64,000 nt of DNA from Desulfobacula toluolica Tol2 (GTDB lineage Bacteria; Desulfobacterota; Desulfobacteria; Desulfobacterales; Desulfobacteraceae), in NCBI RefSeq assembly GCF_000307105.1, contig NC_018645.1, positions 4,102,001 through 4,166,000 of the forward strand. Reading direction: 5' to 3'. Shown piece by piece: positions 1 through 64,000 of this stretch. The notes beneath the pieces were generated by a model. It was not told where the DNA came from and did no database searches. It saw only the letters and a program-made list of their open reading frames with translations. Numbering within the stretch: the first letter of the stretch is position 1; each line of letters opens with the position of its first letter. A program made the translations under genes and the position numbers.

Positions 1-870
1 GGCACCGCATCCCCGGTCCTCGGCATATCCGGCAATGGTAATATCCTGATCTGTAATGCCTTCTTCCGAATCAATCAGAATCAATGCCACATCACAGTCA
101 TCAAGGCTCTTCAATGATTTTAAAATGGAAAATTTTTCAAGTTTCTGAGTAACCTTGCCCTTGCGACGAATACCGGCCGTATCCACAAGGACAAATTGTC
201 TTCCTTTATACTCAACCGACAATTCGATGGCATCCCGGGTGGTGCCGGCCTTTTCATTGACCACTACACGCTGTTCGCCAAACAGCCGGTTTGCAAGAGA
301 AGATTTTCCCACATTGGGTCGGCCCACAATGGCTATCCTTATAGGTGTCTCACCCTCGTCTTGGGCCTGATCATATTCCGGCAGGGTTTGAATAAGGTCA
401 TCTAAAAAATCACCCACCCCGATGCCGTGTTCGGCTGAAATCTCATAAAAATGATCAATACCCAGTGAATAAAACTCAGCAAGGTCGTCATGCTGTTTGT
501 AGTTTTCAATTTTATTGACCAAATAAAAAACCGGTTTGGACATTCGGCGTAAAAAATCCGCCAGTTCACGATCATAGGGAGACAATCCGGCCCGACCATC
601 CAGAATAAAAACAAGAACGTCCGCCTGATCCGCCGCAGCCGTCAATTGCTCTTTAATCTGGGAGGCAAAATAATCATCATCCGAACTTAAAAATCCGCCC
701 GTATCAATCACTGTAAAGTCAATGTCATTCCACTGTGCATCCGCATAGTGCCTGTCTCTTGTTACACCCGGAAAATCATCAACAAGCGCCTGTCTTGAAC
801 GAATGATCCTGTTAAATAATGTGGATTTCCCCACATTGGGCCTGCCCAGAAGGGCCACAACCGGTTTCAT
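1..870 (-). CDS. der: GTPase Der (EngA), C-terminal part cut off by the window edge
   Basis: Double-GTPase ribosome assembly factor acting in the cytoplasm on 50S subunit maturation. The reading frame starts at ATG 868-870, after a TGGAGG ribosome-binding site, and runs off the left edge, so about 290 residues are visible. Both G domains are recognisable: a first P-loop GRPNVGKS near residues 8-15 with DTGG and NKIE motifs, and a second GRPNVGKS near residue 190 followed by DTAGIRRKGK. Two tandem G domains are diagnostic of Der. The last part of the second G domain and the C-terminal KH-like domain lie outside the window. It is a housekeeping gene with no evident link to the flagellar genes. 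Identification is secure. Confidence 0.95.
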   Translation of the reverse strand, partial: MKPVVALLGRPNVGKSTLFNRIIRSRQALVDDFPGVTRDRHYADAQWNDIDFTVIDTGGFLSSDDDYFASQIKEQLTAAADQADVLVFILDGRAGLSPYDRELADFLRRMSKPVFYLVNKIENYKQHDDLAEFYSLGIDHFYEISAEHGIGVGDFLDDLIQTLPEYDQAQDEGETPIRIAIVGRPNVGKSSLANRLFGEQRVVVNEKAGTTRDAIELSVEYKGRQFVLVDTAGIRRKGKVTQKLEKFSILKSLKSLDDCDVALILIDSEEGITDQDITIAGYAEDRGCGA

Positions 871-1048
871 GTTTTAACCTCCAAAAAATTAAACCAACTT
901 ATTTATCAGTTTATACAATATATTGAATTATTTATAAATAGTAATGACGGTGTCTGTAAAGATTGTCTTCATTTTGTAATTTGGTCACAACATCTACCAT
1001 GAGAAGGGTCTGACTCCATTAATCTGATTAGTCCACAAATAAAAATTA

Positions 1049-1077
1049 TTGACACTTTTTTTATAAAAATTTATTCT
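1049..1077 (+). promoter_or_regulatory. Sigma70-type promoter upstream of the small coiled-coil gene
   Basis: TTGACA at 1049-1054 is followed after 17 bases by TATTCT at 1072-1077 (6/6 and 4/6 matches to consensus). The predicted start lies about 75 bases before the ATG at 1160. The leader carries a short perfect inverted repeat, CCTTAT-AAA-ATAAGG, at 1130-1144. Seen by eye only; the surroundings are AT-rich, which raises the chance of accidental matches. Confidence 0.5.
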
Positions 1078-1159
1078 ATAAAAAATTGGGTGTAGCCCTA
1101 TAAAATCTGCCCGATTGTTAACACAACGACCTTATAAAATAAGGTTAACGAGGTAAATA

Positions 1160-1474
1160 ATGTTGACCAACACATCCGGCATACACAATTTAACTGGATA
1201 CCAGGCTCAACTTAATATATCCAATACTGCTAAACCGTCATCCCATGCAACTGGTTCTCCTGTTTCAAACCGTAAAAATATCAATGATACCGTAAATATT
1301 TCCAATAAAGCAAGAGATCTTCAACAGGTCTATCAAAGGGAAAAAACTGAGGTAGAGCAAAATCACACAAATGCAACCCAACAGCTTGAAAGAGAATACC
1401 TCCAGGAAAAAAGCAGGCTTGAAAAAGAATTCAGCCGAAAAAAACAAGACCTGGAAATAAATATTTACGCTTGA
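1160..1474 (+). CDS. Small charged coiled-coil protein of unknown function, with a FlgM-like sequence patch
   Basis: 104 residues, with no signal peptide or membrane segment. The first 40 residues are polar and low in hydrophobics. Residues about 41-52 read NDTVNISNKARD, which resembles the D-x-V-x-I-S-x-x-A patch common in the middle of FlgM anti-sigma28 proteins. Residues about 52-100 form a highly charged Glu/Lys/Gln-rich helix with heptad character, predicted to be a coiled coil. The start is supported by an ACGAGG ribosome-binding site 6 bases upstream and by a good promoter. A hairpin terminator lies about 75 bases downstream, so it appears to be monocistronic. The gene is probably real but I do not recognise the family. 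A FlgM role is only a weak inference because the C-terminal sigma-binding helices are not evident. Confidence 0.6.
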   Translation: MLTNTSGIHNLTGYQAQLNISNTAKPSSHATGSPVSNRKNINDTVNISNKARDLQQVYQREKTEVEQNHTNATQQLEREYLQEKSRLEKEFSRKKQDLEINIYA

Positions 1475-1546
1475 CAGCCGATCATCATCAGTTTAACCGC
1501 TTGGATTTTTTTAACAATGATATAAACAACATACTTTAAAAAGCAA

Positions 1547-1580
1547 AAAGGCTTTCAGCAAACGCTGAAAGCCTTTATTT
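1547..1580. terminator. Bidirectional hairpin terminator between the coiled-coil gene and the tRNA genes
   Basis: The inverted repeat AAGGCTTTCAGC / GCTGAAAGCCTT (about 12 bp, 4-base loop AAAC) is flanked by T-rich sequence on the plus side and A-rich sequence on the other. It can therefore end transcription of the plus-strand gene and of the minus-strand tRNA operon. Confidence 0.85.
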
Positions 1581-1588
1581 CTTTTAAT

Positions 1589-1666
1589 TGGCGTCCCCAA
1601 GGGGATTCGAACCCCTGTCGCCGGCGTGAAAGGCCGGTGTCCTGGACCGGGCTAGACGATGGGGAC
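1589..1666 (-). tRNA. tRNA-Glu (anticodon UUC)
   Basis: The minus strand reads a complete cloverleaf beginning GTCCCCATCGTCTAG, with anticodon loop CTTTCAC (anticodon TTC), T-arm GGTTCGAATCC and acceptor 3' strand TGGGGAC, followed by G and an encoded CCA. It closely follows the bacterial tRNA-Glu pattern. It lies 15 bases downstream of tRNA-Lys, in the same transcript, and is followed by a hairpin terminator. Confidence 0.95.
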
Positions 1667-1681
1667 GCAATGTTTTTTTCA

Positions 1682-1757
1682 TGGTGGGCCGTGCTGGGCT
1701 CGAACCAGCGACTCTCTGCTTAAAAGGCAGATACTCTACCGACTGAGTTAACGGCCC
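1682..1757 (-). tRNA. tRNA-Lys (anticodon UUU)
   Basis: The minus strand gives a 76-base cloverleaf including the encoded CCA. The acceptor is GGGCCGT/ACGGCCC, the D-arm contains CTCAGTCGGTAGAG, the anticodon loop is CTTTTAA (anticodon TTT) and the T-arm is GGTTCGAGCCC. It is the first gene of a two-tRNA operon with tRNA-Glu. Confidence 0.95.
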
Positions 1758-1780
1758 CGGTCAATCAAAAACACGAGATA

Positions 1781-1807
1781 TCTATATTATTTGGAAAACA
1801 ATGTCAA
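1781..1807 (-). promoter_or_regulatory. Promoter of the tRNA-Lys/tRNA-Glu operon
   Basis: On the minus strand, TTGACA (complement of 1802-1807) is followed by an AATATAGATA -10 region (around 1781-1786). This is about 25 bases ahead of the tRNA-Lys 5' end, as expected for a stable-RNA promoter. The exact -10 hexamer is ambiguous (spacer 15 or 17). Confidence 0.6.
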
Positions 1808-2301
1808 CTGTTTTTTTTAAATCATATGGATATTTCATTTTATTTTTTTTAAACATAGCCTTTCAAATCCCAGGGCCACCAACACAAATTTCTGCAGCCT
1901 TAGATTTCCATACCGCTGTTCAAACTCTTTGCCGCTCTTTACCTTATGCGCATACACACGGCTTTCACCCTCTCCCGTCTGTTTTTGCACTGTTTTGCAA
2001 TTTCAAGAATCCGTACCATTATGGAGATTTCATTGTTCTGGCCCTTTCCCCTGTATAATTGTAATGTACAATCCTTGAAACCATATCAGCATAATTAAAG
2101 GATTTATCAAAGAGTGTACCAGAACCTTGAACTTTTACAAATAAAAATCAGTTGAAAGAAACGCTTGATTTTCTCATGAAGATTGCCGATATTCTTTAAA
2201 AATAATTTTATAAAAATTTTTAAAGTTAGATTGCCTGCCTGTTCAACCCGGAGTATAAATCACATATATAATCCGGACAATCGGCTTTGGGAGATATTAA
2301 A
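1808..2301. other. Gene-poor interval with a possible decayed reading frame on the minus strand
   Basis: No intact gene is seen in these roughly 490 bases. On the minus strand, three consecutive open segments in different frames look protein-like: one containing FDKSFNYADMVSRIVHYNYT near 2040-2110, one near 1960-2030, and one containing KSGKEFEQRYGNLRLQKFV near 1860-1940. Together they suggest an old frameshifted gene. I do not recognise the family. The 3' end (2220-2301) holds the leader of the Maf gene, with a TATAAT at 2267-2272 but no convincing -35. Confidence 0.35.
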
Positions 2302-5181
2302 ATGAATCAAAACCATATCAATTTATATGAATCAAACCTGAAACTTCTTAAAAGAAAACATCCGGAAGTATGGAAACGCATTACTGAAAAACAACCTGAG
2401 CCATTCGGTGAAATTTCCTATGCCTCCAATGGCAATCCAAATTTGACAGTCATAAATAGCCATGAAAACTCCATTTTACTGCACAATGAAATAAATCCGG
2501 AAAAAGAAAGCATAGACTTCCTGGAAAAAATACCCCCAGACCACAAAGGATTTGTCGCCATACTCGGCATGGGTCTTTTTTATTCTGCTCTCAACATATT
2601 AAAGAAAAGACCTCATCTTCAATACCTGGCACTTTTTGAACTGGAACCAGGAATTTTCATCCAGGCACTTCGACACACTGATCTTTCACCTATATTAGAA
2701 GACCCGCGTCTTATACTGAGTATTGAAACAAAAGCAAATATCTCTGAAACACTTGCAACAGCATCCAGAACATTTCAACTGGAAGATTCAAGTATTTTAC
2801 ATCATCAGCCGTCCTTCGACTTTAATCCAGACGGATATAACCAGCTTAAAGATGATCTTTTTGCCCACATCAATGGTCTTAATATTGGAGGAACTACTAC
2901 AAGGATACTGGGCAAAGATTTTCTAAATAATCGTTTCAAGCATATCAGCACTATTCATCATCATCAATTACTGGAACAGATACAAAACAAATTTGATAAT
3001 GTCCCCGCCATCCTGGTTGCCGGAGGACCTTCTTTAGACAAAAATATTCATCTGCTGAAACAGATCCAGGAAAAAGCAGTCATCATTGCTGTTGATACTG
3101 TGTTACCGGCTCTTCTGAAAAATGATGTACACCCGCATTTTCTAACATGCATTGACCCCAATGACCTTACCTTTGAAAAATTTGCCGATATCATACCCAA
3201 GGTTAAAGATGTTGCTCTGATCTGTTCATCCTGGGTAAATCCCAAAACACCCAAAGTCTTTCCGGCTGAACAAATTTTCTGGACATTTACGAGCAACCCC
3301 ATGGAAGCATGGCTAAATTCACTGATTGGAGGAAAAATCATGACCGGTGGTGCCAGTACTGTGGCACACTTAAATCTAATTGCCGCACATATGCTGGGAT
3401 GTGATCCAATCATATTTATCGGTCAGGATCTGGCTTATCCCAACGCAACTTCAGCTTCCCATGCAAACGGCACCGTCCTTCAGGGATCTGCCCCGACAGA
3501 TGTCATAACAAATCATATCCAGGGAGAAAGCGTTACCGGTATTAATGGAGAATTTTTACGAACAAACCGTTCATTCTTAAGCATGAAAAAGTTTTTTGAG
3601 GCCGCCATTGCTAAATCCGACAAAACCCATATCAATGCGACGCAAGGGGGTGCAAATATTGAAGGCACAAAAATCCTGACCTTGCAGGAGGTCATGGATA
3701 AACATTGCAACACCCGAATCAATACCACCCAATGCCTCAAAAAATTTCACTCTACTGTAAAACCAATCAACCCGGATAAAATGCTTATTGAGTTCAACAG
3801 GATACTCAATAAAACCAAAAAATTACAAAAACTCATCAAAAACTCAGATGAAATTACAAAAACTTTATTCAAAGAACTTACAAAAGTTAAAAGAACCGGC
3901 AAATGTATTAAATCTTTTGAGATGCTTACCCTGCCGCAAAAAAAACGAATAAACAAAATTGATAAATTTCATAAAGATCTGGACAACACCCTGGAAGTCT
4001 GGAAAATTTTAGAAGAGATAACCATGGAAGGATTAAAAGAAAGTGAACGTCAAAAGCAGGATATTTCAATACTTGAAAATGATCCAGACAAATATATTGA
4101 ATGGCTGTTAAAAAACTTAAACCGGTTACTTGATATCAATAAAATTCGAAAAGATACACTGATGCTGCTGTCAGATAACTTGAACGCGGTCACCTCATTT
4201 CACCAAAAAGAAAATAACTATTTAGCAAAAATTAATAAAGGGATACAAACAGAACAAAACAAACTAAACCTTGCCGGTCTCTATATTGACTCAAAAAATT
4301 ATTACCTGGCCAAGCCCCTTCTGAAAGATCTTTGCAAGTCAATTCCGGAATCCGGAGAAGTTTATTTTTATCTTGGCTGCTCAGCGGCTCAGTCTAATAT
4401 GCTCAAACAAGCAAACCGTTATTTTCAAACCGCCATAGAATACGATCCAAGGTTCAACCGACAAGTAGACTCATATATACAGGGAATTGGGGACGACTTC
4501 CTGAAGTTTGCCCAATATTTTAAAACCCAACCGGGGCGTGATCTAAGCGTAAAATATATGGTGCAAAAAGGACTCAGATACCATCCAAACCACAGAGGAC
4601 TTCAAAAAGAGCTGGAAATAATCTTAAAGCAAGACCTGGAAAAAATCAAATCTGACATTGATGCGGATAATTATCAAAACTCAGCTGAATTGATAAAAGA
4701 ATGGTATCACAATGCAATGAATCAAAACGATTTGTTTAACAATCTCTCTGCAGAACTTGTAAGCAATATTTTTCTGTATCAGGGCAAGTTTTTCCTATCA
4801 CAAAAAGAGCATCAAAATTGCCTTGCAAGCCTTAAATCAGCTATGAAATACTCACCCAAAAATCAGGATATTCATTCCATCATCATTGATACATTGTTCG
4901 TAATTGGTGATTTTAATGGAGGTATTGACGCACTGAACAAAGCCATCAAACTGGACGTTAAGTTTGCATCCTACTGGGAAATCATCGGTGACAGCCTCCA
5001 GAGTGCCGGACAAAATGAAGATGCGATCCTGGCCTATGAAAACTGTTTTGTTCATCTGCCGGACAACATAGCACTGCTCAAAAAAATAGGTGATTGTTAT
5101 ATGGCCACAGAGCAACTGGAGGCAGCCAAGGCCGCCTATGAACAGTTAAAAATAAAAATGAATGTTCTTAATGATAGGTAG
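2302..5181 (+). CDS. Maf-type motility accessory factor (DUF115/MptE-like domain) with TPR-like C-terminus; probable flagellin glycosyltransferase
   Basis: 959 residues from the ATG at 2302. This start is preferred over the in-frame TTG 15 bases upstream because GGGAG lies about 8 bases before it. A Maf/DUF115 core spans roughly residues 50-450. It includes the typical ILVAGGPSLDKN glycine motif near residue 233, AVDTVLPALLKNDVHPHF just after it, and the later GGASTVAH and FIGQDLAYP motifs. Residues about 460-620 are Lys-rich and helical, and residues about 640-950 form TPR-like helical repeats. Maf proteins transfer nonulosonic acids to flagellin in the cytoplasm. The NeuB-type synthase and CMP-sugar synthetase at 35-37 kb and the flagellin at 39.7 kb fit that role. 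The TPR tail may bind flagellin or its chaperone (inference). It converges with the next gene, with 8 bases between stops. Confidence 0.85.
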   Translation: MNQNHINLYESNLKLLKRKHPEVWKRITEKQPEPFGEISYASNGNPNLTVINSHENSILLHNEINPEKESIDFLEKIPPDHKGFVAILGMGLFYSALNILKKRPHLQYLALFELEPGIFIQALRHTDLSPILEDPRLILSIETKANISETLATASRTFQLEDSSILHHQPSFDFNPDGYNQLKDDLFAHINGLNIGGTTTRILGKDFLNNRFKHISTIHHHQLLEQIQNKFDNVPAILVAGGPSLDKNIHLLKQIQEKAVIIAVDTVLPALLKNDVHPHFLTCIDPNDLTFEKFADIIPKVKDVALICSSWVNPKTPKVFPAEQIFWTFTSNPMEAWLNSLIGGKIMTGGASTVAHLNLIAAHMLGCDPIIFIGQDLAYPNATSASHANGTVLQGSAPTDVITNHIQGESVTGINGEFLRTNRSFLSMKKFFEAAIAKSDKTHINATQGGANIEGTKILTLQEVMDKHCNTRINTTQCLKKFHSTVKPINPDKMLIEFNRILNKTKKLQKLIKNSDEITKTLFKELTKVKRTGKCIKSFEMLTLPQKKRINKIDKFHKDLDNTLEVWKILEEITMEGLKESERQKQDISILENDPDKYIEWLLKNLNRLLDINKIRKDTLMLLSDNLNAVTSFHQKENNYLAKINKGIQTEQNKLNLAGLYIDSKNYYLAKPLLKDLCKSIPESGEVYFYLGCSAAQSNMLKQANRYFQTAIEYDPRFNRQVDSYIQGIGDDFLKFAQYFKTQPGRDLSVKYMVQKGLRYHPNHRGLQKELEIILKQDLEKIKSDIDADNYQNSAELIKEWYHNAMNQNDLFNNLSAELVSNIFLYQGKFFLSQKEHQNCLASLKSAMKYSPKNQDIHSIIIDTLFVIGDFNGGIDALNKAIKLDVKFASYWEIIGDSLQSAGQNEDAILAYENCFVHLPDNIALLKKIGDCYMATEQLEAAKAAYEQLKIKMNVLNDR

Positions 5182-5189
5182 ATCCAGCT

Positions 5190-5885
5190 TTACAAAAAAT
5201 CATTTTGAGCTTTCCGGTAACTTTCCATAGTCCCGATATCTCTATGATACCGGCTATTATGAAAAGTCTTGATCCTTCCAATATAATGGGGTAACACCTC
5301 TGTACTGAAATCAATCACCTTTTTTCCAAGACTATCCAGAAAATCCAGGACTGAAGGCTCAAGAATATAAACAGCTCCATTGGCAAGATTTCCGGGAGGA
5401 TGGTCGACTTTTTCATGGAAAGCACAAACCACATTGTCACTATCAAGTTCAACAATACCACAACTTTGGGGTGTGTCGGTTTCAAATGTCATCATGGTCA
5501 TCTCGCAGTGCCCGGGCCTTGAATCATGTGATTTCACAAAATCCGTTAAATCAAACAAAGAAAGATTATCCCCATGGGCCATAAAAACCGATTCTTTATC
5601 AAAAAAATGCCTATTCTTTAAAAGGGTCCCGCCCGTACCAAGAAGACTCTCTTCATATACGGTTGTAACAAATTCCCGGTATGGACTTGTTGCGATATAA
5701 TCTTCGACTTTCTTAGAAAGATAATGCAGGTTAACCATGACAGGAGTGATTTTTTCCCTGCAAAGCATATCAAGCCAGTATTCCATCAGCGGCTTGCCTT
5801 TTATGGGGACCAGGCATTTAGGAATGAATTCAGTCAAAGGCCTCAATCGTGTGCCAAAACCGGCTGATAGCAGCAAGGCTTTCAT
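5190..5885 (-). CDS. Sugar-phosphate nucleotidyltransferase (NTP_transferase family, HddC/RmlA-like)
   Basis: 231 residues. The N-terminus LLSAGFGTRLRPLT is the nucleotide-binding G-x-G-T-R-L-x-P-L signature, followed by PKCLVPIKGKPLMEYWLD and the metal-site region FMAHGDNLS near residue 110. It is a single-domain enzyme, shorter than RmlA (about 290) and close in size to HddC-type GDP-heptose synthesising enzymes. Its ATG overlaps the stop of the HldE-like gene by 4 bases (ATGA), so the two are translationally coupled. This suggests that it activates the sugar phosphate made by that kinase. The exact NTP and sugar cannot be read from the sequence. It is the last gene of the 17.1 to 5.2 kb minus-strand run. 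Confidence 0.8.
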   Translation of the reverse strand: MKALLLSAGFGTRLRPLTEFIPKCLVPIKGKPLMEYWLDMLCREKITPVMVNLHYLSKKVEDYIATSPYREFVTTVYEESLLGTGGTLLKNRHFFDKESVFMAHGDNLSLFDLTDFVKSHDSRPGHCEMTMMTFETDTPQSCGIVELDSDNVVCAFHEKVDHPPGNLANGAVYILEPSVLDFLDSLGKKVIDFSTEVLPHYIGRIKTFHNSRYHRDIGTMESYRKAQNDFL

Positions 5886-7363
5886 TTTGATATTTTTGCC
5901 ATCATATCTTCAATTGAAATAGGTATATTCCCGATGCGTTCCACCTGGCATGCGGCTGCCAAAGAACCAAGATACGCACATTGCCAGATATCAGCCCCCA
6001 AAGCTGCGGCAAGGGCGGAGCATGTTAAAAGAGAATCACCCGCTCCCGCAGGATCTGTGGCAACAGGATTCATGGCATTTAACCTGTCTGTCTCCCATTG
6101 GTCACGATTGGGAACCCCTTCATGAATAAGCATTCCTTCCTTGTCAAGAGTGATAAAAATATTTTCAGCCAAAGCTTGTTTTCTTAATTTTTCAGCCAAG
6201 ACAACAAGGCCTGATTCAAAATCCCTGACAGCAAGCCTTGCTTCCCTTTCTGTCGGAGTTAAAAAAAACATATGATTAAACCGGGAGACATCTCCTATCT
6301 GGGAAGAAGACTGACTGTCTGCAACCATCATAATATCCTTCTGTCTGCATCTTTTAATGACATTGTCTACAAGAGGCTGAGGCAAAATTCCATAATTAAA
6401 ATCAGAAAATATCAATATATCAATTTCATCAAGTAATTCAAAAAGATTATTTTGCATCTGTTTTTGTAACTCTTTACTGATGGGATGACTGCGCAAATGA
6501 TTTATCCTTAACAATGTTTTTCCTGAACATCTGAACCTCTGTTTTAGAATTGTAGGACGACTTTCATCTTCTATAATAAATGACTGTACTGCATATTCAT
6601 CCAATTTTGATTGAGCAAATTGAACTGTTTCATCAGAACCGGCTACTGAAAAAAAACTGACATCTGCCCCCATCTTTCGGGCATGAGCTGCTACAATGCC
6701 CGCCCCTCCAATATATTTATTTTTTGCAACGGGCGTGACTACAATACTAGGATCTTCCTGGCTCATGCCAAGTGGATCACAGTTAATATATTCATCAACA
6801 ATTATATCCCCGATCACACTGACCTTTAACTGTTCAAAACCCTTCAAAGTACGACAAAGATCATACCAATCAAAGCCATGCCGTTTCATAAAAGCATCAT
6901 GTCTCACTATTGCTGGTGAGATAAGCCTTTTTGACTCATCCTGAAGAAGTTCAACAAGGGAAAAACTCATATCTCCAGAACTGAAAAGCAATTTTCCTCC
7001 ATATGATTTCACTGCTTCAGATTCCGGATTATAGACCGCTTCATGTTCCGTGCCTTTAACAACTATTGACGGTTTTAATTCTTTAATAAACTCTTCCGAT
7101 GAATCCCTGAGTATAAAAGCAAAATCAACCCAAGTTATAGAGTTAACGCCTTCGAGGCGAAATTCCTCATCCATAAGAGTATGACCATCGGTTTTGTTGC
7201 CATGAACTCCAACAATAAGAAAATCACCACATTCTGCAGCAAAACGAAGTAGCCTTAAATGCCCTGGGTGAATAATATTAAAATTCCCTGATACAAAAAC
7301 TATTTTTTTTTTCTTAATCCGGTCTTTAATAAAATAAAGCGTTTCTTTTGTTTCAGGATGCAT
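5882..7363 (-). CDS. Bifunctional HldE-like protein in reversed domain order: nucleotidyltransferase followed by PfkB-type sugar kinase
   Basis: 493 residues. Residues about 18-150 are a cytidylyltransferase-fold domain with GNFNIIHPGH (HxGH at 32-35), like the RfaE2/HldE C-terminal domain. Residues about 175-490 are a PfkB/ribokinase-type kinase with GGAG near residue 225 and the catalytic DPAGAGDS near 435. In classical HldE the kinase comes first, so the order here is reversed. Expected chemistry is phosphorylation of a heptose 7-phosphate at C1 and attachment of a nucleotide. AAGGATAAG precedes the ATG. It is coupled to a second nucleotidyltransferase downstream, which raises the question of whether both transferase domains are active. 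A GmhA-like isomerase lies far away at 30.8 kb. Confidence 0.8.
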   Translation of the reverse strand: MHPETKETLYFIKDRIKKKKIVFVSGNFNIIHPGHLRLLRFAAECGDFLIVGVHGNKTDGHTLMDEEFRLEGVNSITWVDFAFILRDSSEEFIKELKPSIVVKGTEHEAVYNPESEAVKSYGGKLLFSSGDMSFSLVELLQDESKRLISPAIVRHDAFMKRHGFDWYDLCRTLKGFEQLKVSVIGDIIVDEYINCDPLGMSQEDPSIVVTPVAKNKYIGGAGIVAAHARKMGADVSFFSVAGSDETVQFAQSKLDEYAVQSFIIEDESRPTILKQRFRCSGKTLLRINHLRSHPISKELQKQMQNNLFELLDEIDILIFSDFNYGILPQPLVDNVIKRCRQKDIMMVADSQSSSQIGDVSRFNHMFFLTPTEREARLAVRDFESGLVVLAEKLRKQALAENIFITLDKEGMLIHEGVPNRDQWETDRLNAMNPVATDPAGAGDSLLTCSALAAALGADIWQCAYLGSLAAACQVERIGNIPISIEDMMAKISK

Positions 7364-7390
7364 TCTTATCCTTATATAGGCTTTTCTATT

Positions 7391-8527
7391 TTATATAAAA
7401 TTGATGTGCATTGGAGGGTTTCCTTTACCATGAACAAACTGATTACCTTTATTTTTAATATCACTTAAATACTCATTCACTTTATGCTGCAAACATAAAG
7501 TTCCACACATGGTTTTTGCATCAAATTCTTGTGATGCAATCATATCCATAACCTCCCAATATCTGTCACTTTGCCAGATATCCTTAAAGGATTGCTCCAC
7601 AATATTTCCAATGTGATACTTTTTATACTTATCATTGAACAGCATTCCACACGGCGCAACAAGGCCGGACCCGGACATCTGCAATATAAAAGGAGGGCCA
7701 TAACATTGTGAATACTTTCTTTCCCCGTTACTGAAAATTTTGGACCATTTGGCAGAAACCTGATAAGTTTCATTGGAATATGTTTCAGCCTTTTTCAAGA
7801 CATCAACCATATTATTATATTTTGAATAATCCACCCCAAGGGAACCTTCTTCGTCATCACTGCAATGTTTAATAACCAGGTAATCGACGCCAAGTTTTTT
7901 GCCAAGCTTTGAAAGGGGCAGGATCTGATCTTCAAACCCAGGCATAAGAACCATCTGCATTCCAATGGTTACATCCAGGTAATTCTTTTTTTTGATTTGA
8001 ACTGCTTTTTGTATCGTTCCAATCACCCGATAATAGCATTTTTGACTGACGCCATGGATTTGGGCATATCTTTGGACCTCTCCGGCTGAAATATTGAACC
8101 GAAGATATGTCAAAGCAGGCAGGATATCTTCCAATTCATTTTGATTCAACAAATAACCGTTGGTTCCAAGGGCCATGTCCAGGCCGTTGTCTTTTCCCTT
8201 TAACACGGCATCTTTTAAGTAGGGGCTGCAGGTACTCTCTCCGTCACTGACAAAGCTGACTGCTTTTACGCCAATTTCTGCTGCATCATCAAGAAAACTG
8301 AAGATAACATCTTTTGTCATCTCTTTTTCATCATTGGCCTGGAGCTTACCATAGCAGTAAACGCAATTGTATGAACACCGCCTGGTTAGTGAACAATCTA
8401 TTGTAATGGGGGCAATTCTCTCTCCCCTCAACCAGGCATCTATTTGATCTTTATGCCAGGCAAGTTTGTGTCCATCCAGAAGATACTTACTCTTATAGAC
8501 TATTTTTGAATTATTCATTGAATTCAT
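7391..8527 (-). CDS. Radical-SAM enzyme with SPASM/twitch-like C-terminus
   Basis: 378 residues from the ATG at 8527; an in-frame GTG at 8572 would add 15 residues and overlap the upstream stop. The radical-SAM cluster motif CSYNCVYC (Cys 51, 55, 58) is followed by a SAM-binding region and then a Cys-containing C-terminal part (CYGPPF, APCGML, GNIVEQSFKDIW, CGTLC) resembling a SPASM/twitch auxiliary cluster domain. The GN-I-x-x-x-S-x-x-x-I-W pattern is typical of that family. It is related throughout to the product of 9919-11040; both end in a His-x-Asn-Phe-Ile tail, and they flank the split transketolase genes. The substrate is unknown; oxidation or epimerisation of a sugar is a guess. Confidence 0.8.
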   Translation of the reverse strand: MNSMNNSKIVYKSKYLLDGHKLAWHKDQIDAWLRGERIAPITIDCSLTRRCSYNCVYCYGKLQANDEKEMTKDVIFSFLDDAAEIGVKAVSFVSDGESTCSPYLKDAVLKGKDNGLDMALGTNGYLLNQNELEDILPALTYLRFNISAGEVQRYAQIHGVSQKCYYRVIGTIQKAVQIKKKNYLDVTIGMQMVLMPGFEDQILPLSKLGKKLGVDYLVIKHCSDDEEGSLGVDYSKYNNMVDVLKKAETYSNETYQVSAKWSKIFSNGERKYSQCYGPPFILQMSGSGLVAPCGMLFNDKYKKYHIGNIVEQSFKDIWQSDRYWEVMDMIASQEFDAKTMCGTLCLQHKVNEYLSDIKNKGNQFVHGKGNPPMHINFI

Positions 8528-8543
8528 AACTCTATCAAACCTG

Positions 8544-9035
8544 TCATACACGAATGTATCCAGCCTGCTCACTGCTCATCCAACTATCTACCATCCCGGA
8601 AAAATCATCACAATCTTCCACATACGGATCAAAGACCGGCATGCCAATCAACTTCATAATCACTTTATCATCCTGGCCGCAACAATGGGAGTCGCCAAGA
8701 AACTTGAAATAATCATTGACTCCCGTGGCAATAAACTTCACATTCAAATCCTGCATGATCACATCATTTCGTATCTGCTCAATAGCCCTGAATGCCAGAA
8801 AATTTACAATGCAATAAACCACGGGTTTAAGCCCGGCCATTGCCATTCCCGCTGCAATACCCACCATACCCTGCTCCATCATACCACAATTAAAAATTCT
8901 GCCCGGAAACTCTTTTTTAAAATTATCGACAACACCAAATCCCATATCACCTACAAGAAGCATGATTCGAGCATCTTTTCCGACATGTTCAAGCATGGCA
9001 TTAATGATTTCTTTTCGATAATTGTTATCGTTCAT
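8544..9035 (-). CDS. Transketolase-like protein, second subunit (pyrimidine-binding domain only)
   Basis: 163 residues, corresponding to the central pyrimidine-binding domain of transketolase. RIFNCGMMEQGMVGIAAGMA (near 45-65) contains the conserved Glu that activates the thiamine diphosphate ring. It overlaps the stop of the first-subunit gene by 11 bases, so the two subunits are probably made together. It is only about half the length of typical split transketolase beta subunits (around 300) and lacks the C-terminal third domain. It probably pairs with the product of 9025-9858 to move a two-carbon ketol unit, possibly making sedoheptulose 7-phosphate for heptose synthesis (inference). Confidence 0.8.
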   Translation of the reverse strand: MNDNNYRKEIINAMLEHVGKDARIMLLVGDMGFGVVDNFKKEFPGRIFNCGMMEQGMVGIAAGMAMAGLKPVVYCIVNFLAFRAIEQIRNDVIMQDLNVKFIATGVNDYFKFLGDSHCCGQDDKVIMKLIGMPVFDPYVEDCDDFSGMVDSWMSSEQAGYIRV

Positions 9036-9858
9036 AGCGAACCCCCATGGCCAATTCTTCCTTTGTGGGAACCCTGAAATGAAACTTTACAACATTTTCC
9101 ATTGCTTTAATGCCATACCCTTTCACGGTTTTTGCAAGGATTACAACAGGCCCGGCGTCACCCTTGAGTTCACTTACTTTTTCAAAAATATTTTTAAGCT
9201 CCGCCATATTATGCCCGTCACAGGTCATCACCTCACAACCAAAGGCGGCAAACTTAACAGACAAATCTTGATATGAATCTACCGGAGAAAGCACATTATC
9301 AAGAGAATCCATTGCCTGCAAACCATTGCAGTCAACAACTATGATTAAATTATTTAATTTATATTTTACTGCAAACTGAACAGCCTCCCAATTGCTTCCC
9401 TCCTGCGTCTCGCCATCACCTGCAATACAATAACACTGATATTTCTTATTCTGGATCTTCGCACCAAATGCAATTCCAACAGCCATTGGCATTCCATGCC
9501 CAAGAGAACCGCACCCGGCTTCAATGCCATACTTGGGACTTCGTTCAATGCACCCTTTTAAAAAACTTCCTTTATAAAAATTATTCCAGTCCTCTTCTCT
9601 TAGATAACCGATATCAGCCAGAATTGAATAAAGTCCATAGGCACCATGGGCTTTTGAAAAAACCAATCTGTCCCGCCCTTCCCATTTGGGGTCATCATTG
9701 AGACTCAATACATGATAATAAAGCAGGGTCAATATATCCACACATGATAAGGAGGGTGCAATATGACCGGCCCCATTTTTCACCGAGACATCAACAAGCT
9801 TTTTTCTTATGTAATCAGCTTTTTTTTCAAGTTCAATAATTTCTGTAATCTTTTTCAT
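9025..9858 (-). CDS. Transketolase-like protein, first subunit (thiamine-diphosphate-binding domain)
   Basis: 277 residues from the ATG at 9858; a GTG at 9867 is an alternative. Visible features are HIAPSLSCVDILTLLY near residue 35, GHGMPMAVGIAFGA near 120, and the diphosphate/Mg motif GDGETQEGSNWEA near 147 with the downstream Asn of the G-D-G-x(25-30)-N signature (VDCNG). The size matches stand-alone N-terminal subunits of split transketolases. It is followed by, and overlaps, the second-subunit gene. Such split transketolases occur both in central metabolism and in polysaccharide loci; the setting here favours a role in making an unusual sugar. Confidence 0.87.
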   Translation of the reverse strand: MKKITEIIELEKKADYIRKKLVDVSVKNGAGHIAPSLSCVDILTLLYYHVLSLNDDPKWEGRDRLVFSKAHGAYGLYSILADIGYLREEDWNNFYKGSFLKGCIERSPKYGIEAGCGSLGHGMPMAVGIAFGAKIQNKKYQCYCIAGDGETQEGSNWEAVQFAVKYKLNNLIIVVDCNGLQAMDSLDNVLSPVDSYQDLSVKFAAFGCEVMTCDGHNMAELKNIFEKVSELKGDAGPVVILAKTVKGYGIKAMENVVKFHFRVPTKEELAMGVRYER

Positions 9859-9918
9859 TGAAACCACACCATTTATTATAGGCTTTAAAATGAATTTCTA
9901 TCTAAGGGTCTGCTGATT

Positions 9919-11040
9919 TCAAATAAAATTAACATGGTCATTGGGATGATGCAACTCCCAAAGATATTTATTAATATTATCCATTCTGCAGTTTATCCGA
10001 CATTTAGAAACAGACAATTCATTCTCAACAAAATTCATAGATTTCTTTCGTCTATCACTTTCCCAAATTTCCTGAAATGAATTATCAATAATATTTCCAT
10101 AAAAAAATCTATTATCGTTAAGATATACACTGCAACCCCAGACATTGCCTCCGGCATCGATATATGACCAGAATGGCAATCCAAAACACTTTTCATAGTT
10201 TTTATAACATTTATCCCAACTCCGCATCGTATTAAGCCTGACAATCACTGAAAAAGTATCAGAATCATATTCCTTTAATTTCCCATACAAATAGTCATAT
10301 TTGGAGTAAACAATATCTTTATATTTTTTAGTAATGCTTTGAGGATGTTGTGAATAAGGCTTGACAACAAGGTAATCCATGCCGATATCTCTTACAATTT
10401 TGGTTAAGAGTTCAATTTCACTCTCGACTTCAGGCAAAAGAAGAATCTGTACACCCAGGGTACATTTTATTCCATGTTTTTCACGATATTCAGCTGCATA
10501 GCAAAGATTGTCAATTACGGTCTTAAAGTCTTCGGATTTTGTTCCGTGTATCTTTGCATAAGTATCTGGAGTACCAGAATTAATACTGAATTTAATCCAT
10601 GAACAATATGAAAGTATATTTTCCGCAAGTTTTTTTTTAAACAAAACTCCGTTTGATGTTACTGCCGCATCAATACCACTCTCTTTTGAAAGCATAATCA
10701 TTTCCGCAATGTCTTTATGAAGAAATGGCTCCCCTTCTCCGGCATACATAATACTTTTCAAACCGAGACGGCCAAATTCAGGCAATCTCTTTTTTAAAAC
10801 CGAGATATCAATCTTTCTGGATGAATATTTCATAAAATCAAGACCGCAAAAGGAACATCTATGATTGCACGCTCCAGTAGGGCTTATTTCCATGTAGATT
10901 GGGTAGATAGGTTCACCGTTAAGCCAGTCATTTACCCTTGAGACATGGTATATTAATTTGTGACTGTCTATATTATACTTATCCATATCAATTTTAATAT
11001 TCTTTATGCAGGATTTCCTGTTTTTTAAACTTAATGCCAC
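9919..11040 (-). CDS. Radical-SAM enzyme with SPASM/twitch-like C-terminus (paralogue of 7391-8527)
   Basis: 373 residues from a GTG at 11040; an ATG at 10986 is an alternative start. The cluster motif CNHRCSFC (Cys 58, 62, 65) lies after PTGA. The C-terminal part has CFGLPFW, VWGCSVYL, GNIIDNSFQEIWESD and CRINC, again a twitch/SPASM-like arrangement. Alignment by eye with the 7391-8527 product runs end to end, from the (Y)-x-x-D-x-HKL-x-(W/Y)-H start to the H(V/I)NFI tail. The two probably arose by duplication and may act in succession on one glycan precursor. The gene begins 7 bases after the epimerase stop. Confidence 0.8.
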   Translation of the reverse strand: MALSLKNRKSCIKNIKIDMDKYNIDSHKLIYHVSRVNDWLNGEPIYPIYMEISPTGACNHRCSFCGLDFMKYSSRKIDISVLKKRLPEFGRLGLKSIMYAGEGEPFLHKDIAEMIMLSKESGIDAAVTSNGVLFKKKLAENILSYCSWIKFSINSGTPDTYAKIHGTKSEDFKTVIDNLCYAAEYREKHGIKCTLGVQILLLPEVESEIELLTKIVRDIGMDYLVVKPYSQHPQSITKKYKDIVYSKYDYLYGKLKEYDSDTFSVIVRLNTMRSWDKCYKNYEKCFGLPFWSYIDAGGNVWGCSVYLNDNRFFYGNIIDNSFQEIWESDRRKKSMNFVENELSVSKCRINCRMDNINKYLWELHHPNDHVNFI

Positions 11041-11047
11041 AATCGAC

Positions 11048-12037
11048 TTATTTACCTAAATACTGAAACCATTCCCTTGTTGCCTCTTTTATTTTTTCTG
11101 GAGTCCATACAGGTGCCTCTTGCCAGTAATCAATATTATCCAACATTGTTTGCACACCGTTTTCAAATGGAATCACAGCTTTCCACCCAATCATTTTTTG
11201 AATTTTAGATATTTCAGCAAATGTACAATCAGGCTCTCCAGGTCGCTTCGGGACATATAAGATATCTCCGCCCAATAATTCAACAAGCCTGTTGATACTG
11301 TAAGTTTGACCACTCCCTAAATTGAATATTTCGTTGCACATATCAGACTCTGCAACCTGAATATAAGCATCTACAATATCAGAGACAAAGGTAAAATCAC
11401 GAGTCTGATTCCCGTTTCCGACAACAGTGAACGGTTTATTATGCAATTTTTGGGCAAGAAACACCCCAAAAACAGCCCCATAAGTTCCTGAAGTTCGTGA
11501 GCGGGGACCGTAAACATTAAACATTCGCAAAGAGACAACGGGCAATCCATAGATTTTTCCCCAATGTATGACATATTGCTCTGCTATATTTTTTGTCAGA
11601 GCATAGGGGTACTCCGTTCTAATCTCAGCAGTTTCAGGAGTTGGATATTGATCCGGAATACCATAGCAGGACGAAGATGCTGCATATACAAATCGTTTTA
11701 CCTCATTCACTCTGGACGCCTCAAGTACACTGATGGTTCCATTAACATTTGACTTGTGATATTTAAATGGTTTTTTAATGGAGGGCACAATGTCAGCAAG
11801 GGCTGCAAGATGAAAAACCCAGTCAACATTTTTAAAAAATTTTTCTATTTTACTGTATTCGGAAATATCAATTTGAACTAATTTTAATTTCCTATTGTTT
11901 TTATGATGTTCAAGGTTTTGAGGACGGCCTGTAGAAAAATCATCTAAAACCACCACATCGCAACCATCTTTAAGAAGTCTATCAACTAAATGACTCCCTA
12001 TAAAACCAGCCCCTCCGGTTACCAATACTTTGCCCAC
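11048..12037 (-). CDS. NAD-dependent sugar epimerase/dehydratase (UDP-glucose 4-epimerase-like SDR)
   Basis: 329 residues. The GTG start at 12037 is fixed by AGGAG 5 bases upstream. The Rossmann motif VTGGAGFIGSHL starts at residue 5. The catalytic triad region is AASSSCYG with YALTK (Y-x-x-x-K) near residues 148-152, and the C-terminal part has the VSDIVDAY and FNLGSG patterns of extended SDR sugar enzymes. It could be a 4-epimerase or a 4,6-dehydratase; the absence of a TDE-type dehydratase signature favours an epimerase. It sits in the middle of the minus-strand glycan operon. Confidence 0.8.
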   Translation of the reverse strand: MGKVLVTGGAGFIGSHLVDRLLKDGCDVVVLDDFSTGRPQNLEHHKNNRKLKLVQIDISEYSKIEKFFKNVDWVFHLAALADIVPSIKKPFKYHKSNVNGTISVLEASRVNEVKRFVYAASSSCYGIPDQYPTPETAEIRTEYPYALTKNIAEQYVIHWGKIYGLPVVSLRMFNVYGPRSRTSGTYGAVFGVFLAQKLHNKPFTVVGNGNQTRDFTFVSDIVDAYIQVAESDMCNEIFNLGSGQTYSINRLVELLGGDILYVPKRPGEPDCTFAEISKIQKMIGWKAVIPFENGVQTMLDNIDYWQEAPVWTPEKIKEATREWFQYLGK

Positions 12038-12111
12038 AACTGCTCCTATAAATAATCAACATACAATTTAAAACGAATACCTTTCTAAAATATATCAGAA
12101 AACTATCCAAC

Positions 12112-13521
12112 CTAACCGGGCATTACTGTCTTTTTAATCAAACTACAAAATTGTAAAAAAGAATATTTTAAATCGTGAAATGACTTCAGCCTGAATAGCC
12201 AATTCAATATAAACCCAAATCTAATATAATGATTACGAATAATTTTTTTATACATATTTTTAATATAACTTTCAGTCAAATCAGATTGCAGGAAGGTTAC
12301 AGCATCCCCGGAACTTGCTTCCCAATCATTCCAAAGCTCTTCATTTATTTTAAAATTTAATTTTACATATTCACGCATTGCTGTTCCAGGCCATGGATAT
12401 GTAATTTGTATATTAACGAGGTCCGGTCTGATTTTTTTTATAAAACGAAATGTTTTTTCAGTAGTTGCTTGTGTATCACCAGGTAAGTTAAGCATAAAAA
12501 AACAACGTGTTTCAATATTTAATTCTTTCGCAATGTTCACGGCATATTCAACTTGATCCAGAGTAATCTTCTTATTATTAAAGGACAATATATTATTGTC
12601 TCCTGACTCCACACCATAACCAATGCTATATAAACCAATTTCTTTTAACTGTTGCAACATTTCTTTATCAACTGTATCAACTCTTGATATAACCCGAATA
12701 AAAATTTTTCTATCTCTTTTTTTCATGAGTCTTACAAATTCCATGACTCGAACTCGATCTGCCGTAAAATTATCATCAATGAAAAAAACTTCTTTGGCAT
12801 TATATGTATTTTGCAACAAATCAATTTCATCAACGATATTTTTCGGGCTTCGATAGCGCATTTCTTTGCCTCTTAAATTTGAACAAAAAAAACACTGACC
12901 ATTACATCCTCTACTCGTTAAAATTGAAAACTGAGGAAGTTTAAAGTATTTACCAGGCGAAGGGTAATATTTTTCCAAATCAAATTTTGAACGGGCAGGA
13001 AAAGGTAAAGAATCAAGGTTTTTCTCACATTCATGTGGTTTATTTTTAACAATTTCTGAGCCCTTTCTAAATATCAGCCCTTTAATTTTATTGATATTTC
13101 CATGTAACTCAAGTGCTGATACCAATTCATGGCAGGAATGTTCTTCTTCTCCATAAATAACATAATCTAAATAAACACATTCTTTTAATAAAATTTCTTT
13201 TAGGACTGTAAATACGCCAAATGCAAATATCGGAGTTCTACTTGTTTTGAATTTCATAAACCCAATTAATTCATAGGCATCATAAGTTGTTGATAATTCA
13301 GAATTAATACCGATGGCGATATATGAAGTATAGTCAATTTCATTTAATATTTTTTGAGCGTCTTTTAATATTTGTGTGTCAATAACATCGACTTCAAAAC
13401 CTTTGGATTCAAGGAAAGACGCAGTATATGCAACATTAAGTGGAATTTCATAATCATATCCACCCCATAAAGCACCTTTGAAAAAAGAATGACCACTTGA
13501 TATTAATAAAATTTTTCTCAT
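12112..13521 (-). CDS. Radical-SAM protein with B12-binding-domain-like N-terminus
   Basis: 469 residues. Residues 1-150 have the Rossmann-like fold pattern of the cobalamin-binding domain (PLNVAYTASFLESKGFEVDVID). The usual D-x-H-x-x-G signature is not present, and the normal GG-x-H segment is replaced by AFGVFTV, so cobalamin binding is doubtful. The radical-SAM motif CNGQCFFC (Cys 206, 210, 213) follows LTSRG. Residues 230-400 carry the usual RSP-x-x-(I/V)-(V/I)-D-E-I and GVESGD elements. AAGGAAAAA precedes the ATG. This class includes methylases and ring-forming or rearranging enzymes; the substrate is unknown. It is one of four proteins of this architecture in the island. Confidence 0.8.
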   Translation of the reverse strand: MRKILLISSGHSFFKGALWGGYDYEIPLNVAYTASFLESKGFEVDVIDTQILKDAQKILNEIDYTSYIAIGINSELSTTYDAYELIGFMKFKTSRTPIFAFGVFTVLKEILLKECVYLDYVIYGEEEHSCHELVSALELHGNINKIKGLIFRKGSEIVKNKPHECEKNLDSLPFPARSKFDLEKYYPSPGKYFKLPQFSILTSRGCNGQCFFCSNLRGKEMRYRSPKNIVDEIDLLQNTYNAKEVFFIDDNFTADRVRVMEFVRLMKKRDRKIFIRVISRVDTVDKEMLQQLKEIGLYSIGYGVESGDNNILSFNNKKITLDQVEYAVNIAKELNIETRCFFMLNLPGDTQATTEKTFRFIKKIRPDLVNIQITYPWPGTAMREYVKLNFKINEELWNDWEASSGDAVTFLQSDLTESYIKNMYKKIIRNHYIRFGFILNWLFRLKSFHDLKYSFLQFCSLIKKTVMPG

Positions 13522-13532
13522 TTTTTCCTTTT

Positions 13533-14606
13533 TTATGCCAAATGCCGATATAGTAGTCTTGTAAGAGAAGAAAAAATAAAATCAGGTAGAAGCTTTATCG
13601 GTTTTCTCAACGTAAGAAATGATTGAGAAGAACTATATTCATTATAAACTAATTTTTTCTTCAAAAAAATCAAATAATCATACGGATGAACGATATCTGC
13701 ACCCCACCTGGTCTTAAAAAAAAGCAATCCTTTATTTTCTGATGAAGTTACGCCTAAATCAAACCATGAAATTCCTTGTGTTGCTAAATCTTCAATAATA
13801 TGATGAAGTAAAAATGTTGAAACGCCCCATTTATTGTATTCTATCGATGATGCGCTCCACGAATAGTATGCTTTATCTTTAAACTTTAAAATTAGAATAC
13901 CTGCGACACATTTTTCCCTATGCCGCAAAATATACAAACTATAATTCTCTTTACTCCAATATTTCCTTATATTCAAAAAAAACTCAAATGGAGCTGGGAA
14001 CATAAGATGCTTATTTTTAAAAAGTTTACAAACAAGATGATAAAAATCTTTCCAATCTTTATTGGAATAGCAAGAAGAAAAGACTGCAAACTCTCCGCTA
14101 CCGCTAATTTTTAAAATTGAACTTTTCAAATTTATACGAAATTGTTTTTTACAATTCTTAATAAATTCATCATAATCACTCGATAGCTTTAATATGGGTA
14201 TAACTTTTGAGTCAGATTGTTTTATATTATATTTATAAATAATACTTTCAGGTAATTTTTGAAATGTTCTTAAATGAATGACATTAAAACTATTATGTTG
14301 GTATAAATTTAGAAGACTACCAATTAATAATTCACATTCCGATTCATTATCATAAAAAATATCACCGAACAGATTAAATGGATTTGAACATATTTTATTA
14401 CCCAAAAGAATACTTTTAACAAAGAAAATCGGAATTCCACCAGAAATAACTCCGTTTTTCTTGACACACAAACAAGCACAATCAAAACGATAGGTTTTTT
14501 TTAATAAATCGAGCCATGATACCGTACTATAGATACTCGCTTTTTTTCGAAGGATATACTTATCCCAATCTGCTAAATCTTTTCCGAATAATAATTCTAC
14601 ATGCAT
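13533..14606 (-). CDS. FemAB/GNAT-fold transferase (BioF2-like acetyltransferase domain)
   Basis: 357 residues. The pattern is that of double-GNAT FemAB-like proteins: an N-terminal Y-x-T-V-S-W-L-x-L-L segment near residues 31-40, a central region with FRINLKSSIL, and a C-terminal part with GILILKFKDKAYYSWSASS and GVSTFLLHHIIEDL, followed by WFDLGVTSSENKGLLFFKTRWGA. That last motif is very typical of this family in polysaccharide loci. Members transfer an acyl or aminoacyl group to an amino group, so this protein may acylate an amino sugar of the flagellar glycan (inference). It sits 2 bases after the amidohydrolase stop. Confidence 0.7.
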   Translation of the reverse strand: MHVELLFGKDLADWDKYILRKKASIYSTVSWLDLLKKTYRFDCACLCVKKNGVISGGIPIFFVKSILLGNKICSNPFNLFGDIFYDNESECELLIGSLLNLYQHNSFNVIHLRTFQKLPESIIYKYNIKQSDSKVIPILKLSSDYDEFIKNCKKQFRINLKSSILKISGSGEFAVFSSCYSNKDWKDFYHLVCKLFKNKHLMFPAPFEFFLNIRKYWSKENYSLYILRHREKCVAGILILKFKDKAYYSWSASSIEYNKWGVSTFLLHHIIEDLATQGISWFDLGVTSSENKGLLFFKTRWGADIVHPYDYLIFLKKKLVYNEYSSSQSFLTLRKPIKLLPDFIFSSLTRLLYRHLA

Positions 14607-14608
14607 TA

Positions 14609-15526
14609 TTAAATGCCTAATAACTTTTTAATGTTCTCTGAAAATATTTTTTTTTTTACAATTTGATCTTTTATGTATTTATTAATTATTTTAATTGATG
14701 TGGTTTGACTTACTAATGGAAAATCGCTTCCAAAAAGAATTCTATCAACATCTATAGACATAATTGCCTTTTTAATTGTTTTAGCAGTTTGAAAACTCGT
14801 ATCCAAATATATGTTTTTATGTTTTTGTGCTAGTTCAATAACATAATCTTTATATTCTAAGCCCATATGCGCGAAAACAAATGGAACATTAGGAAAATTT
14901 TTGACAAGAGTTAAAATTTGATCAGGATGAGCATATTCCTCTTCCTCAATTTTAACAATACCTGCTCTACAAGGACCGACATGAAAACATACGGGCATAG
15001 AGTATATAGAAATTTCTTCCAAAACTTGATATATTTTTTTATTTTCAGGATGAATTCGCTGAATCACTGGATGAATTTTTAATCCCTTTATACCGTTCTG
15101 GATATTTTCTTTAAGTTCTTCCATATATCTTAGAGAATGAAAATTAACTGAGCCAAAGGGAATAAATCTGGGTTGTTCTTTTGATAATGCTATAATATTT
15201 TTTGTTGTAACATTAGGCTCAATTGGTAGTACAATGGCTTTATCAACTTTGTTTCTATCAAATGCAGTTATAATATGATCAGTATCAGAAAATTGAATCC
15301 TTCGGCAACTCTCCATATACGCGATATCACCAAGAAACCTGCCAAATTTTCCTTGCTGCAAATTGGTTTGATTATTATCCTTTTTTAGTTTTCTTTTAAA
15401 AGGACTTTTAAACTGTGATGCCTCAAAAATACTCATCAATCCAAATGGTATCTTAGAAAGTGGATATTTTATTGGAAATCCATGGTAAATATCACCAACA
15501 TGTATATGACTATCTATTATCTCCAT
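14609..15526 (-). CDS. Amidohydrolase-superfamily protein (Amidohydro_2, TIM-barrel metal hydrolase)
   Basis: 305 residues. The N-terminal metal motif DSHIHVGD (H-x-H near residues 6-8) is followed by KGLKIHPVIQ, CFHVGPCRAG, FVFAHMG near residue 225 and the C-terminal LFGSDFPL with the metal-binding Asp. This is the full metal ligand set of the Amidohydro_2 family. Members act as hydrolases, decarboxylases or lactonases. In this operon, next to an acyltransferase and radical-SAM genes, it could trim an acyl group or open a lactone of a sugar acid (inference). It is read with the downstream FemAB-like gene. Confidence 0.75.
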   Translation of the reverse strand: MEIIDSHIHVGDIYHGFPIKYPLSKIPFGLMSIFEASQFKSPFKRKLKKDNNQTNLQQGKFGRFLGDIAYMESCRRIQFSDTDHIITAFDRNKVDKAIVLPIEPNVTTKNIIALSKEQPRFIPFGSVNFHSLRYMEELKENIQNGIKGLKIHPVIQRIHPENKKIYQVLEEISIYSMPVCFHVGPCRAGIVKIEEEEYAHPDQILTLVKNFPNVPFVFAHMGLEYKDYVIELAQKHKNIYLDTSFQTAKTIKKAIMSIDVDRILFGSDFPLVSQTTSIKIINKYIKDQIVKKKIFSENIKKLLGI

Positions 15527-15565
15527 GATGCTTACAAAATCCCTTACTAAACAAGCAGTTTTTGA

Positions 15566-17143
15566 TTATATTTTATTGCGTTTTTCATACATGATTTTAT
15601 TATAAAATTTTAGAACTCCAACCTTCCAAAGAAAATATGGAACAAAACTACCACGACCCGTCAAAAAAGAAAAATCAAGATTTTTCAAATGCCCCAAAGC
15701 TCTTCTCACTAAAAAAATAAAGCGCACAAAAATGATAAGGGTTTTATACTCTTTAGGATTATATATATGATCAAGAGAATATCTAAATAAAAAATGCGGA
15801 ATCTTTACAACACTTAAAATATAATGCATAATATTAAAAAAAGTTGCTTCTGGATGTAACAAATTCTTATCTTTAGCTTCTATGGTTTCTCTATTTGTAT
15901 ATTTCTTTATATTATCCTCAAGCGCAGAGCCTAAAACAATCCTTAATGAATGTAGATTTATAACATAAGGTCTTGGGATTAAGTACATATTTTCCATATG
16001 CTCTTTTAAGTCTTCAGATGTTGCAAATGGATTATCAAGAATAATGTCATAAGCAGGGGGCGCAATAAATTTTTTATATTTATTAATAACACGTGTAGAT
16101 TGAATTATTTTGTTCAATGAAGTTTTACGATTATAAATATTTAAAACTGTTGGACTACAGTTTTGAATACCCATTCTAAAAAATATAGAACCCGCTTTTA
16201 CAAGAATCTTAACTTTTTCATCATTGATATAATTTGGATGCGTTCCATAGGTTAAAAAGGGAAGTTTTATTTCTTTTGAATAAACATCAGCAAACTCCTG
16301 TAGAACTTCTGGTTTTAATGCCATCATACCATCATCAAAAAATGATATCCAAGAAATCATTGGGTGAGTCTTTAAAACCGACCTTATCTCATCAACCATA
16401 TATTTTGGAGATGGATGTCGTAATTGTGCATATTTTTTATGATATCGCAAAAAAGCTGAATTATAGCAATAGGCACATTTATTTGGACACCCTCTTGTCC
16501 ATATTATGTTCAAATTCAAGCCAAGCCATTTCTTATATAATTTTGAATCCATCGGAACAAATTGTTTTTTTTTTGTATCATAGAATTTATTTTTAACATC
16601 AAAATCAATAAATGGGGCAGCAGTTAATTCTTCATTGGTCATTGGGGCAGATGGTTTCGTATTCACAATTGATCCATCTTTCTTTAGATAAGTTAAACCC
16701 GGTATATCAAAATAATCGTTACCATTTTGAATTTTTTGATAAAACTGAAAAAAAGGACGCTCACCTTCACTGACACAAATTATATCAGAAAAATTAAGAC
16801 AGTCTTCAGGATATATCCTAGCATGCGGGCCTCCTACAAAAATGATTGCATTTTTATTAATATTTTTAATTCGTGAAATTAATTGCGCAGTTATATCTCG
16901 ACACTCACTCATAAATGAAAAACCCAGAAGATCTGCACATGATAATTCCTGAGCAATAATATCCAAATCACCTAATAAGTTGAAATCTGAGTTTAAGAAT
17001 ATACGATTAAATAATGAAAATTGATTTGTTGGAGAAATAAAATAAGTAGTTGTATCTTTATTAAGACTTTTCACATAACTTGACATTTTTCTAAATCCTA
17101 TGCCCTGTAAACCATTTTCGATATTAACCATTTTAATTTTCAT
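15566..17143 (-). CDS. Radical-SAM protein with B12-binding-domain-like N-terminus; first gene of the 17.1-5.2 kb operon
   Basis: 525 residues. The N-terminal half is cobalamin-domain-like with IIFVGGPHARIYPE near residues 100-112. The radical-SAM motif CPNKCAYC (Cys 219, 223, 226) follows IWTRG. The Asp-His pair of the classical cobalamin motif is not obvious. A long C-terminal extension (about 420-525) is hydrophobic and basic (a PHFLFRYSL region and a segment with LIIFVRFIFLV near 465), suggesting membrane association. AAGGGAT lies before the ATG. It is transcribed away from the acetyltransferase gene at 17625. Substrate unknown. Confidence 0.8.
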   Translation of the reverse strand: MKIKMVNIENGLQGIGFRKMSSYVKSLNKDTTTYFISPTNQFSLFNRIFLNSDFNLLGDLDIIAQELSCADLLGFSFMSECRDITAQLISRIKNINKNAIIFVGGPHARIYPEDCLNFSDIICVSEGERPFFQFYQKIQNGNDYFDIPGLTYLKKDGSIVNTKPSAPMTNEELTAAPFIDFDVKNKFYDTKKKQFVPMDSKLYKKWLGLNLNIIWTRGCPNKCAYCYNSAFLRYHKKYAQLRHPSPKYMVDEIRSVLKTHPMISWISFFDDGMMALKPEVLQEFADVYSKEIKLPFLTYGTHPNYINDEKVKILVKAGSIFFRMGIQNCSPTVLNIYNRKTSLNKIIQSTRVINKYKKFIAPPAYDIILDNPFATSEDLKEHMENMYLIPRPYVINLHSLRIVLGSALEDNIKKYTNRETIEAKDKNLLHPEATFFNIMHYILSVVKIPHFLFRYSLDHIYNPKEYKTLIIFVRFIFLVRRALGHLKNLDFSFLTGRGSFVPYFLWKVGVLKFYNKIMYEKRNKI

Positions 17144-17624
17144 TCATAAATCCCTTTTTATAGCCTAATAATCCGATAATAATAACGCTATTTAGAATCT
17201 GAGGGGGTTCATTCCTATACCTCACAGCTTAAATTAGTTTCATGATTATCTTCTGCAAATCATAAATCAATGATGAGACTTTATCAGTAGAACGGATTAA
17301 AAACAATGATGGAACTGGAATGTATAGGATAACCGAATGTAAGAACTTCATGAGCATTATATATAAAGGTGGTTACCCATGCTATAATTATCCCGGAAAG
17401 ATCGTTAGACATTTAATTTTAATTGCCTTTGGATAAATCTTTTGATATTTTTTCTATATATTTTACCTCTTTGTTGTGTTTTTCCCGTGTTTGACCTAAA
17501 CACCCAACACCATAATAGAGGTAAAATATACTTTAATAACAATATTTTTAGAGAAATGCGGCGGTCAAGGTCAACAATCAACTCAACTACAAGTAAAATC
17601 TTTTATAATATATTAGGTGAAGAG
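17144..17624. other. Divergent intergenic region with a long imperfect hairpin
   Basis: These 481 AT-rich bases separate the minus-strand operon from the plus-strand run and should hold promoters for both. I see no clear sigma54 or sigma28 element. The notable structure is the inverted repeat at 17457-17530, listed separately. The open frame that extends the downstream acetyltransferase back to 17442 crosses this hairpin and is not regarded as coding. Confidence 0.5.
17457..17530. repeat. Long inverted repeat (14 bp arms) with nested inner hairpin
   Basis: TATATTTTACCTCT at 17457-17470 is the exact reverse complement of AGAGGTAAAATATA at 17517-17530. Inside, GTGTTT (17487-17492) can pair with AAACAC (17498-17503) around a 5-base loop, and TGTTG (17472-17476) with CAACA (17505-17509). 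The whole 74 bases could fold into one stem. It may be a transcript structure, an attenuator, a protein-binding site or a remnant of a small mobile element; no T-run typical of a terminator follows either arm. Confidence 0.65.
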
Positions 17625-18188
17625 ATGATTTCATATAAAGGGAAAAAAACACGTTTGCGTCCAATTCATAAAAATGACATAGAGAAATCTCTAATTTGGA
17701 AAAATGACCCTGAAATACGGGAAAATGTTCAGGGTTATCGTTTTCCTGTAACAGAAAGAATGGAGGAAATATGGTATGAATCAGCCCTAAATGGACAAAG
17801 CCGAACAAAAGTAATATTCTCAATTGAATCACTTAAAGATAATATGTTTGTAGGATTTATAGAACTTAATCAAATAGATTGGATATCAAGGCGCTGTAGT
17901 TTTGGAATCACTATAGGGGAAAAGGAGTACCAAAACATAGGAATTGGTAAGGATAGCATAATCTTACTCTTTAATTATGCATTCGAATACCTCAATATTA
18001 GGAAAATATGCTTGGAAGTCGCTGCATACAACACCAAGGCCATAAATTTATACAAAAAGATTGGTTTTATTGAAGAAGGGATATTAAAAGAGCATTTGTA
18101 TTTAAATAACAAATATCATGACATAATTTTAATGAGACTATTTGGGACAGAATTTCGGGATGCCAATCAAACCTTGACAAAATTATAA
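17625..18188 (+). CDS. GNAT acetyltransferase (RimJ/RimL-like, similar in type to PseH/sugar N-acetyltransferases)
   Basis: 187 residues from the ATG at 17625, chosen because AGGTGA lies 4-5 bases upstream; a longer open frame to 17442 lacks a ribosome-binding site. The start KTRLRPIHKNDIEKSLIWKN is typical of RimJ/L-type GNATs. The acetyl-CoA site reads EYQNIGIGKDS near residue 105, followed by NIRKICLEVAAYNTKAINLYKKIGF, the classic motif B end. Sugar-nucleotide acetyltransferases such as PseH belong to this group, so it may N-acetylate a 4-amino sugar made by the aminotransferase at 21130 (inference). First gene of the plus-strand run. Confidence 0.8.
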   Translation: MISYKGKKTRLRPIHKNDIEKSLIWKNDPEIRENVQGYRFPVTERMEEIWYESALNGQSRTKVIFSIESLKDNMFVGFIELNQIDWISRRCSFGITIGEKEYQNIGIGKDSIILLFNYAFEYLNIRKICLEVAAYNTKAINLYKKIGFIEEGILKEHLYLNNKYHDIILMRLFGTEFRDANQTLTKL

Positions 18189-18600
18189 TACCAGTTTTTT
18201 TGAGGCCGCAAAAGGATTATTAATTCCATCTTATGCCAAATAATTCAACCAACTGCCTTGATCACTTCGCAGAAAATCCAAGATAATTTTTGTTTTAAAT
18301 GCTGCTATATTTTTTTATTCATGCCCAACTTATGTCGTTGGACGAACTCAAAATTTAACATTTTGGAGAGTACCACCAATATGGGTTGAATGTCTTAATT
18401 GATAAGGCATACTGAGGGTTTATACTTTTTAATTTTAAAATTGCTTTTTTAATTTTAGGAATGGTATAAATATGCCGAATTATATGTAATCAAAAGGGCG
18501 AAGCTATATCCATCTTTTGATATAAATACTTTTTCACAGGCTTATTTTTCAAAAAAATCATAAATTTACAAGGACAAAATCTCATCATTACTATCCCAAA
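18189..18600. other. AT-rich intergenic region, no gene seen
   Basis: 412 bases between the GNAT gene and the glycosyltransferase. All frames are short and broken. I see no convincing promoter, terminator or repeat. TGGTATAAATATGCC near 18462-18476 resembles a sigma54 element, but its GG-GC spacing is one base short. Confidence 0.5.
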
Positions 18601-21021
18601 ATGGTGTTTTTTACAAAAATCATGCTTACCAGACAAAATTTTGACAATAAACTTCCTGAAAAGCAAGTGATATGGTCTTGGGCCGATAATGATGATTTTA
18701 AAACCGTCATTGACCTATTGATGGAATCAGGTGTGCCTGAAAATGATATTGGAGAGATGCTATTCAGATATGCCGATCAAGCCATAGCAGAAAATAAATT
18801 GAGTACAGCAATAGCTATACTAATATTTTTAGCAGAAGCTCTTGAAGACAAATCAGAAGCCCCTCCTTTGCTAAAAAAAGTCGGACAACTTTATGCATTA
18901 ACATCAAAATACGACAAAGCAAGAGAGTATTATGGAAAGTTGCCTTTAACCTTGGAAAATATCAAATTATGTTTTGAAACATTCATCCCTTTACTTGATA
19001 TAAACGGGCTATTATCTTTGCGGGACTCCATTATTCTAAGGGTTAATGAAACCTCCCAAAAAAATATCCATTCCATAATCAATAAAATATTACTTAATAT
19101 TTACACATTTCCTGATATTTTTACCTCCCATGCTGATTTATTTAAGAAAAATATTGAACATATTAAAACCAACCCGCCATTTTCCCAAAACTCAAAGCAA
19201 TATGAAAGTTTTATTTCTTTTGATTCATCCCAAATCCCGCAGCCCAATATTATAAAAATTTCTGACAATTTCTATACAAAAAAAGATGGGGTCTGGTTAA
19301 AAATCCCCCCTTCTGCGTACATGACAAATGAAACGAAAAAGCTGATACAAAATAATTTAAGTATCATGGTACATTGTGATTCTTTTGAATCCTTTTTTAT
19401 TTTCATTGATAAAATCAAAACAAATGAACCGCAGCCTATTAAGTTTGGATGCTGGGTGATCGTTGACTTTGAAGTACTCCGACAAATGATGCATATAATA
19501 GATTTTTCACCATTGAATAATTGTGATTTTGTTATCCGCTTTATCGATAAAAATAATTTACGCTCACAATTGACACATATCTTGCTTGAAAGAAAACTTC
19601 CTTTTATAGACAGAGCGATATATATATCTCAAGATGATCCCATTTTTTTTTCAAAGCATGTGCTACCTATACTCAAAGACCATAGAGCAGATATAGTATA
19701 TAATATTGAAAGTTATGAACAGCAGCTTTGTAAAATTTTTCCAGATAATTACCACGACACTGTCATACAAAAAATCAAAACCGGACAGAAATTAAATATT
19801 CTTTTTTTTACTTCAAGGTTTACAACTTATTTGCAATACTCCACCCGAGATATTGCAAAAGGATTTAGGCAATTAGGCCATAATACTTTTATTGAGATAG
19901 AAGATGAGGACTCCAGTGTGAGCATCAGAAAAGATGTATGCCTGGAAAACTTAATTAATTTTAAGCCAGACGTTATTTTTTCCATTAATAACCTTCGGCA
20001 ATCCTATCCATGGATACCCAAAAGCATTCCGTTTATAACTTGGATGCAGGATTTAATGCCACATATAGCTGGTCTAAAAAATCCTTCGATAATTACCGAC
20101 CATGATTATATTTTTTCTTTTTCTCAAGATTGGATTGACAATTATTTTAAAAATCATACTGCATTCAAAAATAAAAAGATACATTGTCTCCCAGTAACCG
20201 TTGACACAAATATTTATCATCCCATATCTTCATGCAAAAAAAAATATAAAGTAACCAGCATCACACATTTAGTAAATCCTGGACTCACTTTCCTACCGAT
20301 CATCGAGGGCAATACGATTTCAGAAATCAAATCAGAGGCTGAAGTATTTTTTTTAAAGCAATTGGTTTATGAATTAGATCATAGTTCTTTGGCTAAAGTA
20401 CAACAGATCAGCTCAAACTCTGTAGATAGAAAGAAAATTGCAGAAAAAGTATGTCAAAAAATAGGGATACCCATAAATGATACACTGCTAAAATTAACAA
20501 ACCCTCGTAATGACAAAAATGAATTTAGCCGTTTTACATATCATTGTTTATCCCTCATGAAAATCAAACCCATACTTGCTCTAATCACAAATAACATTGA
20601 TGTGCGGGTTTTTGGAAGAAACTGGGAAAAATACCCTCAATTTAAAAATATTGCGATGGGTATTGCTGATAATGGCAAGGCTCTTAACAAAATAATTAAT
20701 GAATCATGCATTAACTTAAACAGCGCAGCAACATCTTTTCATATGAAGGTGCCGGAAGTTATGGCAGCTGAAGGTTTTTTACTTACTCGTCGTATTCCAA
20801 GGTGTTATGATGCTATGCCAATAACCGACTTTTTTGATGAAAACAAAGAAATTATTTTTTATGAGGATGAGTTTGACTTAGTAAAAAAAGTAAATTTTTT
20901 TTTGAAAAACAAAAAAATAAGAAATAAATTAGCAAAAGCAGCTCATAACAAATTCATTACTTGCTATGGTGTAGACAAAGCTGCTCAATCTATCTTAAAA
21001 ATAATGAAAAATAAAAAATGA
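18601..21021 (+). CDS. Large glycosyltransferase with helical N-terminus and CgeB/GT-B-like C-terminus
   Basis: 806 residues from the ATG at 18601; no strong ribosome-binding site, and ATG 18622 is possible. Residues about 10-120 are helical, TPR-like (AIAILIFLAEALEDKSEAPP). Residues about 395-800 resemble the CgeB-type GT-B fold: KLNILFFTSRFTTYLQYSTRD, FKPDVIFSINN, FITWMQDLMPH, CLPVTVDTNIYHP, and near the end NLNSAATSFHMKVPEVMAAEGFLLT, matching the acceptor/nucleotide loop region of the family. It probably transfers a sugar onto the flagellar glycan or onto protein in the cytoplasm. The middle part (130-390) is unlike anything I recognise. Confidence 0.75.
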   Translation: MVFFTKIMLTRQNFDNKLPEKQVIWSWADNDDFKTVIDLLMESGVPENDIGEMLFRYADQAIAENKLSTAIAILIFLAEALEDKSEAPPLLKKVGQLYALTSKYDKAREYYGKLPLTLENIKLCFETFIPLLDINGLLSLRDSIILRVNETSQKNIHSIINKILLNIYTFPDIFTSHADLFKKNIEHIKTNPPFSQNSKQYESFISFDSSQIPQPNIIKISDNFYTKKDGVWLKIPPSAYMTNETKKLIQNNLSIMVHCDSFESFFIFIDKIKTNEPQPIKFGCWVIVDFEVLRQMMHIIDFSPLNNCDFVIRFIDKNNLRSQLTHILLERKLPFIDRAIYISQDDPIFFSKHVLPILKDHRADIVYNIESYEQQLCKIFPDNYHDTVIQKIKTGQKLNILFFTSRFTTYLQYSTRDIAKGFRQLGHNTFIEIEDEDSSVSIRKDVCLENLINFKPDVIFSINNLRQSYPWIPKSIPFITWMQDLMPHIAGLKNPSIITDHDYIFSFSQDWIDNYFKNHTAFKNKKIHCLPVTVDTNIYHPISSCKKKYKVTSITHLVNPGLTFLPIIEGNTISEIKSEAEVFFLKQLVYELDHSSLAKVQQISSNSVDRKKIAEKVCQKIGIPINDTLLKLTNPRNDKNEFSRFTYHCLSLMKIKPILALITNNIDVRVFGRNWEKYPQFKNIAMGIADNGKALNKIINESCINLNSAATSFHMKVPEVMAAEGFLLTRRIPRCYDAMPITDFFDENKEIIFYEDEFDLVKKVNFFLKNKKIRNKLAKAAHNKFITCYGVDKAAQSILKIMKNKK

Positions 21022-21129
21022 CTTCCCATTCAGTTGTAACAATCCAAACACAGAAGGATCAAAAAAAATACCAAGAATAGTAGGTGATTAATTTAATAAA
21101 CTCCAAAAAAAATAGGTTAGCGTGAAATA

Positions 21130-22257
21130 ATGAAAATTGATTTTTTTTATCATAATCTTGGAGAACAGGAAAGAGAGGCTGTTTATAATGCCCTTGAATC
21201 ACCTTTTCTTACCACAGGAAGTACTGTGCTTGAATTTGAAAAAAAATTTTCTCAATATATTGGCTCTAAACACACAATTGCGGTGATGAGTTGTACTGCT
21301 GCCCTTCATCTTAGCTTGCAGGCTCTGGGCATTGGAAAAGGAGATGAGGTGATTACCACTCCCATGACCTTTGCTGCCTCCAGTTTAGCAATAGTTCATA
21401 CAGGTGCTACACCGGTTTGGGTAGATGTAGAAGCAAATACCGGCAACATAGATGTGAAACTAATTGAAGCTGCTATCACAAAAAAAACCAAAGCGATATT
21501 ACCCGTACATCTATACGGCCAGATGTGTGATATGCGAACAATTCGTGATATTGCCAATCAATTTGGTCTATTCATAATAGAAGACGCTGCACACGCACTG
21601 GAAAGCTCCCGTGATGGCATTAGAATAGGAGAGTTATCAGATGCTGCTTGTTTCAGTTTCTATGCAACCAAAAGCATTACCTGTGGTGAAGGGGGAGCTG
21701 TTTCAACAAATTCACAATCGTTGGCCAGCAAAATACACATGCTCAGGAGTCATGGCATCAATAAAGATGCTAACATGAGGCATGATAAAGTGTTTGAACA
21801 CTGGGATCTTATTGATTTTGGTTGGAAATACAATATGAACAATATCCAGGCATCCATACTGATTCCTCAAATTGATAAAATTGATCACATACATAAAAAA
21901 CGCAAAGAGATTTATGGACAATATATGGAAAGATTAGTCAATATTCCTGAATTAAAATTCCCTCAGATATTACCGGAATCAATCAGTGCATATCATTTAC
22001 TTACCATATGGGTAGCCCCAAACAAAAGAGATAAGCTCCTTCGTGATCTGCAAAAAAAAGGTATTGGTGTAGCAGTAAATTACCGATCTATAAATATTTT
22101 ATCCAAGTTTCAAAACTTCTTTTCAAAAGGGCGGGGGAGCTTTCCAATTTCTGAAAAAATTGGCGATTCTACAATATCTCTACCATTTCATACCCATCTG
22201 ACACAGGAAGAAATTAATCACATAATTAGTATGCTTAAAGAATTGTTAATAAAATGA
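21130..22257 (+). CDS. DegT/DnrJ/EryC1 (PLP-dependent) sugar aminotransferase
   Basis: 375 residues. Typical motifs are LTTGSTVLEFEKKF, the cofactor phosphate site SCTAALHLSLQALGIGKGDEV, FIIEDAAHAL with the PLP-ring Asp, and the Schiff-base Lys in FYATKSITCGEGGA near residue 185. Length and spacing match PseC/ArnB/WecE-type enzymes, which place an amino group on C4 of a 4-keto-6-deoxy nucleotide sugar. The NAD-dependent dehydratase at 24767 could supply its substrate and the GNAT at 17625 could acetylate the product, giving a local 4-acetamido-4,6-dideoxy sugar route (inference). Confidence 0.87.
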   Translation: MKIDFFYHNLGEQEREAVYNALESPFLTTGSTVLEFEKKFSQYIGSKHTIAVMSCTAALHLSLQALGIGKGDEVITTPMTFAASSLAIVHTGATPVWVDVEANTGNIDVKLIEAAITKKTKAILPVHLYGQMCDMRTIRDIANQFGLFIIEDAAHALESSRDGIRIGELSDAACFSFYATKSITCGEGGAVSTNSQSLASKIHMLRSHGINKDANMRHDKVFEHWDLIDFGWKYNMNNIQASILIPQIDKIDHIHKKRKEIYGQYMERLVNIPELKFPQILPESISAYHLLTIWVAPNKRDKLLRDLQKKGIGVAVNYRSINILSKFQNFFSKGRGSFPISEKIGDSTISLPFHTHLTQEEINHIISMLKELLIK

Positions 22258-22367
22258 GATGGACACAATACCCAAAACCAACTATTAGGATACCAGAGAA
22301 AAATAACTGCAAGAAGATAATTAACCATATTAGTGGAAAAACGAAACCTCTAATGGAAAGCATCTAA

Positions 22368-24707
22368 ATGTCTTTTTATATACCAATTATTTTGATAGTA
22401 TTTTTGGCTTTTTATTTTTTCATTCCCTATAGAAACTGGCCGCCAGATCCGCATTTTGGATCATACGGGATATGGAGTCTTTTTTACAAAAAAGAAAATG
22501 CTCGGCAATTTATCACAGGAGCTATTGGACTTAGCCGGGCTTATATGTTTTTTATTGTAAAAATGATTGTTCAACTTTCCAATAACCGATGTACAAATAC
22601 ATTGGTGAAAATTTTAATGTGGGCTATGGTGATGATAACCGGGGAGCTTGTTTTCTATATCAGCGCCCAAATACTACAGATGCCCAATTGGCTGGCATTA
22701 TTTGCTGCAACAACCTTCCTTTTTTCAGCATCACGCCCTCAAATGCTGCCTACCTATTTGAACGGCGAACAATTCTATATGGTAATCTCATCAATTAGTA
22801 TGATTTTATTGTTTAAGGCATCCACGTATCCTATCAATGATCAACCCCAATCATTATTAATCTTATGGGCTTTTCTACTATTTGGAGCGGCTGTTTTCAC
22901 AAAAATAAATTTCATTTTAGAACCGTTCATTATCGGATGTTTATATTGGAGCCAACAAAATTTTTCCATTTATGTCTTTCAATACATTTTATTGGGCTGC
23001 TTACCAGCCTTATTTTTTTATCTGCTGTTAATCAAAAAATATAGTTTTAAAGGTGCTATTAACAATTACTCATGGTATCTGACCAAAAGCGGTTGGCTCA
23101 AAACAATCAGTATATCAAATCAATATCGTTTATTGAAAGATAGATATGAAATAGCCCTCAAACATAGCCCCTTGGCAATCATATTCCTTGCTGCAGTATG
23201 GGGAGCATGGTCTTATTCCCCCAAAGACAATATCAGCTGGCTTTTAGTGGCCTGGCTGATAGCGACCCTCATCAACATAGCTACCCAGTTTCGGTTTGAA
23301 CTGTACCATTTTTATGTATTAATTCCACCAGCTTCCATTTTAACAGTGATGGGCTTTCAATCTCAAATTGAAGCACAAAATAGTATTGGCATTGTGTGCC
23401 TATCATTTCTTTTAATTGTTGGGGCCAGACGCTCGATTTTAAACTTCCCTCAATATTATAAAAACAAACCTTTATCAAAGCATATGGGACAGGCCATAAC
23501 GGTATATCAATATTATTGGGATTTACGTATTTCACAAGTAGAGTCCCATTGTAAAACATACGAAGGACCTTTTCTTGCTTGGGGCATCGTCCCTCAAATT
23601 TATTATATGACAAAACGAGCGCCTCTTTGCACTTATACATTCTTCCACTACAATACAATTGCAGCCCCTATGCAAGACACACTTCAGACCCAACTACTTA
23701 CTGCCATTAAAGAAAAAAAGCCCTGTTGGATTTATGATTTTAACTGTTGGAATACTCGCTATGGCCCATTAAACCCGCTTACATTAAGCATTCTTACCGG
23801 ACAATCATACGCCCCTGCATATCGTAGAGAGCATTTGATATACTATCAACTATGCGCAACAAGTAAAAAAAAATATCAAATGTTGCATATTCAGGATCAA
23901 ACCGCCCGATATCGGTTGCATGTCTATAAATCACAATCCCTTGATTTATTTCACGATGAACTCCGAATTTCGGGTATTGAAGTGAGCGCATTATCTCCTA
24001 TATGGCACATGGACATTGATGAATTACTAATTTCCTATAAACTTGGACATTACTATTGTTGCAGTGAATTACGAACGATAGAGGAAAAACTCTCCAAAAC
24101 CATCATAAATCTTACAATCACACGTCTTTTTCTGAGTATATTTTTTTTACACCAAAAACAAAACAAAACAGCAGAAGAATATTTAAACTCTTGGGTAGAT
24201 ATCACAAAAAAAATATTACCCACAAATTCTTTATTACGACTTGCCCCCAATATTCTTTACAGGCTTATGGATCAAGATGAAAGCATCATTCATTTCGAAA
24301 ATGAATCTTTGAATATTTTACCAATTCGTGACGGTTTTGACTTTAGTTTTTTTTGTATCTGGCTGGGACTTACAGGCATCACGACAGAAGTTGAACAACT
24401 ACATTTCTATCAATTACTGACAGACCTAATTGAAGATAAGAGTGAATATAAAGACCCCACCATTGACATCATGGAGACTTCTTTATTGAGGTTGCGGGAG
24501 ATAATCATAGACCGGAAAAATCATAAAGGAGGAGCAGAACCAATGCCATGGATCAATTTAGATCATATAGCGAACATGGGGGAAAATTCCAATTGGTATA
24601 ATTTAAAAATATATATTGCTTTACTACAAACAATTATGAATCAAAACAATACCAACCCTCGAAATGACAAACAAAAAAATGACATGCATATATTGGACAG
24701 AATTTGA
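22368..24707 (+). CDS. Polytopic membrane protein, probable GT-C-type glycosyltransferase with large soluble C-terminus
   Basis: 779 residues. Residues 1-345 carry about nine hydrophobic helices, beginning with a strong N-terminal helix (IPIILIVFLAFYFFI). The early loop PYRNWPPDPHFGSYG contains acidic and His residues, as in the first loop of GT-C enzymes. Residues about 380-779 are soluble, helical, and without a motif I recognise. GGAAAG precedes the ATG. In the family, lipid-linked sugars are transferred on the outer membrane face; that would be unusual for flagellin glycosylation, so the protein may instead serve an envelope polysaccharide. Function assignment is weak; the membrane topology is clear. 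Confidence 0.5.
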   Translation: MSFYIPIILIVFLAFYFFIPYRNWPPDPHFGSYGIWSLFYKKENARQFITGAIGLSRAYMFFIVKMIVQLSNNRCTNTLVKILMWAMVMITGELVFYISAQILQMPNWLALFAATTFLFSASRPQMLPTYLNGEQFYMVISSISMILLFKASTYPINDQPQSLLILWAFLLFGAAVFTKINFILEPFIIGCLYWSQQNFSIYVFQYILLGCLPALFFYLLLIKKYSFKGAINNYSWYLTKSGWLKTISISNQYRLLKDRYEIALKHSPLAIIFLAAVWGAWSYSPKDNISWLLVAWLIATLINIATQFRFELYHFYVLIPPASILTVMGFQSQIEAQNSIGIVCLSFLLIVGARRSILNFPQYYKNKPLSKHMGQAITVYQYYWDLRISQVESHCKTYEGPFLAWGIVPQIYYMTKRAPLCTYTFFHYNTIAAPMQDTLQTQLLTAIKEKKPCWIYDFNCWNTRYGPLNPLTLSILTGQSYAPAYRREHLIYYQLCATSKKKYQMLHIQDQTARYRLHVYKSQSLDLFHDELRISGIEVSALSPIWHMDIDELLISYKLGHYYCCSELRTIEEKLSKTIINLTITRLFLSIFFLHQKQNKTAEEYLNSWVDITKKILPTNSLLRLAPNILYRLMDQDESIIHFENESLNILPIRDGFDFSFFCIWLGLTGITTEVEQLHFYQLLTDLIEDKSEYKDPTIDIMETSLLRLREIIIDRKNHKGGAEPMPWINLDHIANMGENSNWYNLKIYIALLQTIMNQNNTNPRNDKQKNDMHILDRI

Positions 24708-24766
24708 AATAATTCTGTTCTAAAATTTTTTCATATGAAACCAAACTAAATAGAAAGATAACAATT

Positions 24767-25786
24767 ATGACTAAGCGCATATTGGTAACTGGTGGAGCAG
24801 GCTTCATAGGAAGCAATTTGGTTAACTATTTACAAAAAAAATATCCATCTTATAAGATAGCTGTCTATGACAAGCTTACTTATGCAGGCAATATCCGAAA
24901 TCTTGATCCACTTTTTTTTAATAACAACAGTCAGTACACATTTATTAATGCCTGCGTTTCTGATCGAGAAAAACTATCTAGTGCAATCAGGAATTGTGAT
25001 ATTGTTGTTCATCTTGCTTCTGAATCACATGTCTCCAACTCCCTTGCCCAAGCTGATGATTTTGTAAATACAAATGTCTTCGGAACAATGGTACTATGTG
25101 AAGAAATCGTAAAATTCCCCGTTGAAAAATTCATTTTAATTTCAAGTTCTGAAGTCTATGGAACGGCAGAAATAAAACCTATGGATGAGACTCACCCTCT
25201 TAATCCAGCAAGTCCATATGCTGGTTCAAAAACCGGACAAGATAGAATTGCTTTCAGTTATTTCTATAGCTTTGATATACCACTTATAATACTTCGACCA
25301 TTTAATCAATTTGGAAGCCACCAACATATAGAAAAAGTGATCCCAAAATTCATAACCAACCTATTGAATGATAAAGTTATTCATGTTGAAAATAAAGGCA
25401 CTCAGACCAGAGACTGGCTTTATGTAGAAGACCTTTGCAGGGCAATTGATCGTACGATTCATTACAAATCCAATGATTTATTCGGGGAAGCAATAAACAT
25501 TGGTAGCCGACGTGAAGTATCTATCCTTGAAATGGCAGAATCAATCTGCGAAATTTTGGATAAAGATGCTGAAAAACACATTAAATATGGGCGTGATAGA
25601 TGCGGTCAGATCATGTCTCATATTGCCTCTATCGACAAAGCGAACAAACTGCTTGATTGGCAGCCTATGATTGATATTTACTCTGGATTAAAAAAGACTA
25701 TCGCTTGGTATCATGACAATCCTTCATGGTATAATTCGTTACGTTTCCCAACACTTAAAATAACACAAACCAGAGGTGGGAATTGA
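24767..25786 (+). CDS. NAD-dependent nucleotide-sugar 4,6-dehydratase/epimerase (RmlB-like SDR)
   Basis: 339 residues. The N-terminus ILVTGGAGFIGSNLVNYL is the NAD site, followed by VYDKLTYAGNIRNL, a stretch characteristic of dTDP-glucose 4,6-dehydratases. HLASESHV and SSSEVYG precede the catalytic YAGSK near residues 150-154. The usual T-D-E of RmlB after the serine strand is replaced by S-S-E, so the dehydratase type is likely but the nucleotide is uncertain (LegB-like enzymes look similar). It overlaps the WbqC-like gene by one base (TGATG). It may feed the aminotransferase at 21130. Confidence 0.8.
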   Translation: MTKRILVTGGAGFIGSNLVNYLQKKYPSYKIAVYDKLTYAGNIRNLDPLFFNNNSQYTFINACVSDREKLSSAIRNCDIVVHLASESHVSNSLAQADDFVNTNVFGTMVLCEEIVKFPVEKFILISSSEVYGTAEIKPMDETHPLNPASPYAGSKTGQDRIAFSYFYSFDIPLIILRPFNQFGSHQHIEKVIPKFITNLLNDKVIHVENKGTQTRDWLYVEDLCRAIDRTIHYKSNDLFGEAINIGSRREVSILEMAESICEILDKDAEKHIKYGRDRCGQIMSHIASIDKANKLLDWQPMIDIYSGLKKTIAWYHDNPSWYNSLRFPTLKITQTRGGN

Positions 25787-26493
25787 TGCAGGGCTGTATT
25801 TTACAACCAAGCTACTTACCTTGGCTTGGATTTTTCGAACAATTTTATGTTTCCAATATATTTATTTTTCTTGATGATGTTCAATATACCAAACAGGATT
25901 GGAGAAACAGGAATAAGCTTAGAACGTACGACCCTTCAGATAAAGGATGGACATGGCTAACAGTACCGGTCAAAGTTATCCACAGCAAACAGGCACTATC
26001 CGATACTCCAATTGATTATTCAACAAACTGGATTGCAAAACACCTGAATTGCATGAGGCAAAATTACCATACTGCCACTTATTTTAAAGAGATATTTCAG
26101 ATATTAAAGAGTGTTTTAGAAAATAAATTTAAATATCTCGTTGAATTAAATGTTCAATCTACCATTGCATTGGCAACGTATTTAGGTCTCCAACGCGATA
26201 CAATTTTATCCTCAAGTCTTGGGATAAAAACAAAGGATAAGAATGAGCGACTGATTCAGCTTTGTAAAGCCACTGGTATAACCAATTTGTTTGATGGAAA
26301 AAAAGCAAAGAATTTTCTTGATTTGCATCGCTTTAAGCAAAATGGAATTTCTGTCAGTTTCCAAAACTACCATCATCCTTCTTACTCCCAATGCCAACAA
26401 CCTTTCATAAAATATTTGTCAGTAATTGACCTGTTATTCAACTATGGAAAGCAAAGCATTGATATCATTTTAAAAAATTCCGAATTCCTTTAA
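25786..26493 (+). CDS. WbqC-like family protein
   Basis: 235 residues from the ATG at 25786, which overlaps the preceding stop codon and has GAGGTGGG upstream; the TTG 3 bases earlier is less likely. The N-terminus GCILQPSYLPWLGFFEQ, then FIFLDDVQYTKQDWRNRNKLR, and the end region with SYSQCQQPF are the hallmark of the WbqC family (PF08889). The family is found in O-antigen and glycan loci, where it is thought to take part in forming N-acylated amino sugars; its chemistry is not settled. Translational coupling to the dehydratase suggests the same pathway. Confidence 0.87.
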   Translation: MQGCILQPSYLPWLGFFEQFYVSNIFIFLDDVQYTKQDWRNRNKLRTYDPSDKGWTWLTVPVKVIHSKQALSDTPIDYSTNWIAKHLNCMRQNYHTATYFKEIFQILKSVLENKFKYLVELNVQSTIALATYLGLQRDTILSSSLGIKTKDKNERLIQLCKATGITNLFDGKKAKNFLDLHRFKQNGISVSFQNYHHPSYSQCQQPFIKYLSVIDLLFNYGKQSIDIILKNSEFL

Positions 26494-26555
26494 ATTATAA
26501 TAAAAATGATAACTATCGTTTCAGCAAACACTTCACTAAATTAGGATATAAAATA

Positions 26556-27521
26556 ATGACAAATTCTTCCCAAAAACGACAACATATCCCTAAAAAATTT
26601 GGTTTCCGATTTAAGGATGCAATACAATTTCCAGAAATGGTTGTCTGCGGTATTTCTTTTTGCTGTAATGCTAGATGCATACACTGTCCTAACGCAAAAA
26701 CTAATTTCACAGCCAGTCTCAAAGGCGCGGACCAGCTAATGAGCTGGGAAGTTTACAAAAAAATTGTTCATGAATGTACTCAATACCCCCATAGCTTAGT
26801 GCGTCTTTCTTCAGCCGGAGAAATACTGATGCATCCTCATGGAATTGAAATGATAGAATACCTATTAAATTTCAAAAAAAATGTAGCATTAACCACAAAT
26901 GGAAGTTTGTTGACACCGGACAAATCCATTTGCCTGTTGAAAGCCGGAATTCGGAGTATAGAAATTAGTGTTGATGCAGCTACATCAGAGATTTATGAAA
27001 AAATTCGTCCAGGACTTTCTTTTGAACAGACTCTATCCAATATTCAAAATTTAGTTCGATTACGGGATCAAGGTAAATTTAAGACTCGAATTATGGTCAG
27101 CATCATTAAACAAAAAGACAATATGGACTCTCTGGAAAAAATAAAGAAATTTTGGAAAAATCTTGTCGATGTAGTTCTCACCCGTAGTTTACTAAGTTTT
27201 AGCGGATTGATTGACAGAGGCGCTCAGGAGACCTATATGCCGGCTACAGTACCGTGTCCCTTCTTATGGGAACGTGTTCTTATAGATCCGGTTGGAAATT
27301 TAAGAGCGTGTGTCAATGACATATATAACAAACTTTGTGTTGGAAATATCATGGAACAAAATATTTCCCAATTATGGCAGTCAGATATTTTGAATGAATG
27401 GAGAAGAATGCACTTAGAGGGCAAACGCAATGAAATGATACACTGTAAAGATTGTGTGGATCTTGAATATCGATCGTGGAACTATAACTATTTCCATGCG
27501 CTTAACAAGCCCATTGAATAA
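26556..27521 (+). CDS. Radical-SAM enzyme with SPASM-like C-terminus
   Basis: 321 residues. The cluster motif CNARCIHC (Cys 37, 41, 44) is preceded by VVCGISFC. The core has LVRLSSAGEILMHPHG, VALTTNGSLLT and SIEISVDAATSEIYEKIRPG, all standard for SPASM-type radical-SAM proteins. The C-terminal part has CPFLWERVLIDPVGNLRAC, a GNIMEQNISQLWQS pattern and CKDC, giving ligands for an auxiliary cluster. AGGATA lies before the ATG. It is the third SPASM-type enzyme of the island but is not specially similar to the 7.4/9.9 kb pair. Substrate unknown. Confidence 0.8.
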   Translation: MTNSSQKRQHIPKKFGFRFKDAIQFPEMVVCGISFCCNARCIHCPNAKTNFTASLKGADQLMSWEVYKKIVHECTQYPHSLVRLSSAGEILMHPHGIEMIEYLLNFKKNVALTTNGSLLTPDKSICLLKAGIRSIEISVDAATSEIYEKIRPGLSFEQTLSNIQNLVRLRDQGKFKTRIMVSIIKQKDNMDSLEKIKKFWKNLVDVVLTRSLLSFSGLIDRGAQETYMPATVPCPFLWERVLIDPVGNLRACVNDIYNKLCVGNIMEQNISQLWQSDILNEWRRMHLEGKRNEMIHCKDCVDLEYRSWNYNYFHALNKPIE

Positions 27522-27652
27522 AATTTTCTCCATATGGCGAATCGCTTAGGTTCCAAACCATTGGGTTCTACATTTTGATTCTCCTTAATTGAAAAGAACT
27601 ATCCATTATAATTAAATATAAACTTAAAACCTGAATTCAGGAGGTTTAGAGA

Positions 27653-28363
27653 ATGTCGGAAGAGTTTTGGTGGAAATATTGCGGTTTTTTTTATAATGCT
27701 GCTAAAAAAAGTCAATTTGTATCCAATGTTCACAATGCATATAAAAAGACCTTGATTTCATTAAAGCTGCCCCAAGGAGCGAAAGCATTGGATGCAGGGT
27801 GCGGTTCAGGGAGCTCTACTTTTCCACTTGCTGAATTAGGCTTCGAGGTGTTGGCTGTTGATTTTGGTGCATCTATTTTAAACCAGGCAATTTGCTTAAA
27901 CAAAAAAAAAGGTCCATATAAAAATATCGAATTTAAACTCATGAATTTAGGGAAAAAACTTCCTCTTGAAAACGATTCTTTTGATCTGATCACAAGTCAG
28001 CATTGTATTATGAAAATTCAAAAGCCGGATGATACTCTAAAAGAATTTTCCAGAGTATTAAAGCCAGGAGGTATAGCCCTTATTACGACAACCCCTGATT
28101 CTGATACGCCATTTGAATGGTTGAAAAAATATAAAAAAAATCGTGGGTGGATGAAAACCATTTGGGATATCAGATGGTTAATTGTGTGGTATATCCCTTA
28201 TATAATATTCACGAAAAAATCAGACCGCAGGAACGAACACCGCTGGAAAGAGGATGAGTTTATCGAACATATGGAAGGTGCTGGATTTAGAGCGCTCACT
28301 GTAGCTCGTATACCTTATATTAATGTGGGATATCTTATCGGTGTGTTTGAAAAAAAATCATAA
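27653..28363 (+). CDS. SAM-dependent methyltransferase (class I, Methyltransf_11/25)
   Basis: 236 residues. An unusually strong ribosome-binding site (AGGAGGT) precedes the ATG. Motif I is ALDAGCGSGSSTFPLAELGF near residues 44-63, followed by VLAVDFGASIL (acidic residue of motif II) and the post-motif stretch SFDLITSQHCIMKIQKPDDTLKEF, then RVLKPGGIALITTT. The C-terminal third is basic with a WLIVWYIPYIIF hydrophobic segment. It probably O- or N-methylates a glycan sugar. It stands apart from its neighbours by about 130 bases on each side. Confidence 0.8.
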   Translation: MSEEFWWKYCGFFYNAAKKSQFVSNVHNAYKKTLISLKLPQGAKALDAGCGSGSSTFPLAELGFEVLAVDFGASILNQAICLNKKKGPYKNIEFKLMNLGKKLPLENDSFDLITSQHCIMKIQKPDDTLKEFSRVLKPGGIALITTTPDSDTPFEWLKKYKKNRGWMKTIWDIRWLIVWYIPYIIFTKKSDRRNEHRWKEDEFIEHMEGAGFRALTVARIPYINVGYLIGVFEKKS

Positions 28364-28488
28364 GGTTAAAAAAAAGACATGAGGCCAAAATTCAAAATTT
28401 GAAGCCCATTTATAGGGTTCCGGTCTGGTTGTTTATTTTATTGCCTGATTAATAAATTATCAAGCCTATAATCATAATAGAAAGATAC

Positions 28489-29307
28489 ATGATGATAAAA
28501 GACAAGAACAAATCTCTATCTTTTTCCTTGCTTACATTTGCATATAATGAAGAAAAATTACTAAAAAAACAAATTGAAATATGGATAGAGGGATTAAAAA
28601 AATACTCCAACGATTTTGAAATCATTCTTATCAACGACGGAAGCACAGATAAAACTGGAATAATAGCAAACGACCTTTCAAAACGGCACTCAGAACTTAA
28701 AGTTTTTCATCATAAACGCAATATGGGTATTGGATATGCCGTCAAAACTGCTATACAACAGGCCATGAAAAATATTGTATTTTGGAATGATATAGACTCT
28801 CATTTTAATATCTATGATATAGGAAAAATCATTCCAATGCTGTTAGATAAAGAGACTGATATAGTAGTTGCATTTAAACATGATAACTTGAAAACCAAAT
28901 CAAAAATATCTTGGTTTAAATCAAGGGTGAATTACTACCTTATCAAAACATTATTTTTCCCTTTATTTTTTGATCATTCTCCGATTCTTGACTTCCAGTT
29001 CGTGCAGTTCTATCCTCGAGATTTCTTACTACAGGGTATTACTATCAAAAGCTATAGCTCTTTTATTCCTGCAGAATGTTTAATAAAAGCACGGTTATTA
29101 AAACTTTCCATCAGACAAATTCAATTACACTATCATAGTAGAGAATTACATGGACACGCGAAATCGGGTGTCAACTATAAAACTATTTTAAAAAGCATCC
29201 AAAATATTTTTCACTTTTGGTTTGAATGGTTCTGTTTTGGCGGAAAAAAAAGAGCCAAAATTCACTGGGACATGTCTTCGAAAGGAATACTTCCATGGCA
29301 AAAATAA
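28489..29307 (+). CDS. Family 2 glycosyltransferase
   Basis: 272 residues. The GT-A start FSLLTFAYNEEKLLKKQIE and the nucleotide-sugar region FEIILINDGSTDKTG match GT2 (dolichyl-phosphate-mannose-synthase-like). HHKRNMGIGYAVKTAI and VFWNDIDSHF supply the second motif, with D-x-D-S as the metal site near residue 102. No C-terminal membrane helices are seen, so it is a short soluble type. The downstream radical-SAM gene begins inside its last codons (13-base overlap), indicating coupled translation. Confidence 0.87.
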   Translation: MMIKDKNKSLSFSLLTFAYNEEKLLKKQIEIWIEGLKKYSNDFEIILINDGSTDKTGIIANDLSKRHSELKVFHHKRNMGIGYAVKTAIQQAMKNIVFWNDIDSHFNIYDIGKIIPMLLDKETDIVVAFKHDNLKTKSKISWFKSRVNYYLIKTLFFPLFFDHSPILDFQFVQFYPRDFLLQGITIKSYSSFIPAECLIKARLLKLSIRQIQLHYHSRELHGHAKSGVNYKTILKSIQNIFHFWFEWFCFGGKKRAKIHWDMSSKGILPWQK

Positions 29308-30764
29308 TTTTTATTATTCAACGAGAGGAAATAAGTAGCAAACGAAGCGTGCTTCCAAAAGTCCTTTTTCCAATTGAAACAGCTTTAACTGCATCTTTAC
29401 TTGCTTTGTCAAATCACAAGGTAACAAGTTTTGACTTAAACCTTATAGGAAAAAATGAAGACTGGACAAAAAAATTCAAAAAACTCTTAAAAGACTTCAA
29501 TCCCGGGTTTGTAATTTCTGCACCTCAAAGCCTCACTTTTTTAATTAAAGAAAGTATTCAGGAAACGGCTGATACATTTTTCCATGCAAAGCAATACAAT
29601 CCTGCTATCAAAACAATTTATTGCGGACAATTTGCCACTTCGTATCCTAAAAAGGCCCTCAAAAAATCAACAGCTGATTATATCATTCGAGGAGAATATG
29701 ATGAAGCCATCCGAAACCTAATTAACACAATTGAAAAGGGCACTGTCCCTCTCGATATAATAGGTGTCATGGGGAAGAATAGTACAAAAACGACTCCTAT
29801 TGCCTGTTCACATATTTTTAAGGAGCTTCCATTCCCGGCATATGATGAGTTTAACTTTAAACAATATTTTCAATTTCCTGGAAAAGGCAATGTAAGATAT
29901 GCAGAACACAGTCACAAATACACCCATTATCTTACATCCAGAGGCTGCACAGCTCGATGTTGTTTTTGCAATGTTTCATATCTCAGAGGCGGTCGAAAAT
30001 ATCAAATCAGACCAGTAGAAACTGTTTTAGATGATCTTGAAAGGCTAACATGTGAATTTGGCATTGAAGAAATACACTTTCTTGATGAAAACATGACAAT
30101 GAACCCCAAACGAACCATTGCAATTTGCGACGGGATAGTTAAAAGAAAGATTTGCTTCAAATGGATTGCTTCTGGCGGAATGAGTATTTATTCACTTAAT
30201 GAGCGGCTTTTACAAAAACTGAAAACATCCGGATGCTATAGATTAAATCTAGCAATAGAATCTGGCAGCCAAACCGTATTAAAACATCTTATTCATAAGC
30301 CCATCAATCTATCCAAAGCCATGGATGTTCTATCCATAGCAAAGAGGTTAGATTTTGAGATTATAGGTTTTTTCATAATTGGTCTTCCAGAAGAAACCAA
30401 AGAACAAATTGATAAGACACTTAAACTTGCAGCATCTTCCCATTTTGATTATGTAACTTTTTCAATTGCCACTCCTCAGGCAGGAACAGCATTTGAAAAA
30501 TCATGCATAGAAAAAGGCTTTCTAAAAGCAGATCAATCGTTGGAAAGCATAAGCAAACGGTCCACAGGTACATTTTCTACAAATGAATTTACTTCTTTTG
30601 ATCTTGAAAAAATCAGATGGAAATCATGGGATAAAATTAATTTTACAACACATAAAAAAAGAGAAGTGATTTGTAAAATGATGGGAATTACAAACAAAGA
30701 GCTTAGCTCAATTCGTGAACAAACGGCTCTACAATTCCATTCACGTTGGCCCCAAAATCAATAA
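29295..30764 (+). CDS. Radical-SAM protein with B12-binding-domain-like N-terminus
   Basis: 489 residues from the ATG at 29295, supported by GGA about 8 bases upstream; the frame extends further inside the glycosyltransferase gene but without a good site. The N-terminal domain has VLFPIETALTASLLALSNHKV and a modified GG-x-H segment (IYCGQFATSYPKKA), so cobalamin binding is uncertain. The radical-SAM motif CTARCCFC (Cys 218, 222, 225) follows LTSRG, and HFLDENMTMNPKR and NLAIESGSQ are standard core elements. It is the last plus-strand gene and converges on the 30.8-38.1 kb operon. Confidence 0.8.
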   Translation: MAKIIFIIQREEISSKRSVLPKVLFPIETALTASLLALSNHKVTSFDLNLIGKNEDWTKKFKKLLKDFNPGFVISAPQSLTFLIKESIQETADTFFHAKQYNPAIKTIYCGQFATSYPKKALKKSTADYIIRGEYDEAIRNLINTIEKGTVPLDIIGVMGKNSTKTTPIACSHIFKELPFPAYDEFNFKQYFQFPGKGNVRYAEHSHKYTHYLTSRGCTARCCFCNVSYLRGGRKYQIRPVETVLDDLERLTCEFGIEEIHFLDENMTMNPKRTIAICDGIVKRKICFKWIASGGMSIYSLNERLLQKLKTSGCYRLNLAIESGSQTVLKHLIHKPINLSKAMDVLSIAKRLDFEIIGFFIIGLPEETKEQIDKTLKLAASSHFDYVTFSIATPQAGTAFEKSCIEKGFLKADQSLESISKRSTGTFSTNEFTSFDLEKIRWKSWDKINFTTHKKREVICKMMGITNKELSSIREQTALQFHSRWPQNQ

Positions 30765-30830
30765 AGTTAGCCTTCATTTTGAACTGCCATTGAAAGGGAT
30801 AATTAGCAAGTATTCTCTTATTATTAAACA

Positions 30831-31418
30831 TTAAATCTTTTTTTCAAGCCACAGGGATTCTATGATTCCGTGAAGAATTGCCTCATGGCTTAATTCTACG
30901 ATACCAAAAAGATATGCCGGTACAAAAAAAGATAGATTGCTTTCCATATTCCAAAGTTTGTTGTCATCCGTAAAACCGCTCAGGGTAATAAGACCCAAAC
31001 CTTTTTCCAATGCCATATCAGCACACAAGTAAATATTCTCCGAATTACCTGAACTTGAAATGGCAATTAAAAGATCATCTGGCTTCACAAGCTTCTCAAG
31101 GGGATGGAGATAAACATTTTTATAACCAAAATCATTTGATATACATGTCATCAAAGCTGCATCACCAGTATAAAAAGATTTTGCCCCAAGTTTGTTCAGC
31201 AGATCCTGGGACAGGTGGGAACAGATTGCCGCACTTCCCCCATTTCCAACCCACCAGATGCTTGCATCTTTCTCAATGATATTGTTAATTATCTTGCCGG
31301 CAGCACAGCATCCATATTCCAGATCAACTGATGCTTTGCCCAGTCTACATTGTGAAGACATAATCGTTGTATTTAATTTTTTCAGCCAGTTATATGGATT
31401 ATATTTATTAAAAATCAA
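30831..31418 (-). CDS. SIS-domain sugar isomerase (GmhA-like sedoheptulose-7-phosphate isomerase)
   Basis: 195 residues. The SIS phosphosugar site is clear: WWVGNGGSAAICSHLSQDL near residues 55-73 and LIAISSSGNSENIYLC near 112-127. The length equals that of GmhA (about 190). HEAILHGIIESLW near the end matches the His-containing C-terminal helix of the family. GmhA converts sedoheptulose 7-phosphate to glycero-manno-heptose 7-phosphate, the step before an HldE-type kinase; that kinase is encoded at 5882-7363 and a split transketolase at 8544-9858. The gene overlaps the small ORF upstream by 4 bases and ends the operon. Confidence 0.8.
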   Translation of the reverse strand: MIFNKYNPYNWLKKLNTTIMSSQCRLGKASVDLEYGCCAAGKIINNIIEKDASIWWVGNGGSAAICSHLSQDLLNKLGAKSFYTGDAALMTCISNDFGYKNVYLHPLEKLVKPDDLLIAISSSGNSENIYLCADMALEKGLGLITLSGFTDDNKLWNMESNLSFFVPAYLFGIVELSHEAILHGIIESLWLEKKI

Positions 31419-31603
31419 ACAGACTCCTTAAATAATAATTTAGATCTTTCGTAAAAATAACCCCTGAATATCTCACCGCATTCACCTCCAGCTGTTTCAA
31501 AATTTATTTTATTTCCGATATCCATCCAGTATTTCCAGATCTGAAAAACCACGGTTTTATAATCTTTCTCTATCCTTTTGTCAAAAATGATGTGCCATAT
31601 CAA
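31415..31603 (-). CDS. 62-residue protein of unknown function, coupled at both ends
   Basis: 62 residues, unlike any family I recognise. It has 4-base ATGA overlaps with both the aminotransferase gene before it and the isomerase gene after it, which is the best evidence that it is translated. The protein is rich in aromatics and charged residues (WKYWMDIGNKINF, FYERSKLLF) and has no membrane segment or clear Cys/His pattern. It could be a small accessory subunit or the last remnant of a once larger gene such as the missing heptose phosphatase, but nothing in the sequence shows that. Confidence 0.5.
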   Translation of the reverse strand: MIWHIIFDKRIEKDYKTVVFQIWKYWMDIGNKINFETAGGECGEIFRGYFYERSKLLFKESV

Positions 31604-33078
31604 AACATTTCATTAGTTGTTTGATTTTTAATTTTTTTTATCTCCCAAGCAATTCTATTAATTTCATCTTTCTTGATATTTGTTGAAGAAGGCAGGCTCA
31701 GACCGGAGTTTGATAATTTTTCACAAACAGGCAAATTCTGTTTTGTATCATAAATAGGCTGTTGATGAACCGGAGGGAATAATGGACGCGTTTCTATTGA
31801 TTTTATTTTTAATCTTTTCCCTAATTCAACTGAAGACATCCCGAATTTTTTTTCATCAATTAATATTGAATAAAGCCAATAAATATTTTTAGCCCATTTC
31901 TCATTTGGTGGAAGAGTTATTCCAGGTATATTTTTGAGTTCCTTACTATAAAGGAAGGCATTGGTGCATTTTTGTTCTATAATCTGATCAATACGTTCCA
32001 TTTGCCCAACTCCTAAGGCCGCCTGAATATTAGTCATGCGATAATTATAACCAAGAACCGAATGGCGGTATCTTTTTTCAGTATCCATGCCATGATCCCT
32101 AAAAATTCGAATTTTATCGGCCAGTTCTTTATTATCTGTCACCACCATCCCGCCCTCACCGGTAGTTATTATTTTATTACCATAAAAACTGAAAATCCCC
32201 ATATCCCCTAATGACCCTGTTTTGTTGCCTTTATACAGGGCACCATGGGCTTCTGCCGCATCCTCAACAACTGCAAGATTATACTTGCCGGCAATTTCAA
32301 GGATAGAAGACATTTGCGCTGGATGCCCGTAAATATGAACGGGTATGATGGCTTTTGTTCTGCTTGTAATGGCTTGTTCAATTTTTTGGGGATCAATATT
32401 CCATGTTTCCATTTCACTATCAACAAAAACAGGGTTTGCCCCTGTAAAAGCCACTGCATTGGCTGTTGAAATAAATGTAAATGATGGCACGATAACCTCG
32501 TCACCCGCTCCGATTCCAAGTGCAAGCAAAGAAAGGTGCAAAGCTGTTGTCCCACTGCTTGAAGATATGCCGAATTTTGTTCCGCAAAATTTAGCAAACA
32601 TCTGTTCAAACCGGGTGACATATTTTCCTGCAGAAGATACCCACCCTGTCAGGATACAATCACTGACATATTTTAATTCTTTTTCACCTAAATTCGGTTC
32701 TGATACCGGCAGATAAATTCTGGTATCAAAGAGAGCCAGATCAACCACCTTATTGTGTTTATCAAGCAAAGGAATAATGCGTACAGCTTCTCCAAACAGT
32801 TTGGAAAGCTGTTCAGACGATGTATCAATCGAAGCAGTTATGGATTTGGGGCGCACAATATTTGATACGGCAGAATCAAGTTCCAATCCCAGGATTAATG
32901 CTCTTCTCACATCTCCATCCGTTAGAATACCTTTAAAAATACCCGTATCCGGTTCCACAAGCAGGGCAATGCCAAGAGCGCCTTTATCAATTTGTTTTAA
33001 CACCTTACGTATTGATGTGTCTTCCCGGGCACTGATATCTTCAATCCGTTCTTTTAGATAAGTAAAATGACCTTGCAT
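31600..33078 (-). CDS. CBS-domain / DegT aminotransferase fusion, perosamine-synthase-like
   Basis: 492 residues from the ATG at 33078 (AAGAG upstream); a TTG at 33084 overlaps the gmd stop. Residues about 1-118 form a CBS pair (GILTDGDVRRALILG and the second half around SITASIDTS to VVDLALFDTR). Residues about 123-490 are a PLP aminotransferase: SSSSGTTALHLSLLALGIGAGDEV, VVEDAAEAHGA, and the Schiff-base Lys in IFSFYGNKIITTGEGGM. That last motif matches GDP-perosamine synthases closely, and gmd lies directly upstream, so the expected reaction is GDP-4-keto-6-deoxymannose to GDP-perosamine. CBS pairs bind adenine nucleotides and may regulate activity (inference). Fusion to this enzyme class is uncommon. 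Confidence 0.85.
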   Translation of the reverse strand: MQGHFTYLKERIEDISAREDTSIRKVLKQIDKGALGIALLVEPDTGIFKGILTDGDVRRALILGLELDSAVSNIVRPKSITASIDTSSEQLSKLFGEAVRIIPLLDKHNKVVDLALFDTRIYLPVSEPNLGEKELKYVSDCILTGWVSSAGKYVTRFEQMFAKFCGTKFGISSSSGTTALHLSLLALGIGAGDEVIVPSFTFISTANAVAFTGANPVFVDSEMETWNIDPQKIEQAITSRTKAIIPVHIYGHPAQMSSILEIAGKYNLAVVEDAAEAHGALYKGNKTGSLGDMGIFSFYGNKIITTGEGGMVVTDNKELADKIRIFRDHGMDTEKRYRHSVLGYNYRMTNIQAALGVGQMERIDQIIEQKCTNAFLYSKELKNIPGITLPPNEKWAKNIYWLYSILIDEKKFGMSSVELGKRLKIKSIETRPLFPPVHQQPIYDTKQNLPVCEKLSNSGLSLPSSTNIKKDEINRIAWEIKKIKNQTTNEMF

Positions 33079-33080
33079 AA

Positions 33081-34106
33081 TCAACTCTTTTCCAAGTCAG
33101 ATTCCATCATAATTTCAACCAATTGTTTAAACCCAACATTCGAAGACCAATTGAGTCTTTTTTTTGCAAAGGACGGATCACTTAAAAGCATATCTACCTC
33201 AGCAGGCCGGTAAAAATACGGATCAATACTCACTAAAACTTTTCCGTTTTTTTTATCAACACCAACCTCATCAACGCCCTTGTTCTCCCAAACAATATCA
33301 ATATCAACATAAGCAAATGCATATTCCACAAATTGTCTTACAGAATGGGTCTCTCCCGTGCCGATAACAATGTCTTTCGGTTCATCCTGCTGAAGCATCC
33401 TCCACATGGCTTCCACATACTCGGGTGCATACCCCCAGTCTCTTTTTGCATCCAAATTACCCAAATATAACCGATCAAGCTTTTTCTTAAAAATTCTTGC
33501 AACCGAATAGGTAATTTTCCGGGTAACAAAAGTTGTCCCTCGTTTGGGAGATTCATGATTAAACAAAATTCCATTGCAGGCAAACAAATTGTACGCCTCA
33601 CGATAACTTTTAACCATTTGAAACGCATAATGTTTTGCAATGGCATAAGGAGACCTTGGATTAAAAGGAGTGTTTTCATTTTGGGGTGTTTCCAGAACAT
33701 CTCCGTAAAGTTCACTGGTCGAAGCCTGATAAAAACGGGTGGAAATATTGGACTCCCTGATGGCTTCAAGTATCCTCAAAGGCCCCAATGCATCAATATC
33801 AGCTGTATATTCAGGGACATCAAAGGAGACGCGCACATGTGATTGGGCCGCAAGATTATATATCTCATCAGGTTTTATTTTATCAATCAGCCTGTTAATA
33901 TTACTTGAATCGGAAAGATCTCCATACAACAGATTAAAGTTTTTTTTATCCGCATGAGGATCAAACTGCAAATGATTAATATTCTCAAGATTATTCGTAC
34001 TGGTACGCCTTCTAAGTCCGTATACCGTGTAACCTTTTTCAAGAAGCAAATCAGCCAGATATGAGCCATCCTGACCTGTTATACCGGTTATCAAAGCTGT
34101 TTTCAT
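33081..34106 (-). CDS. gmd: GDP-mannose 4,6-dehydratase
   Basis: 341 residues from the ATG at 34106, with AGGAGA upstream; the TTG 3 bases earlier is less likely. Motifs are [30 protein letters not shown] (the RR binding NADP phosphate), [15 protein letters not shown], the T-x-E region STSELYG, catalytic YAIAK, and NHESPKRG followed by FVTRKI, which together are specific for Gmd. It converts GDP-mannose to GDP-4-keto-6-deoxymannose. It overlaps the TIM-barrel gene by one base and precedes the perosamine-synthase-like gene by 2 bases. No fucose or rhamnose synthase is seen nearby. Confidence 0.93.
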
Positions 34107-34963
34107 CAATTTCTCCTTTTAAGTGAGGATACAATTTCGTAGGTATTGTTTAAAGCCTTAAATCCTTCATAAATTTCCAGAGTAATTATTTTATTTTCCC
34201 ATTGATACTTATTTAAGACATTAAACAATTTGCTTTCATCCGTCAGCCCGATATTCTGATCATGTCTTTGGTTATTATCACTGATATGAATATAATCGGA
34301 AATTTCAAACATATCTTGAAATTCTCTTTTAAAATCAAAGCAAAATGTCTTTGCACTCACCATCAAATGACCGACATCCAGAAGCAAGGTAAAATCTATT
34401 CTTTTTTTCAATTCATTAAAATCCTGGAATGTTAAAAGCATAAAAGGAATATTATTCCCATAAACCATATAATTTGACTCAGAGTAACAATTATTTTCAA
34501 TGTACAGATCTATGTCCTTAAATTCATCCTTTAGAAGATGAAAACCAGCTATAAATTTTTTCAATGCTTTTTGCTTATCATATAAATCAGATTTGCCAAA
34601 TTTTCTACCGATTTCATCAACAGGCCTGTCCACAAAAAAACCGGCATGAAATCCAAACCGTTTTCCTTCAAGCAACCGGGTCAGCCTGAGCGCTTTTCTC
34701 AGATGATTTAAACTCTTTTCATAAATATCTGTATCAAGTGAAGCTAAATTCAAAATAAAAGGATCTTTGGGCGGCGGAAAATAATTATGGACTAAAAAAT
34801 TAAGATCATATTTTTTTTTAAGTTCAAGAAGATCAGATTCATAGCCGTCATAATATTTTGTCCCGCCGGTCAATTCAATATTTCTAAATCCCTGCTCTAC
34901 CAATTCCTTTACAGCCGGACAGATTAGTCTTTGTTTAGAACATGCTGAAGATATATAAATCAT
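34106..34963 (-). CDS. TIM-barrel sugar isomerase/epimerase-like protein (AP_endonuc_2 family)
   Basis: 285 residues. The pattern is that of the xylose-isomerase-like barrel: [10 protein letters not shown] near residue 27, [11 protein letters not shown] near 54, RFGFHAGFF near 102, [10 protein letters not shown] near 153, LLLDVGHLM near 194, [12 protein letters not shown] near 227 and ITLEIYEG near 268. The Glu, Asp-x-x-His, His and Glu metal ligands are present. The family includes sugar isomerases, epimerases and inosose dehydratases. Its place between a GNAT gene and gmd suggests action on the nonulosonate precursor, for instance isomerisation after release from the nucleotide (inference). 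Confidence 0.7.
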
Positions 34964-34969
34964 AATTTT

Positions 34970-35428
34970 CTACAATTCCACAAAAGCCAATAACTGTCCT
35001 TCTTCTTTTCCTAAAAAAGAATATTCTAATTTTTTATATAAATTAACCGCACTTAAATTTTCAGGATATACTTTGAGTCTTATTTTTTTTGCACCTTTTT
35101 TCCCGGCTTGTTCATGGAGGAACTTCATAAACTTTTTCCCCAATCCCCTTCCCCTGTAATCCGAATGAATAATAATCCCCAGACTGGGAATCTTGTATCC
35201 TTGGTCCCATCCCCTGAGCATTCCGTAACCACAAATTTTTGTTTCAATTGTTTGAACATAATAAAGATCAAAGCCTGTATAACAGCAAAGTTCTTGTGCT
35301 TTTTTTTGATCAAATGGATGGGGATGAAAATATTTATCCTGGCTGTTGGTATGAATCCTTTCAAAAAAGGAGGTCAGCTGATCTGTCCAGGTTGTATCAA
35401 TTCGGCAATATTGAATTTTATTGCGCAC
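34970..35428 (-). CDS. GNAT N-acetyltransferase
   Basis: 152 residues from a GTG at 35428 that overlaps the neuB stop by one base. The acetyl-CoA site DYRGRGLGKKFMKFLHEQA near residues 93-111 is a textbook Q/R-x-x-G-x-G/A motif, with KKIRLKVYPENLSAVNLYKKLEY completing motif B. Enzymes of this size N-acetylate the 4-amino group in legionaminic/pseudaminic acid routes (LegH, PseH) or GDP-perosamine (PerB is a different fold). In this operon it most likely acetylates the amino sugar made by the aminotransferase at 31600. Substrate not proven. Confidence 0.83.
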   Translation of the reverse strand: MRNKIQYCRIDTTWTDQLTSFFERIHTNSQDKYFHPHPFDQKKAQELCCYTGFDLYYVQTIETKICGYGMLRGWDQGYKIPSLGIIIHSDYRGRGLGKKFMKFLHEQAGKKGAKKIRLKVYPENLSAVNLYKKLEYSFLGKEEGQLLAFVEL

Positions 35429-36495
35429 TATTCTGTCTTCCAGGATATTGAGTCAAGATTCAGCACATCATCTTTATTGATCGTCTTTGCTGCCTGTGTT
35501 CCGATTACCCTGTCAAACCAATTGGGCGGCAAACCTGTACCCGGTCGTTTGCAGGTCAAATCCTCCGGTCTAATCATCCGGCCGGCTGATATTTCACGAT
35601 TTGCAACCAGACTTTTCTGCATTTTCGATTTATTTTTACGCTCACTTGGCATTATTCTTTTCATACCATCACCAAGGGCAAGTTCCACATTTCGAATCAC
35701 CCTTACCAACTGAGCCATTTCTTTTGTTTCGACAGACGCCTTATGATCCGGGCCTTTCATGTTTCTATCAAGTGTAAAATGCTTTTCAACAACACAAGCG
35801 CCTGCAGCAACTGCCCAGGGACTTGCACCAATTCCTGATGTATGATCTGAAAACCCCACGGGACAGCCAAATGCTAATTGCATAGTTTTCATTGCACGAA
35901 GATTAATATCTTCTAAAGGGGCAGGATATTCGGAAGTACATTGCAAAATAATAATTTTTCCATTAAGCCCATGGAATTTAAGTTCATTTACAGATTCCTC
36001 TATATCTCCAAGATTTGACATTCCCGTGGATAAAATCACCGGGATCTCTTTTTTGGCCAGATAGCGAAGGAAAGGCACATTTGAGGTGTCTGTGGATGCA
36101 ATTTTATATGCATCCACGCCAATATTCTCAAGCAAATCAGCACTGTTTTGTTCGTATGGCGTACAAAGATACAATATATTTTCATCATCACAATGTTTTT
36201 TTAATTGAGCCTGATCCTGTTTTGACAACTCAAGCTTTTTAAGCATGGAAAATTGAGAATTGTCACCATTGGTTGTTTTAAGCTGATAATCGGCCTTTTT
36301 ACTATACTTGGTTACAAGCGACTCGGCTTTAAAGCTCTGGAACTTAACCGCATCCGCACCGGCAAGTTTAGCTGCTTCAATCAACTTGTGGGCAATATTG
36401 ATGTCCCCGTTATGATTAACGCCTGCTTCTGCAATTATTAAGCATGGATGATTTATTCCTATTTTAAAATCTTTAATTCTGACAAAATCATTCAT
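35428..36495 (-). CDS. neuB: NeuB-family nonulosonic acid synthase (sialic/legionaminic/pseudaminic acid synthase)
   Basis: 355 residues. It condenses phosphoenolpyruvate with a free N-acetylated hexose to give a nine-carbon acid. Residues about 10-270 are the TIM barrel: IIAEAGVNHNGDI, ADAVKFQSFKAE, VDAYKIASTD, VILSTGMSNLGDI, GCPVGFSDHT and VVEKHFTLDRNMKGPDHKAS. Residues about 290-350 are the antifreeze-like SAF domain (AGRMIRPEDLTCKRPGTGL). All catalytic motifs look intact. The ATG overlaps the CMP-sugar synthetase gene by 8 bases. The sequence does not tell which nonulosonate is made, and no NeuC/LegG/PseG-type hydrolase is in the window. Confidence 0.93.
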   Translation of the reverse strand: MNDFVRIKDFKIGINHPCLIIAEAGVNHNGDINIAHKLIEAAKLAGADAVKFQSFKAESLVTKYSKKADYQLKTTNGDNSQFSMLKKLELSKQDQAQLKKHCDDENILYLCTPYEQNSADLLENIGVDAYKIASTDTSNVPFLRYLAKKEIPVILSTGMSNLGDIEESVNELKFHGLNGKIIILQCTSEYPAPLEDINLRAMKTMQLAFGCPVGFSDHTSGIGASPWAVAAGACVVEKHFTLDRNMKGPDHKASVETKEMAQLVRVIRNVELALGDGMKRIMPSERKNKSKMQKSLVANREISAGRMIRPEDLTCKRPGTGLPPNWFDRVIGTQAAKTINKDDVLNLDSISWKTE

Positions 36496-37201
36496 TTTTT
36501 TTCAATTTCATATAGGTTTGTGCCAATCTGAAATCCATTTCACTGTCAATATCAATACTTCGGTCAGAAGGCATTATATACGCTTCAATCTCACCGGAAT
36601 ATAAAAGTTTTTTTTCAAGAATAGTGGATCTCCAGGCAACCTCAACAGCTCCGTTAAGCCTGTATGCAGGAGGGAGCAACTGCCGCCTCATATAATTTTT
36701 GATTTGTATTCCTTCGATAAAAGGTTCCATACTGCCTTCATTGAGTTTATACATCCAGTAAGGATGATGTTCAACCTCACACACAGAACGGACCCAGTCC
36801 GGTTCTTTTTTGATTAAAATATCCAGCGCATTGTTAATATCTTGAGCAATTCTTAATGGTGCGGTAGGTCTGAGCCACACGATTATATCAGGACAAAAAT
36901 TTTCATTATCATTTAACCAGGCTAAAGCATGTTCATATACCGGCATATCCAGGGTATCATCTGCAGCAATCTTTTCAGGCCTTAAAAAAGGGACCTCCGC
37001 CCCGTATTGTTTGCCAATTTCAGAAATTTGCCTGTCATCCGTGGAAAGAATAACCCTGTCAAGACAGGTCACAGACAGTGCCGTTTCAATTGTCCAGGCA
37101 ATAAGAGGCTTGCCGGCAAGCAGTTTAATATTTTTCTTTAAAACACCTTTGGAGCCCCCCCGTGCAGGAATTATGGCCAGAATTTTTTTATTGTCCTTCA
37201 T
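36488..37201 (-). CDS. CMP-nonulosonate synthetase (NeuA/LegF/PseF family cytidylyltransferase)
   Basis: 237 residues from the ATG at 37201; an upstream ATG at 37213 or TTG at 37225 is possible. The start ILAIIPARGGSKGVLKKNIKLLAGKPL is the CTP-binding signature of the family, and RVILSTDDRQI, VWLRPTAPLR and IDIDSEMDFRLA complete it, with D-x-D near the end for metal binding. It activates the NeuB product with CTP, giving the donor for a Maf-type transferase. It overlaps both neighbours, and lies between a methyltransferase and neuB in one operon. Confidence 0.9.
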   Translation of the reverse strand: MKDNKKILAIIPARGGSKGVLKKNIKLLAGKPLIAWTIETALSVTCLDRVILSTDDRQISEIGKQYGAEVPFLRPEKIAADDTLDMPVYEHALAWLNDNENFCPDIIVWLRPTAPLRIAQDINNALDILIKKEPDWVRSVCEVEHHPYWMYKLNEGSMEPFIEGIQIKNYMRRQLLPPAYRLNGAVEVAWRSTILEKKLLYSGEIEAYIMPSDRSIDIDSEMDFRLAQTYMKLKKNE

Positions 37202-38096
37202 AATTCTTACCATTCTTTTTTGCAATATAGATTATCGTATCTGTTTTTTTTGCTTTTTCCAATGCCCGGCAGTATTCATTGGAATTTCCAAATAATTCTT
37301 TGAATTTTACATCGCCACCCGGTTTTCCTTTTTTCAGCCATGCCAGGTGATTATCAAGGCCATATCGCTGATGAAACACAATGTGTGTTTCATAAAATCC
37401 CTCTGATTCAAACACATACCTTAATCCATTTTCAGAATAAATATAATGGTGCATGGGCTGGAAATAAAAATCTTTATAAGAGTCCAAATCATAAACAGAT
37501 AACAAAGGATCTTCAATATGCGGTACTTCTATAATGATGCTGCCATCTTCATTTAATAACCGGCTGCATTTGCTTAAAAAATCAAACGGATCTCTTATAT
37601 GTTCAAACACATGAAACAAACAGATAACATCAAACTTTTCTCCATCAGGAATATTTTCTAAATATTCATATTGCCCCACACTGAACCGTGAAGCAAATGC
37701 TCTGTTTATGGAGTCAGGTTCAACACAGACACACTCACATTTTTGGGAACATTGTTCAAGGAAGGCTCCTGTGGAGCTCCCTATTTCAAGAATTCTTCCA
37801 TCCTGCATAAAAAAGTTATCCAACTGTTCCCAACGTTTTGATGCATCCTTCATACTTTTTTTATGAAGTTCCAGAGGATCTGTTGTCAGGGTCACACCGC
37901 GTTTTTTTGTATGTTCATTGTAGTCGGCATAAAACTTTTTCTCTTCCGCTTCTTTCATTATGGGATATAAAAATCCTGTAAAACAATGATTACAGCGAAA
38001 TACTTTTGTATCCCGGGCAGACCAGACTCTGTCATGCATCTGATCAAGATTTGCAGATTTACAGATGGGACATTCCATATTTAGATTATTATTCAT
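37188..38096 (-). CDS. Class I SAM-dependent methyltransferase with N-terminal zinc-ribbon
   Basis: 302 residues. An N-terminal Cys4 zinc site (CPICKSANL and FRCNHCFTGF) is followed by a methyltransferase with motif I RILEIGSSTGAFLEQCS near residues 97-113, CVCVEPDSI, FDVICLFHVFEHIRDPFDF and SIIIEVPHIEDPL. The ribbon-plus-methyltransferase layout is common in polysaccharide loci. Its last codons overlap the CMP-sugar synthetase gene. It probably methylates the nonulosonate or another glycan unit (inference). First gene of the overlapping operon. Confidence 0.8.
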   Translation of the reverse strand: MNNNLNMECPICKSANLDQMHDRVWSARDTKVFRCNHCFTGFLYPIMKEAEEKKFYADYNEHTKKRGVTLTTDPLELHKKSMKDASKRWEQLDNFFMQDGRILEIGSSTGAFLEQCSQKCECVCVEPDSINRAFASRFSVGQYEYLENIPDGEKFDVICLFHVFEHIRDPFDFLSKCSRLLNEDGSIIIEVPHIEDPLLSVYDLDSYKDFYFQPMHHYIYSENGLRYVFESEGFYETHIVFHQRYGLDNHLAWLKKGKPGGDVKFKELFGNSNEYCRALEKAKKTDTIIYIAKKNGKNYEGQ

Positions 38097-38106
38097 AAGA
38101 AACCAT

Positions 38107-38134
38107 ATTTATTAAAATAAATTTAATTGTCAAG
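38107..38134 (-). promoter_or_regulatory. Possible sigma70-type promoter of the 38.1-30.8 kb operon
   Basis: On the minus strand TTGACA (complement of 38129-38134) is followed by an AT-rich spacer and weak TAAATA-type -10 candidates near 38107-38112. It lies 33 bases ahead of the methyltransferase ATG. Only the -35 is convincing. Confidence 0.35.
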
Positions 38135-38164
38135 AAACATTCAATCCGAACAGATTATAAAATC

Positions 38165-39556
38165 TTATGATTGCCGAAAGCCCCTGAAGGAAGTGTCCCG
38201 GCTATAATATAAATCCTTTATTTGTGAAACCATCCGCTTTTTTTTATTTTCAAAATAGTTTTCAACAAGCATGATATTGGCATATGCCAATTCCGAATAA
38301 AGTTCTTCTTCAGACAATTTAGTAAAATTAACAGCAAAAAGGTCTGCATTCAGATGCTTGTTTTCATAAAAATCATCAACTCCTTTTATCATACCCTTTT
38401 CAATTGCATAATAATATAAAGGAGAACCGGGATATGGAGTAACAGGCCGAATGGTTCTCATCTGGGCTCCGTCATCATGTTTGATTAAAAATTTTACTGC
38501 TGCACTTAATGTTTGCTTATTGTCGCCGATATGGCCGAAAAGCATATTCAATCCCGGGCTGATTCCGGCAGACAATGTAGCATCAATACCCCGGTCGATC
38601 TGTTTGATGACAAGGGCTTTGTTCATCTTTTTCAACACCTCATTGTCATAGGCTTCTATTCCATAATTGATGAACACACAGCCCGCCTTTTTCATAATTG
38701 ACAGTATATCAGACGTTGCATAATTTAGTCGGCCGTTACAATCCCATTTTATTTTCAAGCCTGCCCTTAAAAAAGCTTCGCAGATTTCAACGGTGCGCTG
38801 CTTGGATGACATAAGAAGTTCATCGGAAAAAGCGATATAAGATATGGCAAAGTCTTGTTGTAAATATTGAATCTCTTCAATAATCGCCTCAGCACTTCTA
38901 GGGCGGAATCCCTTATCCATCCTGTAACAAAAATTACACTTGAATGTACATCCCCTTCCGGAAAGCAACGGCATGACAAAATCACTGCTGGAACAATGGG
39001 GCATTCTCAAAAGCCTGTAATATTCAATTGGAAAAAGATCATAGGCCGGCCACGGAATAGCATCAATATCCTTTATCAAATCTCTTCTCGGATTGACCAC
39101 TACCTGTGTACCATTTCGATACGCAATACCTTTAACGTCTTTGAGTGAACCGTGGTTTGCAAGGGTGTCAAAAAGCTCCAGTACCGTATTTTCCCCTTCA
39201 CCCATAACAACGATATCCGCATTTGTCTTTCCAAGAAAATATTCAGGTTCTGGAGACGGTCCATGTCCGCCAAGAATAAAATGTTCCGGCCTTTGATTTG
39301 ATTTTTCAATGGCCCGGGAAATTTCCAATAATTTTTTATATTGATAGTATCCGGCAATAATACTGACACCAATGATATCAAATTTATTCCGGTCCAGATA
39401 AGATGTAAGATGTTCATTCGGATAATGATGGACATCCTGATTATATATTTCAACTTCATAGCCTTCTTGTTTGAGTACCGCTGCAATATACGCCAGCCCC
39501 TGGGGAAACCAGTGGATATAAGAATCGTTATCATAGACAACCAATAGAATTCTCAA
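38165..39556 (-). CDS. Radical-SAM protein with B12-binding domain
   Basis: 463 residues from the TTG at 39556, chosen because AGGAGA lies 6-10 bases before it; the longer frame to 39589 passes through that ribosome-binding site. The N-terminal domain has WFPQGLAYIAAVLKQEGYEVEIYNQDVHHYP and FILGGHGPSPEP, the best cobalamin-domain match of the four such proteins here. The radical-SAM motif CTFKCNFC (Cys 203, 207, 210) follows LSGRG, and the core has YIAFSDELLMS and FINYGIEAYD. Class B enzymes of this type often methylate unactivated carbons, so C-methylation of a sugar is plausible. It lies upstream of the nonulosonate operon and downstream of fliC. Confidence 0.83.
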   Translation of the reverse strand: MRILLVVYDNDSYIHWFPQGLAYIAAVLKQEGYEVEIYNQDVHHYPNEHLTSYLDRNKFDIIGVSIIAGYYQYKKLLEISRAIEKSNQRPEHFILGGHGPSPEPEYFLGKTNADIVVMGEGENTVLELFDTLANHGSLKDVKGIAYRNGTQVVVNPRRDLIKDIDAIPWPAYDLFPIEYYRLLRMPHCSSSDFVMPLLSGRGCTFKCNFCYRMDKGFRPRSAEAIIEEIQYLQQDFAISYIAFSDELLMSSKQRTVEICEAFLRAGLKIKWDCNGRLNYATSDILSIMKKAGCVFINYGIEAYDNEVLKKMNKALVIKQIDRGIDATLSAGISPGLNMLFGHIGDNKQTLSAAVKFLIKHDDGAQMRTIRPVTPYPGSPLYYYAIEKGMIKGVDDFYENKHLNADLFAVNFTKLSEEELYSELAYANIMLVENYFENKKKRMVSQIKDLYYSRDTSFRGFRQS

Positions 39557-39651
39557 ATATCTTCTCCTTTTTTTATGGGTGTTCCCCAAAACAGATAAAA
39601 CCGATAACTGACCGGAAAAAATGATTATCGTTATTTTTATTTTATCAAGTC

Positions 39652-39688
39652 AAGAAAAAAAATAGGACGGCAACCTTTCCGGCTGCCG
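39652..39688 (-). terminator. Intrinsic terminator downstream of fliC
   Basis: On the minus strand, CGGCAGCC-GGAAA-GGTTGCCG (8 bp with one G-T pair; plus-strand 39668-39688) is followed by a run of eight T residues (plus-strand A-run 39655-39662). It starts about 45 bases after the fliC stop and insulates the flagellin gene from the glycan genes. Confidence 0.88.
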
Positions 39689-39730
39689 CCCCATTTATAA
39701 TAATTACCAGTTGTTTTTTATCATATAAAA

Positions 39731-42169
39731 CTACTGGAGCAGACTCAATACACCCTGGGCACTGGCATTGGCCTGGGACATGGCGAATGTGCCGGCCTGG
39801 CTCAGGATCTGCATTTTTGTAAAATTGGCTGATTCTTCTGCAAAGTCAACGTCACGGATGGTTGATTCTGCCGAAGAAACATTTACCTTGGTGGTTGAAA
39901 TATTGGCAATGGTGGAGGTCAACTGGTTCTGTACCGAACCCAGATCCGACCTTACCTTATCCAGGGATTTCAAAGCCGCGTCTGCAACGGCAATACCGAT
40001 CTGAGCACCCTCCTGGGTGGTTACATCTACATCGGAAAGGCGATATACCTCTGCCTCACCAAGAGATGAGGGGGCTGTAGAAGCATTTGCAGCATCATTT
40101 ATAGCTAAAGTTGAACCGGCTTTCAGGACAGAGCCGTCAGCAAGAGTCATGGCCCCGCCGGTCAGTGTAGTACTAGCACCCGCCGCAGTAATGATATCAT
40201 TTGCTAATACAGTATCAGCTTTATATACAGTGCCGTCATCCCCGGTAATATCAGTGCTTAAAAGAGTACCGGCTGCGATGGTTGAACCGGAATTAATAAT
40301 AGAACCACTTCCCAGTAACATGGCTGAGCTAACTTCAGCATCCTTTGACAAAACATGCGTAGCCCCGCCTATAGATGATCCATCTGCGAGAGTAGAGTCA
40401 TTACCCAGTGTCGTGGTGGTTTCCAAAGTCATATCTTGACTGACGGTACCACCCCCAAGATTAAGTAATGCACCGTCAATTCTTGACCCTGTTTTCAGAA
40501 TTGAATCTGTTGCCACGGTGCTGGAAGCACCGTCCAGTGTCATGTCGCTATCAACCTGAGAATTTGCTGTAAGTTTAAGAGCTCCGAACACCTGAGATCC
40601 TTCTTTTAAAATAGAATCAGTACCAATTTGTGAACCGACTCCAAGAGTTGCATCTCCGGTTAATGTTATGTCCCCTGTAAGTTCTGCCGCACCGGAAACA
40701 ACGGTGAATGCACCACTAACGCGAACTACATTAGCAGCACCTGAAACAGAGGCTGACACATCGCCGGCAAAGATATTCACACCAGCCAGAACAGTAGCGT
40801 CTGTCAATGTTGATCCGGCAGCTAAAACACTGTCCGCTGCACCAGTTACTGTGTTGCCTGATACCGTCATACTTCCGGCAATAACAGTTCCACTACCAAG
40901 AATTGAGCCTGTTGAAAGAGTAGAACCTGCTCCAATGACACCGCCTGAAGTTGTTACTGAAGATCCGGAAGTTGTCATTGATCCCTGAATAGTCGTACCG
41001 GATCCAAGCTTTGTACCAGCAGTAAAAACAGAACCTGCTGCTGCAACTGATTCCTTAGTAGTCGCAGTAGCACCGGATACCATTATACTTCCTTCACTTG
41101 TTGACACGGCAGCACCAGTACTGGCATTAACGTCTGAAATCTGAATATGGCCGCTTCCTGCCTGGCGTACTTCAACCGTACCAAAAGTTGACATTTTGTC
41201 TGTTCCGCCCATTACCGCCTTTGTTGCACTGTCCATGGTCACTTCAAGGGCTCTATTGTCTGAAGAGTTCAGGGTAAGCAGACCTGCTTCATCAACAGAA
41301 GCGGTTATGCCATGCTCACTGGATTTGTTATTGATTGCAGCAACCAATGCACCATCAGCATCATTTTCTTGAACTTCCAAAGCACCGATTTTGACACCGT
41401 TGATGGCAAAGCCGGCGCCAGTTGTACCGGCAGCGATATTGGAATCTGTCGTACTTTGAACAGATGCAGTGGCACTGATACCAAGCTCATCACTTAACTT
41501 GTTGATGGCATCTGCAACTTTTCCCACACCGTTTTCTGCACTGTTGTTATAAGCCAGATCAATGGATTGCAGCGAATAGGTCTCACTGGTCAGATTACTG
41601 GTAATACTAAGGTTAACTGCGCCGGGACCGGCCAGGCTCAACTCCGAAGTAGTGATATGACCGATCTTATTGGCTTCTGCGGACTGTATTGAAATATCCA
41701 CGGTTTCACCGGCATATGCCCCCATCTGGAATTTCTTGTCGGTAAAATTACCGGAAAGAAGCTTCTGGCCGTTAAATGAGGTTGTTTTGGCAATGGTATC
41801 CAGCTCATCCCTGAGTTTTGTGATATCAGCCTGGATTGCATTACGGGATTCTGAAGTCTGCCCGTCCTGAGCAGCCTGGATGGATTTTTGTTTGATAGTG
41901 TTAACAATATTGATGGACTCTTCCAACGCAGCATCAGCGGTTTGAACGATGGAGATACCGTCATTACCATTCCGGATAGCCTGACCAAGACCCAGGGCCT
42001 GAGACCGGAGTGAATCTGCAATAGCCATGCCTGAAGCATCATCAGCAGCTTTGTTGATTCTAAGACCGGACGACAATTTTTCAAGGGCAGATGAAAGACC
42101 GTTGTCTGTTTTAATCATGTTTTTATGAGCGTTTAATGATGCAACGTTTGTATTAATTCGTAATGCCAT
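39731..42169 (-). CDS. fliC: Flagellin, with very large inserted repeat domain
   Basis: 812 residues, against 270-500 for most flagellins. Residues 1-175 are a standard D0/D1 segment (LRINTNVASLNA, LSSGLRINKAADDASGMAIAD). The last 95 residues are the matching C-terminal D1/D0 (STIRDVDFAEESANFTKMQILSQAG). Residues about 225-335 contain a flagellin_IN module (AAGTTGAGFAINGVKIG) that is also in FliD. Residues about 360-700 are Gly/Ser/Thr-rich degenerate repeats with hexapeptide-like periodicity (for example ILKTGSRIDGAL), probably a beta-helical surface domain. The many Ser/Thr are candidate O-glycosylation sites. AAGGAGG precedes the ATG by 8 bases, and a sigma28-type promoter and a CsrA-type hairpin lie upstream. 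Confidence 0.95.
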   Translation of the reverse strand: MALRINTNVASLNAHKNMIKTDNGLSSALEKLSSGLRINKAADDASGMAIADSLRSQALGLGQAIRNGNDGISIVQTADAALEESINIVNTIKQKSIQAAQDGQTSESRNAIQADITKLRDELDTIAKTTSFNGQKLLSGNFTDKKFQMGAYAGETVDISIQSAEANKIGHITTSELSLAGPGAVNLSITSNLTSETYSLQSIDLAYNNSAENGVGKVADAINKLSDELGISATASVQSTTDSNIAAGTTGAGFAINGVKIGALEVQENDADGALVAAINNKSSEHGITASVDEAGLLTLNSSDNRALEVTMDSATKAVMGGTDKMSTFGTVEVRQAGSGHIQISDVNASTGAAVSTSEGSIMVSGATATTKESVAAAGSVFTAGTKLGSGTTIQGSMTTSGSSVTTSGGVIGAGSTLSTGSILGSGTVIAGSMTVSGNTVTGAADSVLAAGSTLTDATVLAGVNIFAGDVSASVSGAANVVRVSGAFTVVSGAAELTGDITLTGDATLGVGSQIGTDSILKEGSQVFGALKLTANSQVDSDMTLDGASSTVATDSILKTGSRIDGALLNLGGGTVSQDMTLETTTTLGNDSTLADGSSIGGATHVLSKDAEVSSAMLLGSGSIINSGSTIAAGTLLSTDITGDDGTVYKADTVLANDIITAAGASTTLTGGAMTLADGSVLKAGSTLAINDAANASTAPSSLGEAEVYRLSDVDVTTQEGAQIGIAVADAALKSLDKVRSDLGSVQNQLTSTIANISTTKVNVSSAESTIRDVDFAEESANFTKMQILSQAGTFAMSQANASAQGVLSLLQ

Positions 42170-42177
42170 ATTTTATT

Positions 42178-42214
42178 CCTCCTTGAGAGTATTAATAAGG
42201 GATTCCTTTCCCTT
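42178..42214 (-). promoter_or_regulatory. Probable CsrA-binding sites in the fliC leader (hairpin with GGA loop, plus GGA in the Shine-Dalgarno)
   Basis: On the minus strand, AAGGGA-AAGGAA-TCCCTT (plus-strand 42197-42214) forms a 6-bp stem with GGA in the hexaloop, the ideal CsrA target. A second GGA lies in the ribosome-binding site AAGGAGG (42178-42184), 24 bases away, a spacing within the range bridged by a CsrA dimer. CsrA and its antagonist FliW are encoded 4 kb away at 45834-46531. Confidence 0.75.
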
Positions 42215-42296
42215 TCTTTTTTATATTCCTAAATATCCAAAATTATTTATTCACCACCTCCTTTTTTGAAAATTCATTTCTAATGCTTGAGATATA

Positions 42297-42323
42297 TTAT
42301 CGACGGTTCAAAAAATAACTTAA
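42297..42323 (-). promoter_or_regulatory. Sigma28 (FliA)-type promoter of fliC
   Basis: On the minus strand TTAAGTTA (plus 42316-42323), an 11-base spacer and GTCGATAA (plus 42297-42304) match the sigma28 consensus TAAAGTTT-N11-GCCGATAA at 6/8 and 7/8 positions. It leaves an untranslated leader of about 120 bases that carries the CsrA-type hairpin. fliA is encoded at 63222. Confidence 0.85.
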
Positions 42324-42329
42324 AAAAAA

Positions 42330-42357
42330 TTATGTTTTTTATGCGATTATCCGATAA
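42330..42357 (+). promoter_or_regulatory. Sigma28 (FliA)-type promoter of fliD-fliS-fliT-flaG
   Basis: TTATGTTT at 42330-42337, a 12-base spacer and TCCGATAA at 42350-42357 match the consensus at 6/8 and 7/8. It diverges from the fliC promoter, with the two -35 elements 6 bases apart. Its start point would fall just before the fliD ribosome-binding site, which supports the later fliD start codon. Confidence 0.75.
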
Positions 42358-42406
42358 TAGTAATAATCAGATAGAAACCACATTTAAATTTATATGGAGA
42401 TACACC

Positions 42407-44386
42407 ATGGCAACAGGATCAATTACATCTTTGGGAATAGGATCAGGCCTTGATCTTCAGGATATCCTTGACCAGCTTAAGGGAGTTGATGAAACCAGGA
42501 TCACTGCCAAAAAAAATAAAAAAACACAGTTTCAGAATCAGGTAGATGCCTACAATACGATAAATGCCAAACTTTTTTCTATTAAATCTGATGCACTGAA
42601 TTTATCCCTTGCATCTAATTTTCTGGACAATAGTATTTCCGTTACGGATGAGGATGTTATTTCCGCAACGGTGGGGGATGGCTATGATGAATCTTCCTAC
42701 AGCGTTGACGTGACCCAGAAAGCCAAAAGGAACTCATGGGAGTCAGCCGCAGTTGGCAGCAAGACGGATACCATGTTTACCGAACCTGCATCCGGAATTG
42801 CAGACCATGATACAACAGCAGTGATCAGCCAAAATGAAGCGCTTACCATGTATTACGGCACTTATGAAGGAATAAGTACGGACAACAGTATTGCCGCAGG
42901 CACTACAGATGACACATTTGCCATTAATGGCGTTAACATTGGAATTGTGAATATCAGTGACAAAGATTCCGACAATGCCCTGGTGAATGCAATTAATTTT
43001 AGAACAGAAGAACACGGGGTGACCGCTTCCGTGAATGATGACGGCATTCTTACCTTGAAGTCTGCTGATCACAGTGATATTGAAGTGACCATGGATGCCG
43101 GTACCCAGGCGGTGTTTGGCGGGACAGGCAATATGTCGAATACCGGACGGGAACAGATTGATATCAGCCTGACCCCTGGAATGACCCTTGATGAAATTGC
43201 GGATAAGGTCAACAATTCTTCCAGCAACAAGGATGAGAAGGGGAACCAGCTTGTAAATGCGTCTTTTACCCGTGGTGACAATGGTGACTATTATATCCGT
43301 TTATCCCCTGCATCAGGAGGCAACTCTGCAGATTCAGAGATAACTGTTGCAGGATTTGACTGGGTGGCGGCAGACACAACCGTGGCCATTGGACAAGATG
43401 ACTCCACCATGTATCTGAGTGTGGCCCCTGGGACAACTTATGAAGAAATGACAAACCTGATCAATGGTTCCAAAGACAATACCGGTGTAACCGCAGCAAT
43501 GATTGACAATGGGGATTCAACCAATCCATACCAACTCACCTTAACCTCCGATGAAACAGGGGAGGATGCAAGGATAAGTCTTGCCAATCTGGCTGGATTG
43601 ACACAAGTCACCGGGGCCGGGGCGCAATCTCTGAATGCTGAATTTACCGTAAATGGTATCTCATACTCACGGCAATCAAACACCTCAATCAATGACGTCA
43701 TTACCGGCGTCACCTTTGACCTTAAAAACACGGGAGAATCCACCCTTAATATTGACGTAAATCATGACACGGTTAAAGAAGGCATATTGTCTATGATCGA
43801 GGGGTTTAATGACCTTGTTTCGTATATCAAAGGCACGGAGACAGAGACGGAAGATACATCAAAAACAAAAGATGAGACAGAAGAAGACACTGACAATCCC
43901 CTTGATGGCTCAAGCAGTGCAAATCGGATCATTTACCAGCTCAAGTCCCTTTTAACCAATACTATTAATTTAGATACCAACTACACAAGCCTCACGGATC
44001 TGGGACTTGAAATCAGCAGCACCGGCACCATCAGCATTGATGAAGACACACTTGATGAAGCCATGGCTGCTGATCCGGACGCCATAAAATCCTTGTTCCT
44101 GGGAAATACGGATGAAGAAATCACAGGACTTGCAGACATCATTAATAATGCCGTGACGGATATGGTCAGTTCAACCGGAATCGCCACAACTGAAATTGAT
44201 GAAGCAGAGGCAAAAATCACACGGATAGACAAGGATATTGAAACAGAAACCCAGCGGCTGACAAAAAAATATGAAACCATGGCAAGAGAGTTTGCACGGC
44301 TTGATACCTATATCAGCCAACTGAATTCTCAAGCCGGTGCCCTGACCTCAATGATTGATGCATTCAGTAAGGCAAATGAAAAATAA
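42407..44386 (+). CDS. fliD: Flagellar filament cap protein FliD (HAP2)
   Basis: 659 residues from the ATG at 42407, with ATGGAGA 6 bases upstream; the open frame back to 42287 would cross the promoter. FliD caps the growing filament and guides flagellin folding. The N-terminus GSITSLGIGSGLDLQDILDQL is the typical FliD_N start, and the C-terminus (TMAREFARLDTYISQLNSQAGALTSMIDAF) is the FliD_C coiled coil. The middle contains a flagellin_IN module (AAGTTDDTFAINGVNIG, near residues 165-260) nearly the same as that in the neighbouring flagellin. It is longer than Salmonella FliD (467). First gene of a four-gene operon. Confidence 0.95.
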   Translation: MATGSITSLGIGSGLDLQDILDQLKGVDETRITAKKNKKTQFQNQVDAYNTINAKLFSIKSDALNLSLASNFLDNSISVTDEDVISATVGDGYDESSYSVDVTQKAKRNSWESAAVGSKTDTMFTEPASGIADHDTTAVISQNEALTMYYGTYEGISTDNSIAAGTTDDTFAINGVNIGIVNISDKDSDNALVNAINFRTEEHGVTASVNDDGILTLKSADHSDIEVTMDAGTQAVFGGTGNMSNTGREQIDISLTPGMTLDEIADKVNNSSSNKDEKGNQLVNASFTRGDNGDYYIRLSPASGGNSADSEITVAGFDWVAADTTVAIGQDDSTMYLSVAPGTTYEEMTNLINGSKDNTGVTAAMIDNGDSTNPYQLTLTSDETGEDARISLANLAGLTQVTGAGAQSLNAEFTVNGISYSRQSNTSINDVITGVTFDLKNTGESTLNIDVNHDTVKEGILSMIEGFNDLVSYIKGTETETEDTSKTKDETEEDTDNPLDGSSSANRIIYQLKSLLTNTINLDTNYTSLTDLGLEISSTGTISIDEDTLDEAMAADPDAIKSLFLGNTDEEITGLADIINNAVTDMVSSTGIATTEIDEAEAKITRIDKDIETETQRLTKKYETMAREFARLDTYISQLNSQAGALTSMIDAFSKANEK

Positions 44387-44476
44387 TATTTAAGGAATTG
44401 AGCTGAAATGTTCTCAAGAAAAAAATAGAATTGCCGATTCTAATAAATAACAGACAACATAATTCAGGAGATTTGA

Positions 44477-44959
44477 ATGGCAGCTTACCAGCAGATAAAC
44501 ACCTATCTAAACAATCATTATGAAGGCATGGATCCTGAACAATTGATACTTTTACTTTTCAATGGAGCCTTAAGTCGGCTGACTTTAAGCAGAGAAGGGA
44601 TCGAAGAGAAAAATGTTCAAAAAAAAGGTGAGAACCTTTCAAAGGCCATTGCCATCATTTCCGAACTTAATGCTTCTGTTGATTCAACAATGACGGATGA
44701 ATCAACACAATTTCTAAGGGGCATTTACAAGGCTATTCTGACGGAGTTGCCAAACGTCACCTTAAACAATGATTTAAAAACCCTTGACCGTGCCCAAGGC
44801 TATATATCAAGGCTCAAAGACATATGGGAAACCGAGGTCATTGCAAAACAACAGGTATCTCCCCCTGAAATTGCAAAAAACACAGTCCAAAAACAAGCTT
44901 TTTCTTCGGCTTTTAATGAAGATCGACCAAAAAAGAGCTTTCATGCAGTTTGTGTTTGA
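44477..44959 (+). CDS. fliS: Flagellin export chaperone FliS
   Basis: 160 residues. The start YQQINTYLNNHYEGMDPEQLILLLFNGALSRL is the FliS signature that binds the flagellin C-terminus. The four-helix core ends near residue 128, and about 30 further residues (QVSPPEIAKNTVQKQ onward) are an unusual C-terminal tail. AGGAGA precedes the ATG. It lies between fliD and a FliT-like gene. Flagellin chaperones of this kind also take part in FliW/CsrA networks. Confidence 0.93.
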   Translation: MAAYQQINTYLNNHYEGMDPEQLILLLFNGALSRLTLSREGIEEKNVQKKGENLSKAIAIISELNASVDSTMTDESTQFLRGIYKAILTELPNVTLNNDLKTLDRAQGYISRLKDIWETEVIAKQQVSPPEIAKNTVQKQAFSSAFNEDRPKKSFHAVCV

Positions 44960-44985
44960 CAGATAAAACAGGATATTTAATAACT

Positions 44986-45387
44986 ATGGAAAAAAAATTC
45001 AAATCGGTTGAAGCGACATTAAACCGGCTGCATGATCTTCAGGCAAAACACCTTGCATCTTTTGACAGCCAAGACCTGCCTGACCTTGAACAACAGTCTG
45101 CAGAACGGGATGCTGAGGTTGCACAGCTTATAAGGAATGTTAACACATTGATTGAACAGCTATACATCACAACCGAAGTTGAAACAAAATCACGGTTTCT
45201 GTTTTTTAACGACCTTATTACTGGCCTCCTTGAGCAGAACAAAGCCATTGAGACAAAAACACATGCCATCAAAAACAAACTTGAAAACAGCATGAAACAG
45301 TTATCAAAAGGCAAATGCGCAATCAGTTCATATAGGTCTTCGGCAGCGGTTAATTACAAGCCCAAGGTTATCAGTATTACCAATTGA
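44986..45387 (+). CDS. Small helical protein, probable FliT-like flagellar chaperone
   Basis: 133 residues from the ATG at 44986; AGGA lies about 11 bases upstream, and the frame's TTG at 44950 is inside fliS. The protein is almost wholly helical and charged (KFKSVEATLNRLHDLQAKHL, then EQQSAERDAEVAQLIRNVNTLIEQL), with the size and character of FliT/FlgN chaperones. Its position directly after fliS matches fliT in many operons. FliT binds FliD. Sequence similarity alone is too weak for a firm name. Confidence 0.6.
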   Translation: MEKKFKSVEATLNRLHDLQAKHLASFDSQDLPDLEQQSAERDAEVAQLIRNVNTLIEQLYITTEVETKSRFLFFNDLITGLLEQNKAIETKTHAIKNKLENSMKQLSKGKCAISSYRSSAAVNYKPKVISITN

Positions 45388-45401
45388 TAAGGAGAATCAG
45401 G

Positions 45402-45788
45402 ATGAATATAAGTCATATAAACACTGCTCCCGCACCGGTGGAAATAAAACCGGTGGAGCAGGCAATGCCAGCATCCGAATCAAATAAGATTGATGCGGCA
45501 GAAAAAATTAACAGCCCGGAAACAAAAAGACAGGAAACAAAAAGACAGGAAAACGATTTTTCTGTTGAAGAAACAAAGCAACTGGCAGAAGAACTGAATG
45601 AATTCATGGATGACCTCAAGACAAGTTTAGGATTTTCCATAAGAGAAGATCACAGGCACCAGGTGATTGTGGAAATCAAAAACCGGGACACGGATGAACT
45701 CATCAAACAGATTCCTTCAGAAGAACTACTTGCAATCAAAGGAAAAATTGAAGAGTTCACCGGTCTTATATTTAATCAAAAAGTTTAA
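45402..45788 (+). CDS. flaG: FlaG family flagellar protein
   Basis: 128 residues from the ATG at 45402, which has AAGGAGAATCAGG upstream. The C-terminal 70 residues contain the FlaG core: LNEFMDDLKTSLGFSIREDH, then VIVEIKNRDTDELIKQIPSEELL, the strongly conserved end of the family. The N-terminal 55 residues are Pro/Lys/Glu-rich and carry an exact 5-residue tandem duplication (ETKRQ twice). FlaG proteins influence filament length. Last gene of the fliD operon, converging on fliW. Confidence 0.9.
   Translation: MNISHINTAPAPVEIKPVEQAMPASESNKIDAAEKINSPETKRQETKRQENDFSVEETKQLAEELNEFMDDLKTSLGFSIREDHRHQVIVEIKNRDTDELIKQIPSEELLAIKGKIEEFTGLIFNQKV
45519..45548 (+). repeat. 15-base exact tandem duplication inside flaG
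   Basis: GGAAACAAAAAGACA occurs twice head to tail. It is in frame and adds five residues in the disordered N-terminal part of FlaG. Confidence 0.85.
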
Positions 45789-45833
45789 CTATCTCTATTT
45801 TTTTGTAGCAGTTTGATCTGTAATGACCTTTAT

Positions 45834-46271
45834 TCAGGAAGATTCTATAACATTGTGTTGATGGGAATAGGTTGAATCAGATATCACAACCTGAATGGCC
45901 TGATTGTTTATTGAATTTATAATGATCGGGCCCATTAAGTTCGCAGTTATTCTCTTGCCTCTCTCTCCTTTAAAGATATTAATCACCACATAAACCAGCA
46001 GATCATCAACCTGAATATCTTTCCATCCCCTTGAAACGATAAATTCCTTAAGATCAATCTCGTAATCAGGCTTAAAAACAAACGGACTCAGCATGACAAG
46101 GGCCAGATTAGGCTCTTCCATGGACTGAAACCAGCAAAAAGGTGCTGATTGGGGATCTTCAAAAAGGACAAAACGCTCAAACCCTGGAAATCCTGGCAAG
46201 CCTTCCGGCATAAAAAGAATTTTATCTGCATCAATTTCTATCTCACCAAATCTTCTGGTATTTATTTTCAA
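45834..46271 (-). CDS. fliW: Flagellar assembly factor FliW (CsrA antagonist)
   Basis: 145 residues from the TTG at 46271: AAGGAG is 8 bases before it, whereas the GTG at 46280 directly abuts that site. The protein opens INTRRFGEIEIDADKILFMPEGLPGFPGFERFVLF, the FliW hallmark, and has FCWFQSMEEPNLALVML and NLMGPIIIN. FliW binds flagellin and, when free, binds CsrA and relieves its block on flagellin translation. Directly downstream of csrA with 17 bases between. Confidence 0.95.
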   Translation of the reverse strand: MKINTRRFGEIEIDADKILFMPEGLPGFPGFERFVLFEDPQSAPFCWFQSMEEPNLALVMLSPFVFKPDYEIDLKEFIVSRGWKDIQVDDLLVYVVINIFKGERGKRITANLMGPIIINSINNQAIQVVISDSTYSHQHNVIESS

Positions 46272-46288
46272 TCTTTTCACTCCTTTTT

Positions 46289-46531
46289 TTACTTCCCAGG
46301 CAATTTTTTTTTGAAAAGATCCACGGCTTCGGTGATATCCGTGATATCTTTTGCAGCAGCATCAATGTTTTCATTTTTTATTTGTTCCCACACCTCCATA
46401 CGAAGGATGGTCACCTCTCTTGGGGCATCGATGCCGATTTTCACGACACCGCCTTCAACCCCGAGAATACTGACAACAACATTGTCTCCTATCTTGATTT
46501 TTTCCCCTGCCCGCCGGCTCAGGATAAGCAT
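46289..46531 (-). CDS. csrA: Carbon storage regulator CsrA
   Basis: 80 residues. LILSRRAGEKIKIGDNVVVSILGVEGGVVKIGIDAPREVTILR is broken here only by description limits; its parts LSRRAGEKIKIGD and VKIGIDAPREVTILR are the RNA-binding strands with the essential Arg44-type residue. The C-terminal 30 residues are a longer helical tail than in E. coli CsrA (61), as is usual where FliW is present, because FliW contacts that extension. AAAGGATAG precedes the ATG. Expected target: the fliC leader hairpin at 42197-42214. Confidence 0.95.
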   Translation of the reverse strand: MLILSRRAGEKIKIGDNVVVSILGVEGGVVKIGIDAPREVTILRMEVWEQIKNENIDAAAKDITDITEAVDLFKKKLPGK

Positions 46532-46546
46532 ATGATATCTATCCTT

Positions 46547-48889
46547 TTATAAATAATCCACAAGACTCAAATTCATGATTTTTGCCGTTGAACTCAAGGA
46601 TGCCTGGTAAGCGGTTTCAATTGCCTGCAGGTTCATGATGGCTTCTACGATATCCGCATCTTCAATAGTGGATTTTCTCTGTGTCAGAGTCAGGCTGTTC
46701 TCTGTTGTTATTTTATCCCTGATTTCAAGACGGTTATATTTATTACCAACATCCACAATCTTTGACGTCATGCTGTCAAAATGCGCGTCAAGCCGACCTA
46801 AAGTCCGTTCAATGCCATAGAGGTCATTATCTTCCAAATATTGGTTAAGGTCAATAAGCGTATTAAAAATACCCCACTCCACCTCACGGTCACTTTCAAT
46901 CGGAGCTGCAATATCATCTTCTATATCAAACCCGAGAATTTCCCCTATGCTTCCGCCTGATCCCCCTGCTGAAACAGGGGCATTTTCTCCGGTCTGCCAC
47001 AGCAGGTCAAACCCGGCAAGCTCGGTTCCGTTCTCCTTGATGGTAAAATTTTTAGTGTAAGAATCCCAGGAGACGGAATAATCGATATGGTTGCCGTTTT
47101 GGTAAGATTCTTCCTCCAGGGCTTTTTCCACTTCAAGGGCAAGCTCTGAATGGCTGGTATATGTTTTCTGCTTAATGTCGGCCGTCAGTTCATCAACTGC
47201 CTTACCGTCTTTTACCTTAAGGATCTCCCTAAAATCAATCTTATTATTTGTCGAGTTAATGGTGATATTAACGACGGGTTCATCACTTTCAGACAAACCG
47301 ACCTTATCATCCCCGTAAAATCCCAAAACAGAGGCAGCAGAAGAACTGCTCCATAAAATTTGAAATTCATTCTGGGAACTGCCGTCCTCCTGGATAGTAA
47401 ATTTACCCTCCCGGGCATCATAGGAAACCGCATAATTGATGTTGTTTCCACTGGCTTGACTTTCCATTTTTATTGCCGACTCAATCACAGCGGCAAGGCT
47501 GTCCATATCTGTATAATTGTCATTGGGTATGGTTATGGAAAGAGGAGGAACTGTTTTAGCACCAGCTGAATCTATTTCCTCAAATTCAATGGTATCATTT
47601 ATCCCGATAGAGATGATTAAATTGGTTGCAAAAACAGCAGTGGTATCAGAGGTTGGAGGCGCATATATTGAATTATCCTTGTTAAACCCGATTTCATGGC
47701 CGATGCTGTGATCCCCCCGGGCAGATACAATATCAAATTCAATAAACTGCCCCGTTGCTGTAACCGGATTGTCAAGGGTAATGGTGATATCTGCAAAACC
47801 TGACTCATTAAGGTCGATACCAACAGAATCATTTGTCCCTGACAGGGTTGCCGGTATGATGGTATACCCGGGATTATTGTCAAATTCCCAGGTATCATCT
47901 CCCTGCCAGGTCAGCCGGAAAGGTTCCGTCCCATGAGGTTCAGGAGTGCTGAAGGTCAGGGCATCCGAATTCACGACCGTGACATTGATATCATCCGGAT
48001 CAATTGAATCGCTGCCGGATATTTTGCTGATATAGGCATCCGCCCCTGTTTCCCACATAAATTCCGTTCTGACAAATCCATCATATGAGCCGTCTTCCCT
48101 GATGGAAAACGCCTTTTGCTCCTCGTCATACTCAACTTCATAGGTCACACTATAACCGTCTCTGGACGACACATCATTTAAAGCATTTTTCACAGCTGTT
48201 TCAATTTGAGCTGTTGTGTAGGTTCCGTCATCAATAGTAGCTTCCATAATAATTTGTGATGCTGACCCATGACCATTATCTTCCTTGAATATAATGGTGT
48301 TATTGGTTGAATTAATTTTAATCTTATCTTCCCAGAAGGTTTCTTTCCCATCCCGACCAACCGGAACAGTAACATTTTTATCTGTTTTTATTGAAAAGGG
48401 GATATGATTGCCGGCATAGGAAACAGTTGGAGGATCTTCGTCAGCATGATATGCCAAAGGTGGGGTATCCGTATCAGTGCCGCCAAAAATATAGTTCCCG
48501 TTAATCCGTGTGTTTCCAAAAGTAACGATCTGCTCAATCATACTGTTGATACTTCCGATAGCATTCTTTCTTTCGTCAGAACTCATGGATGCGTTGACCA
48601 ATCGGCTCACCTGGCTTTTTGCATCCAGGATAAGGTTGTTCACACTGTCAAGGGAACTTTCAGCGCCTGAAAGCCATGAGAGACCCATACTCACATTTTT
48701 CTCAATCTGCTCAAGATTTCCGATCGAACTTTTAAGACCAAGCACCTGGCTGAACCCTATAGGATCATCCGAGAGACTGTTGATGCGCTTCTGGGTGGCT
48801 ATCACTTCGTTGGCATCCTGCAAATTGCTGGTAATACCGCCAAGGCGGTATGTGGAGTTACCGTACATGGAAAGATTGGGAACCCGCAT
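46547..48889 (-). CDS. flgL: Hook-filament junction protein FlgL (HAP3), much enlarged
   Basis: 780 residues against 300-400 usually. Residues 1-160 are the FlgL/flagellin-type N-terminus (NEVIATQKRINSLSDDPIGF, GNYIFGGTDTDTPPL). The last 110 residues are the C-terminal D1/D0 (ESDREVEWG to KIMNLSLVDYL). Between them lie three related modules of about 105 residues (about 190-300, 425-530 and 540-655), each with INSTNN/IND, a TYT or NYT step, A-L/A-I helix, Y-x-V-x-(Y/W)-D, KFTI-type strand, E-(D/N)-G, and LLW/ILW followed by LGF. A fourth segment (305-410) resembles part of FlgK. AGGAGAGG precedes the ATG. Promoted with flgN and flgK. Confidence 0.93.
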   Translation of the reverse strand: MRVPNLSMYGNSTYRLGGITSNLQDANEVIATQKRINSLSDDPIGFSQVLGLKSSIGNLEQIEKNVSMGLSWLSGAESSLDSVNNLILDAKSQVSRLVNASMSSDERKNAIGSINSMIEQIVTFGNTRINGNYIFGGTDTDTPPLAYHADEDPPTVSYAGNHIPFSIKTDKNVTVPVGRDGKETFWEDKIKINSTNNTIIFKEDNGHGSASQIIMEATIDDGTYTTAQIETAVKNALNDVSSRDGYSVTYEVEYDEEQKAFSIREDGSYDGFVRTEFMWETGADAYISKISGSDSIDPDDINVTVVNSDALTFSTPEPHGTEPFRLTWQGDDTWEFDNNPGYTIIPATLSGTNDSVGIDLNESGFADITITLDNPVTATGQFIEFDIVSARGDHSIGHEIGFNKDNSIYAPPTSDTTAVFATNLIISIGINDTIEFEEIDSAGAKTVPPLSITIPNDNYTDMDSLAAVIESAIKMESQASGNNINYAVSYDAREGKFTIQEDGSSQNEFQILWSSSSAASVLGFYGDDKVGLSESDEPVVNITINSTNNKIDFREILKVKDGKAVDELTADIKQKTYTSHSELALEVEKALEEESYQNGNHIDYSVSWDSYTKNFTIKENGTELAGFDLLWQTGENAPVSAGGSGGSIGEILGFDIEDDIAAPIESDREVEWGIFNTLIDLNQYLEDNDLYGIERTLGRLDAHFDSMTSKIVDVGNKYNRLEIRDKITTENSLTLTQRKSTIEDADIVEAIMNLQAIETAYQASLSSTAKIMNLSLVDYL

Positions 48890-48901
48890 TATCCTCTCCT
48901 T

Positions 48902-51900
48902 TTATATTACATTGATCAGGGTGGTCAGCATCTCATCGGCAACCGTCAAAAGCTTTGATGCTGCTGAAAATCCATGCTGGTATTGCATAAGTTTGATCAT
49001 TTCTTCATCAAGAGAGACGGCCGATACAGAATCCCTCTGCTCTGTCAAATTGTTCACCATAATTTCGGCAAATTCCCTTGAACTTTGAATTCTTCGGGCA
49101 ATGATCCCCATGGAACCCGTCATTGTACTGTAATACCCGTCCAGAGTGGTCGTGGTCAGACTGGATACCGCACCTGCCCCCCGGTCATAGTCCCATTGTT
49201 TCATTGTAATATCCATGTACTGGACATCAGCCATGGCAAGGGCATTGGTGTTATCTCCCTGAGCAATCTCACCGGTTTCACTGTTAATTCTTGCCGCGGC
49301 AACATACTTGGTATCAGCAAGGCTTTTATTCATATCCATTGTCCCGGCATCATATCCGTTAAAAAAAGTATTTATGCCTGCGGCGGCAAGAAGGCCTGAA
49401 GATGCGCCAACCGAATCATCTGAAAAGGCAAAGCCGATATTCTCTGTCTCCCGTTTGGCAAGATCAAATTGAATAAAACCCTGATCAGATACTTTTTGAG
49501 TAAAAGCGATTTCAATATCCACCAGACCGTTCCCGGAGAAATCAATACCAAAGCCGTCATCATCCCCGCCGTCCGGTATAAAAGAAGCAGTCCCGCCAGT
49601 GGGATCATTAACGATGCTCCATTCTCCAGTTGAAGAACGCACCACCTTAAAATCATCCGCACTGAAATTAAAAGCACTCCAGTCACTTACCGTTATTCTT
49701 GCATTATCTTCACTGAACCCGTTGCTGCCGGAACACACCACATCGGTCAAGGCATGGTAGTCATCCGAAACTTCAAACTTAAGCTGGTTATCCAGTGTTG
49801 TTGAGGCCTTCATTCCTCCGGCCTGCCGGTTGAACTGGCCGGCAAAGGAATCAAGAGTCCAGTGCCAGTCGGACAGCAGTTCGCCTGTGGCAATTCCTTT
49901 ATCATTGGTTGAAACAGGAATTCCGGACGCATCGGTTGTGATGGTAAAGGCATCATTTTTAAACAAGGTACCGTCATAAAACTTCAAGGTCATGCCGTCC
50001 ACTTCCACTTCAATCGGTATACCCGGCGTAAGTACAGGGTCTGATCCTTCAAGTTCAAACATGCCGGAAGATGTGCCGGTTTTCCATTCAACAGTAATTG
50101 TATCGGCTTCATCTGCAGCAAGTTCCCCCATCTTTCCGCCAGTTGTTACCGTAAACTTGTAGATCTCATTTTTATTATTGGCAGCCCCGGATACCGTAAA
50201 ATCCAGGGGATCGGTATTACCGGCGGCATCCGTATTAACGGTCAGGGTATTTCCTGCCACAAGATTTCCTGCGGAAATATCAAAAGAAAGGGTAGGAGAT
50301 CCGGATTCAACAATGGACAATGTTCCCTCTTTTTCAACATTTATCAGCCCCTCGTCTCCGGTGAAGATACCGTCTGCATCATATTTTTCCCATTTTATGA
50401 TGCCCTCGTCCGCAAACAGGGAAGCGGTTGCAAAATCCCTGTAAATATTTCCCGACTGCAAAAAATCATTTTGAGGATCACTTGTACCGGTTCCAGTTCC
50501 AGTTCTGACAGCAAGCTTTGCATCGTTACTAACAGATTCGGCAAAATTGGTGATCTCAATGGGATCGGATAAATCTTTGTTCTTGATTATTGATACGGAT
50601 TTTCCATTCCTGACAACTTTATAATCAGCAACAGGAAGCGCACCCCCCACACTGCCATCAAGTGCATCCGCAAGCCCTTGTGCAAACTCCAGTTCAGTTG
50701 TATGGCCAGCGGTTGCCACATCATAGCTGACATCTATTCCATCTACCTTAAAGGATATAACATCTGAAAAACCGGGGAATCCATCTTCCCCGCCAAGTGT
50801 CATGATGGAGCTGCCGGATTCTGCCCAGTTGCCATCAAACAACCCGCCTGCCCCTGAAACATTTGAGTACAGGGACATGCCGGGATCCATGACAACGGTG
50901 ACCGTACCGGTAATTACACCAGCCGCCACACCAGCCGCACTGATCTCCTCAATGGGGACAGGGGGGTCAGGGGTTCCCTGGCCTGTAAAATCTATGGTAT
51001 CCCCATTTGAGGCAACAGAGACAAAGGTATCACTGTCCAGTGAACCGTCTAACAAAAAATTATTCAGTGCTGGGTTTGTCCCTGAAAGTCCAATGATATC
51101 AAGGTTTGCTCCTACAGTATTGTCACCGTCTTTGATCGTCAGGCCTGATCCGTCTGTGGTCCTTAATATGACCGAATTGGATGACGGGTCGTGAGCCACT
51201 GTAAACGGTTCATCTTTAAGAGCTGAAGTCAATGCATTATAAAAAGCCGTTGCCATTACAGCCTGATCATTAGTATCCACCGAACTTAAATCAATTGAAA
51301 CAGGCGTGGTGGTGCTTGATGCCACGGTAAAAGTTACCGTATTACCAGCATCAAAACCGGTAAAATTCTCCAGACGAACCCCGGTATTATCCTGGACTTC
51401 AAAATCCTGGACACCTATGGTGTGGCCGGCACTGCTGGTAATTTTGAGCCCGCTGGTAAAAAGGTCATGATCATCCCTTATATCGTTGATACTATTAGCC
51501 GCATCTCTCAGGGCATTTTCAAACTGCTCGGCCACAGCATCTGCAAGGGGTATGGTTCCCCCATCCGTGTCCACTGTAAAGCGCTGATCATAAACAATAC
51601 CATCCACATAAAGAGAAAACCGGACTTCGTCACCGTCTTGTGCAGTGGTAATTCCTGAGACATCAAACTCAGCTGAAACTTTTGACGCATAGGCATCCAC
51701 ACCGTCAATTGCCGAAAGTGCCTCTGCGATTGATGCAGCCGATCTTTGGGCATCTCCACCCGTGTCTTTGATTTCAATAATTTGTGTACCGGAAGGGCCG
51801 TTATTAACCGTAATAGTTTGCTCTGCAAGGGCTGAATTCAAGGCATCAGCCACATCAATACCAGATGTCTGTACTGCCGCAAGATCACTCCCGTCTGTCT

Positions 51901-53110
51901 GAACAACTTCCTTATCCCCAAGGGTTGCGCTTTCCATTACCGTAAGTTTATAACTGGACTGGACCTGGCCGGTTCCCTGCCAGTTGGAAATTTTTGCCTC
52001 AGATATGCCCATATCAATCTCGGTCTTTGTATAAAGAGTATCCACCGAAGAATTATCCTGGGTCCAAAGGGTAAAATCCTTTGTATAATCAATTTTGTCA
52101 CCAAAGGCATAACTGGATAAAAGACCGCTTTGATCAGATTCATAATTCCCTGTAACAGATCCTGTAAAATACTCCATCCCGCTTCCCTGGGAGTGCTGAT
52201 AATTCATGGCCCATATCATTTCCCTGGCCAGGACATCCAGTTCATTGGAAAATTTGGGAACAATTTCATCTCTGATTTCAAGCCACCCGGCAAGTTTTCC
52301 ACCGGATATCTTATCTGTTATATCCATATTTGATCTGGAAGAACCTTGCCACATGATTCTGTCTTCATTGCGAAAAAGCTCATAATTATCAGCGCCATTC
52401 ACAAGAATTAAACCGTTTGCAACATTTACAATTGTTGACCCGTTTGTCTGCTCAAAGGTATCAATATTAATGAGTGTTCCAAGCTTGTTTAAAAGCGTGT
52501 TTCTCTGGTCCCTTAAGTCATTTGCTGACCGGTTGGCCTCAAGGCCGGCAATCTGAATATTCAAGTCTGCTACCTGGCTGGACAAGGAATTGATCTGATC
52601 AAGACTTGCATCAATCTCATTGTTCATATCTGATCCAATACCTTCAAGGTCAGCGCCTGCCTTATTCAGACGGGTTGAAAAATTACTGCCTTTTTCATAC
52701 ACGGAAACCCTTTCAGATGACCCCAGGGGATTGTCCGAAAGATCATGCCAGGAATTCCAGAATTCATTCATAATACTGGTGATGCTTGCATCGGAATTTT
52801 CGTCAAAAAAACCTTCAAGAATATTCATATAGGATTCAGTTTCTTCAAAGGCAGCCTGGGATGATCTCTCATCCGTCAGCCTGTTCTCAAGAAGTGTGTC
52901 AACATTCTGCTGAATCTGGGACGTATCAACACCGGTACCGAACAGAAATCCCGCATAAAGTGATGGCCTTCGGTTAAGCTGAACAGCGTTTTGCATACTG
53001 TAACCAGGATTGTTAACATTGGCAATATTATTTCCTGTTACGGCCAGACCGTATTGCTGTGCTGCTATTGCAGATTTGGCAATGCTTAAAGTAGAGGTTA
53101 TACCAGACAT
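48902..53110 (-). CDS. flgK: Hook-filament junction protein FlgK (HAP1), giant form
   Basis: 1402 residues, more than twice the usual 450-650. The N-terminus LSIAKSAIAAQQYGLAVTGNNIANVNNPGYS is the axial-protein rod-domain signature, and the C-terminus (YQHGFSAASKLLTVADEMLTTLINVI) is the conserved D0 helix. About 800 residues (350-1250) are inserted beta-rich, Asp/Gly/Thr-rich domains, with no clear long tandem repeat. A segment near 1130-1238 (GIDFSGNGLVDIEIAF, FIQFDLAKRE, IGFAFSDDS) matches FlgL 350-405 in layout. Such inserts lie on the outer surface of the junction. It begins 3 bases after the flgN stop. Confidence 0.95.
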   Translation of the reverse strand: MSGITSTLSIAKSAIAAQQYGLAVTGNNIANVNNPGYSMQNAVQLNRRPSLYAGFLFGTGVDTSQIQQNVDTLLENRLTDERSSQAAFEETESYMNILEGFFDENSDASITSIMNEFWNSWHDLSDNPLGSSERVSVYEKGSNFSTRLNKAGADLEGIGSDMNNEIDASLDQINSLSSQVADLNIQIAGLEANRSANDLRDQRNTLLNKLGTLINIDTFEQTNGSTIVNVANGLILVNGADNYELFRNEDRIMWQGSSRSNMDITDKISGGKLAGWLEIRDEIVPKFSNELDVLAREMIWAMNYQHSQGSGMEYFTGSVTGNYESDQSGLLSSYAFGDKIDYTKDFTLWTQDNSSVDTLYTKTEIDMGISEAKISNWQGTGQVQSSYKLTVMESATLGDKEVVQTDGSDLAAVQTSGIDVADALNSALAEQTITVNNGPSGTQIIEIKDTGGDAQRSAASIAEALSAIDGVDAYASKVSAEFDVSGITTAQDGDEVRFSLYVDGIVYDQRFTVDTDGGTIPLADAVAEQFENALRDAANSINDIRDDHDLFTSGLKITSSAGHTIGVQDFEVQDNTGVRLENFTGFDAGNTVTFTVASSTTTPVSIDLSSVDTNDQAVMATAFYNALTSALKDEPFTVAHDPSSNSVILRTTDGSGLTIKDGDNTVGANLDIIGLSGTNPALNNFLLDGSLDSDTFVSVASNGDTIDFTGQGTPDPPVPIEEISAAGVAAGVITGTVTVVMDPGMSLYSNVSGAGGLFDGNWAESGSSIMTLGGEDGFPGFSDVISFKVDGIDVSYDVATAGHTTELEFAQGLADALDGSVGGALPVADYKVVRNGKSVSIIKNKDLSDPIEITNFAESVSNDAKLAVRTGTGTGTSDPQNDFLQSGNIYRDFATASLFADEGIIKWEKYDADGIFTGDEGLINVEKEGTLSIVESGSPTLSFDISAGNLVAGNTLTVNTDAAGNTDPLDFTVSGAANNKNEIYKFTVTTGGKMGELAADEADTITVEWKTGTSSGMFELEGSDPVLTPGIPIEVEVDGMTLKFYDGTLFKNDAFTITTDASGIPVSTNDKGIATGELLSDWHWTLDSFAGQFNRQAGGMKASTTLDNQLKFEVSDDYHALTDVVCSGSNGFSEDNARITVSDWSAFNFSADDFKVVRSSTGEWSIVNDPTGGTASFIPDGGDDDGFGIDFSGNGLVDIEIAFTQKVSDQGFIQFDLAKRETENIGFAFSDDSVGASSGLLAAAGINTFFNGYDAGTMDMNKSLADTKYVAAARINSETGEIAQGDNTNALAMADVQYMDITMKQWDYDRGAGAVSSLTTTTLDGYYSTMTGSMGIIARRIQSSREFAEIMVNNLTEQRDSVSAVSLDEEMIKLMQYQHGFSAASKLLTVADEMLTTLINVI

Positions 53111-53113
53111 AGT

Positions 53114-53617
53114 TTAAACCTCGGCTCTTATGAGATATTTTCCGGTTTTATTGTTTAAAACCCTGCCGGAGTTGTTGTATTGCTCCTTATTGCCGGAACC
53201 TGTAATGGTTGTAAAAATGCCATTTATAACTGACAGGTATTCGTTGACATATCGTTTATTTTCCGATGCCATACTTGCCAGTTCTTTTTTGACCATATCC
53301 GATTCATTCTCAAGTTTTTTCAGATTTATTTTTAGCTTTGAAGAAAGCGGCAGACAATTTATCACATGAGACAAACTGAAAACCGTTGCTTCTTTTTTCA
53401 AAGGAATATTCTTATCTTCAAGAAGCATAACCATGCTATCCCTTATCTGCTCTATTTTTGCGGCAAGCTGTTTTTTCCTATCCGCCATTTTCCAAAGAGA
53501 ATCAACGTCCATATCAACAATATATTTTTTTTCCTGTTCAACAACAGTTTTCAGCTCTTTATAGAATGACAGTTTTTCCCGACACATCCCTTCTATTTTA
53601 CAGGCAAATTTTTCCAT
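53114..53617 (-). CDS. flgN: FlgN-type chaperone for FlgK and FlgL
   Basis: 167 residues, nearly all helical, of the FlgN type: a start with LSFYKELKTVVEQEKKYIVDMDVDSLWKMADRKKQLAAKIEQIR, i.e. the L-x-x-L-x-x-x-x-x-E-x-x-x-x-x-x-x-(D/L) and ...KK-x-L-x-x-x-I pattern of the family, given here in pieces. AGGAGAG precedes the ATG. Directly upstream of its predicted clients flgK and flgL, and preceded by a sigma54-type promoter. No flgM gene is found in the usual neighbouring place. Confidence 0.85.
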   Translation of the reverse strand: MEKFACKIEGMCREKLSFYKELKTVVEQEKKYIVDMDVDSLWKMADRKKQLAAKIEQIRDSMVMLLEDKNIPLKKEATVFSLSHVINCLPLSSKLKINLKKLENESDMVKKELASMASENKRYVNEYLSVINGIFTTITGSGNKEQYNNSGRVLNNKTGKYLIRAEV

Positions 53618-53993
53618 GTTGACTCTCCTTTTAACATATATCGGTATCTGCCTTTATTTTTTTGAATTTCAAAAAAACATTCTTTGGAAAGCGGCATTTT
53701 TTTCCTCTTTTCCCGATTATTTTCGCTGTTAATGTATTAATAGCAATATATATGCCACAAACTCAATTGTTTACTCAATTTTCAAAGTTGATAAATTTTA
53801 AATGAAACAATGCGTTGTTGTGACCGTCAGGGCATGCATGGGATGAGGAATTGGAACATATTAAAAATCCGGAGGATTACAAAAAAAATAGCGGGTGGGC
53901 TTTTTTATCTGTCAGTCTTAAAAAATCAAAACAGTGGCTTTCATATTTTGTTGTGGGCAAACCCGAATGAAATACCAGGTCTGCCAATGGTCA
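53618..53993. other. Intergenic region between flgJ and flgN: promoter and possible gene remnant
   Basis: 376 bases. It holds the sigma54-type promoter at 53742-53757. On the plus strand at about 53830-53970 an open stretch without a start codon reads GHAWDEELEHIKNPEDY then GWAFLSVSLKKSKQWLSYF and stops, which looks like the remnant of a decayed gene of unknown family. flgM, commonly found here, is absent. Confidence 0.5.
53742..53757 (-). promoter_or_regulatory. Sigma54 (RpoN)-type promoter of flgN-flgK-flgL-csrA-fliW
   Basis: The minus strand reads TGGCATATATATTGCT, matching TGGCACRNNNNTTGCW at every fixed position except one (T for C at position 6). GG and GC are 10 bases apart as required. 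It lies about 125 bases upstream of the flgN ATG. Confidence 0.87.
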
Positions 53994-54308
53994 TTATTTA
54001 GAATCTTTTAACTGCTGGTATAAAAAATCTTTAATTCCAATGGATTCATTGCCTTTCGACAATTTTTCAGCAAGATATTGGTCCTGCATTGACGTATAGA
54101 TATCCATACTGTTGGAATCTTCGAAAAGGGCATTGCCCGGCAAAGTGTCACGCATGGATTTAATCATTGTATTTAAAAATATGGCTTCAAATCCGGTACA
54201 GGCCTCTTTTAATTCTTTTTCCTTGGCCAAAGATGCTGTTTTGTTTTTTATGGTATCAACATGTGCCTTTGAAACGTTCTGATTGATCAAATCAATGTCC
54301 ATATTCAT
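53994..54308 (-). CDS. flgJ: FlgJ N-terminal domain protein (rod-binding), lacking the peptidoglycan hydrolase domain
   Basis: 104 residues. Only the rod-binding part is present: KELKEACTGFEAIFLNTMIKSMRDTLP is the signature, followed by MDIYTSMQDQYLAEKLSKG. Many non-enterobacterial species have this short form and use a separate muramidase. AAAGGA precedes the ATG. It acts in the periplasm as a cap for rod assembly. 15 bases after the flgI stop; last gene of the flgF operon. Confidence 0.92.
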   Translation of the reverse strand: MNMDIDLINQNVSKAHVDTIKNKTASLAKEKELKEACTGFEAIFLNTMIKSMRDTLPGNALFEDSNSMDIYTSMQDQYLAEKLSKGNESIGIKDFLYQQLKDSK

Positions 54309-54323
54309 AATTATTTCCTTTGT

Positions 54324-55385
54324 TTATATAATCACAATCTCAGCCTGAAGGGCTCCTGCAGCTTTAATACTCTGCAGTATGCTGATCAAATCCCGGGGTT
54401 TAACGCCAAGGGAATTGAGCCCCCGGACAAGTTCACCAATGGTTGAGGTGCCTGGCAGATTCATGACACTTTCTTTTTTTTCATTTTCAGGGTCTTCATT
54501 AATAGTTACGGAAAGGTCTCCATGAGCAATGGCAACACTGGAAATGGTGACGTCACTGCCTATCACAACCGTGCCCGTTTTTTCATTGATGATAACTTTG
54601 GCAATGGTGTCCGGAATTACCGAAAGGGTTTCAATGTCTGCAATAAATTCCGCCACGTTTTTTTGCCACATGGTATCAGGGACTCTCAGGCTCAATGCAC
54701 TGGCATCAATAGTTTTGGCTACGCCTTCACCAATGGAGGCATTGATAGTGTCGGTCATTCGCTTTGCCGTTGTGAAATCCGGACGGAACAATGATAGAAT
54801 CAGATTTCTTTTTCCATCCAGTTGAAAGGGAATTTCCCTTTCAACAGATGCCCCATTGACAATCCGGGCCACCTGGAGATGACTGTCCCGGTCACCGGCA
54901 CCACTAGGCATGGCAAGAGTCAGGGCTCCCTGAGCCAGGGCATAAACCCGGCCATCCACCCCTTTTAAGGGAGTGACCAGCAATGTCCCGCCTTTAAGAC
55001 TTTTGGCATCTCCCAGGGATGATGCAGCCACATCAATTTTATCTCCGATCCTTGCAAAAGGCGGAATGTTTGCCGTTACCATAACCGCTGCAACATTTTT
55101 TACCTTCAACCCGTTCTTATCAACAAAAATATTCATTTTTTCCATCATGTTGGCAAGGGCCTGTTTGGTAAAACTCACCCCGTCCTTATCACCAGTACCG
55201 TTCAAACCGACAACCAGCCCGTAACCCGTGAGTTGATTGGATCGAATCCCTTTAATGGCGGCAAGGTCTTTAATCCTTGCCCCATGGGTATTTGAAACAA
55301 AAACCATCCCTATAAAACACCAGATAGAACACCAAACAGAACATCTGATAAAACTCTTACTCTTTTTCATAATAGAATTGAACAT
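54324..55385 (-). CDS. flgI: Flagellar P-ring protein FlgI
   Basis: 353 residues. An N-terminal signal peptide with Cys/Trp-rich hydrophobic core (about 12-35) ends near NTHGARIKDLA. The mature part starts with the family signature IKGIRSNQLTGYGLVVGLNGTGD and ends with SLGVKPRDLISILQSIKAAGALQAEIVII. It forms the periplasmic P ring around the rod, showing a Gram-negative cell. AAGGAAA precedes the ATG at 55385. Confidence 0.96.
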   Translation of the reverse strand: MFNSIMKKSKSFIRCSVWCSIWCFIGMVFVSNTHGARIKDLAAIKGIRSNQLTGYGLVVGLNGTGDKDGVSFTKQALANMMEKMNIFVDKNGLKVKNVAAVMVTANIPPFARIGDKIDVAASSLGDAKSLKGGTLLVTPLKGVDGRVYALAQGALTLAMPSGAGDRDSHLQVARIVNGASVEREIPFQLDGKRNLILSLFRPDFTTAKRMTDTINASIGEGVAKTIDASALSLRVPDTMWQKNVAEFIADIETLSVIPDTIAKVIINEKTGTVVIGSDVTISSVAIAHGDLSVTINEDPENEKKESVMNLPGTSTIGELVRGLNSLGVKPRDLISILQSIKAAGALQAEIVII

Positions 55386-55400
55386 TAGAAGTTTTCCTTT

Positions 55401-56123
55401 TTACCAGGGCCATACATTGTCAATGATTCGGGTCCCCCAACCAGGCTTTTGCTTGTCAGAAAGAACGCCGCTGCCATAATACTCGATTCTTGAATCGGCA
55501 AGATTAGTGGATTTTACCCGGTTACCGGCAGAAATATCCAGAGGCCGAATAATCCCGGACACTGTAATATACTGAACTTCATTATTCACTTTTATTGCCT
55601 TTCTGCCAAAAAGGCTTAAGTTTCCGTTTGGCAACACTTCCGTGATACGGGCGGCAATGGATGCTGTCACCTGTCCTGAGCGATCGCTTGTAGCCTCTCC
55701 TGCAAAACTATTTGAAAAATCCGTACCAATCAGCGAAGTGTCACCTAAAGCTGCTCCGAAATCAGTTGTTTTACCCATAAGATTAATCTTTGGAACACCT
55801 ATATCCATTCCTGATTTCCTGGAAGTTTCCGTATTCACATCCATGCTGGAAGTTGAATTTTCAATGATATCCACAATCACGGTATCGCCGATATAGCCCG
55901 CCTTTGAATCTTCAAACATGGAACCGCTTTTATCCATCCATAAAGACCCTTCCGAAGACCTCGCTGCAACAAATTCAGGCTGAAGAACTGGTTCGGTTGC
56001 AACGCCTTGAGGAATGACAAGTCCGGAAGTATCTTTTTGGGAACTTGAAATACAGCCGGAAAAAACAATAACAACAAAAAATAAAACCGATCCTATGATA
56101 TAAATCCCACTTTTTTTATTCAT
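55401..56123 (-). CDS. flgH: Flagellar L-ring lipoprotein FlgH
   Basis: 240 residues. The signal peptide ends in a lipobox (FSGC, Cys 24), so it is anchored in the outer membrane. The mature part has SLWMDKSGSMFEDSKAGYIGDTVIVDI, an FlgH hallmark (here cited in one short block of the family pattern S-L-(W/Y)-x-D...A-x-x-(I/V)-GD), then NGNLSLFGRKAIKVNNEVQ and VSGIIRPLDIS, and ends with DKQKPGWGTRIIDNVWPW. Length is normal. It starts 3 bases after the flgA stop. Confidence 0.95.
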   Translation of the reverse strand: MNKKSGIYIIGSVLFFVVIVFSGCISSSQKDTSGLVIPQGVATEPVLQPEFVAARSSEGSLWMDKSGSMFEDSKAGYIGDTVIVDIIENSTSSMDVNTETSRKSGMDIGVPKINLMGKTTDFGAALGDTSLIGTDFSNSFAGEATSDRSGQVTASIAARITEVLPNGNLSLFGRKAIKVNNEVQYITVSGIIRPLDISAGNRVKSTNLADSRIEYYGSGVLSDKQKPGWGTRIIDNVWPW

Positions 56124-56126
56124 TTT

Positions 56127-57140
56127 TTAATACGCGACCTCCACTCTTGATTTTCCTTTTACAATTCCCCGGACAAGCTTGCCTGAACTAAGGCTTTCAA
56201 CCTTTATCAGTTCATTTTCAAACCCGTCTTCTTTGGATATGCCGGATGTAATAATTTCAAGGTTGTTATTCCTGGCCACCAGGGTAATGATGTCGCCTTT
56301 TTGGATTAAAGGAGGATCGGCAAAAAAATTTGTTTTTAAAATATCGCCTTTCCTCACACTATAATTTAAAATCTTATGGCTTATTTCTTCAAATGTCTTG
56401 ATACCGGTCCGGCCAATCTCAAAAACATTTTCTTTTTTTAGGCATACCGTCTCTTTGGAGATAGTCTCCCCTTTTGCATAGGATCTTGTTGTATGAAGAA
56501 CATTGTCATATAACGCCACCAAGCCTGAAACACTAAGCCGGTCTTCTTTGTTCCCATCAATGACCACATCCAGATAAAAGGACAGTTTACCATGTTTATC
56601 CAGCATATCATCTGAGTCCGGACAAAACTGAAGTTTTCCCTGCGGGTATGTTTCAAGCCCCCTGACGTTAAATGTTTTCAATTGATAGTCCTGGTTTTTA
56701 AAAATTTGAGACAAATACTGCTCAACAAATTGCCGGACATCCTGTTTTGAAATCACCTGGCCCAATCGTTTCACATAGATCCGCCGGGGAGAAATCATGA
56801 TAATATTGTCAGGCAGGTATCGTTGCCCCCGGATAATGGAAATTATTTTTTTTTTATCAAATGATTTTATTTGATCCGGTTTCGGAGAAGAACTCACGAC
56901 AATCTTTGCCAGAGCTTCCTTTAAAAACCCATTGGCCTGTATCTCTGATATGTCCCCCAAAAAAACCTGAGACTGTTTTACAAGATTTGTCTCTTTTATG
57001 GTTATCCGGATATCACTGTTGAGCAGATTCTCATCATTATCATTATTTGCAGAAAGGCAGACTGTCCATACAGACTGAAATGCCATGATCCCAATGATAA
57101 AAAAACAAATCAGTTTAATATTTAATTTGGCGGCACCCAT
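56127..57140 (-). CDS. flgA: P-ring chaperone FlgA, long form
   Basis: 337 residues. A signal anchor or signal peptide spans about 7-30 (IKLICFFIIGIMAFQSVW). The C-terminal 140 residues are the SAF/FlgA domain: ALYDNVLHTTRSYAKGETIS, SVRKGDILKTNFFADPPLIQKGDIITLVA and VRGIVKGKSRVEVAY, the standard ending. The N-terminal half, about 150 residues with its own domain (IRITIKETNLVKQSQVFLGDI), makes it longer than the 219-residue Salmonella protein. It acts in the periplasm to help FlgI polymerise. It lies between flgG and flgH. Confidence 0.92.
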   Translation of the reverse strand: MGAAKLNIKLICFFIIGIMAFQSVWTVCLSANNDNDENLLNSDIRITIKETNLVKQSQVFLGDISEIQANGFLKEALAKIVVSSSPKPDQIKSFDKKKIISIIRGQRYLPDNIIMISPRRIYVKRLGQVISKQDVRQFVEQYLSQIFKNQDYQLKTFNVRGLETYPQGKLQFCPDSDDMLDKHGKLSFYLDVVIDGNKEDRLSVSGLVALYDNVLHTTRSYAKGETISKETVCLKKENVFEIGRTGIKTFEEISHKILNYSVRKGDILKTNFFADPPLIQKGDIITLVARNNNLEIITSGISKEDGFENELIKVESLSSGKLVRGIVKGKSRVEVAY

Positions 57141-57149
57141 ATCCGTGAT

Positions 57150-57932
57150 CTATCGTTTCAATCCGTTGGCTGTAGTGAGCATGGCATCAGCGGTCTGAAT
57201 TGATTTTGAATTGGCCTCATAGGTTCTTTGCCCGGCAATCATGGACACCATTTCTTCAACCACACTGACATTAGAGCCTTCAAGATAATTATTGACCACT
57301 GTTCCTGCGCCATCTTCTCCCGGGGTTCTTTCTGTTGCATCCCCTGACCCCTCTGTGGGCCTGAACAAATTATTACCTGCGGCAAAAAGACCTGCCGGAT
57401 TAATAAATGTAGTGACCAGAATATTTTCCGTTCCAAGGATGGTTTCGTCTGCACCATGAAAAGACAATGTTCCGTTATCCTGAAGTGTAACCGTTATGGT
57501 ATTGTCCGGCAATGATATTTCCGGTTGCAGGCGGTCACCTGAAGGGGTGGTTAGAAACCCTTCACTGTCCAGGGTAAAATTACCGGCCCTGGTATATAAA
57601 TCTTCATCACCGTGCCGCACTTTAAAAAAACCATTGCCCTGGATTGCCATGTCCAGTTGGTTATCGGTCTGGATATAATCCCCCTGGCTGAAAAGCTTTT
57701 GCACACTGGTGGGCTTTACCCCCATACCGACCTGTATCCCGGTCGGGACCTGTCCACCACCCGGGGTGGTCTGGCCGGCAACCTGCATGGTTTTATACAT
57801 GAGATCTTCAAAATTTGCCCTGGATTTTTTAAACCCGGTAGTACTGGAGTTGGCTAGGTTGTTGGCAACAACATCTGTCTGCATCTGCTGCGCACTCATG
57901 CCGGTTGCGGCTGACCAGAGGGATCGTATCAT
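57150..57932 (-). CDS. flgG: Distal rod protein FlgG
   Basis: 260 residues, the standard length. The start IRSLWSAATGMSAQQMQTDVVANNLANSSTTGFK is the FlgG signature (in parts), followed by QSGMGVKP-like and FFKVRHGDEDLYTRAGNF. The C-terminus has LEGSNVSVVEEMVSMIAGQRTYEANSKSIQTADAML. AGGAGA precedes the ATG. It forms the distal rod through the P and L rings. 18 bases after the flgF stop. Confidence 0.96.
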   Translation of the reverse strand: MIRSLWSAATGMSAQQMQTDVVANNLANSSTTGFKKSRANFEDLMYKTMQVAGQTTPGGGQVPTGIQVGMGVKPTSVQKLFSQGDYIQTDNQLDMAIQGNGFFKVRHGDEDLYTRAGNFTLDSEGFLTTPSGDRLQPEISLPDNTITVTLQDNGTLSFHGADETILGTENILVTTFINPAGLFAAGNNLFRPTEGSGDATERTPGEDGAGTVVNNYLEGSNVSVVEEMVSMIAGQRTYEANSKSIQTADAMLTTANGLKR

Positions 57933-57950
57933 AGAATATCTCCTGTTATC

Positions 57951-58643
57951 TTATCTGAGTTTTCCAACTTCATTAATTGCTTTTGAATCAATTTCATCAA
58001 ATGTCATCATGGATTTTGTAAATGTTTCAAACATACGGTGGTAATCAATCATTCGAACCATTTCTTCGACAACCTCAACATTTGCTTTTTCAAGCGCTTT
58101 ATGCTGTACAACCGCTCCTTGTGCCTGAATCTCATCCATGGTTTCACCGGTGTAGGACAAAAAGTTCTGCCCTTCTCTTTCCAGTTTGTTCAATTCTTTA
58201 AAGGTTACTATATCAAACGTATCCACAACTTCTCCTGAAAGCAGTATCTCACCGTTCTGATTAACAGACAAATTCTGTTCCACATTTGCAGTATCAATGG
58301 CAATGGCACCGCCCTGCCCCATGACAGGATTCCCGTTTTGATCCACCAGGGTGCCGTTAATATCCAAGGAAAAATTCCCGTTCCGGGTATATTTTATGCC
58401 TTCTGATGTTTCAATTTTAAAAAAGCCCGGACCTGACAGGGCCATATCAAGAGGATTCCCGGTAGTCTGGATAGCGCCTTGTGAAAAATCTTTATTTAAT
58501 TGTGCTTTGAATTGCGCATCAAAACTGATGCTGTCCTTCTTGAACCCTGTTGTATCTGCATTGGCAAGATTGTTTGACACGGTTTCCAATTTTCTTTCCT
58601 GCCTTAATCCTCCCTGTACGGGCCGGGTCATTTCAAGAATCAT
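57951..58643 (-). CDS. flgF: Proximal rod protein FlgF
   Basis: 230 residues from the ATG at 58643, 10 bases after AGGAGA; the TTG at 58652 is too close to that site. Rod-family motifs are QERKLETVSNNLANADTTGFKK, GFFKIETSEGIKYTRNGNFSL and, at the end, NVEVVEEMVRMIDYHRMFETFTKSM. It is shorter than FlgG and has a small middle domain, as expected for FlgF. First gene of the flgF-G-A-H-I-J operon, behind a sigma54-type promoter. Confidence 0.92.
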   Translation of the reverse strand: MILEMTRPVQGGLRQERKLETVSNNLANADTTGFKKDSISFDAQFKAQLNKDFSQGAIQTTGNPLDMALSGPGFFKIETSEGIKYTRNGNFSLDINGTLVDQNGNPVMGQGGAIAIDTANVEQNLSVNQNGEILLSGEVVDTFDIVTFKELNKLEREGQNFLSYTGETMDEIQAQGAVVQHKALEKANVEVVEEMVRMIDYHRMFETFTKSMMTFDEIDSKAINEVGKLR

Positions 58644-59115
58644 TTCAAACAATTCTCCTGTAAAATATTTGTTTATAAACCCTGTTTACCAAATAAGCAG
58701 CTTGCAATATCAAAAATTGACTGCAATATAGATGCCAGTCATATTCAAAAAAATGGGCTATTCTGCACAGGCACCTTAATTCATACGGTTTTAGAGTTAA
58801 AACAATCATATTATCAATTGACCGAACATCAATTGATTTGGTTCAAAAGAATCAATCGCCAAAACTTCGACATTAAAATAGCTCGTATTTTGACATAACC
58901 AAGAAATATTTTCCTATTACCAAAACATGAAAATGATAAGTTAAAAAAAGCTCACCCCCCAGAACCCACTAATTTCCATTCAATTCAAACTAATTTTAAA
59001 TACATCTGATAGATTAAGCTTGCATAAAATCCACTTAAAAGATAAACAAAATCATTACTTTTTTAAAATTTTAGGATGTGACCAAAAGAAATATTATAAA
59101 AAGAAGGATGATACC
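58644..59115. other. Divergent intergenic region between flgF and the Com-like gene
   Basis: 472 AT-rich bases. It contains the sigma54-type promoter for flgF (58722-58737) and a TTGACA at 58890-58895 on the plus strand without a good -10, which may serve the downstream small gene. No other gene is seen; the frame running into the small gene from 59020 lacks a ribosome-binding site. Confidence 0.5.
58722..58737 (-). promoter_or_regulatory. Sigma54 (RpoN)-type promoter of the flgF-G-A-H-I-J operon
   Basis: The minus strand reads TGGCATCTATATTGCA, matching the TGGCAC-N5-TTGCW consensus with correct GG/GC spacing and a mismatch at position 6 (and C for R at 7). It is about 80 bases ahead of the flgF ATG. 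It is very similar to the element before flgN. Confidence 0.87.
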
Positions 59116-59319
59116 ATGACAGAAGAAAAATCAGATAATGATACACAAAAACCCATAATTGATTATGAAGTCACTGCAGACTTAACAGATTATTTTTGCC
59201 CTTTTTGCAATCATAAGCTTTTCAGAGGTAAAGTTACTGAATTCAATATGGTCTGTTCAAACTGCAACAAACTGGTTAGAAGCTCGAATATCCCGGCAAA
59301 AGACTCAAATCAGGAGTAA
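59116..59319 (+). CDS. Small zinc-ribbon protein, Com-like
   Basis: 67 residues from the ATG at 59116, with AAGGA 8 bases upstream. Two CxxC pairs (FCPFCNHKLFRG and MVCSNCNKLVR) flank a short strand, the layout of the Com family zinc-finger proteins first known from phage Mu, where Com controls mom translation by binding mRNA. The chromosomal members have no settled role. Flanking sequences are acidic and disordered. It is the only plus-strand gene among the flagellar genes of the last 18 kb, and could be a passenger or a small RNA-binding regulator (inference). Confidence 0.8.
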   Translation: MTEEKSDNDTQKPIIDYEVTADLTDYFCPFCNHKLFRGKVTEFNMVCSNCNKLVRSSNIPAKDSNQE

Positions 59320-59355
59320 TGATCAGTACTTTTTCATCCATGATGTTTAGAAATT

Positions 59356-59619
59356 TTATTTGGAATTCATAGAATATACAAAGGCAAGAAGCTCTGCAAC
59401 TGCAACATAGATTTCAGAAGGAATTTCTTCATCAATTTCAAGGGATGACAGCACCTCAATAAGGTCGGGATCATCTTTTACGGGAATATCATGTTGTCTG
59501 GCAAGGTCAATAATTTTCTGTGCCACCTTGCCTTTACCTTTGGCTGTAACTTTAGGCGCACTGTTGGTTGCACGATCATATTTTAAAGCAATCGCTTTTT
59601 TAGGGTAGTTTTTATCCAT
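59356..59619 (-). CDS. FlhB C-terminal-domain homologue (FlhX/YlqH-like)
   Basis: 87 residues. It matches the cytoplasmic end of FlhB: KKAIALKYDRATNSAPKVTAKGKGKVAQKI, then ARQHDIPVKDDPDLIEVLSSLEIDEEIPSEIYVAVAELLAFVY, cited in family pieces (the A-x-x-x-x-I-P-(V/I)-x-x-x-P-x-L and L-x-x-x-(E/D)-(V/I)-x-x-E-x-(Y/F) patterns). The autocleavage N-P-T-H loop and all membrane helices are missing, so it corresponds to the part left after cleavage. Stand-alone forms can partly replace the FlhB C-terminus in export switching. It follows the FliK-like gene by 6 bases, the same pairing as Bacillus ylqG-ylqH. Confidence 0.88.
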   Translation of the reverse strand: MDKNYPKKAIALKYDRATNSAPKVTAKGKGKVAQKIIDLARQHDIPVKDDPDLIEVLSSLEIDEEIPSEIYVAVAELLAFVYSMNSK

Positions 59620-59625
59620 TAAAAT

Positions 59626-60687
59626 TCAAATTACAATATTTAAAACCTTATTATCACGGGCTTTTATCAAAGTTTCAATTAAACTGCTGTGCTGGATATC
59701 TTTTTTTTCAGCAGTGATGCAGGTTATCTGATGAACCTGGTAATCAATGCTGGCAAGACGGGTTTTCAGCTCTGGAATCATTGACTCAACATATTTACAT
59801 GTGTCTTCATCCTTGAGCAGAAACCGACCGGTCATTTTTTTTTTCAGTATTGAAAAATCAGCTCTCAATGGTCCCAACCGGCTCATGTCCAACAAAAAAG
59901 AGAGCTGAATAAGCTTATCCGCATCCTTGTTATCTTTTTTGGTTTTATCTCCCGTATCAATCAAAAGCTGTCCAAAGCTGAATGCCGATTCGCTGAAAAT
60001 CGGAAACGGCAACAAAAATCGACCGGAATCTGAACTGTGGTGATTGAGTACTTGAAAATTTTCCAGGGTTTCAGAAAAAGCGGCTGCTGTTTTCAAAGCT
60101 TCAAATCTCCCGGGATCAGCACCTGACAGCTCTTTGAGAATATTTCCCTTTATATCCTGCTTTAACAGCATATCCAATTTATCTTTTATGCCTGGTGACA
60201 AGTCATTGCCAAGAAGTAGCTGGGCCACTTTTTTTTCCCATAACATACCACTTTTCTCTATTAATTTTGGCAAAAATGTCTTATCAGGCTCATCTGATTT
60301 TAATGCCATATCATATAACAGCTCTTTTACATTTTTTATTTTGATATCTGCTGGATCAGGTATGGATTCGTTGTTCGAAAAAAAACCGACAAGGGAAGAT
60401 ATCTGCCGGGTTGTCATTTTTTGAACCGGGCCAATAAGCTTTAAGATAATATCATCTTTTTGTGAAAGGACTTTCAATTGAACTTGCTCTCCGGGCTTCA
60501 TCAGCAGTGCTGTTTTTGCAACAACTTTTTGACCGTTTATCAAAAGCTGCGCATTCCCCCGAGGTAACAATTTTAATACTTTTGCGCTGATCATCTGATT
60601 TTTTTTTAAATCGGGAAGTGTGTGTTTTTTATCATCCTCATTATGGATAACCATCTGAGAAGATGAAACATGAATACAGGTGATCAT
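59626..60687 (-). CDS. FliK-like protein (hook-length-control C-terminal domain type)
   Basis: 353 residues. The N-terminal 80 residues are a beta-rich domain (LPRGNAQLLINGQKVVAKTALLMKPGEQVQLKVL). The C-terminal 110 resemble the FliK C-terminal core: FLLDMSRLGPLRADFSILKKKMTGRFLL, then ELKTRLASIDYQVHQITC. The usual L-x-P-x-x-L-G-x-(V/L) signature is present as M-S-R-L-G-P-L-R. Being paired with the FlhB-C-terminal homologue downstream supports a substrate-switching role. It is unlikely to be the main hook ruler, which is normally Pro/Gln-rich and encoded near flgD/flgE (not in this window). Confidence 0.7.
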   Translation of the reverse strand: MITCIHVSSSQMVIHNEDDKKHTLPDLKKNQMISAKVLKLLPRGNAQLLINGQKVVAKTALLMKPGEQVQLKVLSQKDDIILKLIGPVQKMTTRQISSLVGFFSNNESIPDPADIKIKNVKELLYDMALKSDEPDKTFLPKLIEKSGMLWEKKVAQLLLGNDLSPGIKDKLDMLLKQDIKGNILKELSGADPGRFEALKTAAAFSETLENFQVLNHHSSDSGRFLLPFPIFSESAFSFGQLLIDTGDKTKKDNKDADKLIQLSFLLDMSRLGPLRADFSILKKKMTGRFLLKDEDTCKYVESMIPELKTRLASIDYQVHQITCITAEKKDIQHSSLIETLIKARDNKVLNIVI

Positions 60688-61268
60688 CTACTGTTCTTTT
60701 CCATTTCAATAAATTTTTTTTTAAGTTCAATCACCAGTTGAACTTCCCCTTTGGGAATGGATAGCTGCTGGGCAATGCTGTCGATATCAAATTGTTGATT
60801 ATACATTTCGATAATACGATGCTGATGATCAATCGTTGCGTTTGAAGAGGTATTGAAATTTATGGTGTTGGGCAACGGACTTGATGGCTTGAATGCGGGA
60901 ATATTTTTTTCCATTTTTTTTTGCAATGCATCTGCCCTGGATAAAGAACGGTTAATACTGATTACCCTTGCATCCAATGCATTGTTCAACTCTTTTACCA
61001 ATCGCTTTTTTTCTTTTATCTGCTGATCAAAACTGATGGCGGCTTTTCTGGATTCTTCGACCAAAGGTTCCAGCATTTCAATAATATCCGCAGCAGATCC
61101 AAAAGCAATTTTTGCACCTTCTTGCCCGTCATCTTGGTGGCTGGTATCTGGTCCTGCCAAATTCAATCTATTGATCTTTTTTACAAAAACAAATAAAAAA
61201 ATCGCTAAAAAAAAATTAACAAAAAAAAGAATCGTGATCCAAAATTCAATTGAGAATAATTCCATCAT
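60684..61268 (-). CDS. Membrane-anchored coiled-coil protein with HTH-like C-terminus (DUF2802/DUF6115-like)
   Basis: 194 residues. One membrane helix at about 8-29 (FWITILFFVNFFLAIFLFVFV), then a linker, a coiled coil at about 65-120 (EESRKAAISFDQQIKEKKRLV), a Pro-rich linker, and a C-terminal helix-turn-helix-like unit near 155-185 (IIEMYNQQFDIDSIAQQL, PKGEVQLVIELKKKF). This layout is found in many flagellar operons downstream of fliA, under DUF2802-type names; the role is unknown. It overlaps both neighbours by 4 bases (ATGA). Confidence 0.7.
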   Translation of the reverse strand: MMELFSIEFWITILFFVNFFLAIFLFVFVKKINRLNLAGPDTSHQDDGQEGAKIAFGSAADIIEMLEPLVEESRKAAISFDQQIKEKKRLVKELNNALDARVISINRSLSRADALQKKMEKNIPAFKPSSPLPNTINFNTSSNATIDHQHRIIEMYNQQFDIDSIAQQLSIPKGEVQLVIELKKKFIEMEKNSR

Positions 61269-61567
61269 ACAGTTGTATCCAGTAACCGTCCTGTTGCGTC
61301 AGGGTCGTGATCCATTTCCAATTGTCTTTTTTTCTTTTTAGCTTGTTTTAACTTCTGTTTTTTTTTCAAGGCATCTTTCTCTTTTTTGGCCTTTAGTTTT
61401 TCAGACGCATCAAATTCCTGTACTGTTGTATTTTTCAACCTTATATTGGTTGCCTGCTGAGCAGCAGCCTGCTCCGGGGAAGGTTTGTGCGTGTGGGCCT
61501 GATTTGCCAGTTCCTGAGCACTCCCGGATTGTTGAATAACAAGATTATGCCCGGGTACGGTTGTCAT
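61265..61567 (-). CDS. Small charged protein of unknown function in the fliA operon
   Basis: 100 residues. The N-terminal 45 are Gln/Ala-rich (SAQELANQAHTHKPSPEQAAAQQA), and residues about 50-85 are an extremely Lys-rich helix with the run KKKQKLKQAKKKKRQLE. There is no membrane segment. Similar small proteins sit between the fliA-linked genes of deltaproteobacteria, but I cannot name a function. Overlap with the next gene by 4 bases shows that it is translated in the operon. Confidence 0.65.
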   Translation of the reverse strand: MTTVPGHNLVIQQSGSAQELANQAHTHKPSPEQAAAQQATNIRLKNTTVQEFDASEKLKAKKEKDALKKKQKLKQAKKKKRQLEMDHDPDATGRLLDTTV

Positions 61568-61582
61568 TTCAACCCCCTTTTT

Positions 61583-63208
61583 CTAACTTGCCGTAAAAGA
61601 TTTAAAGCTGACCCGGTCTATATACGGTCCGGGCAATGCTTTTTTTAAAGCGGTTTCAACGATCCATAAAATATCTGTTTCTGTGATTCCTTCTCTTTTT
61701 TCGGAAACAAGACTTTGGTTCAGTGAATCATAAATTAAATCCCGGTAAAAAGATAAATTATTCTGAATTTCAAAATAAGCGCTTTGATCAGAATAATCAA
61801 TAGAAATATCCACCGTGATATAAGTCATATCTTTTGACAGATCAGAGGCCAGTATGACAAAATCATTTAAAATTATATTTCCGGATTTTTTAATATTATC
61901 CTGCTTTTCAATATGAATATCCACTGTTTCAACTTCAATCTCTCTTTGTGTTTCAATGGCAACTTCTCCAACATTTTTAGGATGAGACGATTCACCGGTT
62001 TCTCCTGAAAAAAAGAAAAAATAAGTCAAAGGAACAGCAATTCCCAGAACAACCAATACAGAGGCACAGGCAACGGCAAATTTTGATTTGTACCACTTGG
62101 ATCTTGCTTTTTTATTTGATTTTTCAGTATGATCTTCTTCTTCCAGAACAACCTGACCCTCATCTTCTTTATCTGTATTGTCAGGCTCAGACAATTCGTC
62201 TTCACCAACTTCATCTTCACCAACCGGATCTTCTAGGCTGCTGCCAAAATCATTGTCCATTAAATCACCAAGGACATCTTCATCTTCCTGGTCTGCAACC
62301 ATTAAGAGCGTATCAATATCATCCTGGGATATGAGGATATCCTCATAATCCTCTTCTCCTTCTTCTCCTTCTTCTCCTTCTTCATCTTCAAGCAGGAACG
62401 CATCAATATCATCCTGAAAATCATTTTCATCTTCCTGCACACCCTCATCGTCAAAATCAAAGGCTGAGACATCTGAATCAGGCGTTAAAAAATCCTCTAT
62501 ATCATCCAGCTCCGAGGCTTTTTCCTCATTTAATTCATCCGGCTCAGGCTGTGACCCGGGATCAGATGCAAATTGTGTTTGGTCAACTGGTTCCGGTTGG
62601 GAATCCAAGAACGGGTCTTCGTCCAAAACGACAGGTTCAGAGGGTACATCAGTATCAAAATTTCGCATCAGATCATCAATTGTTTCCTGGACAATCAAGC
62701 AGTTCCTGGCATCTACTGCTTCAGATTCATCAATTACACCATCATCCCGGCTGATATCTTCCGTAGACCCTCCACCCATAAGCGTGTTAATATCATCCTG
62801 TGAGATCAGTTCGACATCTTCATCCGAAGCGTCATTTGAATCCATCAAATCATTAATATCATCCTGGGAAATGAGTTCTATATCATCATCTTCAACATCA
62901 TCTTCATCTATTGGATCTTCAGAATCTGATACACTTGAATTCATTAGCTGATCAATATCATCCTGGGAAATAAGTTCCATCTCATCATCTTCGACATCAT
63001 CTTCATCAATGGAATTTTCAGAAACCGATACACTTGAATTCATAAGAGCGTCAATATCATCCTGAGAAAGCTCACCAAATTCATCATCTCCATCAGCAAC
63101 ATTGTTGGAAAGGATTTCTTCCGCTTCTTCAATGGAAGATGAATCTAAAAGTTTGTCAATATCATCCTGGGATATTAAACCGTCTTCTTCTAAGCCTGGA
63201 TCAGACAT
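61583..63208 (-). CDS. FliL-like membrane protein with an N-terminal array of FliM-type (CheY-binding-like) motifs
   Basis: 541 residues. Residues 1-365 are very acidic and contain repeated L-I-S-Q-D-D-I-D-x-L-(L/M): clear copies at 11-21, 47-56, 79-89, 112-122, 134-144 and 292-302, and weaker ones at 171-181 and 264-272. This motif closely resembles the FliM N-terminal peptide (LSQ-x-EIDALL) that binds phosphorylated CheY. Copies 2 and 3 are parts of a nearly exact 33-residue repeat. A basic stretch is followed by one membrane helix at about 376-400. Residues about 440-541 resemble FliL (LNDFVILASDL, TYITVDISIDY, then IVETALKKALPGPYIDRVSFKSF). AGAGGT precedes the ATG. It follows fliA by 13 bases. 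Confidence 0.75.
   Translation of the reverse strand: MSDPGLEEDGLISQDDIDKLLDSSSIEEAEEILSNNVADGDDEFGELSQDDIDALMNSSVSVSENSIDEDDVEDDEMELISQDDIDQLMNSSVSDSEDPIDEDDVEDDDIELISQDDINDLMDSNDASDEDVELISQDDINTLMGGGSTEDISRDDGVIDESEAVDARNCLIVQETIDDLMRNFDTDVPSEPVVLDEDPFLDSQPEPVDQTQFASDPGSQPEPDELNEEKASELDDIEDFLTPDSDVSAFDFDDEGVQEDENDFQDDIDAFLLEDEEGEEGEEGEEDYEDILISQDDIDTLLMVADQEDEDVLGDLMDNDFGSSLEDPVGEDEVGEDELSEPDNTDKEDEGQVVLEEEDHTEKSNKKARSKWYKSKFAVACASVLVVLGIAVPLTYFFFFSGETGESSHPKNVGEVAIETQREIEVETVDIHIEKQDNIKKSGNIILNDFVILASDLSKDMTYITVDISIDYSDQSAYFEIQNNLSFYRDLIYDSLNQSLVSEKREGITETDILWIVETALKKALPGPYIDRVSFKSFTAS
62352..62387. repeat. 9-base tandem repeat (CTTCTTCTC type) in the FliL-like gene
   Basis: Three to four head-to-tail copies encode Gly-Glu-Glu repeats (residues about 278-286). 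The unit is a multiple of three, so changes in copy number would keep the frame. Confidence 0.85.
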
Positions 63209-63221
63209 TTAATGACCTCTT

Positions 63222-63968
63222 TTAATGAAAATAATCTTGAAGCCCGGCTTTCAACTTCGTCAGAATCGCCGTATGAATCTGGCAGATGCGCGACTCAGTC
63301 AATGAGAGAACTTCACCGATTTCTTTTAACGTTAATTCGTCATAGTAATATAGTGACACCACCATTTGTTCTTTTTGAGTTAATGTTTTAATAGAGTCAG
63401 CCAGAACAGATTTGAGTTCTTTTTTGTCAAAAAGATCGACCGGGGTTTCATCGCTTTTAATATTGGACTGGAAGCTTGTTTTTGAATAAGCTTCGTTTTT
63501 CTTTGTTTTAATGAAATCATCCAGGCTCAGCACGGATCCCCTGTGAATATGGGTGAGCATATCATAGTATGCTTCAAGAGTAACACCCAGTGCCCGGCAA
63601 ATTTCTTCATCCGTTGCCGGTGATCCCTTACGGTCTTCAATGGTTTTAACAGCCCGGGTAATATCCTGAATTTTTTTTCTCATGGATCTTGAATAGGTAT
63701 CCTTGCGTCTGAGTTCATCAAGAATCGCTCCCTTTATCCGGTACTGAGCATAGGTTTTTAAGCTGACATGTTTTGAGGAATCAAATTTATCCACAGCATC
63801 AATCAAACCAAGAGATCCTGCAGAAACCAATTCATCAAAAAAAACACTGGAAGGAAGGCGCATGGAAAATCTTGCAGCAATATGTTTAACAAGATATGAA
63901 TACTCAATAATACTTTTTTCACGCCATTGGGCTTTATCTGCTTTATTTTCCTGATACCGAAATCTCAT
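63222..63968 (-). CDS. fliA: RNA polymerase sigma factor FliA (sigma28)
   Basis: 248 residues. Region 2 reads EYSYLVKHIAARFSMRLPSSVFFDELVSAGSLGLIDAVDKFD, the FliA/WhiG signature (cited as family regions), then FKTYAQYRIKGAILDELRR-type region 2.4 (here LKTYAQYRIKGAILDELR). Region 3 contains TDEEICRALGV, and region 4 ends in LTLKEIGEVLSLTESRICQIHTAIL, the -35-binding helix-turn-helix. It directs late flagellar transcription; matching promoters precede fliC and fliD in this window. The ATG at 63968 has only a distant GGGGGA upstream. Confidence 0.95.
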   Translation of the reverse strand: MRFRYQENKADKAQWREKSIIEYSYLVKHIAARFSMRLPSSVFFDELVSAGSLGLIDAVDKFDSSKHVSLKTYAQYRIKGAILDELRRKDTYSRSMRKKIQDITRAVKTIEDRKGSPATDEEICRALGVTLEAYYDMLTHIHRGSVLSLDDFIKTKKNEAYSKTSFQSNIKSDETPVDLFDKKELKSVLADSIKTLTQKEQMVVSLYYYDELTLKEIGEVLSLTESRICQIHTAILTKLKAGLQDYFH

Positions 63969-64000
63969 ATGAATTATAAATTTCCCCCTATGTTGCGGTA

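Follow-up and report, generated by a model that had tools for sequence, protein, structure and literature searches.

A FliL-type membrane protein with a tail of FliM-N-like motifs in Desulfobacula toluolica and its relatives

Why should a FliL-type membrane protein encoded in the flagellar gene cluster of sulfate-reducing bacteria carry six to eight copies of a segment that resembles the N-terminus of the switch protein FliM? In textbook accounts, chemotaxis ends with the arrival of phosphorylated CheY (CheY-P) at FliM, and each FliM offers one docking site. According to the available part of a published account, the N-terminal segment of FliM (FliM-N) binds CheY-P in the groove of helices α4 and α5, and serves as an initial site of high affinity, through which more CheY-P molecules come to lie near the FliM core (PMC9126983). 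In the protein considered here, such motifs are internal to a membrane protein, and not at the N-terminus of a C-ring protein. The gene belongs to Desulfobacula toluolica Tol2 and lies in a window of 64,000 nucleotides, by which we mean the whole stretch of DNA analysed (contig NC_018645.1, positions 4,102,001 to 4,166,000). An original prediction, made from the letters of this DNA, had proposed a multivalent tether that gathers CheY-P or another receiver protein at the motor or stator ring, or competes with FliM.

The array gene is a single open reading frame (ORF) with an ATG start. Its parts are given below in window coordinates; pN/pS ratios were taken from the columns of an alignment of 28 relatives, the rows of which were included without motif-based choice.

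61583 to 63208, minus strand: whole gene, encoding a 541-aa membrane protein with motif-array tail, transmembrane helix and FliL-like periplasmic domain (ORF; orthologue family)
63146 to 63175, minus strand: motif copy 1, ISQDDIDKLL, residues 12-21 (AlphaFold helix 14-22; pN/pS 0.13)
63041 to 63070, minus strand: motif copy 2, LSQDDIDALM, residues 47-56 (AlphaFold helix 49-57; pN/pS 0.18)
62942 to 62971, minus strand: motif copy 3, ISQDDIDQLM, residues 80-89 (AlphaFold helix 82-90; pN/pS 0.18)
62843 to 62872, minus strand: motif copy 4, ISQDDINDLM, residues 113-122 (AlphaFold helix 115-123; pN/pS 0.23)
62777 to 62806, minus strand: motif copy 5, ISQDDINTLM, residues 135-144 (AlphaFold helix 137-145; pN/pS 0.49, the weakest constraint of the eight)
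62666 to 62695, minus strand: degenerate copy 6, IVQETIDDLM, residues 172-181, in relatives ITQETxDxLI (alignment; AlphaFold helix 174-184; pN/pS 0.37)
62393 to 62422, minus strand: degenerate copy 7, DFQDDIDAFL, residues 263-272, in relatives VTQEDIDALL (alignment; AlphaFold helix 266-272; pN/pS 0.15)
62303 to 62332, minus strand: motif copy 8, ISQDDIDTLL, residues 293-302 (AlphaFold helix 295-307; pN/pS 0.08, the strongest constraint)
62141 to 62158, minus strand: conserved box GQVVLE, residues 351-356, ahead of the membrane helix (V353 and L355 invariant in 28 rows; present in most divergent members)
62009 to 62080, minus strand: transmembrane helix, residues 377-400, with N-flank KKARSKWYKSK (sequence; AlphaFold helix 370-401)
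61586 to 61891, minus strand: FliL-like (SPFH-type) periplasmic domain, residues 440-541 (7sgn, 6ahp, 6ahq, 9hmf; hhalign to canonical FliL)

Six copies match [IL]SQDDI[DN]xL[LM] exactly, with starts at residues 12, 47, 80, 113, 135 and 293. The degenerate copies at 172 and 263 seem to belong to this series in decayed form, as judged by the consensus of the 28 relatives at these places, listed above. AlphaFold places a short helix at all eight copies, with pLDDT block means of only 49-73 at the six exact ones. Residues 1-360 contain 142 Asp/Glu against 6 Lys/Arg (net charge -136), and by charge the approximately 370 residues ahead of the helix are taken to be cytoplasmic, so that 'tail' here denotes the N-terminal two thirds of the protein. 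The basic N-flank of the helix also places the N-terminus inside, by the positive-inside rule. The full-length AlphaFold model, built on the 28-row alignment, has a mean pLDDT of 55.5 and a pTM of 0.26; such a mostly low-confidence model fits, as expected, with a disordered tail. The original prediction had counted six clear and about two weaker motifs, and both the count and the coordinates were right, as were the acidic cytoplasmic tail and the one membrane helix, which is modelled as a single long helix with basic residues N-terminal of it.

The C-terminal domain is modelled over residues 441-540 with pLDDT values of 84-90 in eight of ten blocks and of 68-69 in the other two. Foldseek ranks 1-9 against the PDB are all FliL chains (7sgn, 9hmf, 6ahq, 6ahp), followed by stomatin SPFH domains, and the best FliL match has an E-value of 2.2e-4 and a TM-score by target of 0.77. 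VIA-align superposes 96 residues on FliL from H. pylori (7sgn_A; Z 11.2, rmsd 2.6) and gives Z 11.1 to 6ahp, the best non-FliL structure reaching Z 9.2. Profiles agree with the structures: 30 members compared by hhalign with 24 canonical FliLs of the same clade give a probability of 97.8% and an E-value of 8.5e-13 at 8% identity, and a wider array-family profile matches FliL-size ORFs adjoining fliM (E 2.9e-13 and 5.9e-13). The FliL relationship that had been proposed is thus borne out, by fold as well as by the profile comparison of the C-terminal domain. General models barely reach the family. The window protein has no match to Pfam PF03748 (FliL) up to an E-value of 1, so that the gathering cut-off is missed, and scores only E 0.018 with the NCBIfam FliL model; the Pfam model is reached weakly by 8 of 30 relatives (best E 6.7e-4). 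This may explain why annotation overlooks the protein. A sequence search of the PDB returned only two matches, both FliL and both weak (7sgn, E 0.07; 9hmf, E 0.61).

A canonical FliL is also encoded in the genome, next to fliM. Judged by profiles and models, the array protein is a second, diverged FliL-type protein beside it. It shares with FliL (PF03748; 7SGN, 6AHP, 6AHQ, 9HMF) the single membrane helix, a periplasmic SPFH-type domain of approximately 100 residues and a place in a flagellar cluster. The two differ on the cytoplasmic side: FliLs of eight species compared in the accessible portion of one study have N-termini of 2-28 residues (PMC10127578), whereas the array protein has approximately 370 residues with the motif array.

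How specific is the motif? Among 20,000 shuffles of the protein no strict motif appeared, and at most one loose motif. A degenerate DNA pattern, in which T was allowed for S, had 12 matches in the 5.2-Mb genome and none in a reversed-pattern control. Six of these lie in the array gene, one in FliM, four at the N-termini of transposases (presumably IS66-type, identified by eye) and one in an ORF that we take, again by eye, to be aminotransferase-like. The transposase look-alikes, LTQEE[IV]DALL, have near-identical letters with T for S, and the S-Q form is confined, by the pattern used, to the array gene (six) and FliM (one). Because such look-alikes exist, a single copy of the motif proves nothing. 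The notion that the motif is a common coincidence was rejected on a survey of the phylum: the strict pattern matched 119 of 395 genomes, with three or more matches in only three (G000 with six, two of them in transposases; G271 with five; G217 with four), all of which have both FliM and an array protein. FliM of the window's genome has the N-terminus MSEILSQDEVDSLLDG, and the motif LSQDEVDSLL is found in all 31 FliMs read, out of 61 FliM-bearing genomes of the family. Set against it, the six exact LSQxEIDALL-type copies uphold the likeness to FliM-N that was originally noted. Two core positions differ, mostly D-I in the array and E-V in FliM, and on this comparison the array copies are not duplicates of the cognate FliM segment.

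The motif copies are also under stronger constraint than their surroundings. In the 28 relatives, pN/pS is 0.22 for the eight motif stretches (pS 0.66) and 0.52 for the 229 other tail columns (pS 0.71), compared with 0.42 for the membrane helix and 0.35 for the FliL domain. Six of the eight copies (0.08 to 0.23), all but copies 5 and 6, are tighter than the FliL domain. Comparing copies with one another within 66 array genes (443 copies) gives 0.12 for the six core codons, a figure biased low since copies were picked by pattern and the invariant Q was demanded by it, and 0.78 and 0.83 for the ten flanking codons on either side. These genes have a median of 7 copies (range 1-15, and up to 17 by a looser pattern), with a median spacing of 36 residues. 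Constraint and spacing of this kind would be expected of a binding site repeated along free linkers.

The array gene is embedded among flagellar genes, in the order flhA, flhF, flhG, fliA, array gene, 100-aa ORF, DUF6115, fliK-like, FlhB C-terminal domain, flgF and flgG from upstream to downstream. The following neighbours are conserved.

63222 to 63968, minus strand: FliA-type sigma factor gene, directly upstream (Sigma-70 regions 2, 3 and 4)
61265 to 61567, minus strand: 100-aa Lys/Ala-rich protein, directly downstream (ORF; conserved with the array gene)
60684 to 61268, minus strand: DUF6115 membrane/coiled-coil protein (Pfam PF19610, E 8.1e-9)
59626 to 60687, minus strand: FliK-like hook-length control protein (Pfam Flg_hook, E 8.7e-7, just under the cut-off)

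Pfam backs flhA, flhB, fliP, fliR, fliN, the SRP-type GTPase flhF, the sigma factor and the flgF/G type, and FlhG of the genome matches FleN structures; the remaining flagellar names in the run are presumptive and were assigned by eye. The same minus-strand flagellar run is headed by the CheY gene (4194406-4194744 in the genome), followed by genes that we read by eye as flgB, flgC, fliF, fliG, fliH and fliI. This CheY matches that of E. coli and Vibrio (E 1e-42 to 1e-41) and retains the segments TAEA, YVVKPFTA and KL, which we take to be the α4-β5-α5 side of CheY.

A raw scan with the single protein gave no relative, as low-complexity stretches had supplied its patterns. Relatives were found with an alignment query, and their number is at least that among the matches listed. 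Of these, 53 loci were fetched: 48 have the array gene, four have other architectures and one (L098) ends within the gene. The order flhF-flhG-fliA-array-small ORF-DUF6115-fliK is conserved in array loci. FliA is the nearest upstream match in 44 of the 48; of the other four, three start at the end of a contig and L064 lacks a FliA match. Downstream, the 100-aa ORF, DUF6115 or both lie within 2.5 kb in each of the 43 loci whose contig extends over 132 bases further. Among the carriers are Desulfospira joergensenii, Desulfobacter vibrioformis, Desulfamplus magnetovallimortis and Desulfoluna butyratoxydans.

Within the Desulfobacteraceae (GTDB), an array-gene homologue is present in 61 of 86 genomes and FliM also in 61 of 86. 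Both occur together in 55 genomes, the array gene alone in six, FliM alone in six and neither in 19 (Fisher p 3e-9, ignoring kinship); the six array-only genomes are drafts of at least 330 contigs. A search of the order with a profile of the C-terminal part gave matches in 127 of 389 genomes, a figure in which canonical FliLs are counted. Forty loci outside the family were picked by hand from these matches, and their proportions should not be read as rates: at least two motifs are present in 21, a single one in two (in one case cut by a contig end) and none in 17. The motif-less FliL-domain proteins include some that are canonical-FliL-like, one fragment and also long acidic ones with other repeats; one relative (G710) has two loose copies, ISQKELDDLI, amid repeats of another kind, which suggests that those repeats are decayed arrays. 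Arrays of two or more copies are found in 16 GTDB families of the order, the own family and 15 further. The original prediction had looked to the conservation of the motif copies in relatives. This holds at the level of pN/pS in the 28 relatives, and copies are kept in numbers from 1 to 17, but the hand-picked loci without any motif limit it. A possible covariation, in which FliM would lose its motif where the FliL relative is without an array, was rejected: among 14 genomes with a motif-less fetched FliL-domain protein, FliM was not found in one (G722) and all 13 FliMs found keep the motif. Since motif-less relatives exist while the FliMs keep theirs, the array is an elaboration that is dispensable in some lineages.

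Unrelated proteins bear motif arrays too, in some of which D or G replaces S. These include proteins with Big_9 (L106, L109) or TPR domains (L096, Candidatus Hydrogenedentota), two from Verrucomicrobia (L100, L102), and L107 and L108, which are without a clear domain. FliM is present in all seven genomes with arrays on other proteins; as 240 of 395 genomes of the window's phylum have FliM in any case, this is suggestive only. Both Big_9-type arrays adjoin FlgO genes, and no flagellar gene was found among the five neighbouring ORFs scanned at L107 and L108.

The binding of CheY-P by FliM-N, the short N-termini of canonical FliLs and the conservation of the array together make a FliL-anchored tail that collects CheY-P the best reading. 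From sequence and models, the array protein is probably, if by a modest measure, a FliL paralogue that serves as a multivalent docking tail for activated CheY at the motor. By homology, the FliL fold and the membrane helix would make it an inner-membrane protein, whose most likely site is next to the stator or basal body, like that of canonical FliL, and the acidic disordered tail of approximately 370 residues would display six to eight short amphipathic FliM-N helices in the cytoplasm. Each helix may bind the α4-β5-α5 groove of CheY-P weakly and reversibly; together, they could raise the local concentration of CheY-P next to the C-ring, or buffer it, and then pass it to FliM/FliN. That CheY-P binds, where in the motor the protein sits and which way the effect goes (gathering and relay, or sponge) are inferred from these likenesses.

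Two known systems invite comparison. FliM-N itself (the 'EIDALL' motif; complex 1F4V) has the same ten-residue pattern, predicted at low confidence to be helical in the array, on the cytoplasmic side; FliM, a protein of the rotor, carries a single copy at the very N-terminus, whereas the array has six to eight internal copies, presumably on the stator side. FliY/FliN with an N-terminal EIDAL motif (Bacillus, Thermotoga, Campylobacter) is likewise a second motif-bearing protein, but a C-ring component with SpoA/CheC domains and a single motif copy, and without a membrane helix or FliL domain. In the available parts of two reports, FliY binds CheY-P (PMC9126983) and FlhG (PMC12327844).

The interpretation originally offered is partly supported: the kinship with FliL, the likeness to FliM-N, the conservation of the copies in relatives and the flagellar setting bear it out, and CheY binding, a place at the stator and competition with FliM are predictions. 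FlhG, the MinD-like ATPase of flagellar number control, is a second candidate ligand that it did not consider, and sequence cannot decide between FlhG and CheY-P. On this rather unlikely reading, the array would recruit FlhG to the nascent basal body, either in place of CheY-P or ahead of it, and a FliL-like membrane marker would thereby couple flagellar number to the assembly of the C-ring. The flhG gene lies two genes upstream, and the order flhF-flhG-fliA-array is conserved in array loci, an adjacency that carries little weight since the flhG and fliA genes are often neighbours in flagellar operons that have no array. FlhG has been reported to interact with FliM through the FliM N-terminus (PMC12826062) and, in Geobacillus, to bind the first 36 residues of FliY (PMC12327844); recognition of exactly the SQDDIDxLL helix is not described in the portions of these two sources at hand. 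Of the FlhG positions named in the available text of the latter, K177 and F215 are kept here, assuming an inferred offset of eight residues, and the third of the three (printed both as R207 and as 277) is Ser if it is 207. Multivalency, in our view, is also easier to explain with an abundant, fast-exchanging ligand such as CheY-P than with FlhG. A different use of the same ligand, distinctly unlikely in our estimation, is a motor-side sink, in which the array withholds CheY-P from FliM and so lowers clockwise bias or speeds signal termination. The likeness to FliM-N and the motif constraint would serve this sponge or competitor as well as a docking tail, and the N-terminal region of canonical FliL, including its membrane helix, is reported to act negatively on motor output; in the part of that work available, the effect spared switching and concerned tails of 2-28 residues (PMC10127578). 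Tethering by the C-ring would favour delivery over sequestration, and Pfam found no CheZ/CheC-like catalytic domain in the protein.

Two further readings give up both ligands. The copies may be generic capped amphipathic helices, with an S-Q-D-D cap and an I-D-x-L-L face, whose partner is a different one, such as some other receiver domain, a component of the export apparatus or a further copy of the helix. Partners would be plentiful, as the genome has at least 150 receiver domains (150 of 192 candidates scored), and the same or near motifs are arrayed on unrelated Big_9, TPR or domain-less proteins, in two cases without flagellar neighbours among the five ORFs scanned; FliM in seven of seven of the genomes checked, and the FlgO genes beside both Big_9 types, speak against this reading, which we regard as improbable. 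Low-complexity drift, in which an acidic segment was tandemly duplicated without any binding role, might account for the copy number of 1 to 17, for the near-identical tandem copies in some array genes (L025) and for one relative with relics only. It would not be expected to leave pN/pS at 0.22 in the motif stretches and at 0.52 in the other tail columns of 28 relatives when pS is similar (0.66 and 0.71), and we regard it as highly improbable.

The original prediction knew of no described protein with this architecture, and neither did we find a description of a FliL-type protein with a FliM-N array in the open literature, among the matches listed and by titles and abstract starts. We think it plausible, short of probable, that the docking tail represents an unrecognised chemotaxis-output component in many families of one order: a FliL-derived, membrane-anchored, polymer-like FliM-N tail that multiplies the capacity of the motor for CheY-P and sets gain, response time or stator behaviour, with 'FliM-N arrays' as a module that emerged repeatedly, on proteins unrelated to one another, in several flagellated phyla. 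If CheY-P binds, a chain with several times more docking sites would alter the stoichiometry at the input of the switch, and docking could connect the chemotaxis signal with the stator side. The natural copy-number variants, from 1 to 17, would offer a series for relating the number of docking sites to motor gain. If FlhG is the ligand instead, the protein would be a new anchor in the control of flagellar number; either outcome is directly testable with short peptides.

Array proteins, which carry FliM-type motifs in the acidic tail of a FliL-domain protein, retain in most cases a QVVLE/VILE box on the N-terminal side of the membrane helix (alignment A4). A string resembling it is present in some relatives lacking recognisable FliM-type motifs. 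The box is a putative second short motif of array proteins. Features in the window are:

62141-62158, minus strand: QVVLE/VILE box
61265-61567, minus strand: Ala/Lys-rich protein, 100 aa, no family assigned
59356-59619, minus strand: FlhB C-terminal domain alone, 87 aa, Pfam Bac_export_2

The Ala/Lys-rich ORF lies directly 3′ of the array gene, an arrangement kept in many relatives; its product is basic, whereas the neighbouring array protein is acidic, and it may interact with the latter. The FlhB-type ORF, which adjoins the FliK gene, matches model positions 262-335 of 335 (E 1.4e-21), and a separate full-length FlhB gene lies elsewhere in the same cluster.

Motif arrays also occur on other proteins (coordinates internal to each locus):

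L267 and L270, adjoining FlgO genes: LDQxxIDxLL-type arrays, hydrophobic segment and Big_9 domains
L100:8663-11671: Verrucomicrobia protein, 1003 aa, FliM-type motif array

The motifs of the Verrucomicrobia protein are numerous and almost identical to one another, and its gene has an MptE-like neighbour on one side and a receiver-HD gene on the other. The N-terminal LTQEE[IV]DALL of four Tol2 transposases (L046, L047, L048 and L049; IS66-type by eye) merely resembles the FliM motif and is a look-alike.

Four FliL-domain relatives carry a different repeat, EISEITGxELDE/FSGNELDE, at the array's place:

L217:1103-1930
L210:308-1165
L273:1250-2053
L272:2-772

Since ISQKELDDLI is interspersed with such repeats in L272, the repeat may represent a decayed array.
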